Positions 1 to 64,000 of a stretch of 64,000 nt of DNA are shown piece by piece (position 1 is the stretch's first letter; every line of letters starts with the position of its first letter). Origin of the DNA: Verrucomicrobiota bacterium (GTDB lineage Bacteria; Verrucomicrobiota; Kiritimatiellia; SS1-B-03-39; UBA6053); contig JAFIGD010000008.1 of assembly GCA_020831625.1 (NCBI GenBank), forward strand, positions 1 through 64,000, in the 5' to 3' direction. A program made the position numbers and the translations under genes. The notes beneath the pieces are model-generated. The model did no database searches and was not told where the DNA came from. It saw nothing but the letters and a program-made list of their open reading frames with translations.

Positions 1-1317
1 CCGGTATTTTCATACCGGCAGTTTTACACCACTTTCATCTCGGCGCTGACAGTTTCGGAGATCCGCGTGCTGGAGGCCGATGGCCCTGCCGCGATCTTCC
101 AGGTTGCGGAGGGGTCTGACTATGAGGTTGAACATGAGCGCTTCTTCTGGCGGGGAGACTGGCTTGGGGGCAAGGTGCTGACCCAACAGCTTGATCTGGA
201 GAGCGGAGTCTGCCAGCGCCGGGGCGTGCTGCGCGGCTGGACCTCGGAGGGGCAGGAGGAGGCCAGGGCCACCGACCTCGGCGGACGCAGGGTCAGGATC
301 GAATTCCCGTCAGGCTCCAGCGACATGCAGGCGGGTTTCCAGGTTCATTTCCGGAACCGCGAACGAAGGATGTGCGGGGTTCACAGCACCCGCAGCGCGC
401 GGATCACCTTCCGTGACTGTGAGGTGAACGCTCTGTCATGCATGGGGTTTGTCAGCCAGTTCACCGACACCATGACCTTTCAGCGGGTGAATGTGGTGCC
501 GCCGGCCGGAACGATACGGACCTGTCCCGCGTGGGCGGACATCTTCCAGTTCTCCAATTGCAAAGGCGAAATCCTCGTGGAGTCCTGCCGCCTCTCCGGC
601 ATGCAGGATGACGCGCTGAACTGCCATGGAACCTATCTGCGCGCGGTCCGGAAGGAGGGAGATCGGCAGCTTCTGGTCCGATATGTGCATCCCCAGACCT
701 ATGGCTTCGCTCCCTACACTGTGGGCGACGAAATCGCGGTCATGAACGCCTCCAGCCTGCGTGAATATCCCGGCAATCCCCGGGCGGTGGTCAGCGGGGT
801 GGAGCGGGTCACGGACATGGATTGGCGCATCACCCTGAATGGCCCTGTGCCCGAATTTCAGGAGCAGGATGTGGTGGACAACATCACGTGGAACCCTGAT
901 CTGACCCTGTGCAACAACCATGTCAGCGTGGATCCGGTGCGCGGCTTCCTGCTGGGCACGCGCGGCAGGATCCGGGTGGAGGGCAACACCTTTGAAAAAT
1001 GCGGCATGCCCGGAATCCTGGTGGAGGGCGATGCGGCCCGCTGGTTCGAGTCTTCGCCGATTCGCGACCTGTTGATCCGGAACAACCGCTTCATCGCCTG
1101 CGGGATAGAAATCACCACCACGGTCCATGCGCCAAAGCCGGAGGAGCCTGTGCATGAGAATATCCGGATCAGCAACAATGCGTTCGAGAACGGAGGGATT
1201 TCCGCAAAGGCGGTCAAGGGACTTGTCCTCACCGACAACCACTCCTCGAACGGGGAGCTGAACCTGCAGGTGGATCCCTCCTGCACCGGGGTCACGACAG
1301 AGCGGAATATTTCATGA
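1..1317 (+). CDS. GH110-like alpha-1,3-galactosidase, C-terminal part (5' end outside window)
   Basis: The frame is open from base 1 and ends with TGA at 1315-1317, so only the last 438 codons are seen and the start lies upstream; the GTG at 67 is internal. The protein is a right-handed parallel beta-helix. Segments such as WADIFQFSNCKG, DDALNCHGTYLR, HPQTYGF, NITWNPDLTLCNN and RGFLLGTRGRIRVEGNTF, followed by DAARWFESSPIRDLLIRNNRF, match the conserved core of GH110, which removes terminal alpha-1,3-galactose. The Asp pair in DDALN sits where the acidic catalytic residues of the family are expected. The downstream (+) neighbours are other secreted carbohydrate enzymes. Family assignment is from remembered motifs; a generic beta-helix protein is the alternative. 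Confidence 0.7.
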   Translation, partial: PVFSYRQFYTTFISALTVSEIRVLEADGPAAIFQVAEGSDYEVEHERFFWRGDWLGGKVLTQQLDLESGVCQRRGVLRGWTSEGQEEARATDLGGRRVRIEFPSGSSDMQAGFQVHFRNRERRMCGVHSTRSARITFRDCEVNALSCMGFVSQFTDTMTFQRVNVVPPAGTIRTCPAWADIFQFSNCKGEILVESCRLSGMQDDALNCHGTYLRAVRKEGDRQLLVRYVHPQTYGFAPYTVGDEIAVMNASSLREYPGNPRAVVSGVERVTDMDWRITLNGPVPEFQEQDVVDNITWNPDLTLCNNHVSVDPVRGFLLGTRGRIRVEGNTFEKCGMPGILVEGDAARWFESSPIRDLLIRNNRFIACGIEITTTVHAPKPEEPVHENIRISNNAFENGGISAKAVKGLVLTDNHSSNGELNLQVDPSCTGVTTERNIS

Positions 1318-1745
1318 CGGCAAAGAAAAAGTAGGTTCCATGCGCTGCTTGAAGCACTTCGAGAGTGGTAAATGGGGGAACGAGAACGGTGACGACAAGG
1401 GGGGACTTGGCGACAGGGTGTTTGCACCCGAGATTTTTGTGAGTGCGCCGGCCAATGTCCCGGTGGTTCGACTGACGTGCAGCGCGCCTGGCCGGAAATG
1501 ATTCCGGGGTGGATATCAAATGGATGACGGTCTTTGTCGCTTTCAGAATTGGTAAATATTGATTCCATTTGTGCTATTTACTTGCGTGAACCTTTTATCA
1601 TACCCTGTAAAATATTTTAGAATTGCACTTTTTGGAGAGCTGACGCGGCGAACCGGAATTGACAAGGAGACTGTTTGGTATGAAATATGGAATTCAGAAT
1701 TGTTCGGAACATTGGCCTGAGGATTGCCGGGCCTGCGACACGAAG
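1318..1745. other. Intergenic region with a degenerate GAGAACGG-type repeat half
   Basis: No convincing gene lies here. Bases 1377-1400 carry a degenerate copy of the half-element found complete at 10191-10286 and 18302-18377 (core GAACGAGAACGGTGACGA). An AT-rich stretch at about 1545-1615 is the likely promoter region of the next gene. It includes CTATTTACTTGCGTG, a weak relative of the TTTAC/GTAAA motif seen elsewhere. A TTG at 1659 and an ATG at 1680 are in frame with the next gene but precede its signal peptide by 29 and 22 codons. Confidence 0.5.
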
Positions 1746-4700
1746 ATGAAAATTCGTCGGGGTGTTCGACTGGCCGGGCTTATCATGTGCAGTCTCATCG
1801 CGGGATCGGCTTTGGCGCAGGACTGGTGGCGTTCTTCGTTGTACGGAAACGGCTGGACAGCACCCACTGAGGCGGTTTCCTTCTTGTCGAACAAGTTTCT
1901 GCAGGATTTCTCCTATGCGGGGTATCACCGGGGGGAGCAGCCGATTCCGCAGATAACAGGACCGGTTTTCCATGTGGCGGACTACGGCGCGGTTCCCAAT
2001 ACGCAGGCGGATTCCTCCGCCGCGATTCAGGCGGCGATCAACGCCGCCGGTCAGGCGGGAGGCGGGGTGGTGCAACTGGCCGCCGGCACCTACCGCGTTT
2101 CGCCCGGGTCGTCGAATGCCTCCCTGGTGATTTCACACAACGGCGTGGTGTTGCGGGGAGAGGGAACGAATCAGACGTTCCTGCTGAACACGCAAACCAG
2201 TATGAGAGGCAAGTCGGTGGTCCGGGTGCAGCCTCCTTCCAACGGGAACTGGTCCACCGTGGCTGGCAGCTCATCCAGGGCCATCACGCAACCATTGACC
2301 GGCCCGACCCGGATGATTCCGGTGGCGGATACCTCCCCGTTCTCTGAGGGCGACTGGGTCACGCTGCGCGCCGATGTGACAGAGGTCTTTATCGAGGATC
2401 TCAACATGTCGCACATCTGGGACACCCAGGAAAAACGAAACTCGCTGGGCGGGCCGTTTTTTTACCGGCAAATTCTGGCTGTAGACCCTGACGCGAACAC
2501 TTTGGAGATCGACGCGCCCATTCGCTTTATTCTCCTGCCCCGCGACAACGCCCGGGTCCACCGCACGGCGGAACTGCTCGAAGAAGTCGGTCTCGAGGAT
2601 TTTTCCATCGGCAACGTGCAACACCCCGGCAACTCGGGCTGGGGTGAAAACGATCACACCGACCCGAACAACAGTTCCTATGATACGCACGGCTCATTTC
2701 TTGTCCGTTTCATGGGGGTGCGGAACAGTTGGATGGATTCGGTGCGGTCCTACCGCGCTCCTTCAAACACCAAAGATCTGCACATGCTGTCGAACGGGGT
2801 TTTGCTCGTCCACTCCCGGGGGGTGACCCTGCGGAATGTGGAAATGCAGCGCCCGCAATTCGGCGGCGGCGGCGGCAACGGATATATGATCCGCATGAGT
2901 TCGGCAAACGAGTGCCTGGTGCTGAACTCCACGGTGCGCCGCAATCGGCACGGTTTCGTTTTCTCAGGCATGAGAACGTCCGGGAACGTGATTCGCGGCG
3001 GCATGGCGCAGATCACCGGCTGGCAATTTGAGGGCGGAAGAACCAATGGAACAGGAAACGATCACCATTCGCACTTAAGCCAGGCGAACCTCATTGACGG
3101 TGTGACCCTCGACCGGGATTACTTCACCGCGCACTGGCGGGGCCTGTGGGGCGGCACGACCGCACATGCACTGACCTCCACAGGGACGGTGTATTGGAAT
3201 CTCCACGGCCAGGCCTACTTGAGCGGCAGAACCTACATTGTTCAGTCGGAGCAGTTCGCCTACGGCTACATGATCGGCACCCGCGGACCCGCGCCGGGGA
3301 TGTTTCTCCCGTCTTCCCAGCCCGGTGTGACCGATCCGGCGGACCACGCCGAGGGGGAGGGGATGGGGGACACCCTTTGGCCTCCCTCTCTTTACGACCA
3401 TCAACTCCAGGGACGCCTGGAGGGCTATGATCCCGGGCCACTGTCCTTTTCCGTTCCACAACCCGAATCGGTGCGGTTTCCGGATCGGCATATTGAGCTG
3501 ACCGCGGTCATGGAGGATGCCCATATCGGCACGCCGACATTCGAATGGGAACAGCTTGAGGGCCCCTATCCGGCTCATTTCATTGATTCGGACAGTGTCG
3601 AAGCCACCGCGGTGGTGGATGTGCCCGGATTTTACCGTTTTCGTCTAACCGTAACCCGGGGAGAGTGGGTCGCCGAAAGGGAAGTCGGAGTTTGGGCGAA
3701 TGCTCACCTTTCCGAAGAGGCGGATGCACCGGCGGAGGCGGCGACCTTTGTTCGCGGCGGGACTTACGGCGACGATGCATATGGTGCCGCATCGTCTCTG
3801 CAGGTCAAAAACGACGGTCAAAACTTCAGCCGGCAGGCGTTTGTCCGTTTTCCGATACCGGAGTCCGACTATCCGGTTGCCCGGGCCACGCTTGAAATGA
3901 CCCCGGTTTCCGCAGGCATGGAGAACATGCTTCACGACGTGGTGCAGGTTGAGGCCGCCGGCTGGGAAGAGAGTACCCTGACCTGGAACACCCAGCCCGC
4001 AGCCGTCCATCCAACCCCTCTCGGCCAGGTGCCCGTGATCCCCGGCGAAACCTGGTCGCTGGATGTGACCGACGCGGTGAACAACGCAACCGGTGCTGTC
4101 GCCTTCCGCCTGTGGGCCGTCGAAAATTACGGGGCGCCCGGTTTCATGAGTTACGCCGGACGCACCCATTCGAATTCGCAATTCCGTCCGCGTCTTGTGG
4201 TGAATTTTGAGGAGGATATGCCGGATTTTGAGGAATGGATGGCTGCGGCGGCGGGGGTTCCTCCGGAGTTGCAGGGACCCCGAGACGATGCCAGCGGGGA
4301 CGGTCAACCGAACCTGCTTGCGTATCTGCGCGGCCATGCGCCGGACGTAGTCGATCACACACCCTTTCTCACGATAGCCAACCGTGACGGGGCGATGGTG
4401 GTGCAGTGGCACATGGACATGCGGATATCCTCCATTCCGTACCGGATTGAATGGACCCCCAGTTTACGTCCCGCCGATTGGAAACCCGTGACCGGGGCAT
4501 ACCGGTTCGCGGGGGATGACGAGGAGGGGAATGTGCGTGAATTGGAGACGGAGATATGGAATCCCGGTGTTCCGCAATCCTTTTTCCGCTTTTCAGCCTT
4601 TACCGAGACCGCCCTTAAGGACATCGTATGGGAAGAGGTGTTCCACGACCCGGGTACAGGGGACTGGAACGACAATTGGTTCTTGGATGGAAATCTGGCC

Positions 4701-5327
4701 ACGGTCACAAACAGCCCTTCAGGAATGGACTTCACTGCAGGGACGCAGGCATTTGATGATGCACACCATGCCGTACTTTGGACCAGACAAGACTTCAGCG
4801 GAGACCTCAAGATCGAATATGAGTACACCCGGCTCGATAACGAACTCCGCATGGTGAATATCCTTTTCATTCATGCCACCGGCAGCGGCGAACCCGGTTA
4901 TGAGAAAGACATCCACGAGTGGGCGGATAAACGCACGGTTCCGGCGATGCGTCTCTATTTCGAAAACATGAACGCCTACCACATCAGTTATGCCGCCTTT
5001 GACACGACGAACACGGTTCCGGGCAACGATTACATTCGGGCGCGGCGCTACGTCAGCGGACCCTTACAGGGAACGGAACTGGAGAATGAGTATGAAGAAA
5101 CCGGTTTTTTTGAGACAGGGGTTCCACATCAAATCACCATTGTGAAGCGTGGGCGCGACCTCTTTATGCATGTTCAAAACGACAGCAACGAGGCGGACTT
5201 TCATTTCGTCAACTCGAAGTTTCCGCCACTGACGGAAGGAAGGATCGGGCTTCGCCACATGTATACACGCGGGGCCAGGTACAAGGATTTCACAGTGAGT
5301 ATCCCGAAAACCAGTGATGGGAATTAA
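1746..5327 (+). CDS. Secreted beta-helix (pectate-lyase-like) protein with CBM96-like and DUF1961 domains
   Basis: The ATG at 1746 is preferred because it begins a good signal peptide (MKIRRGVRLAGL... cleaving after SALAQ). The mature protein of about 1168 residues is modular. Residues ~70-560 are a pectate-lyase-3-type beta-helix, opening with VADYGAVPNTQADSSAAIQA and closing with PPSLYDHQLQGRLEG. Residues ~655-823 are a DNRLRE/CBM96-like beta-sandwich (EESTLTWNTQP, LDVTDAV, FRPRLVVNF). A linker with a Verrucomicrobia-style segment (FEEWMAA...GQPNLLAYL) follows. Residues ~958-1193 form a DUF1961-type concanavalin-like domain (WNDNWFLDGN, HHAVLWTRQDFSG, GRIGLRHMYTRGARY). The likely role is extracellular polysaccharide cleavage or binding; lyase versus hydrolase cannot be told. 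The closest relatives in the window are 38272-40143 (helix) and 40159-40989 (DUF1961). Confidence 0.75.
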   Translation: MKIRRGVRLAGLIMCSLIAGSALAQDWWRSSLYGNGWTAPTEAVSFLSNKFLQDFSYAGYHRGEQPIPQITGPVFHVADYGAVPNTQADSSAAIQAAINAAGQAGGGVVQLAAGTYRVSPGSSNASLVISHNGVVLRGEGTNQTFLLNTQTSMRGKSVVRVQPPSNGNWSTVAGSSSRAITQPLTGPTRMIPVADTSPFSEGDWVTLRADVTEVFIEDLNMSHIWDTQEKRNSLGGPFFYRQILAVDPDANTLEIDAPIRFILLPRDNARVHRTAELLEEVGLEDFSIGNVQHPGNSGWGENDHTDPNNSSYDTHGSFLVRFMGVRNSWMDSVRSYRAPSNTKDLHMLSNGVLLVHSRGVTLRNVEMQRPQFGGGGGNGYMIRMSSANECLVLNSTVRRNRHGFVFSGMRTSGNVIRGGMAQITGWQFEGGRTNGTGNDHHSHLSQANLIDGVTLDRDYFTAHWRGLWGGTTAHALTSTGTVYWNLHGQAYLSGRTYIVQSEQFAYGYMIGTRGPAPGMFLPSSQPGVTDPADHAEGEGMGDTLWPPSLYDHQLQGRLEGYDPGPLSFSVPQPESVRFPDRHIELTAVMEDAHIGTPTFEWEQLEGPYPAHFIDSDSVEATAVVDVPGFYRFRLTVTRGEWVAEREVGVWANAHLSEEADAPAEAATFVRGGTYGDDAYGAASSLQVKNDGQNFSRQAFVRFPIPESDYPVARATLEMTPVSAGMENMLHDVVQVEAAGWEESTLTWNTQPAAVHPTPLGQVPVIPGETWSLDVTDAVNNATGAVAFRLWAVENYGAPGFMSYAGRTHSNSQFRPRLVVNFEEDMPDFEEWMAAAAGVPPELQGPRDDASGDGQPNLLAYLRGHAPDVVDHTPFLTIANRDGAMVVQWHMDMRISSIPYRIEWTPSLRPADWKPVTGAYRFAGDDEEGNVRELETEIWNPGVPQSFFRFSAFTETALKDIVWEEVFHDPGTGDWNDNWFLDGNLATVTNSPSGMDFTAGTQAFDDAHHAVLWTRQDFSGDLKIEYEYTRLDNELRMVNILFIHATGSGEPGYEKDIHEWADKRTVPAMRLYFENMNAYHISYAAFDTTNTVPGNDYIRARRYVSGPLQGTELENEYEETGFFETGVPHQITIVKRGRDLFMHVQNDSNEADFHFVNSKFPPLTEGRIGLRHMYTRGARYKDFTVSIPKTSDGN

Positions 5328-5390
5328 CGCGTTCGAATCTTTGAAAAGCCCAGGTTATGGAACCCAAATCAACAAATCCGTGAGACCACA

Positions 5391-6581
5391 ATGAAACAAT
5401 ATTTTATAAGCCTCCTTTCATGCCTTTTTATGATCACGGGCCTTGTGGCGGCGGCGGAAGCGCCCTTGACGATCTACAGCGGAGAGCGGTACAGTGGGGA
5501 GGCGGTTGATCTTTCAAGCAATGAGGTGTTGAGCGGTGACGATATCCCCAACAGGATCGGACAAAGAGCCGTGTCCATGATTCTGCGCAAAGGTCATTCG
5601 GTCTGTATCGGAACAGAGAAAACCGGGGAGGGGATGAGCAGGGTGATCATCGCCGGAACCCGGGATGTGAGGATTCCGCTCCTTTCGGATGATTTCAGGG
5701 AAAACATCAACTTTATCAGGATTTCCAAATGGAGAGAGGTGAAGAAAAAAGGTTTTGGGGGGCGGTACGCCGGGGATCTGAATTGCAGCTGGTATTATAT
5801 GTGGGGCGGCTTCAGCGACGGCCGGGACGCGTCCCAGTGGGTGCCCATGGCCTGGGGCGGGGAGTGGCTGAATCCAGCGAGGGAGAAAGAACTGATGAAC
5901 ATGGACAACCTTGTGCACATTCTCGGATTCAACGAACCTGATGACTGCGAAGGCCAGTCGGGGCAGCACGGGGATCTCTGCAAGCAAACTGTCGCCGTGG
6001 AGAAGACCAAACCCCTTGCCCGCCTTGGACTCCGCATGGGTGGCCCCGGACTGAGGGAGAACGGTCCTTTTAAATGGCTGCCCGAGTATATGAAGCTTGC
6101 GAAGGCGCAGGGGGTCCGCATAGACTTTGTTGCGGTGCACTGGTATGACTGGGAAGGTGTCTGGCTGGAGAATCAGGCCAGGAGGGCAGGGGATGCGGCC
6201 AGAATCGCCGAGATCAGAAGCGTTGAGAATATCTTCGCACGCTTCAAAAGATACATCCATGCGGTTCATGAAAAATATGGACTGCCGATCTGGATCACGG
6301 AGTTCAACTGCAACCCCGGCCGTGAAGAGCAATTACAGATCGAATTCATGAAACGTGCCATGCCCTGGCTGGACGAACTGGATTTCGTGGAGCGGTACGC
6401 TTACTTTCAGCCTTTCGGTGGCGGTGGTGACTTTCACGAGGTTCGCAACGACCCCGACACGCCGCTTACGGCCATGGGGAGACTCTATCGCGATCACGAA
6501 TCCGTGTCGGCGTTGAAGGACGGGGTCTGGCTCGGTGCCAATAACCTCACCGGACCGGAAACAGAGGAACGATCACCCTAG
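5391..6581 (+). CDS. Secreted GH128-like endo-beta-1,3-glucanase
   Basis: 396 residues with a signal peptide (MKQYFISLLSCLFMITGLVAAAEA). A short N-terminal region of ~110 residues precedes an Asl1-like/GH128 TIM barrel. The family signatures are visible: HILGFNEPDDC near residue 178 carries the presumed acid/base Glu, VAVHWYDWEG is a core strand, and PIWITEFNCNPG near residue 300 carries the presumed nucleophile. These enzymes cut beta-1,3-glucans such as laminarin. The gene follows the beta-helix gene by 63 bases and precedes GH10 by 22, so it is probably cotranscribed. A decayed paralogue of the same family lies at 37961-38229. Confidence 0.8.
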   Translation: MKQYFISLLSCLFMITGLVAAAEAPLTIYSGERYSGEAVDLSSNEVLSGDDIPNRIGQRAVSMILRKGHSVCIGTEKTGEGMSRVIIAGTRDVRIPLLSDDFRENINFIRISKWREVKKKGFGGRYAGDLNCSWYYMWGGFSDGRDASQWVPMAWGGEWLNPAREKELMNMDNLVHILGFNEPDDCEGQSGQHGDLCKQTVAVEKTKPLARLGLRMGGPGLRENGPFKWLPEYMKLAKAQGVRIDFVAVHWYDWEGVWLENQARRAGDAARIAEIRSVENIFARFKRYIHAVHEKYGLPIWITEFNCNPGREEQLQIEFMKRAMPWLDELDFVERYAYFQPFGGGGDFHEVRNDPDTPLTAMGRLYRDHESVSALKDGVWLGANNLTGPETEERSP

Positions 6582-6603
6582 GAAACCATAAAAGGAAAAC
6601 ACC

Positions 6604-7734
6604 ATGCCGACTCGACAGACCCAACAAACCTTGATTCTTTTATTTAACATATTCATGCTGGCTGTTTCAGCCCGGGGAGAAGAAATGACACTCAAAAACG
6701 CATTCAAAGACCGCTTCTACATTGGAACCGCTTTCAGCGACAGAATCTTTCATGAAGAAGGGGGGGCGACCCGCAAACTGATCGAGGAGCAGTTCAACAC
6801 CGTCACGGCCGAGGGCGCCATGAAATGGAGGGGCTTTCAGCCTGAATTGGACCGGTACAACTTCGTCACGGCGGATAATTTTGTCGAGTTCGGCACCCGC
6901 AACGACATGTATGTCGTCGGTCATGTGCTCTTCTGGCAAAACGCGGTCCCCGACTGGGTCTTCCAAGACGGGGAGGGGGAGCAAATCAGCCGCGAACAGC
7001 TCTTGGAGCGCATGAGGGAACGGGTGCGGGTCGTGGCCGAACGCTACGGAAGCAACATCCACGCCTGGGACGTGGTGAACGAAGCCTTTGTGCGCGGCGA
7101 ACTTGAGGACACGAACTGGACGCGGATCATCGGCGATGACTTCATCGAGCAGGCCTTCCGCATCGCCCAGGAGGAACTGCCTGAGGACGTGGAACTGATC
7201 TACAATGACAACAACATGATGAACGCACGCCAGCGGGCGGCGGTGGTCGAGATGATCAAAGACCTCCAGGGGAAGGGGATTCGGATTGACGGTGTGGGTA
7301 TGCAGGGCCACTGGTGGATGAACCGGCCCACAATCGACCAGATTGAGGAGAGCATTGTCGCCTTCGCCGAAACAGGGGTGAAGGTCCATATCACCGAGCT
7401 GGATATTGACGTGCTCCCCCGCGACTCCCGGGTATGGGACGGCCGCGCGGATGTCCGGCTCAAACTGCAGCAGGATCCCGCACTCAATCCCTACCGGGAC
7501 GGTCTGCCGGACACGGTCCAGGATGAGCTGACCCAACGCTATGCGGACATCTTTGCCCTCTTTCTCAAGCATCATGACAAAATCAGGCGGGTCACCTTCT
7601 GGGGGCCTCATGACGGGCAGACCTGGCTTAACAACTGGCCCATCCGGGGACGGACCAATCACCCCCTCCTGTTTGACCGGGACCTCAACCCGAAACCCGC
7701 TTTCCATGCGGTGATGCGGGTGGCAAAGGAGTAA
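6604..7734 (+). CDS. Secreted GH10 endo-beta-1,4-xylanase; last codons replaced by IS66
   Basis: 376 residues, signal peptide up to about ARGEE, then a full GH10 barrel. NTVTAEGAMKWRGFQP, VGHVLFWQNAVPDW, HAWDVVNEAFVRG (acid/base Glu near residue 157), GVGMQGHWWMN, VHITELDIDV (nucleophile near 263) and VTFWGPHDGQTWLN are the expected blocks. GH10 cleaves xylan-type beta-1,4 backbones. The 3' end is altered: the IS66 element at 7731 donates the G of the last GAG codon and the TAA stop. Removing the element and one target duplication restores AKDAE-stop in place of the present AKE-stop. Loss is therefore two residues net and the enzyme should still work. A GH10 ghost lies at 24382-24616. Confidence 0.92.
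   Translation: MPTRQTQQTLILLFNIFMLAVSARGEEMTLKNAFKDRFYIGTAFSDRIFHEEGGATRKLIEEQFNTVTAEGAMKWRGFQPELDRYNFVTADNFVEFGTRNDMYVVGHVLFWQNAVPDWVFQDGEGEQISREQLLERMRERVRVVAERYGSNIHAWDVVNEAFVRGELEDTNWTRIIGDDFIEQAFRIAQEELPEDVELIYNDNNMMNARQRAAVVEMIKDLQGKGIRIDGVGMQGHWWMNRPTIDQIEESIVAFAETGVKVHITELDIDVLPRDSRVWDGRADVRLKLQQDPALNPYRDGLPDTVQDELTQRYADIFALFLKHHDKIRRVTFWGPHDGQTWLNNWPIRGRTNHPLLFDRDLNPKPAFHAVMRVAKE
7723..7730. repeat. IS66 target site duplication, left copy
   Basis: GCAAAGGA, identical to 10132-10139. Eight bases is the standard target duplication length of the IS66 family. Confidence 0.95.
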
Positions 7735-7747
7735 GCGTCCGGCGAAC
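7731..7747. repeat. IS66 left terminal inverted repeat
   Basis: GTAAGCGTCCGGCGAAC, 17 of 17 matching the reverse complement of 10115-10131. Bases 7732-7734 (TAA) double as the stop codon of the upstream GH10 gene. Confidence 0.92.
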
Positions 7748-7830
7748 TGCATCTACCAGGAATTTTGCTGAGGTGTTATAACTCTGATCGACGCTCCGCA
7801 TGGTGCGGAGCGCGAACTGGAGAATTAAAA

Positions 7831-8139
7831 ATGACCTCTCGACGCAAACGCATGAAGCACGCGCAGTGGCGCGAACATCTAGATGCCCAGAAACAGTCCG
7901 GGCTTTCCGTCAAAGAATATTGTCAGGCGCATAATCTGGGTCCCGCGAGTTTTCAATATCACCGCAGCCGTATGCGCCAGGCTTCCGCGCCATCGGCATC
8001 GGTCACCGGGTTTACCGAGATCCGTCCCCGGGAGAGCGGATTGAAGTTGTACAGTCCCGAAGGCAGCTGGGTGCTTGAGCTTGATGCCGGATTTGATGTG
8101 GGCACCTTGCAACGTTTTCTTTCGGCGGTGGGGCGATGA
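7831..8139 (+). CDS. tnpA: IS66 accessory protein TnpA
   Basis: 102 residues from the ATG at 7831, which has a GGAG site about 9 bases upstream. The frame is open further upstream, but that part does not resemble the family. The N-terminal half, [19 protein letters not shown] followed by [21 protein letters not shown], is the helix-turn-helix typical of IS66 OrfA. The stop overlaps the tnpB start (ATGA at 8136-8139), implying translational coupling. TnpA is needed with TnpB and TnpC for transposition in this family. Confidence 0.85.
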
Positions 8140-8480
8140 CACCATCGTTTGGATCGGGCATCAGAATTTTCGTCTATAATCAGCCCTGCGATATGCGGCG
8201 GTCCTTTGACCGGTTGGCGGGCATGGTGGAGCATGAGCTTGGCCAGGATCCTCTGCGTGGAGACTGCTTTGTCTTCACCAATCGCCGCAGACATATGGTC
8301 AAGCTGTTGAGCTGGGATGGAGACGGATTTGTGATCTGGCACAAGCGGCTTGAGCGCGGACGGTTTCGGTTTGACGGCAGTGAGACGCTCGACCGCGCCC
8401 GGTTGGCGATGCTGCTTGACGGCGTGCATGCCGAGAAGATTCAAAGGCTGCCCCGCTGGCGGAAAAATTTCGGAATTTGA
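8136..8480 (+). CDS. tnpB: IS66 accessory protein TnpB
   Basis: 114 residues of the IS66 Orf2 family. The hallmark blocks [29 protein letters not shown]-like [20 protein letters not shown] and [14 protein letters not shown] are present. It starts in an ATGA overlap with tnpA and ends just inside the tnpC frame. Its exact role is not settled in the family, but it is required for transposition of three-gene IS66 elements. It appears full length. Confidence 0.93.
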
Positions 8481-8527
8481 TCAAAAAAACGCTGGGGATT
8501 TTTGAAGATTTTGGTAGGGTTGGCGGC

Positions 8528-10081
8528 ATGGAAACGGCACCCGCAACTCTTCAAGATCTCCCCCCGGAAGTCCGGGCACTTGTCGAGGGGTTGTTGGCGG
8601 AAAAAGAGGCGATCATCGAGAAGCTGGGGGCCGATCTGGAAAAGCTTCGGGCGCAGTTCGAACTGATGCTTAAGAAGATGTTCGGGCGCAGCAGCGAAAA
8701 GCTCGATCCCAACCAGTTGCTCATGGACGCGCTGATGCTGCAGGCGCAGGACACCTTTGCGGAACCCGTGCCGGACGCTCCGGTTGCGGAAGCGGTGGTG
8801 GCCGCCGTTGCCAAGCCGTCCAAGCGCAACGGGCGCATGCCGATCGCCGATCATCTGAAGCGAAACGAGATTGTCCTTGATGTTCCAGAATCCGAAAAAA
8901 TCTGCCCGGTCACCGGCAAAGAGCGCCCCTGCATCGGCGAAGAGGTCACAGAGAAATACCACTACGTGCGCGAAACGCTGGAAGTGAACCGCTATATCCG
9001 CAAGAAATACGGTTCGCCGATGGGTGCTGAGGAGAACGGCGTACTCACCGCGCCGCTTCCGGCCAGCCTGTTGCCGCGCTGCCTTGCGGATGCCTCGATG
9101 CTTTCCCATATTGCCGTTTCAAAGTTCGACGACCATCTGCCCCTGCACCGTCTGGAAAAGATGTTTTTGCGCCAGGGAGCGCAAATCAGCCGGAAAACCA
9201 TGTCGGATTGGATGCGGAATCTCGCCGAAGGCCTTCGACCGCTGGAAAAACGGATTGCAGAGAAGATTTTAAGCTGCGGAGTGGTTCATCACGACGATAC
9301 GCCAGTGGACCGACTGGATCCGGGAGCGGGTCAGGCAAAAGAAGGGCGAGTGTGGGTGGCGGTGTCAGGCCAAGGTCCGCCGCTGGTTCATTTTTCCTTC
9401 ACGCCCAACCGAAAACAAGCGCATGTTCTGTCCTTTTTCCGGGGATATAGCGGGGCGGTCATGTGTGATGAATACGCGGGCTATGCAAATGTGGAGTACG
9501 GAGTCATGCAATCCTGCTGGGCGCACGCGCGGCGTAAAATCATCGAGAAATGCAAGGGTCAGGCACCCTATCAGGCCCGCGTTCTCCTGGAGATCCAAAA
9601 ACTCTATGGAATTGAAGACCGCATCCGTGACGCCTCAGCCGAAGACCGTGCCCGGGTGCGGGACACCGAAAGCCGCGCTCAGCTTGCGAAAGTGTTTGAG
9701 GCGGTAGAATCCCGGAGCGATACGCCCGGCTCGGATCCCGGGAAGGCGCAACAGTACATTTTGGGGCACCGCAAACAGCTCAGTGCCTTCGTGGAGGATG
9801 AGCGTCTGCCCATCGACAACAATGCCGCCGAGCGGGCGATCCGCCGGGTGGCGATCGGGCGGAAGAACTGGCTGTTCCTTGGAAGCGAAAACGGAGGCGC
9901 AACTGCCGCCACCTTAATGAGTCTGCTGGGGACGTGCTGGGCGAACCGGGTGAATCCTCTGGAATACCTGACCGACATCATCAAGGTCCTGCCCGCCACG
10001 CCCGCCGACCAACTCGACAGTCTCCTGCCGCACATCTGGATCGAGACTCACCCCGAAGCCGCACTGCCGCAGATCAAGTAA
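8528..10081 (+). CDS. tnpC: IS66 transposase TnpC
   Basis: 517 residues from the ATG at 8528; the frame is open from a TTG at 8477, but that extension is not family-like. Residues ~15-60 form a leucine-rich coiled coil (EALLAEKEAIIEKLGADLEK region). A zinc-finger-like stretch follows. Then come the DDE domain motifs of IS66: VVHHDDTPV (first Asp), VMCDEYAGY (second Asp), CWAHARRKI, and LPIDNNAAERAIRRVAIGRK (catalytic Glu). A C-terminal IS66_C segment (MSLLGTCWANRVNPLEYL) closes the protein. No frameshift is seen. Confidence 0.93.
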   Translation: METAPATLQDLPPEVRALVEGLLAEKEAIIEKLGADLEKLRAQFELMLKKMFGRSSEKLDPNQLLMDALMLQAQDTFAEPVPDAPVAEAVVAAVAKPSKRNGRMPIADHLKRNEIVLDVPESEKICPVTGKERPCIGEEVTEKYHYVRETLEVNRYIRKKYGSPMGAEENGVLTAPLPASLLPRCLADASMLSHIAVSKFDDHLPLHRLEKMFLRQGAQISRKTMSDWMRNLAEGLRPLEKRIAEKILSCGVVHHDDTPVDRLDPGAGQAKEGRVWVAVSGQGPPLVHFSFTPNRKQAHVLSFFRGYSGAVMCDEYAGYANVEYGVMQSCWAHARRKIIEKCKGQAPYQARVLLEIQKLYGIEDRIRDASAEDRARVRDTESRAQLAKVFEAVESRSDTPGSDPGKAQQYILGHRKQLSAFVEDERLPIDNNAAERAIRRVAIGRKNWLFLGSENGGATAATLMSLLGTCWANRVNPLEYLTDIIKVLPATPADQLDSLLPHIWIETHPEAALPQIK

Positions 10082-10114
10082 ATCTTCCCGGCGGGCCCGG
10101 GGCGGAGGGGTGGG

Positions 10115-10131
10115 GTTCGCCGGACGCTTAC
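10115..10131. repeat. IS66 right terminal inverted repeat
   Basis: Exact reverse complement of 7731-7747, followed at once by the second GCAAAGGA target duplication at 10132-10139. Confidence 0.92.
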
Positions 10132-10139
10132 GCAAAGGA
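10132..10139. repeat. IS66 target site duplication, right copy
   Basis: GCAAAGGA. The following bases CGCGGAGTAG complete the original GH10 3' end, reading gac gcg gag tag in the GH10 frame. Confidence 0.95.
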
Positions 10140-10190
10140 CGCGGAGTAGCGCGTCCTGGTATGAGAGCAACAAGTAAAGGAAGGATAAGC

Positions 10191-10286
10191 GGCCAACGAG
10201 AACGGCGACGAGAACGGGGGACGATATTGATTCCCCCGACTCGTCATTCGTTCTCGTCGCCGTTCTCGTCGCCGTTCTCGTTGGCC
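10191..10286. repeat. Interspersed palindromic GAGAACGG-type repeat, copy A
   Basis: Perfect 26-bp inverted arms at 10191-10216 and 10261-10286, built from the 12-bp unit CGTTCTCGTCGC; one extra unit sits at 10249-10260. A smaller inner dyad (GGGGGA / TCCCCC) surrounds the centre. About 60 bases align with copy B at 18302-18377. RNA from either strand would fold into a long hairpin. It may act as a terminator or be a MITE/REP-like mobile repeat; the sequence alone does not decide. Confidence 0.85.
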
Positions 10287-10302
10287 GAAAAGAGACCAGC
10301 TT

Positions 10303-10380
10303 ATGAGAGAGCAAATGTACAGGCGGCTGCCGCACAAGCGACTTGATGTCTACGAAAGCCTTTGGATTGAGTTCTGGGAG
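10303..10380 (+). pseudogene. Possible N-terminal fragment of a four-helix-bundle (S23-like) protein
   Basis: An ATG at 10303 opens MREQMYRRLPHKRLDVYES, which resembles the start of small four-helix-bundle proteins of the 23S rRNA intervening-sequence/S23 type (typically PHKxLxVYxxA...). After about 25 residues the resemblance stops, and no full-length frame follows. The normal family length is about 110-130 residues. It lies directly after repeat copy A. Read as a truncated remnant; chance similarity is possible. Confidence 0.35.
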
Positions 10381-10430
10381 GCCAAATTGAAACAATTTTT
10401 TATAATTTTTCTTGCAGCCTTCGGAAATTT

Positions 10431-10450
10431 ATTTTACTGTAAATTACATC
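10431..10450. promoter_or_regulatory. Putative operator-like palindrome upstream of 10485
   Basis: TTTTACTGTAAATTACATCT contains the perfect palindrome TTTACTGTAAA, about 45 bases before the start codon. Related TTTAnATGTAAA-like sites stand before several other genes in this window (see 36063, 41112, 53806, 54045). Only the sequence similarity is observed; binding is inferred. Confidence 0.3.
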
Positions 10451-10484
10451 TGACTGGCTGCACAACAATAAAAAAGAGTGCACA

Positions 10485-12266
10485 ATGAGAATGACGATAT
10501 CCAGGCGTATGAGTCATAACAGCGTTTTGTCGATCCTGCTGCTTCTGAGTTTTGGTCTTGCGGCGTATGCTACGGAAAGAGGTTCGCGTGTCAACGCCAG
10601 GGGGGCAAGAGCCAGAGATGCGTGGCTGCAAACCCCGGAGCGGGAGTACGACCCCGATACCCCGGCCTACACCGATGCCCTGTGGATGCGTGTTCATGAA
10701 AAGGACTGTCCGATGCTGGTTCTCGGCGGAAATAAAAAGGCTATACCCCTGGAGCAGGCCGACCGGGAGGGCTGGCGGATTGGTGAATCCGGGCAGTCCG
10801 GACGGGAGCGCTGCTGTTTTCAGGGATACCGGCGGCAGCATCCGGAGAAATTGATCACAGATGACATTACCGTCATCGTTGCTCCGTGGAGAGGGACTCA
10901 GTCCATATGGCATCAGGCGGGGTGCCACCGCTTTGTCGTCAGACCTGATCACGGACAGATGACGAAGGGAGAAGCGGAGGACGCGGGAGCATTAAGCTGT
11001 GTTCATTGCATTGAGCGGGGACCCAGCCTCACCACGGCCGATATGGAGGCCTTGAGAACGAGGCCCGTGCCACCCGAGTTCACAGCTCCGGAGGGGTGGA
11101 CGCCAACACCCTTCTCCACCGATGAGTTGCCTTCAAGAGAGGAAATCGATATTTTGATCCAGGAGGCGCTGGCCCGTGATTACGGCATTCAGGAGGCGAC
11201 GTACGAAGATCCCATGGCTTCTCTGGAAGAATTCGTGGGACGGCGCTTTTTCTTCCCGGTTGGCAGCTGGCGGGTCTTCTACCAGGCCTACCGGGCCTCC
11301 GGCGATCCCCGCCTTCTTGAGGCCCTCCGCGTCTCGGCCCGGCATTACCGGGATCTGTGCATAAACTATCCGGAAGCGGCCCGGGCGAAGGCGAGGGACC
11401 CGGAAGGGATGGCCTTCATGTATTCCATGGCCGTCTCTGCAAGGCTCACTCTGCAGCTGGCCCGGAAATATCCGGATCAGGTCAGTAACGAGGAGCTGCT
11501 GGAGGCCGAAAGTTTTCTCCGGGCCATTGTCCAAACCCTGGAGCCGGTTGTCGAAGGAAACGAGAATCTTGACCCGGAAATGGGCATCCCGCAGGAATTG
11601 GCCGATGACTTCAGACACCGTGCCTTTAACCGCGCCCTGAACGGGATCGGAACCCTTGCCATGGCAACGGCCGCCCTTCAGGATCTGCAGGCCATACAGA
11701 AAACCACCGCGTTGCAGCCCCGGATTGACCGCTACCGGAAGAGCATCGGGGAATACTTCAAAAACTGGAAGAGTGCCGGAAGCTTGTCCGAGGAGGATGG
11801 GAAAACCTATTTCTACTACCCTTATCGAGCCGGGCGCAGCAGAATGGTGGATGGGGTTAAGCTCTTCGGAGGAGCCGAGGACCAGGGCCATTTTATTTTT
11901 TCGTTGTACGGCACGATGCTGGTGCATGACGCGACCCCGGAGCTTGGCGCGGATGACGGCTTTATGACGGCCATCGCCAATTCCGTGCATCATAATTCCT
12001 ACACCACCCACGGGTCCATCCAATCCCCCGCAGCTGACCGGATTCAGCCCCAAAGCCGTCAGGCTTTCGGTAAGCCAAGAGTAGGTTTCTACATCCTGGA
12101 AGCGTTCAGGGATGGAGTGATCGAGGGGCAAACCTCTGAATTGAGTCCGGACCGAAAGGCGGAATTACACAGTGGATTTGGTGTCAGGCTCAATACCCTG
12201 CATGTCCAGTACCTGAAAGTGCTGCGGCAGGACCGGAGCCTGGTTCATCTGGGAGAGGTGCGCTGA
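10485..12266 (+). CDS. Secreted protein of unknown function, probable alpha-helical toroid enzyme
   Basis: 593 residues with a Sec-type signal peptide (SVLSILLLLSFGLAAYAT). I do not recognise the family. Residues ~130-185 hold WHQAGCHRFVV...ALSCVHCIE, a small Cys-containing motif reminiscent of short zinc-binding tails (CHR...C..C). The C-terminal ~370 residues are helix-rich (RRFFFPVGSWRVFYQAYRA, RALNGIGTLAMATAALQDL, FSLYGTMLVHDATPELG), a pattern common to alpha/alpha-toroid polysaccharide lyases and glycosidases. Its neighbours are secreted carbohydrate enzymes, so a role in glycan breakdown is plausible but unproven. It stands alone on this strand after an IS and repeat-rich gap. Confidence 0.6.
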   Translation: MRMTISRRMSHNSVLSILLLLSFGLAAYATERGSRVNARGARARDAWLQTPEREYDPDTPAYTDALWMRVHEKDCPMLVLGGNKKAIPLEQADREGWRIGESGQSGRERCCFQGYRRQHPEKLITDDITVIVAPWRGTQSIWHQAGCHRFVVRPDHGQMTKGEAEDAGALSCVHCIERGPSLTTADMEALRTRPVPPEFTAPEGWTPTPFSTDELPSREEIDILIQEALARDYGIQEATYEDPMASLEEFVGRRFFFPVGSWRVFYQAYRASGDPRLLEALRVSARHYRDLCINYPEAARAKARDPEGMAFMYSMAVSARLTLQLARKYPDQVSNEELLEAESFLRAIVQTLEPVVEGNENLDPEMGIPQELADDFRHRAFNRALNGIGTLAMATAALQDLQAIQKTTALQPRIDRYRKSIGEYFKNWKSAGSLSEEDGKTYFYYPYRAGRSRMVDGVKLFGGAEDQGHFIFSLYGTMLVHDATPELGADDGFMTAIANSVHHNSYTTHGSIQSPAADRIQPQSRQAFGKPRVGFYILEAFRDGVIEGQTSELSPDRKAELHSGFGVRLNTLHVQYLKVLRQDRSLVHLGEVR

Positions 12267-12281
12267 GGGCAGACGGGCCGC

Positions 12282-12416
12282 TCAGAGCGCCCGGAGTTTG
12301 CGGGCGGTGTCGGCGGCGAGAGCCGGGCCGGGGAGGCCCATGTAACCCAGGCCCGTGATGCCGACCCGCACCGGAGCGGTTGAAGAAGAGGACTTGGCCA
12401 GTGATGTGGACAGCAT
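12282..12416 (-). pseudogene. 44-aa ORF, probably an internally deleted oxidoreductase gene
   Basis: On the minus strand, 46 bases after the GH95 gene, an AAGGA site 7 bases before an ATG (12414-12416) starts MLSTSLAKSSSSTAPVRVGI, which runs on as TGLGYMGLPGPALAADTARKL and ends at TGA. The ribosome site and operon position look genuine, but the product is too short to be an enzyme. The tail GLGYMGLPGPALAADTARKL resembles C-terminal ends of DAO-type FAD oxidoreductases. I read it as a gene start joined to a gene end, with the middle missing. The family guess is weak. Confidence 0.3.
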
Positions 12417-12461
12417 CGATATTCCTTGGCGTTTTTTCAGATGCCGTTGATCGCGGGCCGG

Positions 12462-14783
12462 TCAACAAACCACCTCTTCCGGCACGCCGGCTTGAAGCGT
12501 CAGTTCCTGGATAACCGACTTCCGGAACGGGACCCGGACCCGCACGGTTTGATCCGTTTGACTGGTCAGGATGGCGTGAAAGGTTCCCGAGGGTGCATTC
12601 CATTTCAGATCCACCGACACCCCGCCGCGGCAAAGGATGCCCCGCGCCGAGCCTTTTTTCCACTTCGACGGCAGGGCGGGCAGCAGGTGGATCTGACCCG
12701 GTTTGCTGAAGACCAGCATTTCCAGCGCGGCCGCGGTGATCCCGAGGTTGGCGTCGATCTGGAACGGAGGATCGCCCGGGCCGCTTGTGCCGAAACTCAA
12801 TCCCATTCCGCGCCAGTCGTTGTGATAGGTCAGCAGATTCGGACCCATGCTGCTGCGGGTCAGGATCTCGATGCATTCCAGGGCGCGGTCCCCGTCCCCC
12901 AGCCGGGCATAAATGTTGGCCATGTGCGCCATGGACCAGCCGGTCTGGCTGGTCAGTCCGATCACCAGCCGTTTTTCCACCGCCATCCGGCAGGCTTCAA
13001 AAATTTCCGGATCCGAATCGCGGGTCACTTCGAAGCCCGGGAAGACCGGATAGACATGCGACTGGTGCCGGTGATGGCAATGGTCCGGATACCGGGGATG
13101 GAGCCATTCTTTCATGGCCCCGTCTTCGTTCACCTCATACGCCGGCAGTTTGCTCAGCAGGGTCCGCCAGCGCTTCACGCCGTCCTTTTCGATCCCGAGA
13201 ACTTCGCAGCCTTCGCAGAGGTGGGTCAGCACCTCTTTGCAGATGGCCACATCCATGGTGGCGTTTTCGCAGACCTTGCAGCGCGAGTTGGACGGGTGGT
13301 TTTCCGGAGACATGGAGGGGGAGAACAAGAGGGTTCCGTCTTCACCCTCCGTGATGAAATCCTCGTAGAACAAAGCCGTTTCCTTCAACCAGGGAATCGC
13401 GCGGTTGGCCAGATGGTCCTTGTCCCCTGTAAACAGATAGTAGTCGTAAAAATGCTGGGCAATCCAGCCAGCGGCCCCCGTCCAGACCGCCCACACCCGG
13501 GGGATGTCGTAGCCGTTGGTGGTGAAGGCGATGGGCACGAAGATGCCGCGGCATCCGAAAAGGTACCGGGCATTTTCCCGGAAGTGATCCAGGAAGCGCT
13601 CAAACAGATCGAAAAACGCCAGCATGGTTTCCGGCAGGTTTCCGGGCAGGGCCTGCCAATAGTTCATCTGGATATTTTCATCGGTGTGAAAATCACTGTT
13701 CCAGGCGGGAAGGTAGTCGCCATTCCAGATGCCCTGAAGGTTGGCCGGCCATCCCCCGGGACCACTGCTGCTGATCAGCAGATATCGGCCCATCTCCACC
13801 GCAGTTTGAATCAGGGAGGTCGGCACATCGCCGTCGTACGCGTCCAGCAGCATCTCTTCATTGGACGTGGATCCTGCTTCCGCCACCTGAAACTGCAGCC
13901 GTTCAAACAATTCGCGGTGCACCGTTCCATGCGCGGCGAATGCAGTATCAAACGATTCCGTTTTTTCCTCCGTGACCGCTCCCTTCGGAAACAGAAGCAC
14001 TTGAATCTCCAATTCGTCCGCATCCGTCACAACCAGCGCGCCGTCTTCTTCGGTCAGGGTTCCGCCGGGTGCGCTCACCCGGGCCAGGGCGCTGAACCTG
14101 TTGCCATTCGGATGGGTTCCGGTGAAGGTCAGGCGACCGCTTTTCGCGTCGACGGTTCTTTCCGCCCCGATCGGTGTCCCGCCTTCGGGGGACCAGCTCT
14201 GGGTGGCGCCTTTCTGCGGGTTCTGCTCATCCAGGGCCAGATCCAGTGCCAGTTTGCCCCGCACCGTGCCGGGGCGGTTGCTCCGGACACGGAAATGAAT
14301 GGTGTCCGTCACTCTGGACACAAACAATTCGCGGGTAAACTCGATCTCCCCCTCTGTCCACGTCACCCAGGCCCGGCCGGTGTCAAACTCCACCCCGCGC
14401 CGGTACCCGCGGAACGGCGCGGACGGCGTGGTGTTCAGAGTAAGCCCGCAGAAGGGATGGTAGGGGTCCCGTCCCGCACTGGTGTGCATCGAAGCCTCTC
14501 CGCCCATCCGCTCCTTGTAGACCTCAAACAAATGATTGCCGGCCTCCTCGTTCTTCCCCTCCCGGATCAGACGGCGGACCTCCGGAAGCTGGTCGGACAC
14601 ATCCAGCCGTTCGGGCACCTCCCGGGGATAGTACAAGTCCTCATGATTGAACAGCAGTCTTTCGTGGGTGATGCGTCCATACAGCATCGCCCCCACCGCG
14701 CCGCTGCCGGTGGGTAAAGCGTCCTGCCAGCACCGGGCGGGGGTTTTCAGGATCATTCCGGTTTGCGAGTCTGCTGGGGTCAT
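12462..14783 (-). CDS. GH95-like alpha-L-fucosidase/alpha-L-galactosidase
   Basis: 773 residues, close to the usual GH95 length. The N-terminal beta domain has ARCWQDALPTGSGAVGAMLY, the family's entry motif. The alpha/alpha toroid carries GGWPANLQGIWN, DENIQMNYWQALPGN, VWTGAAGWIAQHFYDYYLF, LKETALFYEDF and SPSMSPENHP, followed by WSMAHMANIYARLGDGDRAL and FQIDANLGITAAALEML. GH95 enzymes invert alpha-1,2-fucosides, and some act on alpha-L-galactosides. No signal peptide is evident, so it may act in the cytoplasm or use an unrecognised export route. It follows the GH78-like gene by 29 bases, in the same operon. Confidence 0.85.
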   Translation of the reverse strand: MTPADSQTGMILKTPARCWQDALPTGSGAVGAMLYGRITHERLLFNHEDLYYPREVPERLDVSDQLPEVRRLIREGKNEEAGNHLFEVYKERMGGEASMHTSAGRDPYHPFCGLTLNTTPSAPFRGYRRGVEFDTGRAWVTWTEGEIEFTRELFVSRVTDTIHFRVRSNRPGTVRGKLALDLALDEQNPQKGATQSWSPEGGTPIGAERTVDAKSGRLTFTGTHPNGNRFSALARVSAPGGTLTEEDGALVVTDADELEIQVLLFPKGAVTEEKTESFDTAFAAHGTVHRELFERLQFQVAEAGSTSNEEMLLDAYDGDVPTSLIQTAVEMGRYLLISSSGPGGWPANLQGIWNGDYLPAWNSDFHTDENIQMNYWQALPGNLPETMLAFFDLFERFLDHFRENARYLFGCRGIFVPIAFTTNGYDIPRVWAVWTGAAGWIAQHFYDYYLFTGDKDHLANRAIPWLKETALFYEDFITEGEDGTLLFSPSMSPENHPSNSRCKVCENATMDVAICKEVLTHLCEGCEVLGIEKDGVKRWRTLLSKLPAYEVNEDGAMKEWLHPRYPDHCHHRHQSHVYPVFPGFEVTRDSDPEIFEACRMAVEKRLVIGLTSQTGWSMAHMANIYARLGDGDRALECIEILTRSSMGPNLLTYHNDWRGMGLSFGTSGPGDPPFQIDANLGITAAALEMLVFSKPGQIHLLPALPSKWKKGSARGILCRGGVSVDLKWNAPSGTFHAILTSQTDQTVRVRVPFRKSVIQELTLQAGVPEEVVC

Positions 14784-14812
14784 AAGGTTCGATTTCCTGT
14801 TGCGGGAATGCG

Positions 14813-16621
14813 TTAGGGATACACCAGCTCGTGGAAGCCGGGCGTGAGGTTGTCGACGAAGAGGGAATCCCCTTCAAAAAAGCCGGTGACCGGTTTTCCG
14901 TCCACGAGGAGGGTCGGGTCCGCCTGCCGACTTTGCTTCAGCCCGACCTTGGCGCGGACATTCCCGGGGATCTTCACCTCAAGGTTTCGTTGACCCGATG
15001 GATGGACGGCGAGGGAGACTGAGATGGGGCCGCAGGGACTTGGTACGGTGCCCGAGACGTCCGCAAGGGAGCCGGGTTGGGGGTGGATCAGGACTTTGCG
15101 AAAGCCGGGTTCCAGGGGGCGAACGCCCAGGACAAAGCGGGGGAGGATGTTTGCGGGCGCAGCCCCCCAGGCGTGATTCCAGTCGAGGTTCTTTTTGTAT
15201 TTCACGTCCCAGGCCTCCCAGGTGATGGTGGAGCCGGCGCGGATCATGTTCCACCAGCTCCGGTCGTGTTTGGCGGTCATCAGCTCCAGTGCGAAATCCT
15301 CCTCGCCATTTAAATAGAGGGCTTCGAGCAGGTACTGGGCTCCGTACACGCTGCAGGCCATGCCGCGGGATTTCACAAAGGCCACGACCGGGGCTTTTCG
15401 GGCATCGGGCACCAGATCAAAGGCCAGCATAAACATGTTGCTGTGCAGGGAGGCGTGCTGCGACCCCTCGCCGTCGATGTAACAGCCCCGGGTTTCATCG
15501 AAGAGGCGTTGGTTGATTGTATCACGCACCAGGTCCGCGCGCTCCGCAAACAAACGCTGGTCCTCGCTTCGGCCCAAAACGCCGGCAATGTGCGACATGA
15601 GTTTGAGTGCGTGCGCATGGAAGGCGTTGACCACGGTGTTGACGGGCAACATCTCATGGTTGTCCCGCTCGCCGGTGCCGCCCTCGGTGAAGGAGCCCGG
15701 CGGCCAGTCCACAAGATCGCGAAGGCCGTGCTTGAAAATACAGGTCTCCCCATGCATGTGAAGCCGCTTTTCAAACGCCACGGTGCAGCACTCCGACGCG
15801 GTGCTGATGAGTCCGTCGGGACGGGCCAGTTCGATCAGGGTTTTTGCACAGAGATCTTCATAAAATTCTTTCAGGGATACTGTCTCCCCGGTGTACAGAT
15901 AATCGGCCCAGGCCATCATCACCGAATGCAGATGCCATTCGGTTGGCCAGGTCGGGTTTTGGATCAGGTATTCATGGGTGTAGCGGGCGAGGGCGTATTC
16001 GCTGTCGACTGCATAATGGCTCAGTTGATTGATATATGCGTCGCCCTCGTAGGGAATGCGTTCCCGGTCACCGTCCACATAGACGCCACAGAAGGTGGTG
16101 GCCCTGATACTGTATTTGCAGAGATCCCAGACGGCGTTGAGCACCCCGTCGCTGGAAGAGAAGGAGGAGGCCTCCTCGTCAAAGGGATACTGAACACGGA
16201 TCTGGCGGACCGCCGCGGCGTCGACCCCTTCGGCGTCTTCGATTTCCGCGTACCGGAACGGGAACACTTCGCCGATTTCGGGAGGCATTTTGATGGCCGC
16301 CGGCCCTGTGTTGCGTTTGTCGGGCGGAATCACGATCCGCGTGTCGGCCTCGTCCGGACTGATGTCCTGCTCAATGCGGATATACCGGATGGTTCCGGCC
16401 GGGGACCGCTCCACCCGGCCGTCCGCGGTCACTTGCTCCCCCAGGTGAACGACGACGCGGCTCTCTTTTGCACTCTCCGAAAACGGAACGATCAGGGTCC
16501 CGAACGCCGCTTGGCCGAAATCGAGAAACAGCGTTCCCTCCTCCGTGATGCGTGTATGGGCCGGAGTCCCTTCGATCTGCTGCAGAGGTTTTCTCGTCAC
16601 GGTGTATCGTTGATTTGTCAT
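14813..16621 (-). CDS. GH78-like alpha-L-rhamnosidase
   Basis: 602 residues without a signal peptide. An N-terminal beta-sandwich (residues ~1-150) precedes the alpha/alpha barrel. The GH78 acid motif appears as VDGDRERIPYEGDAYINQ (canonical DCPQRDERxGxxGDA), and the second conserved block as GSTITWEAWDVKYKKNLDWN near residue 465, where a catalytic Glu is expected. A C-terminal beta domain follows (GVRPLEPGFRKVLIHPQPG). Such enzymes remove terminal alpha-L-rhamnose or related 6-deoxy sugars. It is first in a minus-strand operon with GH95. The protein is shorter than many GH78 enzymes and lacks extra N-terminal modules. Confidence 0.8.
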   Translation of the reverse strand: MTNQRYTVTRKPLQQIEGTPAHTRITEEGTLFLDFGQAAFGTLIVPFSESAKESRVVVHLGEQVTADGRVERSPAGTIRYIRIEQDISPDEADTRIVIPPDKRNTGPAAIKMPPEIGEVFPFRYAEIEDAEGVDAAAVRQIRVQYPFDEEASSFSSSDGVLNAVWDLCKYSIRATTFCGVYVDGDRERIPYEGDAYINQLSHYAVDSEYALARYTHEYLIQNPTWPTEWHLHSVMMAWADYLYTGETVSLKEFYEDLCAKTLIELARPDGLISTASECCTVAFEKRLHMHGETCIFKHGLRDLVDWPPGSFTEGGTGERDNHEMLPVNTVVNAFHAHALKLMSHIAGVLGRSEDQRLFAERADLVRDTINQRLFDETRGCYIDGEGSQHASLHSNMFMLAFDLVPDARKAPVVAFVKSRGMACSVYGAQYLLEALYLNGEEDFALELMTAKHDRSWWNMIRAGSTITWEAWDVKYKKNLDWNHAWGAAPANILPRFVLGVRPLEPGFRKVLIHPQPGSLADVSGTVPSPCGPISVSLAVHPSGQRNLEVKIPGNVRAKVGLKQSRQADPTLLVDGKPVTGFFEGDSLFVDNLTPGFHELVYP

Positions 16622-16700
16622 TACAGTATTCCCTATGGAAACTGTGACAGAAATCTAGACCTTATTGGTATAGATCTGCCTGCGAAGTGCGGGGATTTGA

Positions 16701-16749
16701 CAGGATAAGAGGATAGGCAGGGGTATCCCTTTTGATCCTTTTTATCCTG
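16701..16749. repeat. Inverted repeat between divergent genes
   Basis: CAGGATAAGAGGAT at 16701-16714 faces ATCCTTTTTATCCTG at 16735-16749, with about 12 of 14 pairs matching. It lies between the divergently read GH78-like and FAD genes, so it may be an operator or a copy of the common TTTATCCTG intergenic repeat. Confidence 0.45.
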
Positions 16750-16818
16750 ATATTCCTTCAAAAATAGTTGTTTTTGTTGGTTTATAGTTGAGGTTAGGTG
16801 AGAGGCGGGCTAGGTTGA

Positions 16819-18135
<1,317 letters not shown>

Positions 18136-18146
18136 CGCGCGGTGGT

Positions 18147-18173
18147 CGGACGTGTTTCTCACGGACACGTCCG
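18147..18173 (+). terminator. Stem-loop after the FAD oxidoreductase gene
   Basis: CGGACGTGT at 18147-18155 pairs with ACACGTCCG at 18165-18173 across a 9-base loop. There is no T-run, so it is a weak terminator candidate. An overlapping frame up to the TAG at 18277 (ending LAGTHLDRWREQHGGA) looks protein-like, but I cannot assign it. Confidence 0.35.
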
Positions 18174-18301
18174 CGCCCCGCACGAAAACGGATCTCAGTG
18201 CAGCGTATTATGCCGAGCATGACAGCCTTGCCGGCACCCACCTCGACCGCTGGCGAGAGCAACACGGCGGCGCGTAGCGGCGGGTGAAAGGGGAACTCGG
18301 T

Positions 18302-18377
18302 GAACGAGAACGGCGACGAGAACGGGTGACGATTTTGTTACCCTCGACTCGTAATCCGGTCTCGCCGCCGTTCTTGT
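18302..18377. repeat. Interspersed GAGAACGG-type repeat, copy B
   Basis: Begins GAACGAGAACGGCGACGAGA and continues in alignment with copy A through the centre (GACTCGT) to CTCGCCGCCGTTCTTG. The right arm is more diverged than in copy A, so the hairpin is imperfect. It sits between the 3' ends of the FAD gene and the xylR-like pseudogene. Confidence 0.8.
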
Positions 18378-18433
18378 AATCCGATCTCCCACGCTCGAAA
18401 TTTCTCACCCAAACTCAAGTGTGGGTCCGTGGA

Positions 18434-19555
18434 TCAACGCTTTTTCCGAAATGCCGAAGGCGTTTTGCCGGTTTGTTGCTTAAAAAGCTGTCCGAAACGG
18501 TTGACGTCCGGCACGCCCACCCGTTCCGCCGCCTCGGTCACGGTGACCCGCTCCTCGCGGAAGAGGCGTTTGGCCTCCGCGACCCGCATCCTTTGCAGCC
18601 GCTGGTGAATGGTTTCGCCGGTGGCCTCGCGGAATCTCAGTTCCAGCGACCGCTTGGACATGCCCACCTCCGCCGCCAGTGCCGCCACCCCCGGCCACAC
18701 GGACATTATCGCTTTCATCCGCGCCAGCGCCCGCCGCACGTCCGCGTCCTCCACCCGCAGCGGATCGGTGGAAATCCGCTCCTCCACCCGCAGCGGTTTG
18801 AGCCGAATCGCCGAATCCGGGGGCGGTTCGCCCCGCATCAGCCCGTCCAGCACCCGCGCCGCTTCGCGCCCTGTCTGACCAAACTGCAAAACGATACTGC
18901 TCAGCGGCACCGGACACAACTCACACTCGAGTTCATCGTTGTCCACCCCCAGCAGCCCCAGCTCGGCGGGAATCGCCACCCCGGTCCGCTAACTCGCGAG
19001 TTCCACGCCCCGTGCCCGCGTGTCGTTAAAAGCAAACACCCCCACCGGCTTCTCCACCGCCCGCACCGCCTCCTGCAAGTCCGCGCCAACTCCCTGCCAG
19101 ATTTCCGGTTCCGGCATCCCCAGTTCCGCAAGGCGGTCTTGAAACCCCTTCATCCGCAGCCACGCGTTCGCCGCTATCGGGTGGTGCGCATACGCAAAGC
19201 GGCGATACCCCCTGGCAGTCAGATGCTCCGCCGCCATCGCCCCAATCGCCGCGTCATCATGGTTCACCAGCGGAATCTCCGAAATCGGATCCGTGCCCGA
19301 GAGACAGACCAGGGGAATCCCCCGCGCCCGCATCGCCTCCACCTCCGCGCGGTTCTTCTTCCCGAAATGCCCGATCACTCCGTCCGGCTTTTCATGTTCC
19401 AGCGGCAAATGATTAAAGGCCTGCAACACCCATCCTCCCTGCTCCCGCGCGTAACCCGCAACCCCCCGCAGCACCTCCCGCCCATTCAGCGTATTTAAGT
19501 ACAAGGTCAGATAAATTGTCTTCATTTGCGCATTTAAGTAGATTTTTTTACGCAT
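18434..19555 (-). pseudogene. XylR-type transcription regulator interrupted by one in-frame TAG
   Basis: Reading the minus strand, one frame of 374 codons runs from 19555 (or the ATG at 19525) to 18434, broken only by TAG at 18989-18991. The first part is a LacI-like periplasmic-binding fold (TIYLTLYLNTLNGREVLRGV, GVFAFNDTRARGVELAS). After the stop, the frame continues without loss (RTGVAIPAELGLLGVDNDEL) into an AraC helix-turn-helix (GMSKRSLELRFREATG, AERVGVPDVNRFGQLFKQQ). That is the full XylR architecture. A single CAG-to-TAG change would explain it. It is either a very young pseudogene, a sequencing error, or a stop that is read through. It would have regulated local sugar genes. Confidence 0.85.
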
Positions 19556-19623
19556 AATGCAATGGTTTTATTCATCGGGGATGTGGTACATTCTTATTTT
19601 ACCCCACAAAACCGGAGAATAGT

Positions 19624-19981
19624 ATGAAGACATTCCAACCTACAAAGAATCACTTTCGACCGAACATCGGGAGCTGCCGGATCCAACTCGGAACACTCCT
19701 TCCACCTCGAAGGGTTTTTTCTGGGGAACGGCGATTTGGAGCTCACCTTTTCGGTTGTTAACCTTGGCGGCAGCCGGGATTCGACCAATACGTTGACCAC
19801 CACCATCGCAGCACTCGATCTTCCGTCGGGATTGGGCAGCGAGTTTGGCGTGGGCGCCCGTTTGGACGGAGCTACAGCGGAATTCAGCAACCTGTCGATC
19901 ATCCCCGAGCCGGGCACCCTGATGCTGGTGGGCCTCACCGGCCTGGCCCTGGTGTTTTCCGCGCGTCGGAAACGCGGCTGA
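19624..19981 (+). pseudogene. Internally deleted PEP-CTERM protein gene
   Basis: A GGAG site and ATG at 19624 start MKTFQPT, which soon leaves frame. In another frame, from 19628, a clear coding tail runs: FDRTSGAAGSNSEHSFHLEG, FSVVNLGG, then the sorting signal IPEPGTLMLVGLTGLALVFS and ARRKRG, ending at TGA 19979-19981. The original start and the 3' end are thus both present, while most of the body is missing and the two parts are out of register. PEP-CTERM tails direct export and anchoring through an exosortase, none of which is seen in this window. Confidence 0.7.
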
Positions 19982-20010
19982 GTGATGTTCCGAACATCGG
20001 AAACATTATA

Positions 20011-22641
20011 ATGAATCGCAAAAACCGATTGTTTTCTCTGGTTGCGCGTACAGCACCGTTTTTGGCGGGAACGCTGTGGGGGGCCGTTATTACAGTGGAG
20101 GATGAAGCTTCGGGGGCCACGCCTGAGCTTCTTGCATACAATTTGGGTAATTTTTATCCCGGCAGCAATACCGCGGACTGGTGGCGCTATGCGCGTGTGT
20201 CGGGTGCGCGGATGTTCATGGCTCCCACGCACTTTGAAAACCAAAACACCGCCCGTCCCGGCGATGCGGAGGTAAGCGATATGGAATCGTTTCAAACGCG
20301 CCGTTCGGCGCTTCGGGAGGATCCGTATGACACGGATTATATCAACTGGCCGGCGGTGACAGATCGGTTTTCGGTGATGTTGAGCGGGAACAACCGCATT
20401 GTGCCGCAGGTTGCTTTTGAGGAAATTCACCGCCACGGCGGCACGGTGCTTGTGCAAATGACCTTGTCGGAGTCTGGCTTTCCGATCGCCGACGAGAATG
20501 ACTGGCAGGGGAAATGGAAGGCGTGGCGGACGTATTACTCGCTGGTCTTCTATCTGGCGCGGGAATTCGGGGTTGAACGGTTTTCATCCCACAATGAGCC
20601 GAACCATCCCAACACCTTCATCGAAACCGCGCCCTGGCTGATGCGGCTTCGGCTTGCGTCGGACGCCGCCCGAAGCGCCATCGAAGATGTCAACCGCCTG
20701 CACGACCGTTCTCTGACCCTGCGCTTTACGGCTCCGGTCACGGCTGGTTCCACCGGGAGCGCCTACACGAATTACGGACGGCCCGCCGTTCAAAGTATTT
20801 TCACCAACTATCTGGGTGAAACCGATTCCGTCAACCCCGTATTTCAGAACTACGCCTATCAGCAATACGACGCCACTGCAGCCGGCTTTGCCACCGACTT
20901 TACCAATCTGCGCGCTCAGGTGGCGAACGACCTGCCCGGCGGAGCCGCCATGCTTCCCTTTGCGATCTCCGAGTTCAACGTGCATACCGGCGCAAATTAT
21001 GACGGGATGACGGCGACACCCGACGACCTGGACAAAACCGCACGACTGGCCGCGATCCTGAGCCGGCTGACACGCAGCGGGATGGATGAGCTGTATTTGT
21101 TTAAGTTCGCCATGACGCCGTACCCCTCCAGCCGCAACTTCCCCGTGCAGAAGAACGGCATGCTGTATGCGGACAATTCCCACGCGCCTTACAACTACGG
21201 GACCATGACGCGTGGTGCGGAAGCCTACCGTCTTTTCAACAAGGCCTTTGCTCCCGGGCGGGAATTGCTGAACGTTGATGTAAGCGGCACGAGTGCGTCG
21301 AATCTGGAGGTTGCGGCAAGCCGTGATCCTGAAACAGGCTTTTATTATATCTACACGGTGAACGAGACCGGCAGCGGCATTCCGGTGAAACTTGATCTCT
21401 CCCAGCTTGGGATCCCGGAAGGGAACCGGTTCTTTGTCGAGGATGTCAGCCAATGGCGCAGAGGCATCATCCGGTCGCTGCACACGGTCGGGGGCGGGGA
21501 AATCGATTTCGGCACCCAGCCCGGCCGCAGCGTCTGGCTGATCACGATTCCAAGCCGTCCTCAACAGGCGCCCGGCGGAGGCGCCGCGCCGCTTGTGCTC
21601 CCTGTCTCGAAAGACGTCATGGTTGTGGACGGGATCCATGCCAACACCAACTACGGCAGCAATCAGAGGGCCGTTGTCAGGAACGATCCGGACAACGTGA
21701 ATGAACGGAGTGTGTCCTTCCTTCAATTCGACCTGCCGGAACATCTGAACCCGGAGGCGTTGGATATCGCGGTGCTGTCCATCCCGATCGCCGCACTGGA
21801 GGGCGGGGGAGGGGAGGACATTCATGTTCACCTCTACGGCATCGATCACCACGACTGGGAAGAGGAGACCCTCACATGGTCGAATGCGCCCAACCTGAAA
21901 CAGGGTGCGCCGGCGGGTGACGAGATCCGGCACAGCGTTGTGGTTGGCGCGGGCGATACGGCTCATATTCTGGCGCAACTCACGGTGTCCGGGTCTGGCG
22001 CTGAAACCGTCCGGCATGTCGACGTGACTGATTTTCTTCGCGGCAAAACGGGGTCACGCGTCAGCTTTATGGTGGTTCAGGAACCGCGCTGGGACATGGA
22101 TATTCATGTGAATTCGATTCCCAAGGCCTGGGGCGACTTGAAACGCGGGGACACGCAGGCCGACGGCATCCGCATTCGAACGAAAGAAGGAACCGCGAAC
22201 GGAGCGCCTGCGACGACGTTGACCCTGGCCGAAGGGGGCCCGCCACCTGTCGATTTCGATGCCTGGATCGAGAAAGCGTTTCCGGGTGTCACGGATGCGG
22301 AGATTATCGGTCCGGACGCGGACCCGAACAACAGCGGCCTGCCGAATCTTATCGAGTTCGGCTTGGGCCGGGATCCATCCACCGCGTCCTCTGAGCTGTT
22401 TCCCGGTCTGTTCCTTGGGGAGGGCGGAGAAATAGGCTACACCTTCACTGTCAATAAACTGGCCAACGGAATTACGATGGGGGTCCAAGTCAGTTTTGAC
22501 CTGATTGACTGGCATTCGGAACCTCTCTATATCGAGACGACGGCTGAGAATGCGCAAGTCTTTGAACGTTTGGCCACTGTGCAGAATCCCGGGCAAATCA
22601 ACAGAGCGTTTTTCCGCCTTTACGCCTTCCGAAACGACTAG
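20011..22641 (+). CDS. Secreted GH86-like beta-agarase/porphyranase with CBM96-like module
   Basis: 876 residues, N-terminal signal region (SLVARTAPFLAGTLWGAV). The catalytic TIM barrel occupies residues ~40-480. LAYNLGNFYPGSNTADWWRY and GARMFMAPTHFE resemble the GH86 entry motif. RFSSHNEPNHPNTF (near 193) and PFAISEFNVHTG (near 318) supply the two Glu residues of a clan GH-A retaining enzyme. A beta domain follows, then a DNRLRE/CBM96-like module at ~528-725 (NTNYGSNQRAVVRND, EEETLTWSNAP). The Verrucomicrobia-type C-terminal stretch (GLPNLIEFGLGRDPS ... NRAFFRLYAF) ends the protein. GH86 cuts agar or porphyran; GH39 or another clan A family is the alternative. Confidence 0.65.
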   Translation: MNRKNRLFSLVARTAPFLAGTLWGAVITVEDEASGATPELLAYNLGNFYPGSNTADWWRYARVSGARMFMAPTHFENQNTARPGDAEVSDMESFQTRRSALREDPYDTDYINWPAVTDRFSVMLSGNNRIVPQVAFEEIHRHGGTVLVQMTLSESGFPIADENDWQGKWKAWRTYYSLVFYLAREFGVERFSSHNEPNHPNTFIETAPWLMRLRLASDAARSAIEDVNRLHDRSLTLRFTAPVTAGSTGSAYTNYGRPAVQSIFTNYLGETDSVNPVFQNYAYQQYDATAAGFATDFTNLRAQVANDLPGGAAMLPFAISEFNVHTGANYDGMTATPDDLDKTARLAAILSRLTRSGMDELYLFKFAMTPYPSSRNFPVQKNGMLYADNSHAPYNYGTMTRGAEAYRLFNKAFAPGRELLNVDVSGTSASNLEVAASRDPETGFYYIYTVNETGSGIPVKLDLSQLGIPEGNRFFVEDVSQWRRGIIRSLHTVGGGEIDFGTQPGRSVWLITIPSRPQQAPGGGAAPLVLPVSKDVMVVDGIHANTNYGSNQRAVVRNDPDNVNERSVSFLQFDLPEHLNPEALDIAVLSIPIAALEGGGGEDIHVHLYGIDHHDWEEETLTWSNAPNLKQGAPAGDEIRHSVVVGAGDTAHILAQLTVSGSGAETVRHVDVTDFLRGKTGSRVSFMVVQEPRWDMDIHVNSIPKAWGDLKRGDTQADGIRIRTKEGTANGAPATTLTLAEGGPPPVDFDAWIEKAFPGVTDAEIIGPDADPNNSGLPNLIEFGLGRDPSTASSELFPGLFLGEGGEIGYTFTVNKLANGITMGVQVSFDLIDWHSEPLYIETTAENAQVFERLATVQNPGQINRAFFRLYAFRND

Positions 22642-22781
22642 GTCAGCTTGACGTCCTCCCCTTATATTTCCAGCATTCCACCGTGCTCGCCCCCCTTCAA
22701 AACCCAGAAACCGCTTCCAGCTTTCTCAGCGTGAAAATCGATTTCCTGTCAATTCACATTTGACTTGTTTTCGGTATTGAT

Positions 22782-22799
22782 TTTCTTTCACGAAAGAAA
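22782..22799. promoter_or_regulatory. Perfect 18-bp palindrome, putative operator
   Basis: TTTCTTTCACGAAAGAAA is self-complementary throughout except for the central AC. It lies just after a TTGACT-like box and before the point where the IS4 element and the GH10 ghost begin, so it may be the operator of the lost GH10 gene. A regulator of XylR or LacI type would fit; none is assigned. Confidence 0.4.
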
Positions 22800-22823
22800 T
22801 CATCAAACACCATAAATAACATA

Positions 22824-22830
22824 TACGGAA
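22824..22830. repeat. IS4-family target site duplication, left copy
   Basis: TACGGAA, identical to 24382-24388. Confidence 0.85.
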
Positions 22831-22855
22831 TCAACGGTGTTGGAAAAGTTCTGAA

Positions 22856-23023
22856 TTAAACACCCAACTCATCGCGCTCAATGACCTTCAGGCGGCCCAT
22901 ATGCAGCCTTAATTTTTCACATGTATCCCATCTTTCATGGCGGGGGTTCAAGTGATACCAGGAGCCTTCAAACACCCGTCGATGCAATTTCAACAGGGCG
23001 TTGTCAAAAATTTCAAAATCCAT
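22856..23023 (-). CDS. Small 55-aa ORF inside the IS4 element, divergent from the transposase
   Basis: Reads MDFEIFDNALLKLHRRVFEG then SWYHLNPRHERWDTCEKLRL and ends ERDELGV-stop. The product is highly charged with ordered aromatic and acidic residues, unlike a chance frame. I do not recognise it. It fills nearly the whole 5' flank of the element, starting about 60 bases from the transposase start. It may be a passenger or regulatory protein, or a captured fragment. Confidence 0.45.
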   Translation of the reverse strand: MDFEIFDNALLKLHRRVFEGSWYHLNPRHERWDTCEKLRLHMGRLKVIERDELGV

Positions 23024-23086
23024 AATTGACTGTATAATAATAACTTATGACTTTATTTTCGCACGGGTTTCTGTCAGGGTATTCCC

Positions 23087-24364
23087 ATGTTACCTCCCAC
23101 GGCCCCCACGCAGTTTTCCGCCCGGTTTTTCAAACCTCTTTTTGAAGCATGCTCTTCGAGTCCTCATTCCAGAGACTGTGTGGCATATTCAGATCAAGAA
23201 CATCTTTTCGCCGGCGTTTACCGGGTGCTTTCAGATTTTCGATCCGGCAGAGATCTCGTTCAACAATTACAAATGATCACGGAGTCTCCTGTCACTCTGG
23301 ATCGGTTTTTCTCTGCTCTGTCGAGTCAACGCCGCCGACTCATGGTCAATGAAGTCGCTGATATCATATTGAACCAGGCCAACCTTCACACGGCGAACTC
23401 AAATCCTTTTGCCATACACCCTGAACTTCAAAACTTCGCCCTCTATGCCACCGATGGACATGCGCACGGAGCGAGCGCTCATGAAAAACCGATTCTTGGC
23501 AAAAAACGGGCGGTCACCTGGGTATATGGACTTAATCTTCAAACCCATACGATTTGTCCTGTGGTTCTTTGTTCACCGGAGACCGGTAAGAAGAAAGAAC
23601 ATGAAATTAAGGCGCTCAAACGCCTCCCGGTAAAAAATCTCAGGATGGATCAGCCCGCAGGGACTAAAGTCCTTCACGCCTATGATCCCGCCATTATCGA
23701 TTACGCTTTCTGGCACAAACTTAAACAGGGCAGCGGGGTTTACATCCTCACCCTTGAAAAAAGCAACTCAGCCCTCAAGGCGGTTGGCGAAATCGACTAT
23801 GATCGTGATGACCCTCGAAACCATGGTGTCATCGCCGATGAATGGGTTGGGCCCGCTCATGGAGGCCTGCTCCGCCGCATCACGTATATCGACCCGGTCA
23901 GCGGGAAAACGTATCGATTCCTCACCAACGAGTTCAACATCCCTCCCGGACTCTTGGCCCTCATTTATAAGTCCCGCTGGGATGTGGAAAAACTCTATGA
24001 TGTTTTCAAAAACAAACTCAATGAGATCAAAGCCTGGGCGGCATCCGACGAGGCAAAAGCGCAACAGGTCTTATTCATGGCTATTGCTCACAACCTTATC
24101 CGAATCCTCTCCGTAGATCTTCGCGAGGAAGAGGGGATTACCGATCAGGTCTCTGAACAAAGACGGATACGACGAAACCAGGAGGATGCCGAAACGGCGA
24201 AAAAGGCCGGGCGCGTCCCGAACCCTATGGTCCTCGGATGGCGCAGACCCACCCAAATCAGCCTCCAATTTTTACGCTGGCTGAGGTGCTGCCTTTGGCG
24301 AAAGTCCTCCTGGAGAGAGGCTGTGGAGGCCCTGCGGCCACTTGCACTCAATTATTTGAGATGA
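23087..24364 (+). CDS. IS4-family DDE transposase
   Basis: 425 residues, ATG at 23087. LYATDGHAHGA carries the first catalytic Asp, VLHAYDPAIIDYAFW the second, and the IS4 signature Y-(2)-R-(3)-E-(6)-K is seen as YKSRWDVEKLYDVFK near the C-terminal third. The N terminus shows the usual helical DNA-binding region (FFSALSSQRRRLMVNEVAD). The frame is intact. A -10-like TATAAT lies upstream at about 23030-23036 near TTGACT. Confidence 0.92.
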   Translation: MLPPTAPTQFSARFFKPLFEACSSSPHSRDCVAYSDQEHLFAGVYRVLSDFRSGRDLVQQLQMITESPVTLDRFFSALSSQRRRLMVNEVADIILNQANLHTANSNPFAIHPELQNFALYATDGHAHGASAHEKPILGKKRAVTWVYGLNLQTHTICPVVLCSPETGKKKEHEIKALKRLPVKNLRMDQPAGTKVLHAYDPAIIDYAFWHKLKQGSGVYILTLEKSNSALKAVGEIDYDRDDPRNHGVIADEWVGPAHGGLLRRITYIDPVSGKTYRFLTNEFNIPPGLLALIYKSRWDVEKLYDVFKNKLNEIKAWAASDEAKAQQVLFMAIAHNLIRILSVDLREEEGITDQVSEQRRIRRNQEDAETAKKAGRVPNPMVLGWRRPTQISLQFLRWLRCCLWRKSSWREAVEALRPLALNYLR

Positions 24365-24381
24365 TTTCCCAACACCGTTGA

Positions 24382-24388
24382 TACGGAA
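24382..24388. repeat. IS4-family target site duplication, right copy
   Basis: TACGGAA, matching 22824-22830. Confidence 0.85.
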
Positions 24389-24616
24389 TACCATGCACAG
24401 GGTAAACAGGAAGAACTTGCCCGGCGCTATGCGGACATTTTCGGGCTCTTCCTGAAGCACAGCGACAAGATCAAGCGCGTGACCTTCTGGGGGCCCAACG
24501 ACGCGAACACCTGGCTGAACGTCTGGCCGATCCGGGGGCGCACCAGCCATCCGCTCCTCTTTGACCGCCAGAACAATCCCAAACCCGCTTTTCACGCGGT
24601 CATCAGTCTGCCGTAG
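24382..24616 (+). pseudogene. GH10 xylanase ghost (3' end only)
   Basis: Directly after the IS4 right end, one frame reads EELARRYADIFGLFLKHSDK, then IKRVTFWGPNDANTWLNVWP, IRGRTSHPLLFDRQNNPKPA and FHAVISLP-stop (TAG at 24614-24616). This is the last ~70 residues of a GH10 enzyme closely related to the intact gene at 6604 (RYADIFALFLKHHDKIRRVT). The rest of the gene is absent on the far side of the IS, so the deletion is separate from the clean IS insertion. Confidence 0.9.
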
Positions 24617-24646
24617 TGTCGGGTGCGACGGCCTCGCCGTTGAAGG

Positions 24647-24668
24647 CGATCTGATCGTAATCAGATCG
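24647..24668. terminator. Perfect stem-loop between convergent genes
   Basis: CGATCTGAT and ATCAGATCG form 9-bp arms around CGTA, 30 bases after the GH10 ghost stop. Downstream are short direct repeats of ACACTGATG at about 24702-24728 and a T-run at 24726-24733. It could serve as a terminator for either flanking unit. Confidence 0.45.
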
Positions 24669-24854
24669 AAAACTTGTGATTGGCAGATGGGGATTCAACC
24701 ACTGATGAACACTGATGGACACTGATTTTTTTTATTCCAACCGAGATGGTGGTTACGTTCCTTAGTTTTGGCAATCCGTTTTCATGGTTCTCGTTTTTCC
24801 AGTTCTTGATTCCATTTCCCCCGAGCGCATTTTCCCGGATTCATGGATCAGTGT

Positions 24855-27800
24855 TCATCTCTTCCAAAGAATGGGGGCTGACAGGATGCCGAGGGTGTGA
24901 AGCTTGTACTCGGGGCTGTAGAGGTGGCGCTTGGTTCTGTAGGCGTTGGGTCCCAGCCATTCCATGCCGGATTCGGCCAGATGCACGGGCCCAAAGGAAT
25001 TGGCGCGGTGACCGAACAGGGTTATGTCAATGGATGCGCCCGCCCTGACGCTCAGATCCGCCTGGTAGGGGGGGCGGTAAAGGGTTTGCGTTTCCTTCCC
25101 GCTTGCGACCTTGATCGTGGTGGCTTTGAACTGCGGAATCTGTATGCCGGTTGCATCGGCCGGCGCGGTGCAGTGATAGGTCACATTGCCCCCGTAGAAT
25201 GGCAGTCCCTGATGTGTCCAGTCGCCAAAGGAAAGGTCGCGCACCGGTTCGGTGACGATGCCGCGGGCGCCTTCGATTTGTACGCCGAAATCTCCCAGCA
25301 GGTAGAACCACTCGATGGAGGTTTCTTTGGTAAAGGAAAGGTCGACTTCGAGGGTGTGCGTGCCGGGCTGGAACGCCGGGAGTGCAATGGTTTGAATGGC
25401 TTTGTCGACATAATATCCCGCAGGCTGCATGGCGAGCGGATTGCCGTCAAAACGGACGCGGCTCTCGGCAAGATTCTCGAGTGCGAAGCTGGCATGATCC
25501 ACAGCAACTTCGGATTTGAAGGTGATGCGCAGCGCGATGCGCGCCAGTTCCACCGGCGGGGATGGATCCACCCAGGGCTGGGCGATTTGGCCACTCTTTT
25601 GGGGCAGTCCAATTTCGGTGCGCAGGACGTTTTCGATATCAAGCAGTTGGGTTTCGGGCATCCATTCGCCGCCACAGATGGAATATTCGGCCTTGTCGAA
25701 CAGCAGCACGTTGGGTTCGTCGAGTGTGACCGGAACCGGACTGGAGATGCGTCCCGCCTCGATTCTTTTTGCCGGCACCAGGGAGGCTCCCTCCTCGCAG
25801 CGCCCCGGTTCGAGTTTCAGGAGCAGGTGTCCGGCGGCGGGAATGTCGACCTGAACTTGGGTTTGCCCGTTTGCATAGGCCGCGGCGACGGGCGTCTGCT
25901 CCCCTGAGTCCGTGTCGAGAGCGGTGATGGAAACCTCGCCTTTGATCTGAAGTCTTCCCTTGGCGTTGCCCCTGTACAGTTCCTTGTTTGTATTGCAAAC
26001 GAACAGGGTGCGGTCGGAATTCTCCTGCCGCATTTGGTAGAGCAGGCAGTCCGTGGTTTGACCGTTTGGCGAAACAAACGCGATATCCCGATGCGCAGAC
26101 AGCGCGCGAAGAACCGGTTCACGTTCCAGAGCGATGGTTTCGCAGCGCCGGGCAAGGTCGCGGGCGCGGTTCGAGGGTTCCGCATCCACGAGAGAGGGAA
26201 TCTCCCCCGCGAAGAGGATGCGTCCGCCGGCGCTGGCGAAGGTTTCGAGTTGGGTGAGCGTGGTGCCGCGGATCGTGCGCATGCCGGGCACAATCACGGC
26301 TTCGTAGCGCATCCGGCCGACGGGGAGTTTGCCCTCCTCAATGGCGCCGGCCTGCCGGGGCAACAGGGATTCGGCGATGAAGTCGAAATCGATGAGGCCG
26401 CGCAGGAGCCAATCGGTCAGAGCCTCGAACTGCTCGTCGCGCAGGGTGCGGTCGGAGGCGCTGGTGTCATTCGGTCCAAGTGCGATCCAGTAGGATTCAA
26501 TGGGATGGATCACCCCGACGCGACACACGGCTTCACCCCGGGAGAGCACGGCCCCCACGCGGGCAAAATGATCTTCAATCGCCGGATATTCCTTATACCA
26601 CGGGCTCTGATAGCTGATGGAGGCCGGGTAGTCGCGCTTGGCTTCTCCCCGCATGCAATACCAGCTCAGGTGATGGACGCGGAACAGGACCCCCAGCGCG
26701 GCCTGCCAATCGCCCTGGCGCTTATGACCCTGAAAGTCAAAATGCCAGCCCGTCACTCCATACAGCTCGCTCAATACGCCGGGGCAGCCGAATTGCCTGG
26801 CCGCGCTTTGGGCCTGTTTGGCGGTGTTGAACTCCATCCAGTCGCACAACATGTCAATGCCCGGAATGTGCATGGCGCGGTAGCTGCGCATGGCTTCCCC
26901 GAGCGCCTTGCACTGTTTCTGAAGCGTGGATTCCTCCATCATATGGCCGGTGAGGGCAATGTGATTCGATGTGCACCAGTTGCCGATTTGATCCGCAAAA
27001 CTTGCGGTAAAGCGTTCGGCAATCCATTCGTGATAGCGGTACCGCCATATGGAAGCCTGGTTGTCGGGGAGATCCCAGATGACTTCGGGGAGGTGTGCGA
27101 GGATGGAGCCGCCGAACCGGCGCGTGAAGTCATCGTCAAGATCATTTGTCCAGGGCAGGATCACATCCTGCGGCTGGCTGGCGAACTGCAGGGTTCCTTT
27201 ATGGGTAAACTGGGGTTCGTCGGTGAAGATGGCGGGGACATCCCGCCCAAAGGCGTCGCCAAGGGTTTGCTTGTAGCGCTCATGTGTGACGTCGATGAAG
27301 CGGCGCATGGCTTCCGGATTCAGCGTGTCCACATAGGTCTGGTTGTTGAACCAGGTGCTGTCCGTCGCCACTTCCAGATACGCAAACCATTCGGTTTCCC
27401 CCTCCGCCGGCTGTTCATCGGCATCCAGCAGACGGTGGCGGACAAGGTGATTGTCGTCAATCCGAATGGCATACCGTGCCAGCAGGGTTCCATTATCCTG
27501 TCGCGTGGCGACGGCCGTGGAACCGTTGTGACTCGAACCGGCTTTCCCCGTGTAGGGAACGGCGGTAAACAGCAGGTGGCGCTGGCGGAAGGCGGGGTTT
27601 TTGGTGACGAGCCCGCCCGCGAATCCAGAGGGCCAGCGGTCTTCGTCATAGAGCCAGGTCAGCATCCCCTTGCTGTGGGCATCGTCGCGGCAGGCCTTGA
27701 TCCGCTCCATAAATTCGTCACCCAGATATTCCGTGTTGAGTCCGGTGCGCGGATGGATCGTGACCCCGCCAATTCCCATTTCCCGGAAAACATCCAGCTG

Positions 27801-27929
27801 GCGCAAAAGCTCGGATTTCTCCAGCTCGCCATTCCAGGACCAGAAGGGGGCACCGCGGTACAGGGACGAAGGGGAGCGGAAGGACTCCCCGAGGCTGCGG
27901 TCATTGTCATTCATGTGTTGGTGGGTCAT
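24855..27929 (-). CDS. GH106-like glycoside hydrolase
   Basis: 1024 residues, no signal peptide. The N terminus APFWSWNGELEKSELLRQLD with MGIGGVTIHPRTGLNTEYLG and TWLYDEDRWPSGFAGG is characteristic of the large hydrolase group near GH106 (alpha-L-rhamnosidase-like). AIFTDEPQFTHKG and HIALTGHMMEESTLQKQ are further barrel blocks. The C-terminal third contains beta-sandwich modules (VRFDGNPLAMQPAGYYVDKA; ITLFGHRANSFGPVHLAESG), like the galactose-binding domains of that family. It is the last gene of the importer operon, 9 bases after the isomerase gene, so it probably acts in the cytoplasm on imported oligosaccharides. Substrate unknown. Confidence 0.75.
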   Translation of the reverse strand: MTHQHMNDNDRSLGESFRSPSSLYRGAPFWSWNGELEKSELLRQLDVFREMGIGGVTIHPRTGLNTEYLGDEFMERIKACRDDAHSKGMLTWLYDEDRWPSGFAGGLVTKNPAFRQRHLLFTAVPYTGKAGSSHNGSTAVATRQDNGTLLARYAIRIDDNHLVRHRLLDADEQPAEGETEWFAYLEVATDSTWFNNQTYVDTLNPEAMRRFIDVTHERYKQTLGDAFGRDVPAIFTDEPQFTHKGTLQFASQPQDVILPWTNDLDDDFTRRFGGSILAHLPEVIWDLPDNQASIWRYRYHEWIAERFTASFADQIGNWCTSNHIALTGHMMEESTLQKQCKALGEAMRSYRAMHIPGIDMLCDWMEFNTAKQAQSAARQFGCPGVLSELYGVTGWHFDFQGHKRQGDWQAALGVLFRVHHLSWYCMRGEAKRDYPASISYQSPWYKEYPAIEDHFARVGAVLSRGEAVCRVGVIHPIESYWIALGPNDTSASDRTLRDEQFEALTDWLLRGLIDFDFIAESLLPRQAGAIEEGKLPVGRMRYEAVIVPGMRTIRGTTLTQLETFASAGGRILFAGEIPSLVDAEPSNRARDLARRCETIALEREPVLRALSAHRDIAFVSPNGQTTDCLLYQMRQENSDRTLFVCNTNKELYRGNAKGRLQIKGEVSITALDTDSGEQTPVAAAYANGQTQVQVDIPAAGHLLLKLEPGRCEEGASLVPAKRIEAGRISSPVPVTLDEPNVLLFDKAEYSICGGEWMPETQLLDIENVLRTEIGLPQKSGQIAQPWVDPSPPVELARIALRITFKSEVAVDHASFALENLAESRVRFDGNPLAMQPAGYYVDKAIQTIALPAFQPGTHTLEVDLSFTKETSIEWFYLLGDFGVQIEGARGIVTEPVRDLSFGDWTHQGLPFYGGNVTYHCTAPADATGIQIPQFKATTIKVASGKETQTLYRPPYQADLSVRAGASIDITLFGHRANSFGPVHLAESGMEWLGPNAYRTKRHLYSPEYKLHTLGILSAPILWKR

Positions 27930-27938
27930 ATTATTCCT

Positions 27939-29375
27939 TCAACAAACGCGGATGGCGGGGATGCCGAGCAGGTCCGCGAGTTTCTCCAGGGTGCCTGCCA
28001 GGTGTCCGACCCCGATGGCGCAGTGGTGCGCGGGTCCGGCCGCGTTCCAGCGGTTCATGAACTCCCGGGGATCGAGGGAAAACTGATAGCGGCTGTTGGT
28101 GTTGCCGATCTCCAGCACCGGCCCCGGCACCGACGCGCCCTCCGCGATCAGCAGCGCCAGTCCGCCGTTGGCTTTCTGGACAACCGAAAGCAGGGTGACC
28201 GGTCCGTTCTTCACCGTCATCTGAATGGAGAGACCCTTGCCGGGCTTGCCGTGGTACACGGGCAGCGGCACCAGGCCCACCCGCCCCTCGGCGATGGCGA
28301 AATGCGCCGGACCGTCGTGGCCGAAGTAGAGGACACCGTCCACGAAGTCCGCCAGGTAGTATTCGGAGAACGAGCCTCCCGCCCCGAGCAGGTCCATGAT
28401 CTTCATGGCATGGGCGTTTTTGATCTCGCACTCGCCGGCCACCGGCACGCCGCGCCCGGTCAGCAGCGTGTTGCCGGCGATGACCGAGGTGACGATGTTT
28501 TCGTACGCGTTCCCCGGCTGTCCCTCGTAGTAATAAGCCAGGGAGCCGAGGCGGTGCCGCTCGGCCAGATCGTCCAGGGCCGCCGCGGTGCGGGCGGCGC
28601 GGTCCAGTTCCTCCGGCTCGCAGTCCGCCGACACCTCGAAGGCGGTGTGAAACGCCTCCAGCACCGACCCGGTCCGCCGCTCATCCACCGCCTCGCGGAG
28701 GGCGTGCAGCTCGCACATTTCCAGCAGTTCAAAATGGGTGCCGAACACCGAGGAATGGGTGGTGAGGTCGCTGTACACGTCCAGCATCCCGCAATAATAA
28801 TGACCCAGCACGCCCATCCGGTTTTCCCGCATTCCCCGCTGTAACGTGACCGCGCGTGCCCAGTCGCCGATTTCCTCCCAGGCGGCATCTTCCTCCAGAT
28901 AGCCGGTGACCTGATGGAAGGGAATGCCGGCGCGGTTGAACACGCAGGCGATTTCCGGTGCGCAGCAGGCCTGGCAGTGCTCCAGCCACACCCCGGTCAT
29001 TTTGCCCCGGTCGCCCAGGGCGTTGAAGGCCTGGTAATCCAGTTGCGCGACCGGCTGCAGATTGAGCACGATGACCGGAACCCCGCAGCGCTGGGCCACC
29101 GGCAACACCGTCGACGACAGCGCGTAGGTGGTGATGAACAGGAACACCGCTTCCACATTCTCGGAGCGGAAGCGGTCGCCCACCGATGGGGCGGTTTCCG
29201 GATTGTCCACCAGCCCGGCATCCACCACGTCCAGTCCAAGGTCTTCCAGACGTGACCGGACCCGGGCCTGATAGCCCAGAAGGTTTTCTTTCAGTCCTGT
29301 AAATTGAGGCCAATAGGTGTCGAGTCCGATTCCAAAAAGGCCTACCCTGGGGTTTGTTTTTTCATTCATGTTCAT
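27939..29375 (-). CDS. L-fucose/L-arabinose isomerase-family protein
   Basis: 478 residues. The Rossmann-like N domain (VGLFGIGLDTYWPQFTGLKE, ENVEAVFLFITTYALSST) and later blocks (HYYCGMLDVYSDLT, VAGECEIKNAHAMKIMDLLG, YFGHDGPAHFAIAEG) fit the AraA/FucI superfamily, which interconverts aldoses and ketoses using a divalent metal. The Glu in AGECEIKNA is a candidate metal ligand. Its position between a permease gene and a hydrolase gene suggests that it processes the sugar delivered by this operon, plausibly L-fucose, L-galactose or L-arabinose type. An exact substrate cannot be read from the sequence. Confidence 0.8.
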   Translation of the reverse strand: MNMNEKTNPRVGLFGIGLDTYWPQFTGLKENLLGYQARVRSRLEDLGLDVVDAGLVDNPETAPSVGDRFRSENVEAVFLFITTYALSSTVLPVAQRCGVPVIVLNLQPVAQLDYQAFNALGDRGKMTGVWLEHCQACCAPEIACVFNRAGIPFHQVTGYLEEDAAWEEIGDWARAVTLQRGMRENRMGVLGHYYCGMLDVYSDLTTHSSVFGTHFELLEMCELHALREAVDERRTGSVLEAFHTAFEVSADCEPEELDRAARTAAALDDLAERHRLGSLAYYYEGQPGNAYENIVTSVIAGNTLLTGRGVPVAGECEIKNAHAMKIMDLLGAGGSFSEYYLADFVDGVLYFGHDGPAHFAIAEGRVGLVPLPVYHGKPGKGLSIQMTVKNGPVTLLSVVQKANGGLALLIAEGASVPGPVLEIGNTNSRYQFSLDPREFMNRWNAAGPAHHCAIGVGHLAGTLEKLADLLGIPAIRVC

Positions 29376-29412
29376 TTGTAGATGGATATCCTGTCACCGG
29401 TTGGGTGGATTT

Positions 29413-30609
29413 TTATTTTGAGGAATAGGGGTCCGCGGCGTCGCGGATGCCGTCGCCGACATAGTTGAAGGCGAGGACGGCGGTGACGATGAAGACGACG
29501 GGCATCAGCAGCCAGGGGTAGTGGGCCACGGTCTGCATGTGCATGCAGTCCTGCAGCATCACGCCCCAGCTCACCACCGGCGGGCGCAGACCGAGTCCGA
29601 GGAAGCTGAGGGAGGTTTCCCCGAGGATCATCCCCGGCACGCTCAGGCTGAGAGAGACGATGATGTGGCTGGTGAAACCTGGAACCAGATGCTTGAACAA
29701 CACCCGTCCGTGTCCGGCGCCCAGCAGGCGGGCGGCCACGGCGTATTCCTCCTCGCGCAGGGCCATGATCTTTCCGCGCACCGCCCGGGCCAGGCCGGTC
29801 CAGCCGAGCAGACTGAGCACCACGGTGATGCCCAGATAAATGCCCACCTGCGACCAGTCCGCGGGCAGCAGCGCCCCCAGGGCGATCCAGAGGGGAATCT
29901 GCGGGAAGGAGCGCAGAATCTCCATAAAGCGCTGGATCAGATCGTCGGTGAGTCCGCCCACATAGCCGGAGATCCCCCCGATGATGATGCCCAGGGTCAC
30001 TGACACCAGCACCGCCAACATGCCGATGGACAGGGAGATGCGGGCACCGAAGATGAGTCGGCTGAACAGGTCGCGTCCGTGTTTGTCGGCGCCAAGGAAA
30101 TAAAAGCTCGGGGCGATCCCCTCCGGATGCAGTTCAGCCGGGGGCGCAAAGCCTTCTTCGCCCAGACGTGAAGTGTCGATGCCGAACAGACGCCGTTCCA
30201 TGGGGATCAGACCCCAGAAGCGGTAGGGCTCGCCTTTGACAAAAAAGCCCAGCGGCACTTTTTCGCCCGAGGCCCGGTAACCCTTCTGCAGGGTGACGGG
30301 ATCATGGGCGGGCATCAGCGCGTCGGTGTGAATGCCATGGCGGAAGCTGACTTTGGGAATCTGCGGCGGCGCGAACATGTAATCCAAATCCCGCCACTGG
30401 GTGGAGTGTGGCGCCACGAATTCGGCAAAGGCGGCGATCAGGTAAAACACCACCAGCACAAACAGGGCGAACACTGCCAGTTTGTGACGGATAAAGCGTT
30501 TGCGGATGAGTTGCCACTGCGACAGTTCGCCCGGCACGGTTTCCGGTTTGGGGATTTGCGCCTCTGTTTCGGCTGATTTGCGTTGGAGGAGCGGGAGGAG
30601 CCTTTTCAT
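29413..30609 (-). CDS. ABC importer permease, Opp/Dpp C type
   Basis: 398 residues from the ATG at 30607-30609, which overlaps the stop of the preceding gene (ATGA). An upstream in-frame GTG is not needed. After a soluble N terminus, the first membrane segment is KLAVFALFVLVVFYLIAAFA. A periplasmic stretch of ~150 residues follows, then the permease core with IGMLAVLVSVTLGIIIGGIS and the ATPase-contact (EAA) loop REEEYAVAARLLGAGHGRVL near residue 290. The C-terminal DGIRDAADPYS is typical of OppC/DppC. It pairs with the permease half of the upstream fusion. Confidence 0.9.
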   Translation of the reverse strand: MKRLLPLLQRKSAETEAQIPKPETVPGELSQWQLIRKRFIRHKLAVFALFVLVVFYLIAAFAEFVAPHSTQWRDLDYMFAPPQIPKVSFRHGIHTDALMPAHDPVTLQKGYRASGEKVPLGFFVKGEPYRFWGLIPMERRLFGIDTSRLGEEGFAPPAELHPEGIAPSFYFLGADKHGRDLFSRLIFGARISLSIGMLAVLVSVTLGIIIGGISGYVGGLTDDLIQRFMEILRSFPQIPLWIALGALLPADWSQVGIYLGITVVLSLLGWTGLARAVRGKIMALREEEYAVAARLLGAGHGRVLFKHLVPGFTSHIIVSLSLSVPGMILGETSLSFLGLGLRPPVVSWGVMLQDCMHMQTVAHYPWLLMPVVFIVTAVLAFNYVGDGIRDAADPYSSK

Positions 30610-33600
30610 GACTTGCCTCCTTTTCCGCCGATGCGGATTCGCGGGTCCACCCACATCAGCAACAGATCACTGACCAGGGTCCCGAAGACGGTGAGCAGAC
30701 TGAGCACCATGAGCATCGAACCGGCCAAATACATGTTCTGCGCCTGCAGGGCGCCGAGGAGCAGGGGCCCGACGGTGGGGAGGCTGAGGACGATCCCGAC
30801 AATGGCGCCTCCGGACACCAGTTGGGGAAAGATCATGCCGATGCCGGAGATAAACGGGTTGAGGGCGAGCCGCAGCGGATATTTCAGGATCAGCTTGAAG
30901 GGTCGCACCCCTTTGGCGCGGGCGGTGGTGACGTAGGGTTTGCCCAGTTCATCGAGCATGTTGGCCCGCAGTACCCGGATCATACCGGCGGTGCCGGCGA
31001 CCCCGATGACCACCACCGGAATCCAGATATGCTGAAGCAAATCGAGCAGCTTTGCTGTATCCCAATGCGGCTGCATGGCGTACTCAGGAGAGAAGAGCCC
31101 TCCCACCGGAAGTCCCAGCATTGTGGAGCCGACATACATCATCACCAGTGCCAGGAGCATGGGGGGCACGCACATGCCGATGAATCCGAAAAAGGTGAAC
31201 ACGTAATCACCAATTGAATATTGTTTTACGGCGGAATACAGGCCGATGGGGATGGCGACCACCCAGGTGAAGATCAGGGTGAACAGGGAGATGAGCAGGG
31301 TGAGCATGATGCGGTCACCCACCACCTCGTTCACCCGCTGCCCGTCCTCCATGCTGCGTCCCAGATCCCCCTGGATGAGGCCGCGGTCGGCCGAATCAAA
31401 ACTGATAAACCAGGGGAGACCGATCCAGCGCACGTATCGCAGGGCGGCGGATTCCTCCAGATGAAACAGCTGCCGGAGTTCCTCCGCCTGTTGAATGGCG
31501 GCGGTGTCGCCCTCCATTTCCAGTTGTTGAATCCGGGAGGTGATAAAGTCGCCGGGGGGAAGCTCAATGATGGTGAACACACACACGGACATGATGAACA
31601 CAGTGGGAATCAGGATCACCACCCTCCGGGTAATGAAGGGGTGACGCACCATAACCAGCACCGCGCCTACAATCAGAATGCCGGTAAAGAGAAAGCGGAG
31701 GATGCCGCCCACCCGGTCACCTGCGGACCGGGTATCCATCGGGGTGGCCGACACCTCTTGCAACGTCCGGCGCGGATCGGGGTCCACCTCCACCATCAGG
31801 CGCTGAATGAGTCGTTTCGCGCTTTCGGAGTCCGTGGGCTCCTCGAAAAAATAGGTCTCCACGCCCGCATTGGCGGGGGTGTTGAAGATATGGCCGGTGA
31901 TGGCGTTGCGGGGGACATTCTTCAGTCCGCGTTTCACCACCACCAGTTGCGGAGTGGGGGTGGCGATGTTGATGGACCAGAGGTTCTCGGCGGCGATATC
32001 CAGAATTTTCGAGAAGGCCTGCTGTTGTTCCTCCAGGGTTCCCGCCGCCATGGCGTCGCGTAAAAGCAGCATGGAGATGCGCAGGGGATGATCTTCAGGA
32101 GGCTCGACCGCCTGGGGCCGGTTTTTCACCCGTTCGGAGCCGTCGAGCCCTCCAAATAGATACCAGTAGGCGAATCCGGGAGCATAGAACGAATGACCGG
32201 CTGTGGGCACGAAATTCCGGGGTTCGGTCAGTGGCAGGAATTCGCTTTCGCCTGTCCACACCGTAAGGTCATGTTCGAGAGCGGATTGTTTGGTTTGCCA
32301 GAGATTCCGGGAAAGCAGCTGGGTCATCACCCGCACGCCGACCGCGCGCCAGTCATCGATCAGAAATTGGGAGGGACCGATTCCGGTGAACTGGGTGATG
32401 TTGAGGAAGAAGGTCATTCGGCTGCCGTCCGGGAAGGTGCGGTAACCCTCGCTGTCCCGTTTGGTCAATCCGATTTTATCCAGCAGGGCGTTGGCGCGTG
32501 CGGGGTCGTATTCAATGAAGGCGTTGGCGAGCGGGGGATGATGAAAGGGGGATTCCACGCCCGGGTCCAACTGGGCGGGCTCGACAATGTTGTCATACTC
32601 CGCCCGGATGATGTCCCTGCGGTTGATGGCCAGGGAGAGGGCCTGACGGAACTCTTTTTTGTTGAGGAATTGATGTTTCCAGGCGGTCTCCGGTTTGTCG
32701 TCATCGACACGGCGGTTGAGATTGGGGAAAATCACGAAGTTGGAGCGTTCCCCCCGGAACCAGAAATAGACATCGTACTGTCCGGTCTCCCGGTTGCCCA
32801 TGTAGAGGGTGTGGTCCTCAAAACGGAGATGGCGCATCTGCATGGTGATGTCCCCGGCGGAGGCGGTCACCGCCAGCATATCCTCCGACCGCAAATCATT
32901 GACGACCCGGTCGATGTAGGGAAGCTGATTGCCCTGTGCGTCCACCACCGGGTAGTAGGGATTGCGCACGAAGGCGTAGGGCGCGGAGGACTGATGCGCG
33001 CGCATGACCCAGGGTTCCATCGCCGGCAACTCCGGATTCCGAAAGTCTTTCAGACGGAAGTAGGCGGTTCGGGCGGAGGGGGCGTCCTGCACCCGCATCA
33101 TTTGGTCGATCCGCTCCGGGTCACCCAGTTCCGGATGGAAAGGACGAAGGTAGTGCTCCGGGGCCCAGAATGACTCCTTGGCCATCACCTCCGGGAACTG
33201 CCCGTGGGGAAGCGGGAACCGGAAGAGGACTGTATGGTCGTCGATTTTTTCAATCTCCCCCAACTGACCCAGCACGAGCATTTGCCTGGGATTTCCTTCA
33301 AAATAAAGGATCTCATGCTCCCACCAATAGAGAATATCGCGGGCGGTGAAGGGATGGCCGTCCGACCAGCGGATGCCCCGCCGGAGACGCACGGTGTATT
33401 CACGCAGGTCTTCGGAGACCTCCCAGCTTTTGGCCAGATGGGGTTTGATCGGATACCCCAGGGGAGACCAGCGGGCCAGCCGGGCGCCGCCGATGCGCCA
33501 GGTCATCACCCCGACATCCCCGTCGGAGTTGGCAATGCGGTACCAGCTCCCGCCATAGTTGCCGATGCCGTCCACCCCGTCCATGACCACCGGTTCGGGG

Positions 33601-33920
33601 CCGATCCGTTCGGGGAGCGGCGGGAGTTTGCCCTGCGCCACCAATTCCGCCAGCAGCGGGGATTCCCCCTTGGGATACCAGGCGCCTTCGACACCCTCGC
33701 TGTAGTCCACCGCCAGATGGAGCACGGGGGGATTCTCCGGATCGAAAGAGGTGTCCCGGGCGGCTTCCGCATGATCGCGCTCCGCCTGGGTGTACCCGGG
33801 GAGGGGGGCGTGCAAATCCGGCCGGGCCATCCAGGCCAACAGCCCGAGCATCGCGGTCATGCCCGCGGCCGCCAGGAGGATCAGGAAGATGATTTTTAAC
33901 GTGAGTTTAACCTTGTTCAT
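30606..33920 (-). CDS. ABC importer fusion: family 5 solute-binding domain plus Opp/Dpp B-type permease
   Basis: 1104 residues from the ATG at 33918-33920. A longer in-frame extension upstream overlaps the ATPase gene and looks non-coding. Residues ~8-32 are a membrane anchor (IIFLILLAAAGMTAMLGLLA). Residues ~70-690 are an SBP_bac_5 domain (LAKSWEVSEDLREYTVRLRR, GIRWSDGHPFTARDILYWWE, QALSLAINRRDIIRAEY, NALLDKIGLT). From ~705 a B-type permease follows (ITRRVVILIPTVFIMSVCVF, GDLGRSMEDGQRVNEVVGDR, EAA loop LGKPYVTTARAKGVRPFKLI). Canonical importers encode these as two proteins. Here the receptor would be tethered to its own channel. Translationally coupled to the next permease. Confidence 0.92.
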   Translation of the reverse strand: MNKVKLTLKIIFLILLAAAGMTAMLGLLAWMARPDLHAPLPGYTQAERDHAEAARDTSFDPENPPVLHLAVDYSEGVEGAWYPKGESPLLAELVAQGKLPPLPERIGPEPVVMDGVDGIGNYGGSWYRIANSDGDVGVMTWRIGGARLARWSPLGYPIKPHLAKSWEVSEDLREYTVRLRRGIRWSDGHPFTARDILYWWEHEILYFEGNPRQMLVLGQLGEIEKIDDHTVLFRFPLPHGQFPEVMAKESFWAPEHYLRPFHPELGDPERIDQMMRVQDAPSARTAYFRLKDFRNPELPAMEPWVMRAHQSSAPYAFVRNPYYPVVDAQGNQLPYIDRVVNDLRSEDMLAVTASAGDITMQMRHLRFEDHTLYMGNRETGQYDVYFWFRGERSNFVIFPNLNRRVDDDKPETAWKHQFLNKKEFRQALSLAINRRDIIRAEYDNIVEPAQLDPGVESPFHHPPLANAFIEYDPARANALLDKIGLTKRDSEGYRTFPDGSRMTFFLNITQFTGIGPSQFLIDDWRAVGVRVMTQLLSRNLWQTKQSALEHDLTVWTGESEFLPLTEPRNFVPTAGHSFYAPGFAYWYLFGGLDGSERVKNRPQAVEPPEDHPLRISMLLLRDAMAAGTLEEQQQAFSKILDIAAENLWSINIATPTPQLVVVKRGLKNVPRNAITGHIFNTPANAGVETYFFEEPTDSESAKRLIQRLMVEVDPDPRRTLQEVSATPMDTRSAGDRVGGILRFLFTGILIVGAVLVMVRHPFITRRVVILIPTVFIMSVCVFTIIELPPGDFITSRIQQLEMEGDTAAIQQAEELRQLFHLEESAALRYVRWIGLPWFISFDSADRGLIQGDLGRSMEDGQRVNEVVGDRIMLTLLISLFTLIFTWVVAIPIGLYSAVKQYSIGDYVFTFFGFIGMCVPPMLLALVMMYVGSTMLGLPVGGLFSPEYAMQPHWDTAKLLDLLQHIWIPVVVIGVAGTAGMIRVLRANMLDELGKPYVTTARAKGVRPFKLILKYPLRLALNPFISGIGMIFPQLVSGGAIVGIVLSLPTVGPLLLGALQAQNMYLAGSMLMVLSLLTVFGTLVSDLLLMWVDPRIRIGGKGGKS

Positions 33921-33931
33921 ATGTCTCTGAC

Positions 33932-34990
33932 CTAAAGAGTGGACCTTTGGGTGTCCGCAGACGCCTCCACAACCTCCTCGGCCCGGAAGCAGGCAGCCCA
34001 TTGACCCGTTTCGAGCTGCCGCAGGGGAGGGGGCCTGCCGGGGACATCGCAGAGGCCTTTTTTGGCAAAGGGACAGCGGGGATGAAAACTGCATCCGGGG
34101 GGGGGATTGGCCGGGTCGGCGGTTTCGCCCGCCACCGCCGGTTGCAGGCGGATGTCCGGATCGGGCGAGGGCACCGCCGCCAGCAGGGCGCGGGTGTAGG
34201 GGTGATACGGTTTCGCGTAGATCTTGTCGATATCCCCCAGTTCCACCACCCGGCCGCAGTACATCACCGCCGCCCGGTCGCAGATGTGTTTGACCACACT
34301 CAGGTCGTGGGCGATGAACAAATAGGTGAGGTTCAACTCCTCCTGCAGGTCCTCCAGCAGGTTGATCACCTGGGCCTGCACCGACACGTCCAGGGCGGAA
34401 ACCGCCTCGTCCGCCACGATCAGGGAGGGATTCATAATCAGCGCCCGGGCAATGCCGATGCGCTGACGCTGTCCGCCGCTGAAGGCGTGGGGATAGCGGG
34501 TGCGGTGCTCCGGTTTGAGCCCCACCCGCACCAGCGCCTCCACCACCCGGTCCCGGAGGTCGGTTCCGCTTGCCAGCTCATGAATAACCAAAGGCTCGCC
34601 GACGATGTCGCCCACGGTCATGCGGGGATTCAGGGAGGAAAAGGGGTCCTGAAAGATCATCTGCATGTTCTGACGCAGCGGTTTTAACTCCCTGGCGGAG
34701 AGTTTAGTCAGATTCAATTGCTGACCCTGGTGGTGAAAGAGCACGTCTCCCGACGTGGGTGTGATCGCCCGCAGGATGGCGCGGGCGGCGGTGGTTTTGC
34801 CCGAGCCGCTTTCACCGACAATGCCCAGCGTCTCGCCGGCCTGAACATCAAAACTGATGTCATTCACCGCCCGCACCTCGCCGATTTTTCGCCGGACCAG
34901 ACCCTGGCTGTGAATCGGGAAAAATTTGCAGAGATTCCGCACGGAAAGCAGCGGCGTGGTTTCGGGGGCGGGGGATTCGGGGTTGTTCAT
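33932..34990 (-). CDS. ABC importer ATPase, Opp/Dpp F type
   Basis: 352 residues from the ATG at 34988-34990, which overlaps the stop of the upstream ATPase gene (ATGA). Walker A GESGSGKTTAARAI, signature FSGGQRQRIGIARAL, Walker B LIVADEAVSALDVSVQAQVI and switch His in LTYLFIAHDLSVV are all intact. The C-terminal oligopeptide-type extension HPYTRALLAAVPSPDP, with its Cys cluster (PGCSFHPRCPFAKKGLC), is present. It energises import together with the D-type subunit. Confidence 0.93.
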   Translation of the reverse strand: MNNPESPAPETTPLLSVRNLCKFFPIHSQGLVRRKIGEVRAVNDISFDVQAGETLGIVGESGSGKTTAARAILRAITPTSGDVLFHHQGQQLNLTKLSARELKPLRQNMQMIFQDPFSSLNPRMTVGDIVGEPLVIHELASGTDLRDRVVEALVRVGLKPEHRTRYPHAFSGGQRQRIGIARALIMNPSLIVADEAVSALDVSVQAQVINLLEDLQEELNLTYLFIAHDLSVVKHICDRAAVMYCGRVVELGDIDKIYAKPYHPYTRALLAAVPSPDPDIRLQPAVAGETADPANPPPGCSFHPRCPFAKKGLCDVPGRPPPLRQLETGQWAACFRAEEVVEASADTQRSTL

Positions 34991-36027
34991 TCCTGTGGCT
35001 CCTCCCCTGCGGCGATGTCCCGCCAGCGGATGCAGGCGGCAGCGTGTTGTTCGGTGCGGTGATCCAACTCCGGCGGATCGCCCACATCGCAAACGCCCGG
35101 TTTATGATACGGGCAGCGGGGATGAAAGGGACAGCCGGATGGAAGTTGACCCGCCGCAGGCACCGAACCTTTGATCGAACTCAGGCGGTGTCGATCGGTG
35201 TTCAGGCCCGGCAGGGAGGCCAGAAGTCCTTTGGAATAGGGATGGAGCGGATTTTTCAGCACATCGCGCACGGAACCCTGTTCCACGATGCGTCCCATGT
35301 ACATCACCGCCACATCGTCGGCGGTCTGTGCGACAACTCCGAGGTCGTGGGTGATCAGCAGCACCCCGGCCCCCAGGTCGTCGCGGACTTTGCAAATCAG
35401 TTGCAGGATCTGGGCCTGAATGGTGACATCGAGGGCGGTGGTGGGTTCATCCGCGATCAGCAGACTTGGATTGCAGACCAGGGCCATGGCGATCATCACC
35501 CGCTGACGCATGCCGCCCGAGAATTCGAAAGGATACTGTTTGAGCCGGGCGGCGGGATTGGGAATGCCCACCTTGGTCAGCATCTCCACCGCCAGCGCCT
35601 CGGCCCCGGCTTTGGACACATCCTGATGGGTTAAAATGGCTTCGCAGACTTGATTCCCCACCGTGTGCACCGGACTCAGCGCGGTCATGGGCTCCTGAAA
35701 AATCATGCTGGCTGTCCCGCCGCGAACATCATAGAGTGCTTTTGCGTTTTCTTTGAGGCCCAGCACCTCCACGGTCTTCTCCTCCCGGGTTCCTCTCAGA
35801 TGGATGGTGCCGCCGATGATTTTTCCAGGCGGGCGGATCAGGCGCAGGATGGACATGGAGGTGACGCTTTTCCCGCAGCCGCTCTCCCCCACCAGTCCCA
35901 GAATCCGTCCCCGCCCGATGCGCAGGGAAATCCCGTCCACCGCGTCGACGGCCCCCGCCTCGGTTTGAAACCGCACGCGCAAGTCCTTAATGTCCAACAC
36001 AGCGGGAAGATGTGAATCCGCCATCAT
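34987..36027 (-). CDS. ABC importer ATPase, Opp/Dpp D type
   Basis: 346 residues; two adjacent ATGs (36025-36027 and 36022-36024) are possible starts. Walker A GESGCGKSVTSMSIL, signature FSGGMRQRVMIAMALVC, Walker B LLIADEPTTALDVTIQAQIL and switch VLLITHDLGVV are intact, with the C-terminal HPYSKGLLASLPGL and Cys-rich tail of the Opp/Dpp D group. It is the first gene of a six-gene minus-strand operon. Its upstream region carries an operator-like site at 36063-36079. Opp-type importers often take peptides, but the operon context argues for oligosaccharides. Confidence 0.93.
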   Translation of the reverse strand: MMADSHLPAVLDIKDLRVRFQTEAGAVDAVDGISLRIGRGRILGLVGESGCGKSVTSMSILRLIRPPGKIIGGTIHLRGTREEKTVEVLGLKENAKALYDVRGGTASMIFQEPMTALSPVHTVGNQVCEAILTHQDVSKAGAEALAVEMLTKVGIPNPAARLKQYPFEFSGGMRQRVMIAMALVCNPSLLIADEPTTALDVTIQAQILQLICKVRDDLGAGVLLITHDLGVVAQTADDVAVMYMGRIVEQGSVRDVLKNPLHPYSKGLLASLPGLNTDRHRLSSIKGSVPAAGQLPSGCPFHPRCPYHKPGVCDVGDPPELDHRTEQHAAACIRWRDIAAGEEPQE

Positions 36028-36060
36028 GCGGCCTTTGTGGAATCGGGGTTGGAAAAATTG

Positions 36061-36120
36061 ACTTTATACATGTAAATTATCTGATTTATTGGCTCAAATT
36101 TGTTTTATTTACATATACGA
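36061..36120 (-). promoter_or_regulatory. AT-rich promoter region of the importer operon with operator-like sites
   Basis: Between 36028 and 36552 no intact gene is seen. TTTATACATGTAAATTA at 36065-36081 is a near-palindrome around ACATGT. TTTATTTACATATACG at 36105-36120 is a second, similar half-site. Both resemble sites upstream of other genes here and of the LacI gene at 54088. Confidence 0.35.
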
Positions 36121-36210
36121 TGCCTAAAGGCAAATCAACAGTAGATCCGATTTGGGGGGCAAATCGGGCTGATCCCGGAATTCGAAGGGCGGCAACACGT
36201 TGAAGCCGGG

Positions 36211-36243
36211 GGCAGCTTCAGCTGCGGCGCAGCTGCAACTGCC
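36211..36243. repeat. Strong stem-loop with 15-base arms
   Basis: GGCAGCTTCAGCTGC at 36211-36225 and GCAGCTGCAACTGCC at 36229-36243 pair at 13 of 15 positions around GGC. No T-run follows. The surrounding 300 bases hold no recognisable gene. Confidence 0.5.
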
Positions 36244-36552
36244 CTCTGTAAATCGGCAAAGGTCCGGCCGGATTGACCAAGGAAATATAGTGCAGGTTCT
36301 ATAAGCGCACGGCTTTATCCTGCGAAAAAAGGTTTTCCATTTTATGCCCGGCATGGGCTTGAACTTGTGAGGGGAGGGTCCTCTTGTACAGGGAACGATG
36401 AAAACAAAGTACAACTCACTTCTTGAGCACTCGAACGAATCGAAAATAAGGTCTTCCGGTAACCTGCGGTTGTCCGGTCTGGGGGTGGCGTTACCAGTTC
36501 ACCGACAATCGGTTCCGGTCCGTTGTGCGCTTTCAGCGGTGTATTGGTGGAA

Positions 36553-36657
36553 TCAAGTCGCAAACCGGGTTTGAATCGTATCCAGGGTTTCCGCAATGGC
36601 CACACTCTCATCCAGCGGCATCAGGGCGCATTCGATGTCTCTCCTAATATACCCCAT
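36553..36657 (-). pseudogene. Probable C-terminal remnant of a Gfo/Idh/MocA oxidoreductase
   Basis: On the minus strand, MGYIRRDIECALMPLDESVA, continuing as IAETLDTIQTRF and a stop, matches the usual end of Gfo/Idh/MocA dehydrogenases (E..LMP.DES..I..TLD.I). An in-frame TGA lies about 18 codons further upstream, so nothing more of the gene survives. Family normal length is ~340-400 residues. Confidence 0.45.
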
Positions 36658-36782
36658 CTTATTTCTTTCATCCTTATATGATGCAGTATTAAAAGCGTGT
36701 GGTCAATCAAGAACCAGGACGCAACGGGCGCATCCCATTTTTTGACAGGATAACACTCGGACCACAGGGATCCTTCATGATT

Positions 36783-37658
36783 TCATTTGGATGGACCCAC
36801 ACCGTACATTTTTGCCAGCGCCTGCGTCCCGAGGTCCCCGTCGCCCTTGGCCGCCAACTCCCGATAGGATTTGAGGGAAAGGGCCAAGCCGGGCAAGTCC
36901 AGGTCCATTTTTTCGGCGGATTCGGAGGCAATGCCCATGTCTTTGATGAAGTGTTTCACATAAAATCCGGGATCGAAATCCCCCTCGATCATTCGCGGGG
37001 CCAAATTCGACAATGCCCAGCTTCCCGCCGCCCCCGCGCTGATGCTTTCCAACACCGTATGGGGATCCAAACCGGATTTTTTGGCGTAGGCCATGGCCTC
37101 GCAAACCCCGAGCATGGTCGAGGCAATGACGACCTGATTACACATCTTGCAGGACTGTCCGCTGCCGGCCGGACCCTGATAGACGATGTTCCGCCCCATG
37201 AGCTTGAAGACCGGCAGCACCTCGTCGTACACGTGCCGGTCGCCGCCCACCATGATGGACAATCCGGCTTCGCGCGCGCCTTTGTCGCCACCGGACACGG
37301 GGGCATCCAGAGCGGCGCCCCCTTTCTTCTTTGCCGCGTCCGCGATACGCCCGGCCAGTTCCGGACTGGAGGTGGTCATGTCGATGAGCACGGTTCCCTT
37401 CCGCAGGTTGGCGAGCAACCCCCCTTCCTCAAAATACACCTGCTCCACATCGGAGGGCATGCCGACGATGGTGATGACCAGGTCGCAGCGGGCAGCCAGC
37501 GAGCCCGGTGCATCCTCCCAAACTGCTCCGTCCGTCAGCAAATCCCGGGCTTTTTCTTTCGTGCGTGTATAGACGTGCAGACGGTGTCCAGCCTTTAAAA
37601 GATGGCCGGCCATGCTTTTGCCCATGACTCCTGTTCCAATAAATCCAATGGTTTTCAT
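36783..37658 (-). CDS. HIBADH-family NAD(P)-dependent reductase (2-hydroxy-3-oxopropionate reductase type)
   Basis: 291 residues, full length for the family. The N-terminal dinucleotide site is TIGFIGTGVMGKSMAGHLLK. The substrate block DAPVSGGDKGAREAGLSIMV and the catalytic Lys block GSGQSCKMCNQVVIASTMLG (K near 170) are conserved. DLGTQALAKMYG ends the helical domain. These enzymes reduce tartronate semialdehyde or oxidise beta-hydroxyacids such as 3-hydroxyisobutyrate. In this context a sugar-acid pathway is likely. It stands alone, with 16-bp direct repeats (CCCATTTTTTGACAGG) on either side at 36734 and 37838. Confidence 0.85.
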   Translation of the reverse strand: MKTIGFIGTGVMGKSMAGHLLKAGHRLHVYTRTKEKARDLLTDGAVWEDAPGSLAARCDLVITIVGMPSDVEQVYFEEGGLLANLRKGTVLIDMTTSSPELAGRIADAAKKKGGAALDAPVSGGDKGAREAGLSIMVGGDRHVYDEVLPVFKLMGRNIVYQGPAGSGQSCKMCNQVVIASTMLGVCEAMAYAKKSGLDPHTVLESISAGAAGSWALSNLAPRMIEGDFDPGFYVKHFIKDMGIASESAEKMDLDLPGLALSLKSYRELAAKGDGDLGTQALAKMYGVGPSK

Positions 37659-37960
37659 TTGATCCCTTTTTTGTCAGCTGGATTGTGCATATTTTGTGTC
37701 TGCACAGAATAGTTTCAATACTATACCACTCTTGCAGACCCGTTAAGCGAAAAATCTATATAATGCTTTCTCATTTCTTTTTATTTCGGAAGAACCTAAA
37801 AAAATGTCGCAAGGTGGTTGACTCTATCCAGGACTTTCCCCATTTTTTGACAGGCCCAGGCTTGCGAATTGGGCATTAATTTTGTGACATGACAACAGGA
37901 TCGACGTGATCAACTCCTGTTCATCACAAAATACAGCCATCACAGCCTGAAGGAGGCAAT
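37659..37960. other. Intergenic region upstream of the reductase and GH128 ghost
   Basis: Contains the promoter region of the minus-strand reductase, one copy of the 16-bp direct repeat at about 37838-37853, and an AGGAGG ribosome site at 37951-37956 belonging to the ghost gene that follows. No other gene is seen. Confidence 0.5.
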
Positions 37961-38229
37961 ATGCAAAACAAGTAGATTACGGTAATTTTGGAGCTGAAAT
38001 CTGTAAGACGGCATATCCGTGCTCATGAAGTCCAGCTTGTGAAGATGTATGGAGAGCGCCCCTTGATGATCACCGAGTTTGCTCCGGCCGATTGGCGGAC
38101 CGGGGGGGATGTCACGCAGCATCGGCACACCCTGACGGCAGTTTCACCGCTGTCGGGCGCTACTACGGCAGCGTGACCCCGGAAAACCCGGCCGGCGATC
38201 AGAGCATCCAGCCCGACCCACCGCATTGA
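37961..38229 (+). pseudogene. GH128-family ghost: start codon plus scrambled 3' end
   Basis: AGGAGG followed by ATG at 37961 gives MQNK then a stop. Further on, one frame reads RRHIRAHEVQLVKMYGERPL and MITEFAPADWRTG, the C-terminal catalytic strand of GH128 enzymes. After a shift, another frame gives HPDGSFTAVGRYYGSVTPEN and PAGDQSIQPDPPH-stop (TGA 38227-38229), the family's usual end. Thus the original translation start and two C-terminal pieces remain, and the body and an inner segment are deleted. The intact relative at 5391 is of a different subgroup (WITEFNC). Confidence 0.8.
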
Positions 38230-38271
38230 TGAATTCTTCAATCCAGAAACAGTTGTTCATGGTGTCCAAGG

Positions 38272-40143
38272 TTATTTCAAGACCGCCGCGGCCTGTTCGG
38301 CACCAAGGTGTTCAATGAGCTGCTGCTCGAAAAGGCTGTCGGGGGATACCGGACGGTCGGGGCTTTCAATGTGTCCGCTGCCCATGAGGGCGCAGCCGAA
38401 GTACTTCCCCTCCTTCGGCGTGCCCCAGTAGCCGGCGCGGGTGTTGGAATAATACAGCATGCCGGTCCCGGAGCCTTTTTCGTATTCTCCGCGGAAGCCG
38501 ATGGCGAAGTTGTTTTCGCCCTCGGTTTCGGGGTTCATGACCACAATCGAGCCGGCATCGCAGTTCCAGAACATCGTGTTGGCGGCGGCCCAGCCGTGAC
38601 CGGTGCCCGAATCGCCCCGGTTGAGGGCGCCCAGACTGCCGTCCCGGGTGATCACATTGTCGTACAGGGCCCCGGTGGACCAGCGGTGGTGCGGCTCGGA
38701 CAGACCGCCGCGCACGGCGGTGCTTCGGACAAAGGCAAACGGTCCGGTTTGCCGCGACCCCAGCGAGAAGCAGTGCCGGCTGTCCTCTGAATAGCAGTTG
38801 TAAAACAGGTGGAGGGTGCCGCCGCTGATGTTGAACGCATAGCGGAATCCGCCGCGCACGGGCCCCACGGGGGCCAGACTGTTGGTGTCGCGCACGGTGA
38901 TTTGCCGGGTGTGATGGCCGATTTGTACCGCCGCGAAGAAAACGTGTTTGACGGTGACCCCGCGCACCCAGCTGTCATAGGTTCCCCTGACGGCAATGCC
39001 ATTCCGGAAGTTTATGTAGTTTGTGCTCCTGTCATTTCCCTCCACCGTGGTGTCGTAATTGGAAACGATGCTCAGCGATTCCACCCCCGAATGGGTTGCC
39101 AGGCTGCTCACGTCCACTTTGTACACATCCCCGCTTCCATGTTCCTGATCGAAGGATTGCGGCAGAACCCCGTCCAGGGTGAGGGTGTTGCCTTCGATGG
39201 CTTCAATTTGACGAAGGTGCGCGAACCGAAACGCTCCCGGTCTCCAGGGAGTTTTGTTCGCGCCTTGTCTTCCCCCCCGGATATGGCGCAGACGCTGGCC
39301 CACGCCGAGGGTGTCGATCCAGGCCTGGTTGGGGGTTTTGCGGACTTGAACAAAGTCTCCGACCGCGAACTGCCCGGCGTCAGCCACGCTGAGGATCCGG
39401 CTGCCGGAGGGCAGATACGCGTCCGTAATCCGAACCGCGTCCGCTTCGCCCACGGGTTCAATTTTCCCTTCCGGGTCCCCCAGCAAAACGGCGTCGCCGC
39501 CGCCCTCGGCGCTTCGGAAAATCAGCACCGTGCCGTCATCCCCGTCGCCTTCGCCGCGGAGAACAACCCCGGAGCGCACGATCAGTCCGCCTTCGAGCGT
39601 ATAGGCGCCGCGCTTCAGGAGCACCGCGCCGCGAATGCCGTTATCGTCGGCGGGAAGAGCCGCGACCTCGTCGATGGCCGCCTGGATCAGGCCGCGGCTG
39701 TCGGGTCCCATGGGATAGGCCAGGTCGCCGATCCGGACCGCTTCGCCGGGAAGGGGACTCAGGGTGACGGCCACCGGGACATCTGGAATGGGCGTGCGGC
39801 TGTTTTTGTAGCCCGTGTATGACCAGTCCATCAGGGTGTCGCCTTTTTCGGTGTACGGGCGGTAGTGCAATCGGCCGTCTTCCCCCATGGAGATGAGCGG
39901 AGCGAATTCATTGGGCGTGAATGCGTGGCGCTCGGGTTCCCATTCCTCCCGATCCGGGGGCGGATGGACCCAGGACTCGGGCAGTTCCTCTACTTCAGCC
40001 TGTGCGGAAACAAATGGAAGCAAATAACTCATAGCGAGGATACAGAGGTTTTTTTTGAAAAGCGGAAAGACGGACGAATACGAATCTGAGGGGGATGAGG
40101 TTATGCTTGGCATCGTCTGATCTTGGGATTGGTTTTGTATCAT
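38272..40143 (-). CDS. Secreted right-handed beta-helix (pectate-lyase-like) protein
   Basis: 623 residues from the ATG at 40143, or 613 from 40113; both keep the signal peptide (FKKNLCILAMSYLLPFVSAQ). The mature start ESWVHPPPDREEWEPERH is followed by a beta-helix with SRGLIQAAIDEVAALPADDN, GGLIVRSGVVLRGEGDG and RNGIAVRGTYDSWVRGVTVK. It ends SPDSLFEQQLIEHLGAEQAA AVLK. It resembles the first ~560 residues of the protein at 1746, including the closing SL(Y/F)..QL motif, but has no CBM96 or DUF1961 module. The activity is probably cleavage of an acidic or galactan-type polysaccharide. Pieces of its head and tail recur at 47819 and 48828. Confidence 0.75.
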   Translation of the reverse strand: MIQNQSQDQTMPSITSSPSDSYSSVFPLFKKNLCILAMSYLLPFVSAQAEVEELPESWVHPPPDREEWEPERHAFTPNEFAPLISMGEDGRLHYRPYTEKGDTLMDWSYTGYKNSRTPIPDVPVAVTLSPLPGEAVRIGDLAYPMGPDSRGLIQAAIDEVAALPADDNGIRGAVLLKRGAYTLEGGLIVRSGVVLRGEGDGDDGTVLIFRSAEGGGDAVLLGDPEGKIEPVGEADAVRITDAYLPSGSRILSVADAGQFAVGDFVQVRKTPNQAWIDTLGVGQRLRHIRGGRQGANKTPWRPGAFRFAHLRQIEAIEGNTLTLDGVLPQSFDQEHGSGDVYKVDVSSLATHSGVESLSIVSNYDTTVEGNDRSTNYINFRNGIAVRGTYDSWVRGVTVKHVFFAAVQIGHHTRQITVRDTNSLAPVGPVRGGFRYAFNISGGTLHLFYNCYSEDSRHCFSLGSRQTGPFAFVRSTAVRGGLSEPHHRWSTGALYDNVITRDGSLGALNRGDSGTGHGWAAANTMFWNCDAGSIVVMNPETEGENNFAIGFRGEYEKGSGTGMLYYSNTRAGYWGTPKEGKYFGCALMGSGHIESPDRPVSPDSLFEQQLIEHLGAEQAAAVLK

Positions 40144-40158
40144 ATGAAATACATAAAA

Positions 40159-40989
40159 TCAGAGTTGGCGCACCTGAACGTTGCGGTAGCGGACACCGGT
40201 GTTGATCATGTGGCGGATACCGATGCGGCCTCGGGTGCTGGGGGCGGGGCGGCGGGGATCGAGGTCGTCGACGCGGTTGAAGGTCCGGTCCAAAACATTG
40301 TCGGGATTTCCGATTTCCTCAATGCGGATGCGCAGGGTCTCGGTGCGCAATTCGATATCGACCTTGTATGAGTTTTCCGGAGGAATGTAGTCGTACTCTG
40401 GATGCGTGATAAATTCGCCGATGAGGTTGTCGTTGAGTCGGTTGCCCTCCTCATCGACCCAGGGATAGCGGCGGAGTCGGATTTGCCAGCGGAAGGTGAC
40501 GCAGGTGAGGTTCATGCCATCGTGATACAGGTCCATCCTGGGGATGGTGCGGAGGTCGTTCCACTCGGTAATGTCCTCGGCATACGGACCCCAACCCACG
40601 CCTTGGGCGAGCATGTAGATCAGGAAGGTGAACCCCGGGGAGGTACGCGTCATTTCGAAACTCAGCCCGATTTCGCCTTCGAATTCCTGTTGAGTCCAGA
40701 GCACGGCGTGATAGGAATCAAACAGCTCCCTCATTTCCGGGGATTCGCGCCTGCGCTCGAACATGTTCTCTTCACCGTCGGCCTGGAAATGCAGTCCGTT
40801 TTCGTCTTGGGTGAGTATGGCCTTTTCGCCGTCCAAAAACCACTGGTCCCGCCAGTCGCCAGTCATGGAATCTTCGAAGAGGATGTCCCCGGGTTCGGGG
40901 GCGGACGGACGTTCGGCGGACGCGGTTTGGCAGGCGGTGTTGAGTAGGGTCATGAGGGTCAGAAGGGGGAGGAGGAGTGGAAATTTCAT
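40159..40989 (-). CDS. Secreted DUF1961-family protein (possible lipoprotein)
   Basis: 276 residues. The N terminus FPLLLPLLTLMTLLNTACQT is a signal sequence; the Cys may be lipidated, though the lipobox is atypical. The rest is a DUF1961 concanavalin-like beta-jelly-roll: WRDQWFLDGEKAILTQDENG, YHAVLWTQQEFEGEIGLSFE, RTIPRMDLYHDGMNLTCVTF and GRIGIRHMINTGVRYRNVQV. The family is found in polysaccharide-utilisation loci, and the fold suggests glycan binding or cleavage. The same domain is fused to the beta-helix protein at 1746. It is encoded just upstream of the helix gene at 38272 (15-base gap), so the two are probably partners. Confidence 0.8.
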   Translation of the reverse strand: MKFPLLLPLLTLMTLLNTACQTASAERPSAPEPGDILFEDSMTGDWRDQWFLDGEKAILTQDENGLHFQADGEENMFERRRESPEMRELFDSYHAVLWTQQEFEGEIGLSFEMTRTSPGFTFLIYMLAQGVGWGPYAEDITEWNDLRTIPRMDLYHDGMNLTCVTFRWQIRLRRYPWVDEEGNRLNDNLIGEFITHPEYDYIPPENSYKVDIELRTETLRIRIEEIGNPDNVLDRTFNRVDDLDPRRPAPSTRGRIGIRHMINTGVRYRNVQVRQL

Positions 40990-41026
40990 GTGCGTGTCCT
41001 TATTAGTGGAGGTTTGGGTTCAGTGT

Positions 41027-41095
41027 TTATCTTGGATGACACGGCCGGGCCTGATCACCGCCGATGCATTCGATGAGCTGCTGTATGAAGGACTG
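41027..41095 (-). pseudogene. Beta-helix 3'-end remnant
   Basis: The minus strand reads QSFIQQLIECIGGDQARP and a stop (TAA at 41027-41029), which parallels DSLFEQQLIEHLGAEQAA at the end of the protein at 38272. The nucleotide match is moderate. It sits immediately upstream of the DUF1961 gene, where the end of another beta-helix gene would be expected if the gene pair had once been repeated. Confidence 0.45.
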
Positions 41096-41104
41096 TCTGG
41101 CGTT

Positions 41105-41145
41105 CCGGGGTGTTGGCATTGTATTTTGATGTAAATTATATGTAC
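41105..41145. promoter_or_regulatory. AT-rich region with operator-like sites between divergent units
   Basis: GATGTAAATTATATGTAC followed by TAACATG lies in the 500-base gap between the DUF1961 gene (minus) and the dehydrogenase operon (plus). It shares ATGTAAATTA with 36072-36081 and 53994-54003. The remainder of 40990-41488 shows no gene; a loose GGGACA/TGTCCC dyad at about 41193-41237 is present. Confidence 0.3.
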
Positions 41146-41488
41146 TAACATGAAGTGACAAAGTCCTTTTGTCAAGCGGAACGTGAGCGGGGACATTTTC
41201 TTTTTTCGAGGTCGAAAAGTGGAGTTGTCCCTCTGAAATGAAGCAGTATCCTTTTCTGTGACATGAAACTGAAGGAGTGAATACCCCCATGCCTGGCCGC
41301 TAAACCTCCTATGTTCACAACAAGAAATTCAGGGTCAACGCTTTCGTCGGCTTGGATAATTTTCAGTAAAATATAGTTTTGTGAATCAGAATGTTGTAAG
41401 CAGACTGTATGATGAAGCAAGACAAGGTTTCCGTGGCACTTTTCGGGCGCGTCAATCGATCTAATCAAATAAACGATTGGAGGCAAAG

Positions 41489-42505
41489 ATGAGCCCCCCC
41501 CCTCCGAAGTTCGCGCTGGCCATGGCGGACGACTATCCCTGGGAAGACATCCTTGTTAATCAGCTTGCCGGTCTCGATGTGGAGATCTGGCCGGACTGTC
41601 TTGACTGGGACGAGGCGGAACTGACCCGGCGTTTGCGCGGGGTGGATGCCGTGGTGACCGGCCGCAAGTCGCCGCGGATACCCGACGCGCTGATTCAGGA
41701 GCCGGGATGCCTCCGCGCGGTTCTGCACTGCCACGGCGGGGTCCGGCAACTGGTCCGCAAAGAGCACCTGCTCTCCGGCATCACCGTCACCAACTGGGGA
41801 ACCCAGATTGGCGGCGGAGTGGCCGAGGGTGCGCTGGCGCTGATGCTGGCCTGCCTGAAGCAACTGCGCAGTCTGCATGACTGGGCGGAAAGCGGGAAGG
41901 AGGAGGACCCCCGGATCTATCAGAATTATCGCTGTACCCTCTTCGGTGCCAAAATCGGCATCTACGGCTATGGTCCCATCGGCCGCAGGATGGCCATGCT
42001 CCTGGAACCCTTCTCTCCGCAGCTCGCAGTCTACGATCCGTACGCCGTCGAACTCCCCGCCGGTGTCAAACGCTGCGAAACCCTGGAGGAACTTTTTAAT
42101 CACAGCGACATGGTCACCCTGCATTGCGGGCTCAATGATGTCACCCGGAACTCGGTGACCGCCGATCTCCTGGACCGGCTTCCGCAGGGCGGCATCCTCG
42201 TCAACACCGCCCGCGGCGCGGTCGTGGATGAGGAGGCGCTGGCCGAACGGGTACACGCCGGCCGTCTGCTGGCAGGGGTGGATGTGGTGTGCGAGGAGGG
42301 ATCCGCGTGGGGGAAGACCCCGCTGGCAGGCACCCGGAATGCCATCCTCGGGGCACATGCTATCTCCAAAGGAAAGGGCGTCGAACCGGGCCTGTCCCGC
42401 CCACGTCAACTGGCGAAGTTCGTGGTGGAGAATCTGCGCGCCCTCGCTGAAGACGCTCCGCTTAAGAATGTGATTACCCCGGAAATGTACGATTTGAAAA
42501 CGTGA
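41489..42505 (+). CDS. D-isomer-specific 2-hydroxyacid dehydrogenase (first copy)
   Basis: 338 residues. The ATG at 41489 is chosen because GGAGG at 41479-41483 stands 5 bases upstream; a TTG at 41477 overlaps that site. The NAD-binding Rossmann block is KIGIYGYGPIGRRMAMLL. The catalytic Arg lies in ILVNTARGAVVDEEAL and the general-base His in ILGAHAISKG. The N-terminal catalytic half is shorter and less typical than in lactate or glycerate dehydrogenases. No signal peptide. First gene of a tight four-gene operon; it should oxidise or reduce a sugar-derived hydroxyacid. Substrate unknown. Confidence 0.85.
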   Translation: MSPPPPKFALAMADDYPWEDILVNQLAGLDVEIWPDCLDWDEAELTRRLRGVDAVVTGRKSPRIPDALIQEPGCLRAVLHCHGGVRQLVRKEHLLSGITVTNWGTQIGGGVAEGALALMLACLKQLRSLHDWAESGKEEDPRIYQNYRCTLFGAKIGIYGYGPIGRRMAMLLEPFSPQLAVYDPYAVELPAGVKRCETLEELFNHSDMVTLHCGLNDVTRNSVTADLLDRLPQGGILVNTARGAVVDEEALAERVHAGRLLAGVDVVCEEGSAWGKTPLAGTRNAILGAHAISKGKGVEPGLSRPRQLAKFVVENLRALAEDAPLKNVITPEMYDLKT

Positions 42506-42535
42506 ACCGAAAACAGATTAACCAAGGAGAATACC

Positions 42536-43207
42536 ATGAAAACCATCCTGAAAACACAAACTCTGCTCTTTGCCGCTTTGGCAATGACCCTGTTCCCCGC
42601 AGTCATCCGGGCGGAACCGGTCACCGTCAGTCCGCAGGAACTGGCCACCGAATGGTCTTTTTTCGGAGAGGGAACCCGCGCGGCGCAAAACCGGATGTTC
42701 TACATGGAGGAAAGTCCCGGCAGCAGCGGCGTGATGGTCTTCAGCCCCGAAGTCTTCGCGGGGGATGTCACCGTCCGCTATGAAATCATGCCGATGAATC
42801 CCGCCAGCATCTGCGTCGCCCTCCTCTTCGCCACCGATAAAGAAGGCCGCGACCTGCGGACGCTTCCCGCTGCGGGCCCTGACACGCCGGAGTTGACCCT
42901 CGGCGATCTCAAGACCTACTTCTTCGCCTTCCACAACGTGGCCCACAACCGGAAGCCTTTTCTGGCGCGGTTTCCAGGGGGCAACCTGATGGAAATTGAC
43001 CGAAACCTTGTCCGGTCGGGACAGTTTCATCAGATCGAAGTCGGCCGCAAAGGAAAGACCCTTTGGCTCGAAATTGACGGCGAGCGCATCATCGAAGTGG
43101 AAGAACCGGAGCCTTTCCCCTCCGGTCACATCGGCTTTCGCCTCCGCGGGATTTCCCAAATGCCCGCCGCCGCCCTGATCCGGAATGTGACCCTTCAGCA
43201 AAACTAA
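42536..43207 (+). CDS. Small secreted beta-sandwich protein (DUF1961-like or LamG-like)
   Basis: 223 residues with a clear signal peptide (LLFAALAMTLFPAVIRAEP) and an AAGGAGA site 9 bases before the ATG. The mature part is a concanavalin-like sandwich: LATEWSFFGEGTRAAQNRMF, GVMVFSPEVFAGDVTVRYEI, FHQIEVGRKGKTLWLEIDGE and GHIGFRLRG. That closing pattern is shared by DUF1961 and DUF1080-type glycan-associated proteins. It is encoded between two cytoplasmic dehydrogenases, 30 and 17 bases from its neighbours, so a secreted protein is embedded in a metabolic operon. Function unknown; glycan binding or hydrolysis is a guess. Confidence 0.7.
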   Translation: MKTILKTQTLLFAALAMTLFPAVIRAEPVTVSPQELATEWSFFGEGTRAAQNRMFYMEESPGSSGVMVFSPEVFAGDVTVRYEIMPMNPASICVALLFATDKEGRDLRTLPAAGPDTPELTLGDLKTYFFAFHNVAHNRKPFLARFPGGNLMEIDRNLVRSGQFHQIEVGRKGKTLWLEIDGERIIEVEEPEPFPSGHIGFRLRGISQMPAAALIRNVTLQQN

Positions 43208-43224
43208 GCGGAAACAGACATCGA

Positions 43225-44220
43225 ATGAGAGCCCTTTATTTACGTCATCCCGGCGGGTTCAATCCGTTGGCCCTTGAAAAAGTCCGTTCGGTCCCGGGGA
43301 TCGAACTCACGGAGGAAACAGCATGGGAGTCCATGGATCCTGAACAACTGGCCGATCGGATCCGGGCGTTTGACATCCTGCTGCTTTCGCGAGCCCCGGG
43401 GCTGTCCGACTCGCTTGCCGAAGAACCCGGCAATTTAAAGTGGATCTGCTATCTGCACGGCGGCATCAAAAACAAAATCGGACTGCCGGTCATCCGCTCT
43501 TCGATTCAGGTGACCAACTGGGGTGATCATCCGGCGGTCGAACTGGCGGAGGGCTCCCTGGTCCTGCTCATGTGCTGTTTGAAGGATGTCCACCACCGGA
43601 TCCTGCATGTGCGGCGCAACGGCAGTCGCCAGGAGCGCATCCGCAGCGTCGGCGGCACCACAAACGGACTCCGGGTCGGCGTGTACGGCTACGGCTACGC
43701 CGGCAAGGCCTTTGTGCGGCTGCTGCAGCCGCTGGGCACCCAGATCCGTGTGTACGACCCCTACGCCGCCGAGCTTCCGGAGGGTTGCGCCCGGGCGGAA
43801 TCGCTCGAAGCCTTGTTTGACGGAATTCAGGCGGTGGTGGTGCACGCGGCGCTGACGCCGGAGACGGAAAAGTCAATTACCGCCGAGCTGCTCGCGAAAC
43901 TTCCCGACCACGGCATCGTGGTCAACACCGCCCGCGGCGCCATCATCGACCAGGACGCGCTCTTTGCCGAACTCAAGGCGGGCCGCCTGCGCGCCGGACT
44001 GGATGTGCTGTCCCCCGACCATCTGCCGGAGGACCATGAAGCCCGAACCTGGGACAACCTGATCTACGGCGGCCACTGCTTCGGTCAAATGGAGCCCTGG
44101 CCCGGGGAGGACCCGCTCACCCGCCGGGATGTCAACGTGCTGGAAAACCTCCGCGCTTTTATGGAGAATCGGCCCTTAAAAGATCTGATTGACGAACGCA
44201 AGTATGCCCTGATGACCTGA
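43225..44220 (+). CDS. D-isomer-specific 2-hydroxyacid dehydrogenase (second copy)
   Basis: 331 residues, paralogous to the first copy along its length. RVGVYGYGYAGKAFVRLLQ is the NAD site, IVVNTARGAIIDQDALF holds the catalytic Arg, and LIYGGHCFGQ the His. Shared lines such as LKWICYLHGGIKNK versus LRAVLHCHGGVRQL, VTNWGDHPAVELAEGSLVLL, and the ending LRAFMENRPLKDLIDERKYA show a common ancestor distinct from standard dehydrogenases. The retained pair with diverged N termini suggests two successive steps, or two epimers, of one pathway. Confidence 0.85.
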   Translation: MRALYLRHPGGFNPLALEKVRSVPGIELTEETAWESMDPEQLADRIRAFDILLLSRAPGLSDSLAEEPGNLKWICYLHGGIKNKIGLPVIRSSIQVTNWGDHPAVELAEGSLVLLMCCLKDVHHRILHVRRNGSRQERIRSVGGTTNGLRVGVYGYGYAGKAFVRLLQPLGTQIRVYDPYAAELPEGCARAESLEALFDGIQAVVVHAALTPETEKSITAELLAKLPDHGIVVNTARGAIIDQDALFAELKAGRLRAGLDVLSPDHLPEDHEARTWDNLIYGGHCFGQMEPWPGEDPLTRRDVNVLENLRAFMENRPLKDLIDERKYALMT

Positions 44221-44240
44221 AAACGAATGAGAACCGAACT

Positions 44241-45014
44241 ATGAATAAAATTCCCCCTGTATATTTAGGCACCGTGCTGCCGGAGTTGAACCGATGGAAA
44301 CGCGGCAGCGGTGAAATCTCTTTTAAAATGTCCGACTGGGCGCAGCGGATCACCGATGACGGTTTTGATGGCGTGGAACTCTGGCAGTATCACGCCACAG
44401 ACGTGGACCCCGAAGAAGTGGATCGCATCCGCACCGGCCCCTGTCCCGTGAAAATCTTCAACGCCTACTGTTCCTGCGATCCGGAGGACGCCGAAGAACG
44501 CCGGACGATTTCCGAACTGGCTGTTTCTCTCGGCGCGGAAGGCATGAAATACAATTCCGGCAAGGAGTTCGACCGTCACGACCTCTATGTGGAGGCGATC
44601 AAAGACTGGCGGGCGATGTTTCCCGAGGATTTCCGTCTGATGTGCGAGTGCCACCGCGGCAGCACCATGGCGGACACCCAACTGGCCAACGAAACCCTGG
44701 ACCGACTGGGACGCGAAAACCATGGCATGATTCTTCACGGCATGGACAACGACGACGCCACGGTCCGGGAGCGCTTCGCCGCCTATGGCGACCGCATCCA
44801 GCACATCCACGCCAACCTCTCCCAAAAGGGCCTGATGTCAGAGCAGGCGGTCTGCGAACGGCTGGAGTTCCTCACAGCGCAGGGCTTCAACGGCACCTAC
44901 ACCATCGAATTCACCGAAGGCATGCGGGACGGACTGACCCAGGAGCAACTCTACGAAAACGCCGTCCGCGATTTCAAACGCCTCAAAACCTGCATGGAAA
45001 AGGTTTTCCGATAG
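44241..45014 (+). CDS. Sugar phosphate isomerase/epimerase-family TIM barrel
   Basis: 257 residues of the AP-endonuclease-2-like superfamily used by xylose isomerase-type and hydroxypyruvate isomerase-type enzymes. RITDDGFDGVELWQYHATDV, LMCECHRGSTMADTQLANET, MILHGMDNDDATV, IQHIHANLSQKG and GTYTIEFTEGM carry the expected Glu/His/Asp metal ligands. Soluble. It ends the four-gene operon 20 bases after the second dehydrogenase. The final codons (gtt ttc cga tag) form one arm of a stem-loop, so the stop codon lies in the hairpin loop. Confidence 0.8.
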   Translation: MNKIPPVYLGTVLPELNRWKRGSGEISFKMSDWAQRITDDGFDGVELWQYHATDVDPEEVDRIRTGPCPVKIFNAYCSCDPEDAEERRTISELAVSLGAEGMKYNSGKEFDRHDLYVEAIKDWRAMFPEDFRLMCECHRGSTMADTQLANETLDRLGRENHGMILHGMDNDDATVRERFAAYGDRIQHIHANLSQKGLMSEQAVCERLEFLTAQGFNGTYTIEFTEGMRDGLTQEQLYENAVRDFKRLKTCMEKVFR

Positions 45015-45024
45015 TCGGAAAACC
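45002..45024 (+). terminator. Stem-loop overlapping the isomerase stop codon
   Basis: GGTTTTCCGA (45002-45011) and TCGGAAAACC (45015-45024) pair perfectly around TAG, the stop codon itself. The repeat core TTTTCCGA/TCGGAAAA recurs in the next stem at 45027-45059. Confidence 0.6.
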
Positions 45025-45026
45025 GC

Positions 45027-45059
45027 CGGGGAATTTTTCCGAGCCTCGGAAAAACCCCG
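45027..45059 (+). terminator. Second stem-loop of the TTTTCCGA type
   Basis: CGGGGAATTTTTCCGAG pairs with CTCGGAAAAACCCCG around a short loop, with a two-base bulge. A weaker third unit (TCTGACCGTCGGA) follows at about 45070. Likely a terminator cluster or a dispersed dyad repeat. Confidence 0.5.
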
Positions 45060-45096
45060 ACGTCATTTTCTGACCGTCGGAACGCTTTAAGCAGTT

Positions 45097-45247
45097 GGGC
45101 GCATCTCGCAATTGGTGAAAAGCATGCGGCTTAAAAAAAGGAGGTCAGGCTTTCCAGCCTGACGCGGCGGAGGGGCACCGCGACAGTCTGGAAAGGCTGT
45201 CCTCCATGAATAGCGATCTGACCTTTCACCAATTGTGAGATGCGCCC
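45097..45247. mobile_element. MITE-like element (151 bp)
   Basis: 24-bp terminal inverted repeats at 45097-45120 (starting GGGCGCATCTCGCAATTGG) and 45224-45247 match at 23 of 24 positions. They are flanked by near-identical 9-mers TAAGCAGTT (45088-45096) and TAAGCCGTT (45248-45256), as expected of a target duplication. The interior has no gene but contains further dyads (GTCAGGCT/AGCCTGAC; GGAGG.CAG / CTG.CCTCC). It lies directly before the DUF1016 gene, whose 5' end appears missing. Confidence 0.75.
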
Positions 45248-45313
45248 TAAGCCGTTTGTGTTTTCTTCTTTCGCTTGCATCCCGGTTGCCCGGTGTGTAG
45301 TGTCCCATGACTG

Positions 45314-46294
45314 GTGGGATGTGGTTTTCCCGCCACAGACCTGAACCGACCATGTGGGACTCTACACAACTTTCCAATCTACTGGGACATCGGCCGGCAT
45401 ATACTCGAACGCCAGGAACGCGAGGGCTGGGGCGCCAAAGTGATTGACCGCCTGGCCCACGACCTTTCCGCCGCCTTCCCGGAGATGAGGGGGCTTTCGG
45501 CGCGGAATCTCAAATACATGCGCAATTTTGCCGAGGCCTGGCCGGATAATGAAATAGTGCAACGGGTCGTTGCACAAATTCCATGGCGAAGCCAAATCGC
45601 TTTGCTGGAGAAACTTAAGGAATCCACCATCCGGCTCTGGTATGCGAAACAGGTGATTGAAAACGGCTGGAGCCGGGATGTGCTGGTCATGCAGATCGAA
45701 TCCGGCCTGCACCGCCGGGTGGGTGGGACGGTGAACAACTTTGCTCTCACCCTGCCGCCCGCCGACTCCGATCTGGCGGAGCAAGTTTTCAAAGACCCGT
45801 ATCTCTTCGACTTCCTCGGGACCGACGCGCCCCGCCGCGAACGGGAAGTGGAGCAGGCCCTGATGGATCACCTCAAGGACTTCCTGCTGGAACTGGGTGC
45901 GGGTTTCGCTTTCGTGGGACGCCAGAAACGTCTGGAGGTGGAGGGCGAGGAGTACCGGATCGACCTGCTGTTTTACCATCTGCGCCTGCGGTGCTACGTG
46001 GTGGTGGAACTCAAAGCCGTGCCCTTTGATCCCGCCTTTGTTGGACAACTCAATCTCTATTTGTCTGCCGTGGATGACCTCTTGCGCCACCCCGACGACA
46101 AACCCAGCATCGGCCTGCTGCTTTGTAAAAGCCGAAAAAAATTGGTGGTAGAATACGCCCTGCGCGGACTCGACACCCCCATGGGCGTGGCCGAATGGAA
46201 GACCCGGCTCACCGAGGAATTGCCGGACGAACTCAAAGGCAGCCTCCCCAGCATCGAGGAGATCGAGGCGGAATTTTCGGGGGAGGTGGGGTGA
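45314..46294 (+). CDS. DUF1016/YhcG-family PD-(D/E)XK nuclease, probably N-terminally truncated
   Basis: The frame opens at a GTG (45314), but recognisable family sequence starts only at IYWDIGRHILERQEREGWGA, about residue 25. Normal YhcG proteins carry ~40-50 more residues before this point. The rest is complete: LSARNLKYMRNFAEAWPDNE, QIPWRSQIALLEKLKE, then the PDDEXK nuclease half with EYRIDLLFYHLRLRCYVVVE (D and ExK of the active site: VVELKAV) and FVGQLNLYLSAVDDLLRHP. The family is linked to defence and restriction-type functions. The MITE at 45097-45247 may have replaced the 5' end. Function uncertain. Confidence 0.75.
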   Translation: MGCGFPATDLNRPCGTLHNFPIYWDIGRHILERQEREGWGAKVIDRLAHDLSAAFPEMRGLSARNLKYMRNFAEAWPDNEIVQRVVAQIPWRSQIALLEKLKESTIRLWYAKQVIENGWSRDVLVMQIESGLHRRVGGTVNNFALTLPPADSDLAEQVFKDPYLFDFLGTDAPRREREVEQALMDHLKDFLLELGAGFAFVGRQKRLEVEGEEYRIDLLFYHLRLRCYVVVELKAVPFDPAFVGQLNLYLSAVDDLLRHPDDKPSIGLLLCKSRKKLVVEYALRGLDTPMGVAEWKTRLTEELPDELKGSLPSIEEIEAEFSGEVG

Positions 46295-46309
46295 AGGGTT
46301 CGCTATCGC

Positions 46310-47824
46310 TTACGCAAGCCAAACCCGGGGCATGGGGACGGGGTCTTTTCCCATTTGGGCGTGGGTCAGTTTTAGCAGCAGTTCGGATTTAAGGCCTGCG
46401 TATTCGGGGTCGTCCCAGCGGTTGTGCAGTTCGTCCGGATCCTCATGAAGATCCCAGAGTTCGCCGTGGGGGTGTCCGTAATAGACGGTGAGTTTGTAGC
46501 GGGAGTCCACATAGGTGTTCAGGAAAATGGTGTCGGGCTGGTGACGGTTTTCGACCAGCACATGATCGCGCAGAGCTGGGGTCTCGCCCTTGAACACCGG
46601 GGTGAAATCCAGTCCGGCCATGGTGCGGGGCACGGGCAGACCGCAGGCGGCAAGGAAGGTCGGCGGCAGGTCCACCAGGCTGATCAGGGAATCGGTGCGG
46701 GTGCCGGGATTGGTTTGTCCCGGGGTTTTGGCGATGAAGGGGACCTTGATCACGTCCTCGTAATGGAAGGGGCCTTTGGCGCCCAGTCCGTGTTTGCCGA
46801 GGAAGTGGCCGTGGTCGGTGGTGAACACGATGAGGGTGTTGTCCGCCAGGCCGAGGGCCTCCAGTTGGTCGAGAATTTGGCCGATCGCGTGGTCGGTGAA
46901 GCTCACCATGCCGTAGTAGGCCTGGATTTTCCGGGTGAAATCCTCGTTTTGGCTCCAGGTTTGCTCCATATATCCGTGGTTCTGAATGCCATTCACCAAG
47001 TATGCGGAGAAATCCGCCGTGGGATCCTGGGTGAGTTGGTGCGGAAGCGGGTTGCGGTCATGCTCCCCGGGGACCACATATTCACGGAGAATATCCTCTT
47101 CGGAATACATGGAGGCCCAGGGTTCCGGCACCGCGTAGGGGGTGTGGGGGTCGGGAAAACTGGCCCAGAGGAAAAAGGATTCTCCCGCGTCGCTGTGCTC
47201 CGCGAGTTTGGCATTCACCCGTTCGGTGATCCAGGTGTTGTAATGGGCCTCTTCGGGGATGGGCCAGATGCCGTCCTTTTGTTGGGAAACGTTATAGATG
47301 CCGGCCTCGGGAATAAACCAGTCCCGCCAGTTGTCGAAGCCTTTGTCCTCCAGCCAGAAACGGTAGTGGGGACCCACCCAGGCCTCCGCAGTGTGTCCGC
47401 GGTGAAGTTCATAGGTGTCGAAACCATAGAAATCTCCGGTCCGGTTTTCCCAGTATTCGCGGTCGCCAAAATGGTCGGGGGTTTCCACCGAGGGGAATTC
47501 TTCGGTGCTGCGAAGGGGCTGAAAATGGGCTTTCCCGATCAGGGTGGTGCGGTAGCCCGCCTGTTGGAAGGCATCTCCCAGGGTGGGCACGGATTCGGGC
47601 AGTTTGGTGCCGAGGCTGTAGCAGCCGTGCTGACTGGGATACAGGCCGGTGATCAGGGAGGCGCGGGTGGGGGAGCAGGTGGGGTTGGGGCAATACGCGC
47701 GGTCAAAAATTGTGCCCCGGGCCGCGAGGCGGTCCAGATTCGGGGTTTTGATGCCCGGGTGATTGTACCCCATGCATTTCCAGTGGTGCTCGTCGGTGGT
47801 GATGAATAAAACGTTCATTTCCAT
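46310..47824 (-). CDS. Type I sulfatase (formylglycine-dependent)
   Basis: 504 residues from the ATG at 47822-47824; a longer frame upstream lies across a gene remnant and is not believed. The formylglycine motif is CSPTRASLITG, with Cys at residue 50, and the first metal-binding Asp is in LFITTDEHH. GYRTTLIGKAHF, LIVFTTDHGHFLGKHGLGAK and LVDLPPTFLAACGL are further family blocks. No signal peptide is seen, unlike many polysaccharide sulfatases, so desulfation may occur in the cytoplasm. The maturation enzyme (FGE or anSME) is not in the window. It implies a sulfated algal substrate. Downstream of the aldo/keto reductase in the same direction. Confidence 0.92.
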   Translation of the reverse strand: MEMNVLFITTDEHHWKCMGYNHPGIKTPNLDRLAARGTIFDRAYCPNPTCSPTRASLITGLYPSQHGCYSLGTKLPESVPTLGDAFQQAGYRTTLIGKAHFQPLRSTEEFPSVETPDHFGDREYWENRTGDFYGFDTYELHRGHTAEAWVGPHYRFWLEDKGFDNWRDWFIPEAGIYNVSQQKDGIWPIPEEAHYNTWITERVNAKLAEHSDAGESFFLWASFPDPHTPYAVPEPWASMYSEEDILREYVVPGEHDRNPLPHQLTQDPTADFSAYLVNGIQNHGYMEQTWSQNEDFTRKIQAYYGMVSFTDHAIGQILDQLEALGLADNTLIVFTTDHGHFLGKHGLGAKGPFHYEDVIKVPFIAKTPGQTNPGTRTDSLISLVDLPPTFLAACGLPVPRTMAGLDFTPVFKGETPALRDHVLVENRHQPDTIFLNTYVDSRYKLTVYYGHPHGELWDLHEDPDELHNRWDDPEYAGLKSELLLKLTHAQMGKDPVPMPRVWLA

Positions 47825-47875
47825 TCCTCTCGATCCGGGGGCGGATTGACCCGGGACTCGGCTAGATTCTCTTGT
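47819..47875 (-). pseudogene. Beta-helix 5' (mature N-terminal) remnant
   Basis: The minus strand reads NLAESRVNPPPDREEWK before a stop, matching LPESWVHPPPDREEWE of the protein at 38272. At the nucleotide level about 60 bases align with 39946-40010 with roughly 85 percent identity by eye. It occupies the gap between the aldo/keto reductase and the sulfatase, and its last bases overlap the sulfatase start. Confidence 0.8.
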
Positions 47876-47876
47876 T

Positions 47877-48806
47877 TCAGCATGCTTTGAGCCGTTCGTA
47901 GAGTTCGGGGGGCAGGGTGGCCGCGCCGGCGGCGGCGTTTTGAAGGACCTGCTCCGGGCGTGTGGCACCGGGGATGAGGACCATCCCGGCGGGATGGCTG
48001 AGGATGAAGCGCAGGGCGGTTTCGGTGAGATTTTTTTGTCCGGCGACCTCCTGCATTCTGCCGAGGGCCTGGAGGCGATCCTCATAGAATGCGCGTTGCG
48101 CTCCGCCTTGGTTCCATTTCTTGCGCACGGAATCGGTGAAGACGGTGTCGAGATCATATTTCCCGCTTAAAATGCCCTTGTTCAAGGGGCCCCGCACGAG
48201 AATGCCCATGTCTTCTTGACGGCAGTAGTCGATGAGACCCTCATCCGCGCTTCGGTCAAGCAGGGAGTACTCCAGCTCGACCACGGCGCAGTTTCCGCCG
48301 GACAGCTCCTGGAACCGTTTGAGCACCTCCAGGTTGTTGGTGGAGATGCCGTAGGTGCGCAACATCCCTTCCCAGACGAGCTGTTTAAATCCTTCGATGT
48401 AAACGGAAGGATCTTCGATGTCCCCTTCGTGGCAGAGGATGGTGTCGATGTATGTCGTTTTCATGCGTCCGGCGATGGCGTGACCACAGAGGCGGATCAT
48501 GTCGGGGGTCGTTTTTGGCACTCCGGGTCCTGTGCGTTTGCCCCAGTTCCCGATTTTCGAGACGATGAAGAGCTTTTCACGGTCAAATTCGTGAAGCACG
48601 CGGCCGATGCGCAGCTCGCTGCAGCCGTTCGGAATGCCGTAGGATTCGGCGGTGTCGATGAGGTTCATCCCGGATTCGATGGCGGTGCGGAGAATGGCGT
48701 CGGACTCCCGGTCGGTGAGTTCGCCCCACTGGTTTCCGATGTTCCAGGTGCCGAGTCCCACGGCCGAGCTGTTCCACTCCGTTTTTCCAAGTTGTTTGTA
48801 GATCAT
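47877..48806 (-). CDS. Aldo/keto reductase
   Basis: 309 residues, ATG at 48804-48806 with a GGAGC ribosome site. The tetrad is visible: Asp and Tyr in NLIDTAESYGIPNG, Lys in LFIVSKIGNWG, His in DTILCHEGDIED. NADPH-binding residues lie in the C-terminal ALRFILSHPAGMVLIPGATR. Such enzymes act on sugar aldehydes or ketones, and those in algal-polysaccharide loci often handle unusual sugars. The frame is complete. It is bracketed by a beta-helix tail remnant upstream and a head remnant downstream. Confidence 0.9.
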   Translation of the reverse strand: MIYKQLGKTEWNSSAVGLGTWNIGNQWGELTDRESDAILRTAIESGMNLIDTAESYGIPNGCSELRIGRVLHEFDREKLFIVSKIGNWGKRTGPGVPKTTPDMIRLCGHAIAGRMKTTYIDTILCHEGDIEDPSVYIEGFKQLVWEGMLRTYGISTNNLEVLKRFQELSGGNCAVVELEYSLLDRSADEGLIDYCRQEDMGILVRGPLNKGILSGKYDLDTVFTDSVRKKWNQGGAQRAFYEDRLQALGRMQEVAGQKNLTETALRFILSHPAGMVLIPGATRPEQVLQNAAAGAATLPPELYERLKAC

Positions 48807-48827
48807 TATCGCTCCTTCATGTCGGGG

Positions 48828-48890
48828 TTATTTCAAGATCGCTGCGGCCTGTTCGGGGCCAAAGCGTTCGATGAGTTGCTGTTCAAACAG
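48828..48890 (-). pseudogene. Beta-helix 3'-end remnant
   Basis: The minus strand reads LFEQQLIERFGPEQAAAILK and TAA, almost identical to the end of the protein at 38272 (LFEQQLIEHLGAEQAAAVLK). About 65 bases align with 38270-38335 at roughly 84 percent identity by eye, including the stop and flanking GGTTATTTCAAG. Nothing of the gene body survives upstream. Confidence 0.85.
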
Positions 48891-48931
48891 GCAAATAAAT
48901 CATAGATGGATTACAGCGGCGTATGGATTCA

Positions 48932-51900
48932 TCAGTTGGCGGAGGGACCTTGCAGGCGGATGAAGACTTTCGGCAGGTCCAGCCGGAGTTCATAGCGGGT
49001 TCTGCCGGTTGCGGGGTTGGCGTGGGGAACCAGGGCACCTTCCCCCGGGACGAGCCGCGTCCAGTCAACAAGGTCCGTTGAGGTCCAGATCTCAAAATCA
49101 GGGCCGGGCTCAAATCCGGAGAGGACCTCCCAGGAAAATGCGGGCCCGTTTTCGCCGCTCGGTTCGGTAATGAACAGCCGCCCCGCGCCGCCGACCGCCT
49201 CCCCCTGGCTCCATCCGGCGAGGTAGAGGAAGTAGGGGGGCACCCCGTCGAGTTCCTTCGGATCCGGAAGCGTGGTGTTCTCCAGCCAGTCCTCGTAGGT
49301 CGGTAGAACGGTGAACGTCACTTCGTCATGGGTGGTGTACAGCCCGTCGGTGGCCGTCAGCTGAAACACATAGACCCCGGGTCCCTCGAACGTGACGCTG
49401 GTTCCGGGGACTGCGGGATTGTCGAATGTGACCGGGGCAGGGCCGGATAGCAGGCTCCAAATGGTCGTCAGCGCATTGCCGTCCGGATCGCTCACGGCCC
49501 CGCCAAGTGTTGCCGCAACCCTTGATTCCGCGGGGGCTTCATCCTCATAGGGATGATTGACGGGAAGCAATCCTGCCAAACCCCATTTATGGGCTAGGTA
49601 TCCCTCCAGTTTTTGGCGGTCTGCGGTGCTGACGGTGCCGTTGAGAAGGATGAACTCGCCGATGGCGGTGTTTTGATAGTGGTTCCCGATGCCGCCGACA
49701 AAGAGATTGCCTGCGGTGTTCACGCTGTGCCCGGAGTTGTCTCCAGCGAGGAGGGATCCGTTTTTGAAAATTTGCTGCACGTTGTCTGTGGTGCTGCCGT
49801 AAAAGCCGGCCAGCACCACATCGCCAACGCTCACATCGTAATTCGTTCGAAGGCGTTCCGCACCGGTGCCTCCGGTATCGAAGAAAATTTCAGAGCCCCA
49901 GGGAGCATGCGACTGCCACCGGTTCGCGTTTTCACTCGAGCCGGTCAGGCTGAACAAGGTTTGGTTGCTTACCCTGGCATCCACGCGATGGACCGCAAGG
50001 ACGAATGCATCGTTGACACTTGATCCGAAGGGGTTGGTGGATGTGTTCAGACGGTCGTCCACGCCATCGAACTTGATGGCGTTGGTGCCGTTGATCGTGG
50101 TCGCCCCCGTCGCCGGGCGACGGGCGGCTTCGCTCTGGGTCAGGTGCAGTTCGTTTCCACTCTTGTCGGCCCATTGGCTGACACTTCCGCCGTCGGCGGT
50201 GAGCGTGGCGGCGTCGCTGGCGTCATACCAGCCCACGATGCCGGGCATCTCTGCCGGGCTCCATGCGGTCGCGCTGGAAAACGGGATCGTCTGGGCTGAT
50301 CCGGCACTGACGCTCGGCGGATTTAGATTGGGAAAATACGTCAGCTCCACCGGTTCGCTCAACTCGGATTCCGTGCCGTCCTCAGCGACCGCCGAAACCG
50401 CGTACCCGTAGAGAATCCCACCCTCAGCCTCGTTGTCTTGGAACGCTGTTCCGGGGATGTCCGACGCAAGGGCTGTTGACGGAAACGCACCGGAACCCTG
50501 TCGGCGATACAGCCGGTAGGTCGCTGTGTGTGGATCGTCGTTCGCATCCCAGCTCAACGAGACGAATCCGTCGTTTGGAACGGCCGTTAATCCGGTTGGA
50601 ACGTCAGGCATATTCAGTTCGCTGATGCTGAAGGTTTGGGGTTCGATCACAAAAGCAGGAGAACCACCCGTCCTGGACCGCGTCCCGAATCCGAAAAATT
50701 CTCCGGCGAGCAGGCTCTTCGGAACGGTCAGGGTAACCGTTTGCGAGACACCGTTGAAATCGGTCACAGTCGCCGCGACGTCTGCATCCTCCTCATTGAA
50801 GTGCACCGTTACCCTGTAAATATAGACCCCGCCGCCGATCACACTCCCGCTGTAGCCCGGTTGTGCCGAAGGAGAACTGAAGTTGTTAATCCCACGGCTG
50901 TTCAAGGCAAGATTGCCATTCCGAATCACGATCAGGGAGAGCCCGGAGTTGATTCCGGCAACCCCGCCGGAGCCCGCAAAAAGGCTCAAACCCACCCGGC
51001 TTGCCCGACTGGAAGGGCCCATGCTGGTGACATCAATCGTCCCGGAAAAGAGGTAGGCAGACCCTGCAGATCGATCCAACGGATATTGGCGCAAGAGGCT
51101 CGAGTTGACCCAATTGGTGGTGGCGCTCCCGTTATTCACGTAGCGAATGCCTTCGGACTGCTCGGTCCAGCCGGTGGGTGAGAACGTGGCCGCCTCCGTA
51201 AATCCGGCAAACCGATCATTGTTGGTTCCGAACCTCACATCCAGGCTCACGGTACCCGGCAAAGCGGGTACGGCCTCAACCTCAGCGCTGAAGACGGATT
51301 CGTTGCCGAAGATATCCGTGGCGGTCACCACATAATAGTAGGCCGTGTTTCGCACGACATCGAGATCCGTAAAGAGGTTCGACGTCAGCTTCGTTGCCAG
51401 CGGTTCACCAAACGCCCCCGGGGTCGTTGTGCGATAGATGGAATAATCGCGATGCTTTCCCAGCGAACTCGCATCCCAGGCGATGGCCACCGAATCGGTG
51501 AACGCGGTGGCGATCACGCCACTTGGCGCGGGAGGCGGGTTTGACTCCGGATCGCCCACGGTACTGGAACGAATGACGGTATGGGCCGTTCCCAGGTTGT
51601 CGACGGCGCGAATGCGCAGGGTGTATTGATCCTCGACAAGTCCCGCAAGCAGATTGTCCCCGTTCGCTGGAGACCACTGGAAAGGCGCGGTGTTTATTTG
51701 CCGCACCTCGGCATCGTTGATCCAAAGCGTCACGTGGGCGACGGAGCCATCCGGGTCGCTGGCGTTCACGGAAACGGTCAGATCCGTGCCCACGGGAAAA
51801 TTCTGCCCTTCGGACGGAGAGGTGATCCCGATCGCGGGTGCGGCGTTGTCCGGCATGGAAAAGGACCAGGCATCGTCCAGGTCATCATAGACTTCATCAT

Positions 51901-53785
51901 CCGAGGTCGTCGTAAACAGCACCTCGTATCCGCCGCTCAAGACGCTGCTGTTGTTCAGCGCCCGGGACGAGACCTCCTGGGGCACCCGGTAATTCTCCGG
52001 AGTGAACAGCAGTGTTTCAGGACTGACCTCCCCCCGGGAGGGATCGCTGACGGCGATGTGGACGGTGACGTCCTCCTGCGGCGGGAAAAGAAAACGCACG
52101 CTCAGGAGTTCGGAGGCGGCACTGGCATTGCTGGTGGCCGGGGTTACCTTGAAGCCCGGAGCCCGCGCCTGCACATTGCCGAGAATCCAGGCGGTTTCGT
52201 AGCCGACCCGCTGCGCGAAGTTGTTCAGCTCTGGATTTGGGATCGCGCTGCCCGCCGGCCGCAGCTCGTCCTCAACCGGGGTTCTCCCCGAATAAAGCGC
52301 ATAAACGAAGGTCCCGCCGGCCCGCGCCAGCGCATGGCTGATGTGGGTGCTGTCGCGCATGAAGTTTTCATTCGGAAACTCTTTATCAATGATCGCACAG
52401 AGGAGACGAAGAGGGATCAAGCGCGCCGAAGCAATCTCTTCGGCGCTGTCGTATGCGTTCAAATTGTACGACGTGCGGCTGGTGGTTCCCTCTTTCATGA
52501 GGTAGGCGAGGTCAAGATCCCGGGTGGTGATATTTGCGATGTAGTTCGCATTGGAGCTTTCAAACTGGTAGGAATACCCAAACCCCAATTGCCAAAATGC
52601 GCGGTTGGTAAAGTAGGACTTGGTGTTGGCATCGCTCGCGGAGGCCATATGGCGGCCCAGGTTAAACGCGGTGGGGAGGGGCCAGTTCTGCGGCCAGCCC
52701 CGCCCGTCATCATCCGGGGTGTTGCTGTTATAGGTATTGTGGGTAAAGCTGCGCGTCAGATTCAGTTCCGGCAGCAACCAGTCATGAATCCACCGGCGGA
52801 TATCCCGCTCGGTGCTGGTTCCGCGTTCGCTGTGATAAACATGCCGCCGCTTGTCCCCCAGCATTTTGAAGGGATTGTTGAATTCGAATTTTCCGCTGTA
52901 TTGCGGAGCGCCCTGGTTTTCGGTGACCGTCGTATGGGCGGTGTTCGCCAAAGACGAAAAGGGATTATAAGAGGAATTTGCGGCGCTTTGACCGAACAAC
53001 CGGCTGTAAAGCGTCGCCGCCGCAAGGTAGGCTCCCTCGTCCTGGGTCGGATGGATGGTGTCGGCCGGCGATCCGGCCGCCTGCCAGGCCAGGCCCGCGG
53101 GGGCGACGGGAATGCCCGCCGTCCGGCCCGTGCGATAGACCACCTCTTTGTAGTGATCGAGATTGGAGGTGGAACCCGGTGCGGGCCAGGGCATGAGCAA
53201 CACGGTCTGCCCGCTTCCCTTCGCGACTTCCGCCGCAACGTTGGCGACACCAAGTGTATACAAACCGGGTGTGGTTTCGATGGTGTACGTATCACCGATC
53301 AAGACCACATAATCCCACGCCGTGTCTCCTTCTCCGCGCAAATCCGCCCATCGGGCCGCTCTGCCCCCAGTGCCGTAAGGCCAATGGAACCAGGTGAACA
53401 GGTTGGTCGCCCGACTAAAGCTAAACACCGCATTGTGTTCCCGCGTCGTCACATTCACGGCACCATGCCCGGCTCCTTCCAGGATCTGACGCAAGTGGTC
53501 GGCCACATCGAAGTGTCGAAACGCCGGCGTTCGAGCTGGAAACCCGTTGGCAGTGCTGGCAAAAGCAATGTCGCCCGGAACACCCGAACCAATGATGAGG
53601 ATGTTAACCTCGGCGTGCAGGGGCTCCGCAAAAGCGAAGGTCAGAAGGGAAAGGATCCGGAAGGATTGAAACATCCTCTTTGGCGCGGATGTCGCCGCCC
53701 AGAGCAGGAGAACCGAGCGCAATTTTGTCGTGAAGGAGGTTGTTTTTTCCATGGGATCTGTGTTTTCAGGGGTTTTTTTCGCCAT
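48932..53785 (-). CDS. Very large secreted SGNH-hydrolase/Ig/FN3/LamG protein
   Basis: 1617 residues. The signal anchor is near residues 38-58 (FQSFRILSLLTFAFAEPLHA), after a long N-terminal lead. Residues ~60-275 form an SGNH-type esterase fold (VNILIIGSGVPGD; WDYVVLIGDTYT; catalytic Asp/His in SPADTIHPTQDEGAYLAAAT). Then follow a helical region, an Ig-like repeat (ITSPSEGQNFPVGTDLTVSV), FN3 domains (PPPAPSGVIATAFTDSVAIA; VPTGLTAVPNDGFVSLSWDA), a LamG-like domain (GIVGWYDASDAATL; NAIKFDGVDDRL) and a PKD-type domain (PGVYVFQLTATDG). The C terminus is a Verrucomicrobia-type module (YEDWLENT; FEIWTSTDLVDWTRL). Likely a surface or extracellular esterase acting on decorated glycans. Confidence 0.75.
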   Translation of the reverse strand: MAKKTPENTDPMEKTTSFTTKLRSVLLLWAATSAPKRMFQSFRILSLLTFAFAEPLHAEVNILIIGSGVPGDIAFASTANGFPARTPAFRHFDVADHLRQILEGAGHGAVNVTTREHNAVFSFSRATNLFTWFHWPYGTGGRAARWADLRGEGDTAWDYVVLIGDTYTIETTPGLYTLGVANVAAEVAKGSGQTVLLMPWPAPGSTSNLDHYKEVVYRTGRTAGIPVAPAGLAWQAAGSPADTIHPTQDEGAYLAAATLYSRLFGQSAANSSYNPFSSLANTAHTTVTENQGAPQYSGKFEFNNPFKMLGDKRRHVYHSERGTSTERDIRRWIHDWLLPELNLTRSFTHNTYNSNTPDDDGRGWPQNWPLPTAFNLGRHMASASDANTKSYFTNRAFWQLGFGYSYQFESSNANYIANITTRDLDLAYLMKEGTTSRTSYNLNAYDSAEEIASARLIPLRLLCAIIDKEFPNENFMRDSTHISHALARAGGTFVYALYSGRTPVEDELRPAGSAIPNPELNNFAQRVGYETAWILGNVQARAPGFKVTPATSNASAASELLSVRFLFPPQEDVTVHIAVSDPSRGEVSPETLLFTPENYRVPQEVSSRALNNSSVLSGGYEVLFTTTSDDEVYDDLDDAWSFSMPDNAAPAIGITSPSEGQNFPVGTDLTVSVNASDPDGSVAHVTLWINDAEVRQINTAPFQWSPANGDNLLAGLVEDQYTLRIRAVDNLGTAHTVIRSSTVGDPESNPPPAPSGVIATAFTDSVAIAWDASSLGKHRDYSIYRTTTPGAFGEPLATKLTSNLFTDLDVVRNTAYYYVVTATDIFGNESVFSAEVEAVPALPGTVSLDVRFGTNNDRFAGFTEAATFSPTGWTEQSEGIRYVNNGSATTNWVNSSLLRQYPLDRSAGSAYLFSGTIDVTSMGPSSRASRVGLSLFAGSGGVAGINSGLSLIVIRNGNLALNSRGINNFSSPSAQPGYSGSVIGGGVYIYRVTVHFNEEDADVAATVTDFNGVSQTVTLTVPKSLLAGEFFGFGTRSRTGGSPAFVIEPQTFSISELNMPDVPTGLTAVPNDGFVSLSWDANDDPHTATYRLYRRQGSGAFPSTALASDIPGTAFQDNEAEGGILYGYAVSAVAEDGTESELSEPVELTYFPNLNPPSVSAGSAQTIPFSSATAWSPAEMPGIVGWYDASDAATLTADGGSVSQWADKSGNELHLTQSEAARRPATGATTINGTNAIKFDGVDDRLNTSTNPFGSSVNDAFVLAVHRVDARVSNQTLFSLTGSSENANRWQSHAPWGSEIFFDTGGTGAERLRTNYDVSVGDVVLAGFYGSTTDNVQQIFKNGSLLAGDNSGHSVNTAGNLFVGGIGNHYQNTAIGEFILLNGTVSTADRQKLEGYLAHKWGLAGLLPVNHPYEDEAPAESRVAATLGGAVSDPDGNALTTIWSLLSGPAPVTFDNPAVPGTSVTFEGPGVYVFQLTATDGLYTTHDEVTFTVLPTYEDWLENTTLPDPKELDGVPPYFLYLAGWSQGEAVGGAGRLFITEPSGENGPAFSWEVLSGFEPGPDFEIWTSTDLVDWTRLVPGEGALVPHANPATGRTRYELRLDLPKVFIRLQGPSAN

Positions 53786-54087
53786 ATCCGGGGTGAGTCT
53801 CGTTCTGATACATGTACATACACATCTCTGGGCTCCTGGGGTTGCGAGGGGAGGGCATGTCTTTAATTTTTGTGTTAAATCTCATGAATCAATGCTTTAT
53901 AAAAATATGGGTTTGTAAAAAATGGCAGGACTTATACCTGTTCTTGTATTTTACATTATATTTTCGTTTTTGTTTAAATGTAAATAAAATTAAATAATGT
54001 AAATTACTTCGAGTGTGGGTTAAGCAGTTGGCTTAGAATAACTTTCATGTAAATAAACGTTGCATCTATTGGGGGGAAAAGCGTAAT
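53786..54087. promoter_or_regulatory. AT-rich divergent promoter region with operator-like sites
   Basis: It separates the 1617-aa gene (minus) from the LacI gene (plus). CTGATACATGTACATACA at 53808-53825, ATGTAAATTACTTCG at 53998-54012 and TTTCATGTAAATAAACG at 54044-54060 all contain ATGTA-centred near-palindromes. The last lies about 30 bases before the LacI start, a usual place for an autoregulatory operator. No gene is seen. Confidence 0.4.
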
Positions 54088-55251
54088 GTGGATGACATGA
54101 CAACGAAAAACAACGCCACCATCGCCGATGTCGCCCGCCACGCGGGAGTTTCCACCGCTACCGTTTCCCGCCTTTTGAATGGGATTGGGCCCGTGAGCGA
54201 CCAGACGGAACGCCGGGTCCGCCGGGCTATTCTGGACCTGAAGTACACCCCGAAACGGAAACGCCGTTCTCAGGGTACTTTGGCGGGGCCGGGAGGGAAG
54301 GGGGGCGGCCTCTTGCCTCCCATTGCATTTGTGCGCACGGGCGTGTTTCCGGGCCAGAACCAGTCGCCGGTGACCGAACACTTGGTCGAGGCCCTGCATC
54401 GCACTGCGAACGCTCTGGGACGCACGCTGACTGTCCATCACATTCCCGATTTGGAATCGTGTCAAGTCCATCAGGTGATTGGCGATGCCAAGGGGGTTTT
54501 GCTGCGCAGTTCCATTGCCCGGGGTGTGACCCGCGAGGCCTTTGCCTGGCTGAAGGGAATTCCCGCGGTGCAGGTCCTGGGTGAAAACCGAAACCAGCGT
54601 CTATGGCTCGACCATGTGACCCCCGACAACACACAGGCGGGGATTCTGGCGGCGGAACACCTGATCGGGCTGGGGTGCGAGGAACTGGTTTTCGCCTCCC
54701 CCACCCAGACGCAGGGGGTCGGGATGGAACGCTGTATCGCCTTCGTCCGCACCGCTTCGGATGCCGGAAAAACCGTGCGGGTGCTTCTACAGGCCAAGAA
54801 AGGCGCATCCCGGAATTATGAACAGGAGTTAGAGGGGTTGTCCGCCAACTGCAAGGTTCTGGAAACCCGCATGGATCTGCTCCGCGAAATCGCCGGCATC
54901 CGCGGGCGTCCTTTCGGCCTGTTCATTCCCACCGATCTGGAGCTGGCCATGATCATGCCCCAACTGCAAATGTTGGACCTCCGGATGGGCAAAGACGCGC
55001 ATGCGATCGGCTGCGACCACGAGATCCGCTGTTTTACCGGATTGGACCCGCTTCCCGCGACCATGGATCTTCATTTGGAGAACATCGCGTTGCGGTCTGT
55101 GCGCCGTTTGCTGTATCGCATGGAACATCCCACCGAACCTTTGGTGCGAATTTCCGTGGCTCCCAGCGTCATCACTTCCGGTGAAGTCCTGTCCCAACAG
55201 GACTCCCTGGAGTTTGATTATGGGGATGCGATCAGCCGGGATGACGTTTGA
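54088..55251 (+). CDS. LacI-family transcription regulator
   Basis: 387 residues from the ATG at 54088, or 384 from 54097. The N-terminal helix-turn-helix and hinge are canonical: ATIADVARHAGVSTATVSRL, LNGIGPVSDQTERRVRRAI, LDLKYTPKR. The effector domain follows (VLGENRNQRLWLDHVTPDNT, AAEHLIGLGCEELVF, IRCFTGLDPLPATMDL). It is divergent from the 1617-aa secreted protein, with AT-rich operator-like sites between. With the XylR-type gene broken, it is the only intact sugar-responsive regulator in this window and a candidate controller of several transcription units here. Confidence 0.93.
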   Translation: MDDMTTKNNATIADVARHAGVSTATVSRLLNGIGPVSDQTERRVRRAILDLKYTPKRKRRSQGTLAGPGGKGGGLLPPIAFVRTGVFPGQNQSPVTEHLVEALHRTANALGRTLTVHHIPDLESCQVHQVIGDAKGVLLRSSIARGVTREAFAWLKGIPAVQVLGENRNQRLWLDHVTPDNTQAGILAAEHLIGLGCEELVFASPTQTQGVGMERCIAFVRTASDAGKTVRVLLQAKKGASRNYEQELEGLSANCKVLETRMDLLREIAGIRGRPFGLFIPTDLELAMIMPQLQMLDLRMGKDAHAIGCDHEIRCFTGLDPLPATMDLHLENIALRSVRRLLYRMEHPTEPLVRISVAPSVITSGEVLSQQDSLEFDYGDAISRDDV

Positions 55252-55326
55252 TCGCGGGGAGGCCTTGCGGGAATTGAACTAGGTTTGCGGGTCCCTCTCC
55301 CTGCCATTGGGCTCAAAATCATCCGA

Positions 55327-55361
55327 CCGATCCGTCTGCCCTGACGGATCGGTTTTTTTTT
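55327..55361 (+). terminator. Rho-independent terminator of the LacI gene
   Basis: CCGATCCGTC and GACGGATCGG form a perfect 10-bp stem around TGCCCT, followed by nine T residues. Confidence 0.92.
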
Positions 55362-55468
55362 GCCCCCCCCATGATCAAGGAAACCCTACGGTTTTTTTTC
55401 CATTTTTTGTTGAAAACTAGTTGTTTATACTTGGTGTAAGATCTTGATGTTCAATTGATTGAATTCTC

Positions 55469-55512
55469 TTAACCTTCGGGTAATTTTTTCCTCACACACT
55501 CCTAACCTTAAA
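55469..55512 (+). promoter_or_regulatory. Putative Pho box upstream of pstS
   Basis: Four 11-base units run in register: TTAACCTTCGG, GTAATTTTTTC, CTCACACACTC and CTAACCTTAAA. The two TAACCTT copies are exactly 33 bases apart. PhoB/PhoP sites are direct repeats with 11-base period, so the spacing fits phosphate control. The match to known consensus sequences is only partial. Confidence 0.35.
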
Positions 55513-55634
55513 GGGGTTGTTTCTCTGCTTGTCACTGTGTCAAAAGGAGCGCGGTCGTTTTCGAACGGCCAGCCTCGATAAGCAATTCTTTCCGTAACTT
55601 GCGGAAGCAACCAAAACGACACAGGAGTGTACTG

Positions 55635-56615
55635 ATGAAAATGAAATTCTCCGCCATCCTGGCGACCGCCCTCACGGGCATGACTCTGGCCAACGCCCAG
55701 ACACAGGTTGACCCCAACCTTCCCGAATACACCCCGGTTGCCGGAATCTCCGGCAGCCTCAAAAGCGTCGGTTCCGACTCGATGAACAACATGATGACGC
55801 TGTGGGCCGAAGGCTTCCTGCGCATGTACCCGAACGTTCAGGTCGAAATCGAAGGAAAAGGATCCGGCACCGCGCCGCCCGCGATGATCGCCGGCACCGC
55901 CGCGTTCGGTCCCATGAGTCGTGAGATGCGCGGCCGTGAGCTGGACGCGTTCGAGGATGCCAATGGCTATCCGATCACCGCCTTGGAAACCTCCATCGAC
56001 ATGCTCGCCGTCTACGTGAACAAAGACAATCCCATCGAAGGATTGACACTGCAGCAGGTGGACGCGATCTTCTCGAACACCCGCCGCGGCGGACATCCTG
56101 AAGACATTACCCGCTGGGGTCAGGTCGGCATGACCGGCGCCTGGGCGAACCGTCCGATCTCCCTGTACGGCCGTAACAGCGCCTCCGGCACCTACGGATT
56201 CTTCAAAGAAAACGCGCTTTTCGGCGGTGACTACCGCGATGAAGTGAAAGAACAGCCCGGCAGCTCCTCGGTGGTGCAGGGTGTGGCCAGTGAAATCAAC
56301 GGCATCGGTTACTCCGGCATCGGTTACCGCACCCCCGACGTGCGCGCCATTGCCCTGACCGCGGACGCGGACGGTGAGCCGGTTCCGGCCGAAGCCGAAT
56401 TCGCCTATTCCGGTGAGTATCCCCTGGCCCGCTTCCTCTACGTGTATGTGAACCACCGTCCCGGCAGCGAACTCGACCCGCTTCGCCGCGAGTTCATCAA
56501 GTACATCTTCAGCCGCCAGGGACAGATGGACGTGGTGCGTGACGGCTATCTGCCCGTCGACGCCAGCGTGGCCAAGCGCAACCTTGAGCGTCTCGGCATT
56601 GAGCCCGGATTCTAA
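55635..56615 (+). CDS. pstS: Phosphate ABC importer, periplasmic phosphate-binding protein
   Basis: 326 residues from the ATG at 55635, with AGGAG 9 bases upstream; an in-frame upstream extension precedes the signal peptide KFSAILATALTGMTLANAQ and is unlikely. Phosphate-binding loops are present: LKSVGSDSMNNMMTLWAEGF, EGKGSGTAPPAMIAGTAAFG PMSREM, and YGRNSASGTYGFFKENAL. GYLPVDASVAKRNLERLG ends the protein. It captures phosphate for PstCAB. A stem-loop after the gene (56644-56688) may reduce downstream transcription, as expected where the binding protein is needed in excess. Confidence 0.93.
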   Translation: MKMKFSAILATALTGMTLANAQTQVDPNLPEYTPVAGISGSLKSVGSDSMNNMMTLWAEGFLRMYPNVQVEIEGKGSGTAPPAMIAGTAAFGPMSREMRGRELDAFEDANGYPITALETSIDMLAVYVNKDNPIEGLTLQQVDAIFSNTRRGGHPEDITRWGQVGMTGAWANRPISLYGRNSASGTYGFFKENALFGGDYRDEVKEQPGSSSVVQGVASEINGIGYSGIGYRTPDVRAIALTADADGEPVPAEAEFAYSGEYPLARFLYVYVNHRPGSELDPLRREFIKYIFSRQGQMDVVRDGYLPVDASVAKRNLERLGIEPGF

Positions 56616-56643
56616 GCTCCGGTATTTGCAAACAACCCACTCG

Positions 56644-56688
56644 CCGGTCTGATCCGACGGATCCGACCGATCTGACAGATCAGACCGG
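56644..56688 (+). terminator. Stem-loop between pstS and pstC (attenuating terminator)
   Basis: CCGGTCTGATC at 56644-56654 pairs perfectly with GATCAGACCGG at 56678-56688, and inner GATC-rich dyads extend it. A broken pyrimidine tract CTGTTTCTTTCTTATTT follows. It is probably partial termination, because the rest of the pst operon follows in the same direction. Confidence 0.65.
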
Positions 56689-56717
56689 CCCTGTTTCTTT
56701 CTTATTTCCAGAAGCCC

Positions 56718-59543
56718 ATGACAGATACCCCCCCCAGCAGTTTTACCGGACGCAAGCGCAACCGAAGCACCCATTGGAGCGTCAAGTTTAAGGACCGCCT
56801 TTCCCACGTCATCATCACTGTGGGCGGTCTGGGCACGATTGTGGCGGTGACCACGGTGTTCCTCTTCCTGATTTCAGTGGTGATACCGCTCTTTAAAGCG
56901 CCGGAGCGCGAGTTGGCCTTTCAAACCGAGCTGCCCTCTTCCGAAACCACCGCGGATCTTCCCGTGCATGTGGCCGCCGATGAGTACAATCTCATGTCCT
57001 GGGCGGTCTTTCCGGACGGTCTGATCCGTAAATTCCGCCTGGACACCGGCGAGGTGCTGGATGAGATTTCTCTGGTCGGTGACGGTCCCCGCCTGACGGC
57101 CTGGTCTTTCCCCCAGCGCGACAGTCTCGCGGTTTTCGGTTTCGAGGATGGAACGGTCCGCTTCGCGAATATTTCCTTCACCCTTGACTTTATGGAACGC
57201 GAAGACGCTCCGGAGGCCTTGCGGAATCTTGCCGTGCGGGAGATTGCCACCTGGGAGGATAAACTGGTGCAGATGACGCCCCAGCGTCAGCTCCGCATCA
57301 TGGGGCTGAGCGTGGAACTGCAGGAGCCGGTTGACACCGGCGCGACGGAACCCATCACTCTGCTCGATCACACCCGCAGCCGCAATGACATCAATTATGC
57401 GGCCATGACCGAAAGCGGGCGGATCTTCCTGCAGCGCGCCCGGGGGCGCATGAACATGATGACCCGCCAGGTGGTCTACCGCACGACCACTGCGGATGTT
57501 GAGATCATTCCCCGGACCGCACTGCCCAAATATGTCAAGCTCACCGGACTTGGGGACAACCTGTACGTGATTTGGGAAGACGGAATACTAAACCGTTTCG
57601 ACATCCGGAATTTTGACAACATCTCCTTTGTGGAAACGGTGGACCTGACACCGGAGCCCGATACGCAGGTGACCGCGATCGGATACATGATCGGGAAAAC
57701 CACTTTGTTGGTGGGTGACAGCAAAGGAGGGGTCACTGGATGGTTCCGAGTCCGCCCGCGAAACGTGGAGATTAATCTGCGGCACAGCGTGGTCATGCGT
57801 GAGATTGATTTTGATGTGCAGGGTGTGAACCGGGGAGAACCGGTGGAGCGCCGGGTGGCGGACATTCAGTCCCCGGACAACCAGGCGCTGGTGCCCGCAC
57901 TCCATCTGGCGGGTCCCGCTGAAGAATCCCCGGTGGTGAGTCTTAGCCCGTCCGAACGGAAGCGGATGTTTGTCGCCGGACACGCCAACGGCGCGATTCG
58001 GCTGCACAACGCCACGGTGCAACACACCCAGTTTGAGGTGAATTTGCAGGATGGGAGCCCGGCGTCATTCGTTTTGTTAAATCCGCGCGACAGCGGTTTG
58101 ATCGGGATCAGCACCGGTTTGGTCTCGCTCTGGAACATTTCCGTGCCGCACTCCGAGGCGACGTTGCGCGGGTATTTCGCTCCGATCTGGTATGAGGGAT
58201 ATGATGAACCCCGCCACGCCTGGCAATCCACCGGCGGAACCGACGACTTCGAGTCCAAATTCGGCATTATGCCTCTGGTGTTCGGTACGGTAAAGGCCAC
58301 GCTGTATTCGATGATTTTCGCGGTGCCGATCGCCCTGCTCGGCGCGATTTACACCAGTGAGTTTCTGCATCCGAAGTCCCGCGCGAGAATCAAGCCCGCC
58401 GTGGAGATGATGGCCAGTCTTCCCAGCGTGGTGCTGGGATTTCTTGCGGGACTGGTTTTGGCCCAGTTCATTGAAACCCGGGTGCCGGCAACCCTCCTGT
58501 CCTTTATCACGGTTCCCTTTACGCTGATTTTTGCCGCCTCCTGCTGGCAACTGCTGTCCCGCACGATGCAAATGCGGTTGAAAACCTGCCGGTTCCTGTT
58601 GATGATCCTTGCCATTCCGGCGGGCATGTTGATTGCCTCCCAACTGGGTCCCCGGGTTGAGGCGATGATGTTCCGGGTGGAGATTCTGGATGAAACCGTG
58701 GCGGCCGAACTGGTTGCCGAACTCTCCGAAGCCGAATTCACCCAAACCGCCGACGGCACCATTATTGTCAAAGACATCCGCACCTGGCTGAGTGCGCATC
58801 GACAGGATCCGGCGAACCCGAAATTCCGGAGCAGTCCGGTGGGCGGCTGGATGATTCTGTTCCTGCCACTTTCCTGCTTTATCACCGTTTTCGCCACCGT
58901 GAAATATTTCAATCCGGTGCTTTTGCGGAAAGCGCAAAAATCCTCGCAGATGCAATTCGCGTTGTTGGATTTGGCCAAGTTTGTGGCGGCGGGCGCCACA
59001 GCCCTTCTGATCGCCTGGCTGCTCTCAACGTTTTTCGGCACATTCTGGGATCCGAGAGGGAGTTATATTGACCAGTACGGGCAGCGGAACGCATTGGTGG
59101 TCGGGTTCATCATGGGCTTCGCGGTGATTCCCATCATCTACACCATTGCCGACGACGCCATGAGCGCGGTTCCGGATCATTTGCGGTCCGCCTCCCTCGG
59201 GGCCGGGGCCACGCGCTGGCAGACCGCGGTGCGGATTGTGGTGCCCACATCCATGAGCGGCTTGTTTTCCGCGGTGATGATCGGCTTCGGCCGTGCGGTG
59301 GGCGAGACCATGATTGTGCTCATGGCCGCCGGAAACACCCCCATCATGGAGTGGAACATCTTCAGCGGCTTCCGCACCCTTTCCGCCAATATCGCGGTGG
59401 AAATGATGGAGGCGGTGGAGGGTTCGACCAATTACCGCACCCTGTTCCTCACCGCCGTGATCCTTTTTTCCATGACGTTTGTCATCAACACCATCGCCGA
59501 GAAAATCCGGCAGAGCTATCGTAAAAAGGCCTATCAGCTATGA
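56718..59543 (+). CDS. pstC: Phosphate ABC importer permease PstC with large N-terminal periplasmic domain
   Basis: 941 residues, about three times the classical PstC. A first membrane segment (VIITVGGLGTIVAVTTVFLF) is followed by ~450 periplasmic residues with repeated short beta motifs like a propeller (AVFPDGLIRKFRLDTGEVLD; AVFGFEDGTVRFANI; MFVAGHANGAIRLHNATVQH). The permease core starts near residue 520 (FGTVKATLYSMIFAVPIALL), with ASLPSVVLGFLAGLVLAQF and the ATPase-contact loop DHLRSASLGAGATRWQTAVR. An extra segment of ~130 residues between membrane helices is also present. Long PstC forms with this architecture occur in other aquatic bacteria. The stop overlaps the pstA start. Confidence 0.9.
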   Translation: MTDTPPSSFTGRKRNRSTHWSVKFKDRLSHVIITVGGLGTIVAVTTVFLFLISVVIPLFKAPERELAFQTELPSSETTADLPVHVAADEYNLMSWAVFPDGLIRKFRLDTGEVLDEISLVGDGPRLTAWSFPQRDSLAVFGFEDGTVRFANISFTLDFMEREDAPEALRNLAVREIATWEDKLVQMTPQRQLRIMGLSVELQEPVDTGATEPITLLDHTRSRNDINYAAMTESGRIFLQRARGRMNMMTRQVVYRTTTADVEIIPRTALPKYVKLTGLGDNLYVIWEDGILNRFDIRNFDNISFVETVDLTPEPDTQVTAIGYMIGKTTLLVGDSKGGVTGWFRVRPRNVEINLRHSVVMREIDFDVQGVNRGEPVERRVADIQSPDNQALVPALHLAGPAEESPVVSLSPSERKRMFVAGHANGAIRLHNATVQHTQFEVNLQDGSPASFVLLNPRDSGLIGISTGLVSLWNISVPHSEATLRGYFAPIWYEGYDEPRHAWQSTGGTDDFESKFGIMPLVFGTVKATLYSMIFAVPIALLGAIYTSEFLHPKSRARIKPAVEMMASLPSVVLGFLAGLVLAQFIETRVPATLLSFITVPFTLIFAASCWQLLSRTMQMRLKTCRFLLMILAIPAGMLIASQLGPRVEAMMFRVEILDETVAAELVAELSEAEFTQTADGTIIVKDIRTWLSAHRQDPANPKFRSSPVGGWMILFLPLSCFITVFATVKYFNPVLLRKAQKSSQMQFALLDLAKFVAAGATALLIAWLLSTFFGTFWDPRGSYIDQYGQRNALVVGFIMGFAVIPIIYTIADDAMSAVPDHLRSASLGAGATRWQTAVRIVVPTSMSGLFSAVMIGFGRAVGETMIVLMAAGNTPIMEWNIFSGFRTLSANIAVEMMEAVEGSTNYRTLFLTAVILFSMTFVINTIAEKIRQSYRKKAYQL

Positions 59544-61336
59544 CCGACCTTCCTGTGACCGACCTTCCAAAATCCTCCAATGTGGGCACCCGCCGCCGCG
59601 ACGCGGGCCGTAAAAGCATGTCACTCTACGCCGAGGGAGAGCCGATGGTGTGGCTGACCGGCGGGGCGCTGGCGTTTTCCCTGCTGATGATCCTGGCGAT
59701 GCTTGTCTATGTCTTTTGGATGGGCTTCTCCAACTTCTGGCCGCAACGGGTGGTTCATGTCACCACACACAGCGGTCAGGTGAGCATGGGTTCTGTGTCC
59801 CGTTCGCAATCCTACAAGCCGTCCATCGCCAATGTGGACCGGCTCCCGGAGGCCCTGCAGGACAGCACCCGCGAAAAACTGCTCGCGAACGACGGATACA
59901 CCGTCCGCACTTTGCTCTACACCGGAAATTATGACCTGACGGGCACCCGGTTTCAATGGGTGTCGGACTATGAGGTGAACACCTGGGAATACCCGGAATG
60001 GGCGCTGCTGATCGAGCGCCGCATGGACGGGAATTTCTATGGCATGCCCGTCGCCTTTGAGCAGGACGGTGAAGTTCTCACTGAATCGCCGAAGGAAATC
60101 TGGGAGCGGTTTGAGGAGATCCATCCCACCGTACGCCGGCGTTTTCGGGAGCGGGAACGCATCCGCACCGTCGACATGGGGCGGGTCAACCGCCGTCAGG
60201 AAAACGCCCGCCGTCAACTGGTTGAGGCCACCCGTCAATTTGAAAACGGTGAGATCCCCGCCGGGGATCTGGACCGTGTCCGGCACGAGACCGAAGAAAC
60301 GATCGACCAAACCCGGCGTGAACACGCGGCACTGTCCAAACGGGTGGATGAGATCAACACCGAGAACCGCCGGTACGGACTGGTGATGGAAACCGCCCAG
60401 GGACTCCGCCACACGCTCTTCTTTGATGACATCGTGATGGCGTTTCCCGGCAATCAACTCAGCCGCTTCCAGAAAATCGCGATTTTCGGAGAGCGCTGGC
60501 GGGAGTTTATTTTTGACAACCCCCGCGAGGCCAACATGGAGGGCGGGGTGTTTCCCCAGATCATCGGCACCGTGACCATGACCCTGGTGATGACAATTTT
60601 TGTGGTGCCGTTCGGGGTGATCGCCGCCCTGTATCTGCGGGAGTACGCCAAACCCGGCCCGATTGTGAGCGCGGTGCGCATCGCCATCAATAACCTGGCC
60701 GGCGTGCCCAGCATTGTGTTCGGCGTCTTCGGTCTCGGTTTCTTCTGTTACATCATGGGGGGGTATCTGGATGATGTGTTTTATTCAAATTCCCCGGTGC
60801 CCACTTTCCGGGGCGGCGGGGTGCTCTGGGCTTCCGCCACCCTGGCGCTGTTGACGCTGCCGGTGGTGATTGTGGCCACCGAGGAGGCACTCTCGGCGGT
60901 TCCCAGCTCCATGCGCGAGGGGTCGTACGCCTGCGGGGCCTCCAAGTGGCAGACGATCAAACGGATTGTGCTTCCGCGATCCATGCCGGGCATCATGACC
61001 GGGATGATTCTCGCCATGGCCCGCGGGGCGGGGGAGGTGGCTCCGCTGATGCTCGTCGGCGCGGTGAAACTGGCCCCCAGTCTTCCGCTTGATATTCACA
61101 ACTGGAGCGGCTCCCTGGGATTCATCCCCACCGGACCGATTCATCTGGAGCGGAGCTTCCTGCATCTGGGCTTTCATATTTACGACCTCGGCTTCCAGAG
61201 TTCCGATTCCGAGGCCGCGCGCCCCATGGTGTTCACCACCACGCTCTTGTTGATCTCCATCATTGTGATCCTCAATCTTACCGCGATCATGATTCGCACC
61301 CGCCTTCGCCGCAAATTCAAATCCGGCACATTTTAA
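59540..61336 (+). CDS. pstA: Phosphate ABC importer permease PstA with periplasmic coiled coil
   Basis: 598 residues, ATG in an ATGA overlap with pstC. After the first membrane segment ([20 protein letters not shown]) comes a periplasmic insert. It has a strongly charged helical coiled-coil stretch at ~200-290 ([40 protein letters not shown]). The permease core follows: [39 protein letters not shown], and the ATPase-contact loop [20 protein letters not shown]. The insert probably meets the extended PstC domain in the periplasm. This is an inference from the matching enlargement of both subunits. Confidence 0.9.
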
Positions 61337-61361
61337 ACTCAAACGCACAGGAAAATATCCA

Positions 61362-62249
61362 ATGACCGCTGAAACTCTTGAACAAGCTCAAGCCCGGACT
61401 CCGGTTCAAACCCGCGGGGCTTCCGGCACCCGACTTGAAGCGATTGCCAGTGGCGAAGAGGTTCGCTCTGAAATCCATCCGCAATTGAAAAAAGAGGACA
61501 ACATCCTCTCCATTGAAAACTTTAATCTGTGGTACGGAAGGGCTCAAGCCCTGCACGACATCAGCATGACCGTGCCGAAAGGAAAAGTCACCGCCCTGGT
61601 CGGACCCTCCGGCTGCGGGAAATCGACCCTCCTGCGTTCTGTGAACCGGTTGAACGACCTCATAGACATTGTCCGTATTGGTGGAGAGATGACCCTGAAC
61701 GGCTCCTCGATTTATTCCAAGAATGTGGATGTGATCGAACTGCGGAAACGGATGGGCATGGTGTTTCAGAAGTCCAACCCGTTTCCGATGAGCATCTACG
61801 AAAACGTGGTCTATTCGCTGCGGATTGACGGCGAGCGCAACAAAAAAGTGCTCGACGAGGTGTGCGAGCGCAGTCTGCGCGGAGCCGCGATTTGGGACGA
61901 GGTTAAAGACCGGCTGCAGGACAGCGCTCTCGGCCTCTCCGGCGGACAGCAGCAGCGTATCTGCATCGCCCGGGCAATCGCGGCGGAACCGGAGGTGCTT
62001 CTGATGGACGAACCCTGTTCCGCGCTTGACCCCATCGCCACCAACAAGATCGAGGACATGATCGACGCGCTCAAAGGCGAATACACCATCCTCATCGTCA
62101 CCCACAATATGCAGCAGGCGGCCCGCAGCAGCGACTACACCGCCTTCATGTATCTGGGGCGGCTGATCGAGTACGGACCCACCGACACCATTTTCCAAAA
62201 CCCAAGACTGATTGAAACCCAGGATTACGTGACCGGCCGATTCGGCTGA
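61362..62249 (+). CDS. pstB: Phosphate ABC importer ATPase
   Basis: 295 residues. Walker [18 protein letters not shown], PstB-specific [20 protein letters not shown], signature [16 protein letters not shown], Walker [21 protein letters not shown], and switch His in [20 protein letters not shown] are intact. It has ~45 extra residues before the usual start ([20 protein letters not shown]). An internal start near there is possible but has no better ribosome site. It powers phosphate uptake and takes part in Pho signalling with PhoU. Confidence 0.95.
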
Positions 62250-62306
62250 TCCGCCCAAGCAAAAACCACATGTCAACCAACATGGCATAACAACATGGAG
62301 AGACGA

Positions 62307-62810
62307 ATGAAAAAACATATGAAAGAAACCATCGCGATCTTGTTCGCCGCCGCGGCTCTTGCGAGTTGCGCGACCGCCGACGCCGGCAAAACCGCCGCTT
62401 CCTCGGCGGTTGAAGCGCAGGCTCCCTACGCCAAACCCGGCTTCTACACCAACCTCGACAGTGACGGACGCCTGTGGGTGTTCCCTGAAGATCATGAGGA
62501 TTACAAAACCTACCAGGAAAAAGGCAAGCCTGTCCGTCAGGTGCGCCGTATCGCCGCCGGTCCGCAGGGACAGACGCTGATCTCCTCTGAGGCCGAGCAT
62601 CTGGAAGCCTACATCGCTGCCAAGCCCGGATTCTACACCCGCGTCATTGACGGACGTCTGTGGGTGTTCCCCGAAGGTCACGCCGATCACAAAGCCTACC
62701 TCGAAAACGGTCTGCCTGTGCGTCAGGTCCGCCGCATCGCCGCCGGCCCGCTCGGAATGACCGTCATTTCCACCGAAGTCGAGCACATCGACGCCTACCT
62801 GGCCGAGTAA
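62307..62810 (+). CDS. Lipoprotein with two tandem 63-residue repeats in the pst operon
   Basis: 167 residues from the ATG at 62307, with GGAGA 5-9 bases upstream (62297-62302); an upstream ATG at 62295 overlaps that site. The lipobox is LASC with Cys21. After a short linker, residues 42-104 and 105-167 are near-identical repeats: AKPGFYT..., DGRLWVFPE, H.D.K.Y, PVRQVRRIAAGP.G.T, IS.E.EH..AY. Aromatic and basic residues (FYT, LWVF, RQVRR) are the most conserved. I do not recognise the family. Its place between pstB and phoU suggests an envelope role in phosphate acquisition. Confidence 0.8.
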   Translation: MKKHMKETIAILFAAAALASCATADAGKTAASSAVEAQAPYAKPGFYTNLDSDGRLWVFPEDHEDYKTYQEKGKPVRQVRRIAAGPQGQTLISSEAEHLEAYIAAKPGFYTRVIDGRLWVFPEGHADHKAYLENGLPVRQVRRIAAGPLGMTVISTEVEHIDAYLAE

Positions 62811-62885
62811 GTGTGAATGGGGTGGTGTTTTGATGCGGTGTTGTTGAACGCTTCACAACCGCATCACCTCACCACCTCTTCTTCC

Positions 62886-62945
62886 TAATCTTAATCTTAA
62901 TCGTAATCGTAATCGTAATCCCGATCCCGATATCAATCCCGATTT
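62886..62945. repeat. Degenerate hexanucleotide array
   Basis: Ten consecutive 6-mers in register: TAATCT twice, TAATCG three times, TAATCC, CGATCC, CGATAT, CAATCC, CGATTT. It is followed at 62951-62990 by AACGTTCAATGTTCGACG-type short repeats and by CTGACCT repeats at about 63009-63036. It fills the gap before phoU, leaving no obvious promoter there. Confidence 0.85.
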
Positions 62946-63042
62946 CGATGTTCGAAGTTGAACGTTCAATGTTCGACGTTTGACGTTCGATTTTACCTCT
63001 TTCACTTCCCTGACCCCTCACCTCTGACCTCCGACCTCTATC

Positions 63043-63696
63043 ATGCTAAAACATTACGACCGCGAAGTAGACCTTCTGAAACAGCACCTCATGTCTCAGA
63101 CCAGCCGGATCCGCCACAACGCGGCCATCGTGCTGGGATTTGATTCCACACCGGGTGACTACATTGACGACTCGACCATCGACACCAATGAAGTGGAGAT
63201 CGAGGAGGAATGCCTGAAAATCATCGCCCTGCATCAGCCGGTGGCCGATGACCTGCGCTTTCTGACCACCATTATCAAAACCAACTACAACTTTGAGCGG
63301 ATGGGGGATTTGCTCGAAAACATTCACGACCTCAACCTGAAACCCGATCAGGTGGAATCCGACCTCGGCTGCGCCGACAGTGCCTACCGTAAATTCTTTA
63401 AAACCATTGAGGCCTCGGTGACCGACGCCGCGAAATCCCTGGAGAAGCGCGACGCGAATCTGGCCCGCGCGATTTGGAAAACCAACAAGGAAATCGACGT
63501 CACCACGTACGAGCTGATCGACCAGTTCCGCGCCCGCCTGATTCAGGCCGCCGGCACCCCGGCACTGCTCGACGGATTTCTCAGCATCCGCTACGCCAAG
63601 CGCATCGCCGACAACTCAGCCAACGTCGCCAAAGAAGTGCTCTATCTCGTTACCGGTGAAATCGTCCGCCACCGCAGCCGCGAATTTTTGAGCTGA
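63043..63696 (+). CDS. phoU: Phosphate signalling protein PhoU
   Basis: 217 residues, ATG at 63043. Two three-helix PhoU repeats are evident. Each contains the acidic metal-binding pattern: TNEVEIEEECLKIIALHQPV with DLRFLTTIIKTNYNFERMGD, and TNKEIDVTTYELIDQFRARL with LSIRYAKRIADNSANVAKEV. PhoU binds metals and signals phosphate sufficiency through the Pst importer. It is the last gene of the pst cluster. The histidine kinase and response regulator of the pathway are outside this window. Confidence 0.93.
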   Translation: MLKHYDREVDLLKQHLMSQTSRIRHNAAIVLGFDSTPGDYIDDSTIDTNEVEIEEECLKIIALHQPVADDLRFLTTIIKTNYNFERMGDLLENIHDLNLKPDQVESDLGCADSAYRKFFKTIEASVTDAAKSLEKRDANLARAIWKTNKEIDVTTYELIDQFRARLIQAAGTPALLDGFLSIRYAKRIADNSANVAKEVLYLVTGEIVRHRSREFLS

Positions 63697-64000
63697 ATAC
63701 CTCATTGACGATAAACCGTAACTTTTTCATACCCAAGGGTTCAAAATGAAAACCTGCTTGCAGAAATGATAAGCATGATAAGGGGTATAAACTGAAGAAA
63801 ATAGAACAGTATATACAAAAACGGTGTTATACCTTATCAATAATAAAGAGTACCCGATTTGCCTCAAAGCATCCGTGGTCTTTTATCCGTGGTCTTTTTC
63901 CATCTCTGCCTCAAAGATACGTGTCCACCTGGCCGCAGTTCTACGCACAGCGTTGAAGGCAGGTCAGCTTCCATCAGTGGCTTGTTTTCTTTTCCAACCC
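63697..64000. other. Intergenic end of window, no gene seen
   Basis: No coding frame is convincing on either strand. Bases 63878-63900 contain ATCCGTGGTCTTTT twice in tandem, a short direct repeat. AT-rich sequence at 63760-63850 could hold a promoter for a gene beyond the window. Confidence 0.5.

Follow-up and report, generated by a model that had tools for sequence, protein, structure and literature searches.

A conserved gene pair of a D-2-hydroxyacid dehydrogenase and a TIM-barrel protein as a putative sugar-acid catabolic unit in Kiritimatiellia

In a 64,000-nucleotide stretch of a Verrucomicrobiota genome (the window; assembly GCA_020831625.1, contig JAFIGD010000008.1, positions 1 to 64,000), a run of four same-strand genes ends in a D-2-hydroxyacid dehydrogenase gene (P0003) and a TIM-barrel gene (P0004) that recur together in other genomes. 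The P0003-P0004 pair is the conserved core of this run, and P0001 and P0002 are additions seen in this genome only. It is fairly probable, in our view, that a polysaccharide-derived sugar acid is broken down by P0003 and P0004 as a unit of two enzymes, to which P0001 was added as a recruited dehydrogenase and P0002 as an exported glycan binder. The original prediction had placed four genes here with gaps of 17-30 bases; all four open reading frames were indeed found on the + strand, separated, in gene order, by 30, 17 and 20 bases. A GGAGG sequence lies just 5' of the P0001 ATG at 41489, and a strong hairpin, whose minimum free energy (MFE) was equaled by 0 of 200 shuffles, is possibly the end of the P0001-P0004 transcript. 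The features are as follows:

41489..42505, + strand: P0001, D-2-hydroxyacid dehydrogenase family protein, 338 aa; a lone lineage outside the conserved pair
42536..43207, + strand: P0002, apparently secreted YesU/DUF1961-like protein with a predicted lectin fold, 223 aa
43225..44220, + strand: P0003, D-2-hydroxyacid dehydrogenase, 331 aa; one half of the conserved pair
44241..45014, + strand: P0004, predicted metal-type xylose isomerase-like TIM barrel, 257 aa; the other half of the conserved pair
45003..45085, strand not given: strong hairpin directly 3' of P0004, MFE -42.7 kcal/mol, z -5.9
40159..40989, - strand: P0006, DUF1961-like protein, divergent context gene; lipobox-like signal, read by eye
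38272..40143, - strand: P0005, large secreted protein, divergent context gene; resembles the lyase-like half of the window ORF 1659-5327

The P0004 TIM family was found in 19 of 345 genomes of the class, and the P0003 dehydrogenase subfamily, counted by sorting the class matches on the dehydrogenase tree, in 18. Both families occurred together in 15 genomes (Fisher p 4.7e-20), and the two genes lay side by side in 12 of these double carriers. In eleven of the adjacent pairs the two genes share a strand, separated by -7 to 42 bases, and one pair is divergent at 207 bases; in the three other double carriers (G151, G098 and G578) the TIM and dehydrogenase genes are on different contigs. Four TIM genomes had no subfamily dehydrogenase and three dehydrogenase genomes had no TIM match, among them G059, which keeps a truncated TIM gene adjoining its dehydrogenase. 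Outside the 345-genome class search, the two genes also lie next to each other in G119, G158 and L034; L034 is the sole locus from a one-protein scan of wider genome contigs in which other phyla were barely sampled. The 15 same-strand loci (G081 included) comprised 7 with the dehydrogenase-TIM order and 8 with the TIM-dehydrogenase order.

The two genes also diverged in parallel. A mirror tree of 18 pairs gave an r of 0.73 (0 of 5000 permutations); it left out G578, though that genome carries both genes, and its pairing was hand-chosen for the unlinked genes of G151, G098 and the second set of the window genome (G000). This signal may partly reflect species descent. Both genes of the window pair are nearest to those of G593, G594 and L034, while in the unlinked second set of the same genome, with the dehydrogenase gene on C15 and the TIM gene on C91, both are nearest to the G015 pair.

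The four-gene set itself was found in no other genome, and the four-gene operon was rejected as a conserved unit because only P0003-P0004 recurs. The outcome named beforehand as refuting, a neighborhood conserved nowhere else, thus holds for the set of four but not for the P0003-P0004 pair. The proposal that the four genes serve one pathway was likewise not upheld, as P0002 had only three relatives, all weak, among the other 344 class genomes, and P0001 had no close class relative outside the P0003-type subfamily. Only the operon in the window connects P0001 and P0002 with the pair.

P0001 and P0003 both contain the NAD domain 2-Hacid_dh_C (120.6 and 118.3 bits, respectively, against a Pfam cut-off of 25.1). 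For the N-terminal catalytic domain 2-Hacid_dh, P0003 scored 18.5 against a cut-off of 24.6 and none was reported by Pfam for P0001; thus, the earlier description of two dehydrogenases with an atypical N-terminal half holds. That they are recent tandem duplicates was rejected, given that their identity is 33-39% and that P0001 is on a long branch outside the pair clade that holds P0003 (the tree contains duplicate rows for P0001, G119 and G391). No relative closer than the P0003-type proteins was found for P0001 in the 345 class genomes. Neither protein reached the cut-off of any NCBI-named 2-hydroxyacid dehydrogenase family (PGDH, GhrA, GhrB, VanH and others), the best NCBIfam scores being 104.6 for P0001 and 80.9 for P0003 against 454. 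These scores do not show either protein to be an ordinary glyoxylate/hydroxypyruvate reductase, the outcome that had been named as contrary to the original prediction. The catalytic triad of D-2-hydroxyacid dehydrogenases (PF02826/PF00389) consists of Arg, Glu and His. R237 and H284 of P0003 were kept in 21 of 21 aligned proteins, and P0003 has an Asp at the position of the Glu of human GRHPR, which P0001 retains. The Glu-to-Asp change could weaken catalysis in P0003.

As anticipated, the last gene of the run encodes a probable isomerase or epimerase: P0004 was modeled as a TIM barrel (pLDDT 81) with sugar epimerases as its best fold matches. Sugar 3-/4-epimerases and AsbF were among these matches, YcjR (3-keto-glucoside 4-epimerase) was the top Foldseek match, and comparison with D-tagatose 3-epimerase gave Z scores of up to 20.0 (244 residues, rmsd 3.5); many epimerases were tied, however, and the ranks differ little. 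P0004 itself had no match up to E 0.1 in Pfam, including PF01261 (xylose isomerase-like TIM barrel), or in NCBIfam, whereas PF01261 matched 11 of the 23 members of its family (best E 1.4e-8). Residues E136, H138, H166, H190 and E223 of P0004 are invariant in 23 of 23 family members, and the model suggests a TIM barrel with a putative acidic/His metal site. For P0003 and P0004, the sequences themselves show the families, conserved residues, linkage and parallel divergence.

The small secreted beta-sandwich protein that had been foreseen was recovered in P0002, with a signal-peptide-like stretch at its N-terminus (read by eye) and a beta-sandwich model (pLDDT 67) for which two DUF1961-like proteins of the window were also used. 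Its top structural match was YesU (1oq1; E 5e-9, Z 16.9, 172 residues, rmsd 3.5), and the predicted galectin-like fold likens it to YesU/DUF1961 proteins, from which it differs in that it appears exported and scores below the Pfam DUF1961 cut-off (18.0 bits against 25; E 0.0019). A profile comparison using the DUF1961-type profile gave 97%. That profile, which also served to search the pair loci, is partly circular because L071, one of its members, was recruited by a P0002 search; the Pfam DUF1961 score is independent of it. Two other assignments, to the 3-keto-disaccharide hydrolases (PF06439, E 0.043) and to DUF6250 (E 0.0029), were rejected, both being below cut-off while the fold search ranks YesU first. 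YesU binds fucosylated glycans (PMC6120924), and by analogy P0002 looks like a surface glycan binder, which supports that part of the original prediction. The DUF1961-type profile had no strong match in the pair loci outside the window, and a P0002-type protein adjoins the pair in this genome only. The divergent neighbor P0006 scored 223 bits against the DUF1961-type profile, of which it is itself one row. P0005 shares 24% identity over 494 aligned columns with 1899-3269 (tblastn) and has a weak, below-cut-off match to a hyaluronan lyase family (NCBIfam, E 0.0008); its assignment to a solved lyase was rejected, as a PDB sequence search gave no useful match.

The neighbors of the pair, taken from home-made ORF picks of which some may be wrong, are often glycan-degrading, with lyases and glycosidases in several genomes; several loci (e.g., L025, L055, L061 and L032) have neighbors without an obvious glycan role, and no constant neighbor that would name a substrate was found among the pair loci. 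In G081, the TIM gene is 8 bases from a different 2-hydroxyacid dehydrogenase gene (21% identity to P0003), and the two lie between two PL8 lyases, directly before them, and a GH95 enzyme. In G363, there is a 4-base overlap between the TIM gene and a Gfo/Idh/MocA gene; Gfo/Idh genes are also near the TIM gene in L031, L063 and L064, and a heparinase II/III-like gene adjoins that of L058. These repeated glycan-degrading neighbors and an apparently undescribed dehydrogenase-isomerase unit sustain part of the original idea of a new sugar-acid route, which was not supported as a pathway of four genes; no finding singles out an anhydrosugar as its source. No paper describing the pair was recognized among open-licence PubMed Central papers searched with chosen words.

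We propose that P0003 and P0004 probably catalyze successive steps in the conversion of a sugar acid. The compound would be released from a polysaccharide, P0003 would interconvert its 2-hydroxy and 2-keto forms at C2 with NAD(H), and P0004, with a divalent metal, would catalyze a carbonyl shift, a carbon inversion or a water elimination on the same compound via an enediolate. The direction, like the consecutive chemistry, the cofactor and the metal, is what we infer for the pair. P0001 would be an additional dehydrogenase of distant kinship that was taken into this transcript, and exported P0002 would bind, on the cell surface, the glycan from which the sugar acid derives.

Several other explanations were weighed. 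The pair could belong to an ordinary hydroxypyruvate/tartronate-semialdehyde node, in which P0003 as hydroxypyruvate reductase and P0004 as hydroxypyruvate isomerase lead to D-glycerate. The Asp loop of P0003 aligns with the loop of human glyoxylate/hydroxypyruvate reductase, and a tartronate semialdehyde reductase-like gene is present at 36783-37658 (269.7 bits, under the 340.75 cut-off); the patchy distribution of the TIM family, the missing Pfam and NCBIfam matches of P0004 and the linkage to lyases and glycosidases nevertheless make this node unlikely. We give still less credit to a purely regulatory or historical linkage, with P0003 and P0004 serving different steps within a wide polysaccharide programme. 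The mixed neighbors and the three double carriers with unlinked genes are compatible with it, but 12 of the 15 double carriers have the genes adjacent, both gene orders occur, and two genomes pair the TIM gene with an alternative dehydrogenase, all of which renders it very improbable.

It is also quite unlikely that the pair replaces KduI-KduD or DhuD-DhuI as isomerase and reductase for 4-deoxy-5-keto-uronate after polysaccharide lyases. The KduI family was found in 0 of 19 TIM genomes, compared to 22 of 107 in the class sample (p 0.043, with overlapping samples, kinship uncorrected, and a family, PF04962, that covers IolB as well as KduI). A 2-keto-3-deoxy aldolase family is present in 17 of 19 TIM genomes, and the PL8 lyases of G081 and the heparinase-like gene of L058 fit such a role. 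KduD acts on the other ketone, while a 2-hydroxyacid dehydrogenase would be expected to act at C2. The unsaturated-uronate route was demoted as the main reading because GH88/GH105 hydrolases occur in only 5 of the 19 TIM genomes; unsaturated uronates are a possible substrate but not a favored one. Action of P0004 on a 3-keto sugar or glycoside, like LgdB1 or YcjR, with P0003 or P0001 as the sugar dehydrogenase, seems similarly doubtful. It would agree with the top Foldseek match and the Gfo/Idh genes near some TIM genes, but Pfam detected no Gfo/Idh/MocA dehydrogenase among the four window genes, the close fold ranks discriminate little, and the constant partner belongs to the 2-hydroxyacid dehydrogenases, which act next to a carboxylate.

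If the steps of the preferred unit are consecutive, the P0003-P0004 pair would mark the presence of a sugar-acid route in genomes of polysaccharide degraders of the phylum; the pair is also a compact test case for the combination of one isomerase family with different dehydrogenase families. Many catabolic steps in these degraders cannot be named from sequence. A more speculative proposal, which we regard as improbable, is that the TIM barrel and the D-2-hydroxyacid dehydrogenase add a third isomerase-reductase couple, non-homologous to the known ones, for keto-acid sugars from uronic-acid polysaccharides, with dehydrogenase families swapped between lineages, that replaces the KduI/DhuI routes; if true, it would explain polysaccharide-rich bacteria without KduI.

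Among known systems, the 3-dehydroshikimate dehydratases AsbF/QuiC include the solved structure that the TIM family matches best by profile (AsbF, E 2e-6), with a common E-x-H-P-x-T strand motif and downstream H-x-H; the identity in the structural alignment is 18%, however, and no aromatic or petrobactin context was seen around the pair. In the LtnD-OtnI pathway for four-carbon acid sugars, a 2-hydroxyacid is oxidized and a TIM-barrel isomerase then acts on the keto acid. The order proposed here would be similar, but LtnD is of the 3-hydroxyisobutyrate dehydrogenase family, and no acid-sugar kinase gene was recognized beside the pair. The YcjS/YcjR-type 3-keto-sugar systems combine a Gfo/Idh/MocA NAD dehydrogenase with a PF01261-fold TIM barrel. 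An NAD dehydrogenase and a PF01261-fold TIM barrel are also combined in the LgdA-LgdB1 levoglucosan system, where the dehydrogenase is of the Gfo/Idh/MocA type (PMC10066097) and not a 2-hydroxyacid dehydrogenase as in the window. KduI-KduD and DhuD-DhuI (PMC12838403) resemble the P0003-P0004 pair in having an adjacent isomerase and NAD(H) oxidoreductase, in either order and with non-homologous replacements, for a sugar acid from polysaccharides; they consist of KduI/RpiB-type and short-chain enzymes, in contrast to the TIM barrel and D-2-hydroxyacid dehydrogenase of the window.

The operon consists of four genes in the window:

41489-42505, + strand, D-2-hydroxyacid dehydrogenase P0001
42536-43207, + strand, secreted protein P0002
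43225-44220, + strand, D-2-hydroxyacid dehydrogenase P0003
44241-45014, + strand, TIM barrel protein P0004

The intergenic distances are 30, 17 and 20 bases, respectively, and both dehydrogenases have an atypical N-terminal domain, which confirms the operon described in the original prediction. A strong hairpin is found 3' of P0004 (MFE -42.7 kcal/mol, z -5.9) and was equalled in 0 of 200 shuffles. We noticed that a palindromic repeat of ~150 bases with long inverted ends is located at 45090-45255. This repeat, possibly a MITE or REP-type element, has 12 matches in the genome, including partial copies on contigs C13, C6, C30, C2 and C43. A DUF1016/YhcG PD-(D/E)XK nuclease gene (45314-46294) is flanked by the operon and a sulfatase gene.

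The conserved core of the operon is the pair of P0003 and P0004. P0004 relatives were identified in 19 of the 345 class genomes searched, and P0001 as the query over the same class (E 1e-25) identified 27 genomes, 18 of which were placed by the tree in the P0003 subfamily and 9 outside it. Both families were found together in 15 genomes, compared to ~1 expected (Fisher p 4.7e-20; 345 class genomes), and were side by side in 12 of these 15. The adjacent genes were on the same strand in 11 cases, with gaps of -7 to 42 bases, and divergent and 207 bases apart in the remaining one; in the other three double carriers (G151, G098 and G578) they were on separate contigs. Four TIM genomes (G081, G165, G267 and G444) had no subfamily dehydrogenase, and three dehydrogenase genomes (G059, G242 and G459) had no TIM match. 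Further analyses revealed that in G059 a TIM remnant, with the N- and C-terminal stretches kept and the middle apparently lost, adjoins the dehydrogenase (L027:10485-10838). Beyond the class search, the pair is also adjacent in G119, G158 and locus L034, whose contig is titled Planctomycetota. The gene order within the pair varies, which is evidence against a single frozen ancestral order.

The distance matrices of the dehydrogenases and TIM proteins were correlated (r 0.73; 18 pairs; 0 of 5000 permutations as high), to which species descent will contribute. More telling is the comparison of the two dehydrogenase-TIM sets carried by the window's own genome. The nearest relatives of both genes of the linked P0003-P0004 set are those of G593, G594 and L034, while both genes of the unlinked second set (dehydrogenase on contig C15, TIM on C91) are nearest the linked pair of the genus-mate G015. 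Thus, each gene has kept the lineage of its partner, and P0003 and P0004 were probably acquired together, as one unit. By eye, the genome's second dehydrogenase and its G578 relative are near biotin-dependent decarboxylase-like genes (L023 and L123). A GNAT-like acetyltransferase gene adjoins the pair or dehydrogenase in two families (Pfam in L030; by eye in L029).

The NAD domain of D-2-hydroxyacid dehydrogenases scored well above the Pfam cut-off in P0001 and P0003. The N-terminal halves had no good Pfam match to the catalytic domain typical of this position, and both proteins were far from every NCBIfam cut-off. R237 and H284 are conserved in 21 of 21 dehydrogenase proteins. P0003 carries Asp at the position of the third catalytic residue, which in human GRHPR is a Glu. 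This Glu is retained in P0001, which is on a long branch outside the clade of pair dehydrogenases and has no close relative within the 345 class genomes.

For the P0004 model (pLDDT 81, built from a two-sequence alignment), Foldseek ranked YcjR at the top, followed by D-psicose and D-tagatose 3-epimerases and UlaE, and placed AsbF 19th. VIA-align superposed 244 residues on D-tagatose 3-epimerase (Z 20.0, 3.5 A), and many rows were tied. P0004 residues E136, H138, H166, H190 and E223, invariant in 23 of 23 relatives, would occupy the metal-binding place of this fold. AsbF, a 3-dehydroshikimate dehydratase, was the sole solved-structure match of the P0004 family profile at E 0.01 (E 2.3e-6), and the two have an E-x-H-P-x-T motif in common. 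Given the epimerase fold matches and the AsbF profile match, isomerase, epimerase and dehydratase are all candidate activities for P0004. In G081, the gene that ends 8 bases before the TIM gene encodes a 2-hydroxyacid dehydrogenase from a different subfamily, with 21% identity to P0003; two PL8 polysaccharide lyases precede these genes and a GH95 enzyme follows them. In G363, the TIM gene and a Gfo/Idh/MocA oxidoreductase gene overlap by 4 bases. That various NAD-type dehydrogenases adjoin one TIM family suggests that a dehydrogenation step is coupled to the TIM step.

The neighbours of related pairs or TIM genes include the following:

L057 and L059, GH2
L028, GH78
L056, PL8 and GH95
L062, GH115
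L058, heparinase II/III-like
L063, sulfatase

Other loci, such as L025 and L055, had no relevant neighbours. GH95, GH78, GH10 and sulfatase genes are present in the window. A role of the pair in glycan catabolism fits, although no one polysaccharide recurs. Substitution of the pair for KduI-KduD on lyase products is consistent with the occurrence of KduI in 0 of 19 TIM genomes, compared to 22 of the 107 genomes in a class sample that overlaps with this set (p 0.043, uncorrected), and of a 2-keto-3-deoxy aldolase in 17 of 19. GH88/GH105, which free the substrate of the KduI-KduD route, were, however, found in just 5 of 19, and this substitution is a possible but not a favoured reading.

The Pfam match of P0002 to DUF1961 is weak (18 bits against a cut-off of 25), and a profile comparison that is partly circular gave a clearer one (97%). 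The fold search with the P0002 model (pLDDT 67) placed YesU (1oq1) at the top (E 5e-9, Z 16.9), ahead of CBM66 and galectins. Fucosylated glycans are reported as YesU ligands (PMC6120924), and P0002 is more likely a binder than a hydrolase. Given that P0002 had only three weak relatives in the class and that a DUF1961-type profile gave one marginal match (E 0.0025, L030) over the pair loci outside the window, P0002 is a local addition. A DUF1961 domain is also part of this window ORF:

1659-5327, 1222-aa ORF with a pectate-lyase-like domain, CBM96 and DUF1961

The divergently oriented neighbours of the operon, P0005 and the DUF1961-like P0006 (38272-40989), resemble two parts of this ORF, like a split version of it.

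The closest logic to that of the pair is found in the isomerase-reductase clusters kduI-kduD and dhuD-dhuI, which are likewise two-gene units whose components are replaceable by non-homologous ones (PMC12838403), but have no protein family in common with the pair. LgdA-LgdB1 (PMC10066097) also resembles the pair, but its dehydrogenase belongs to Gfo/Idh/MocA.
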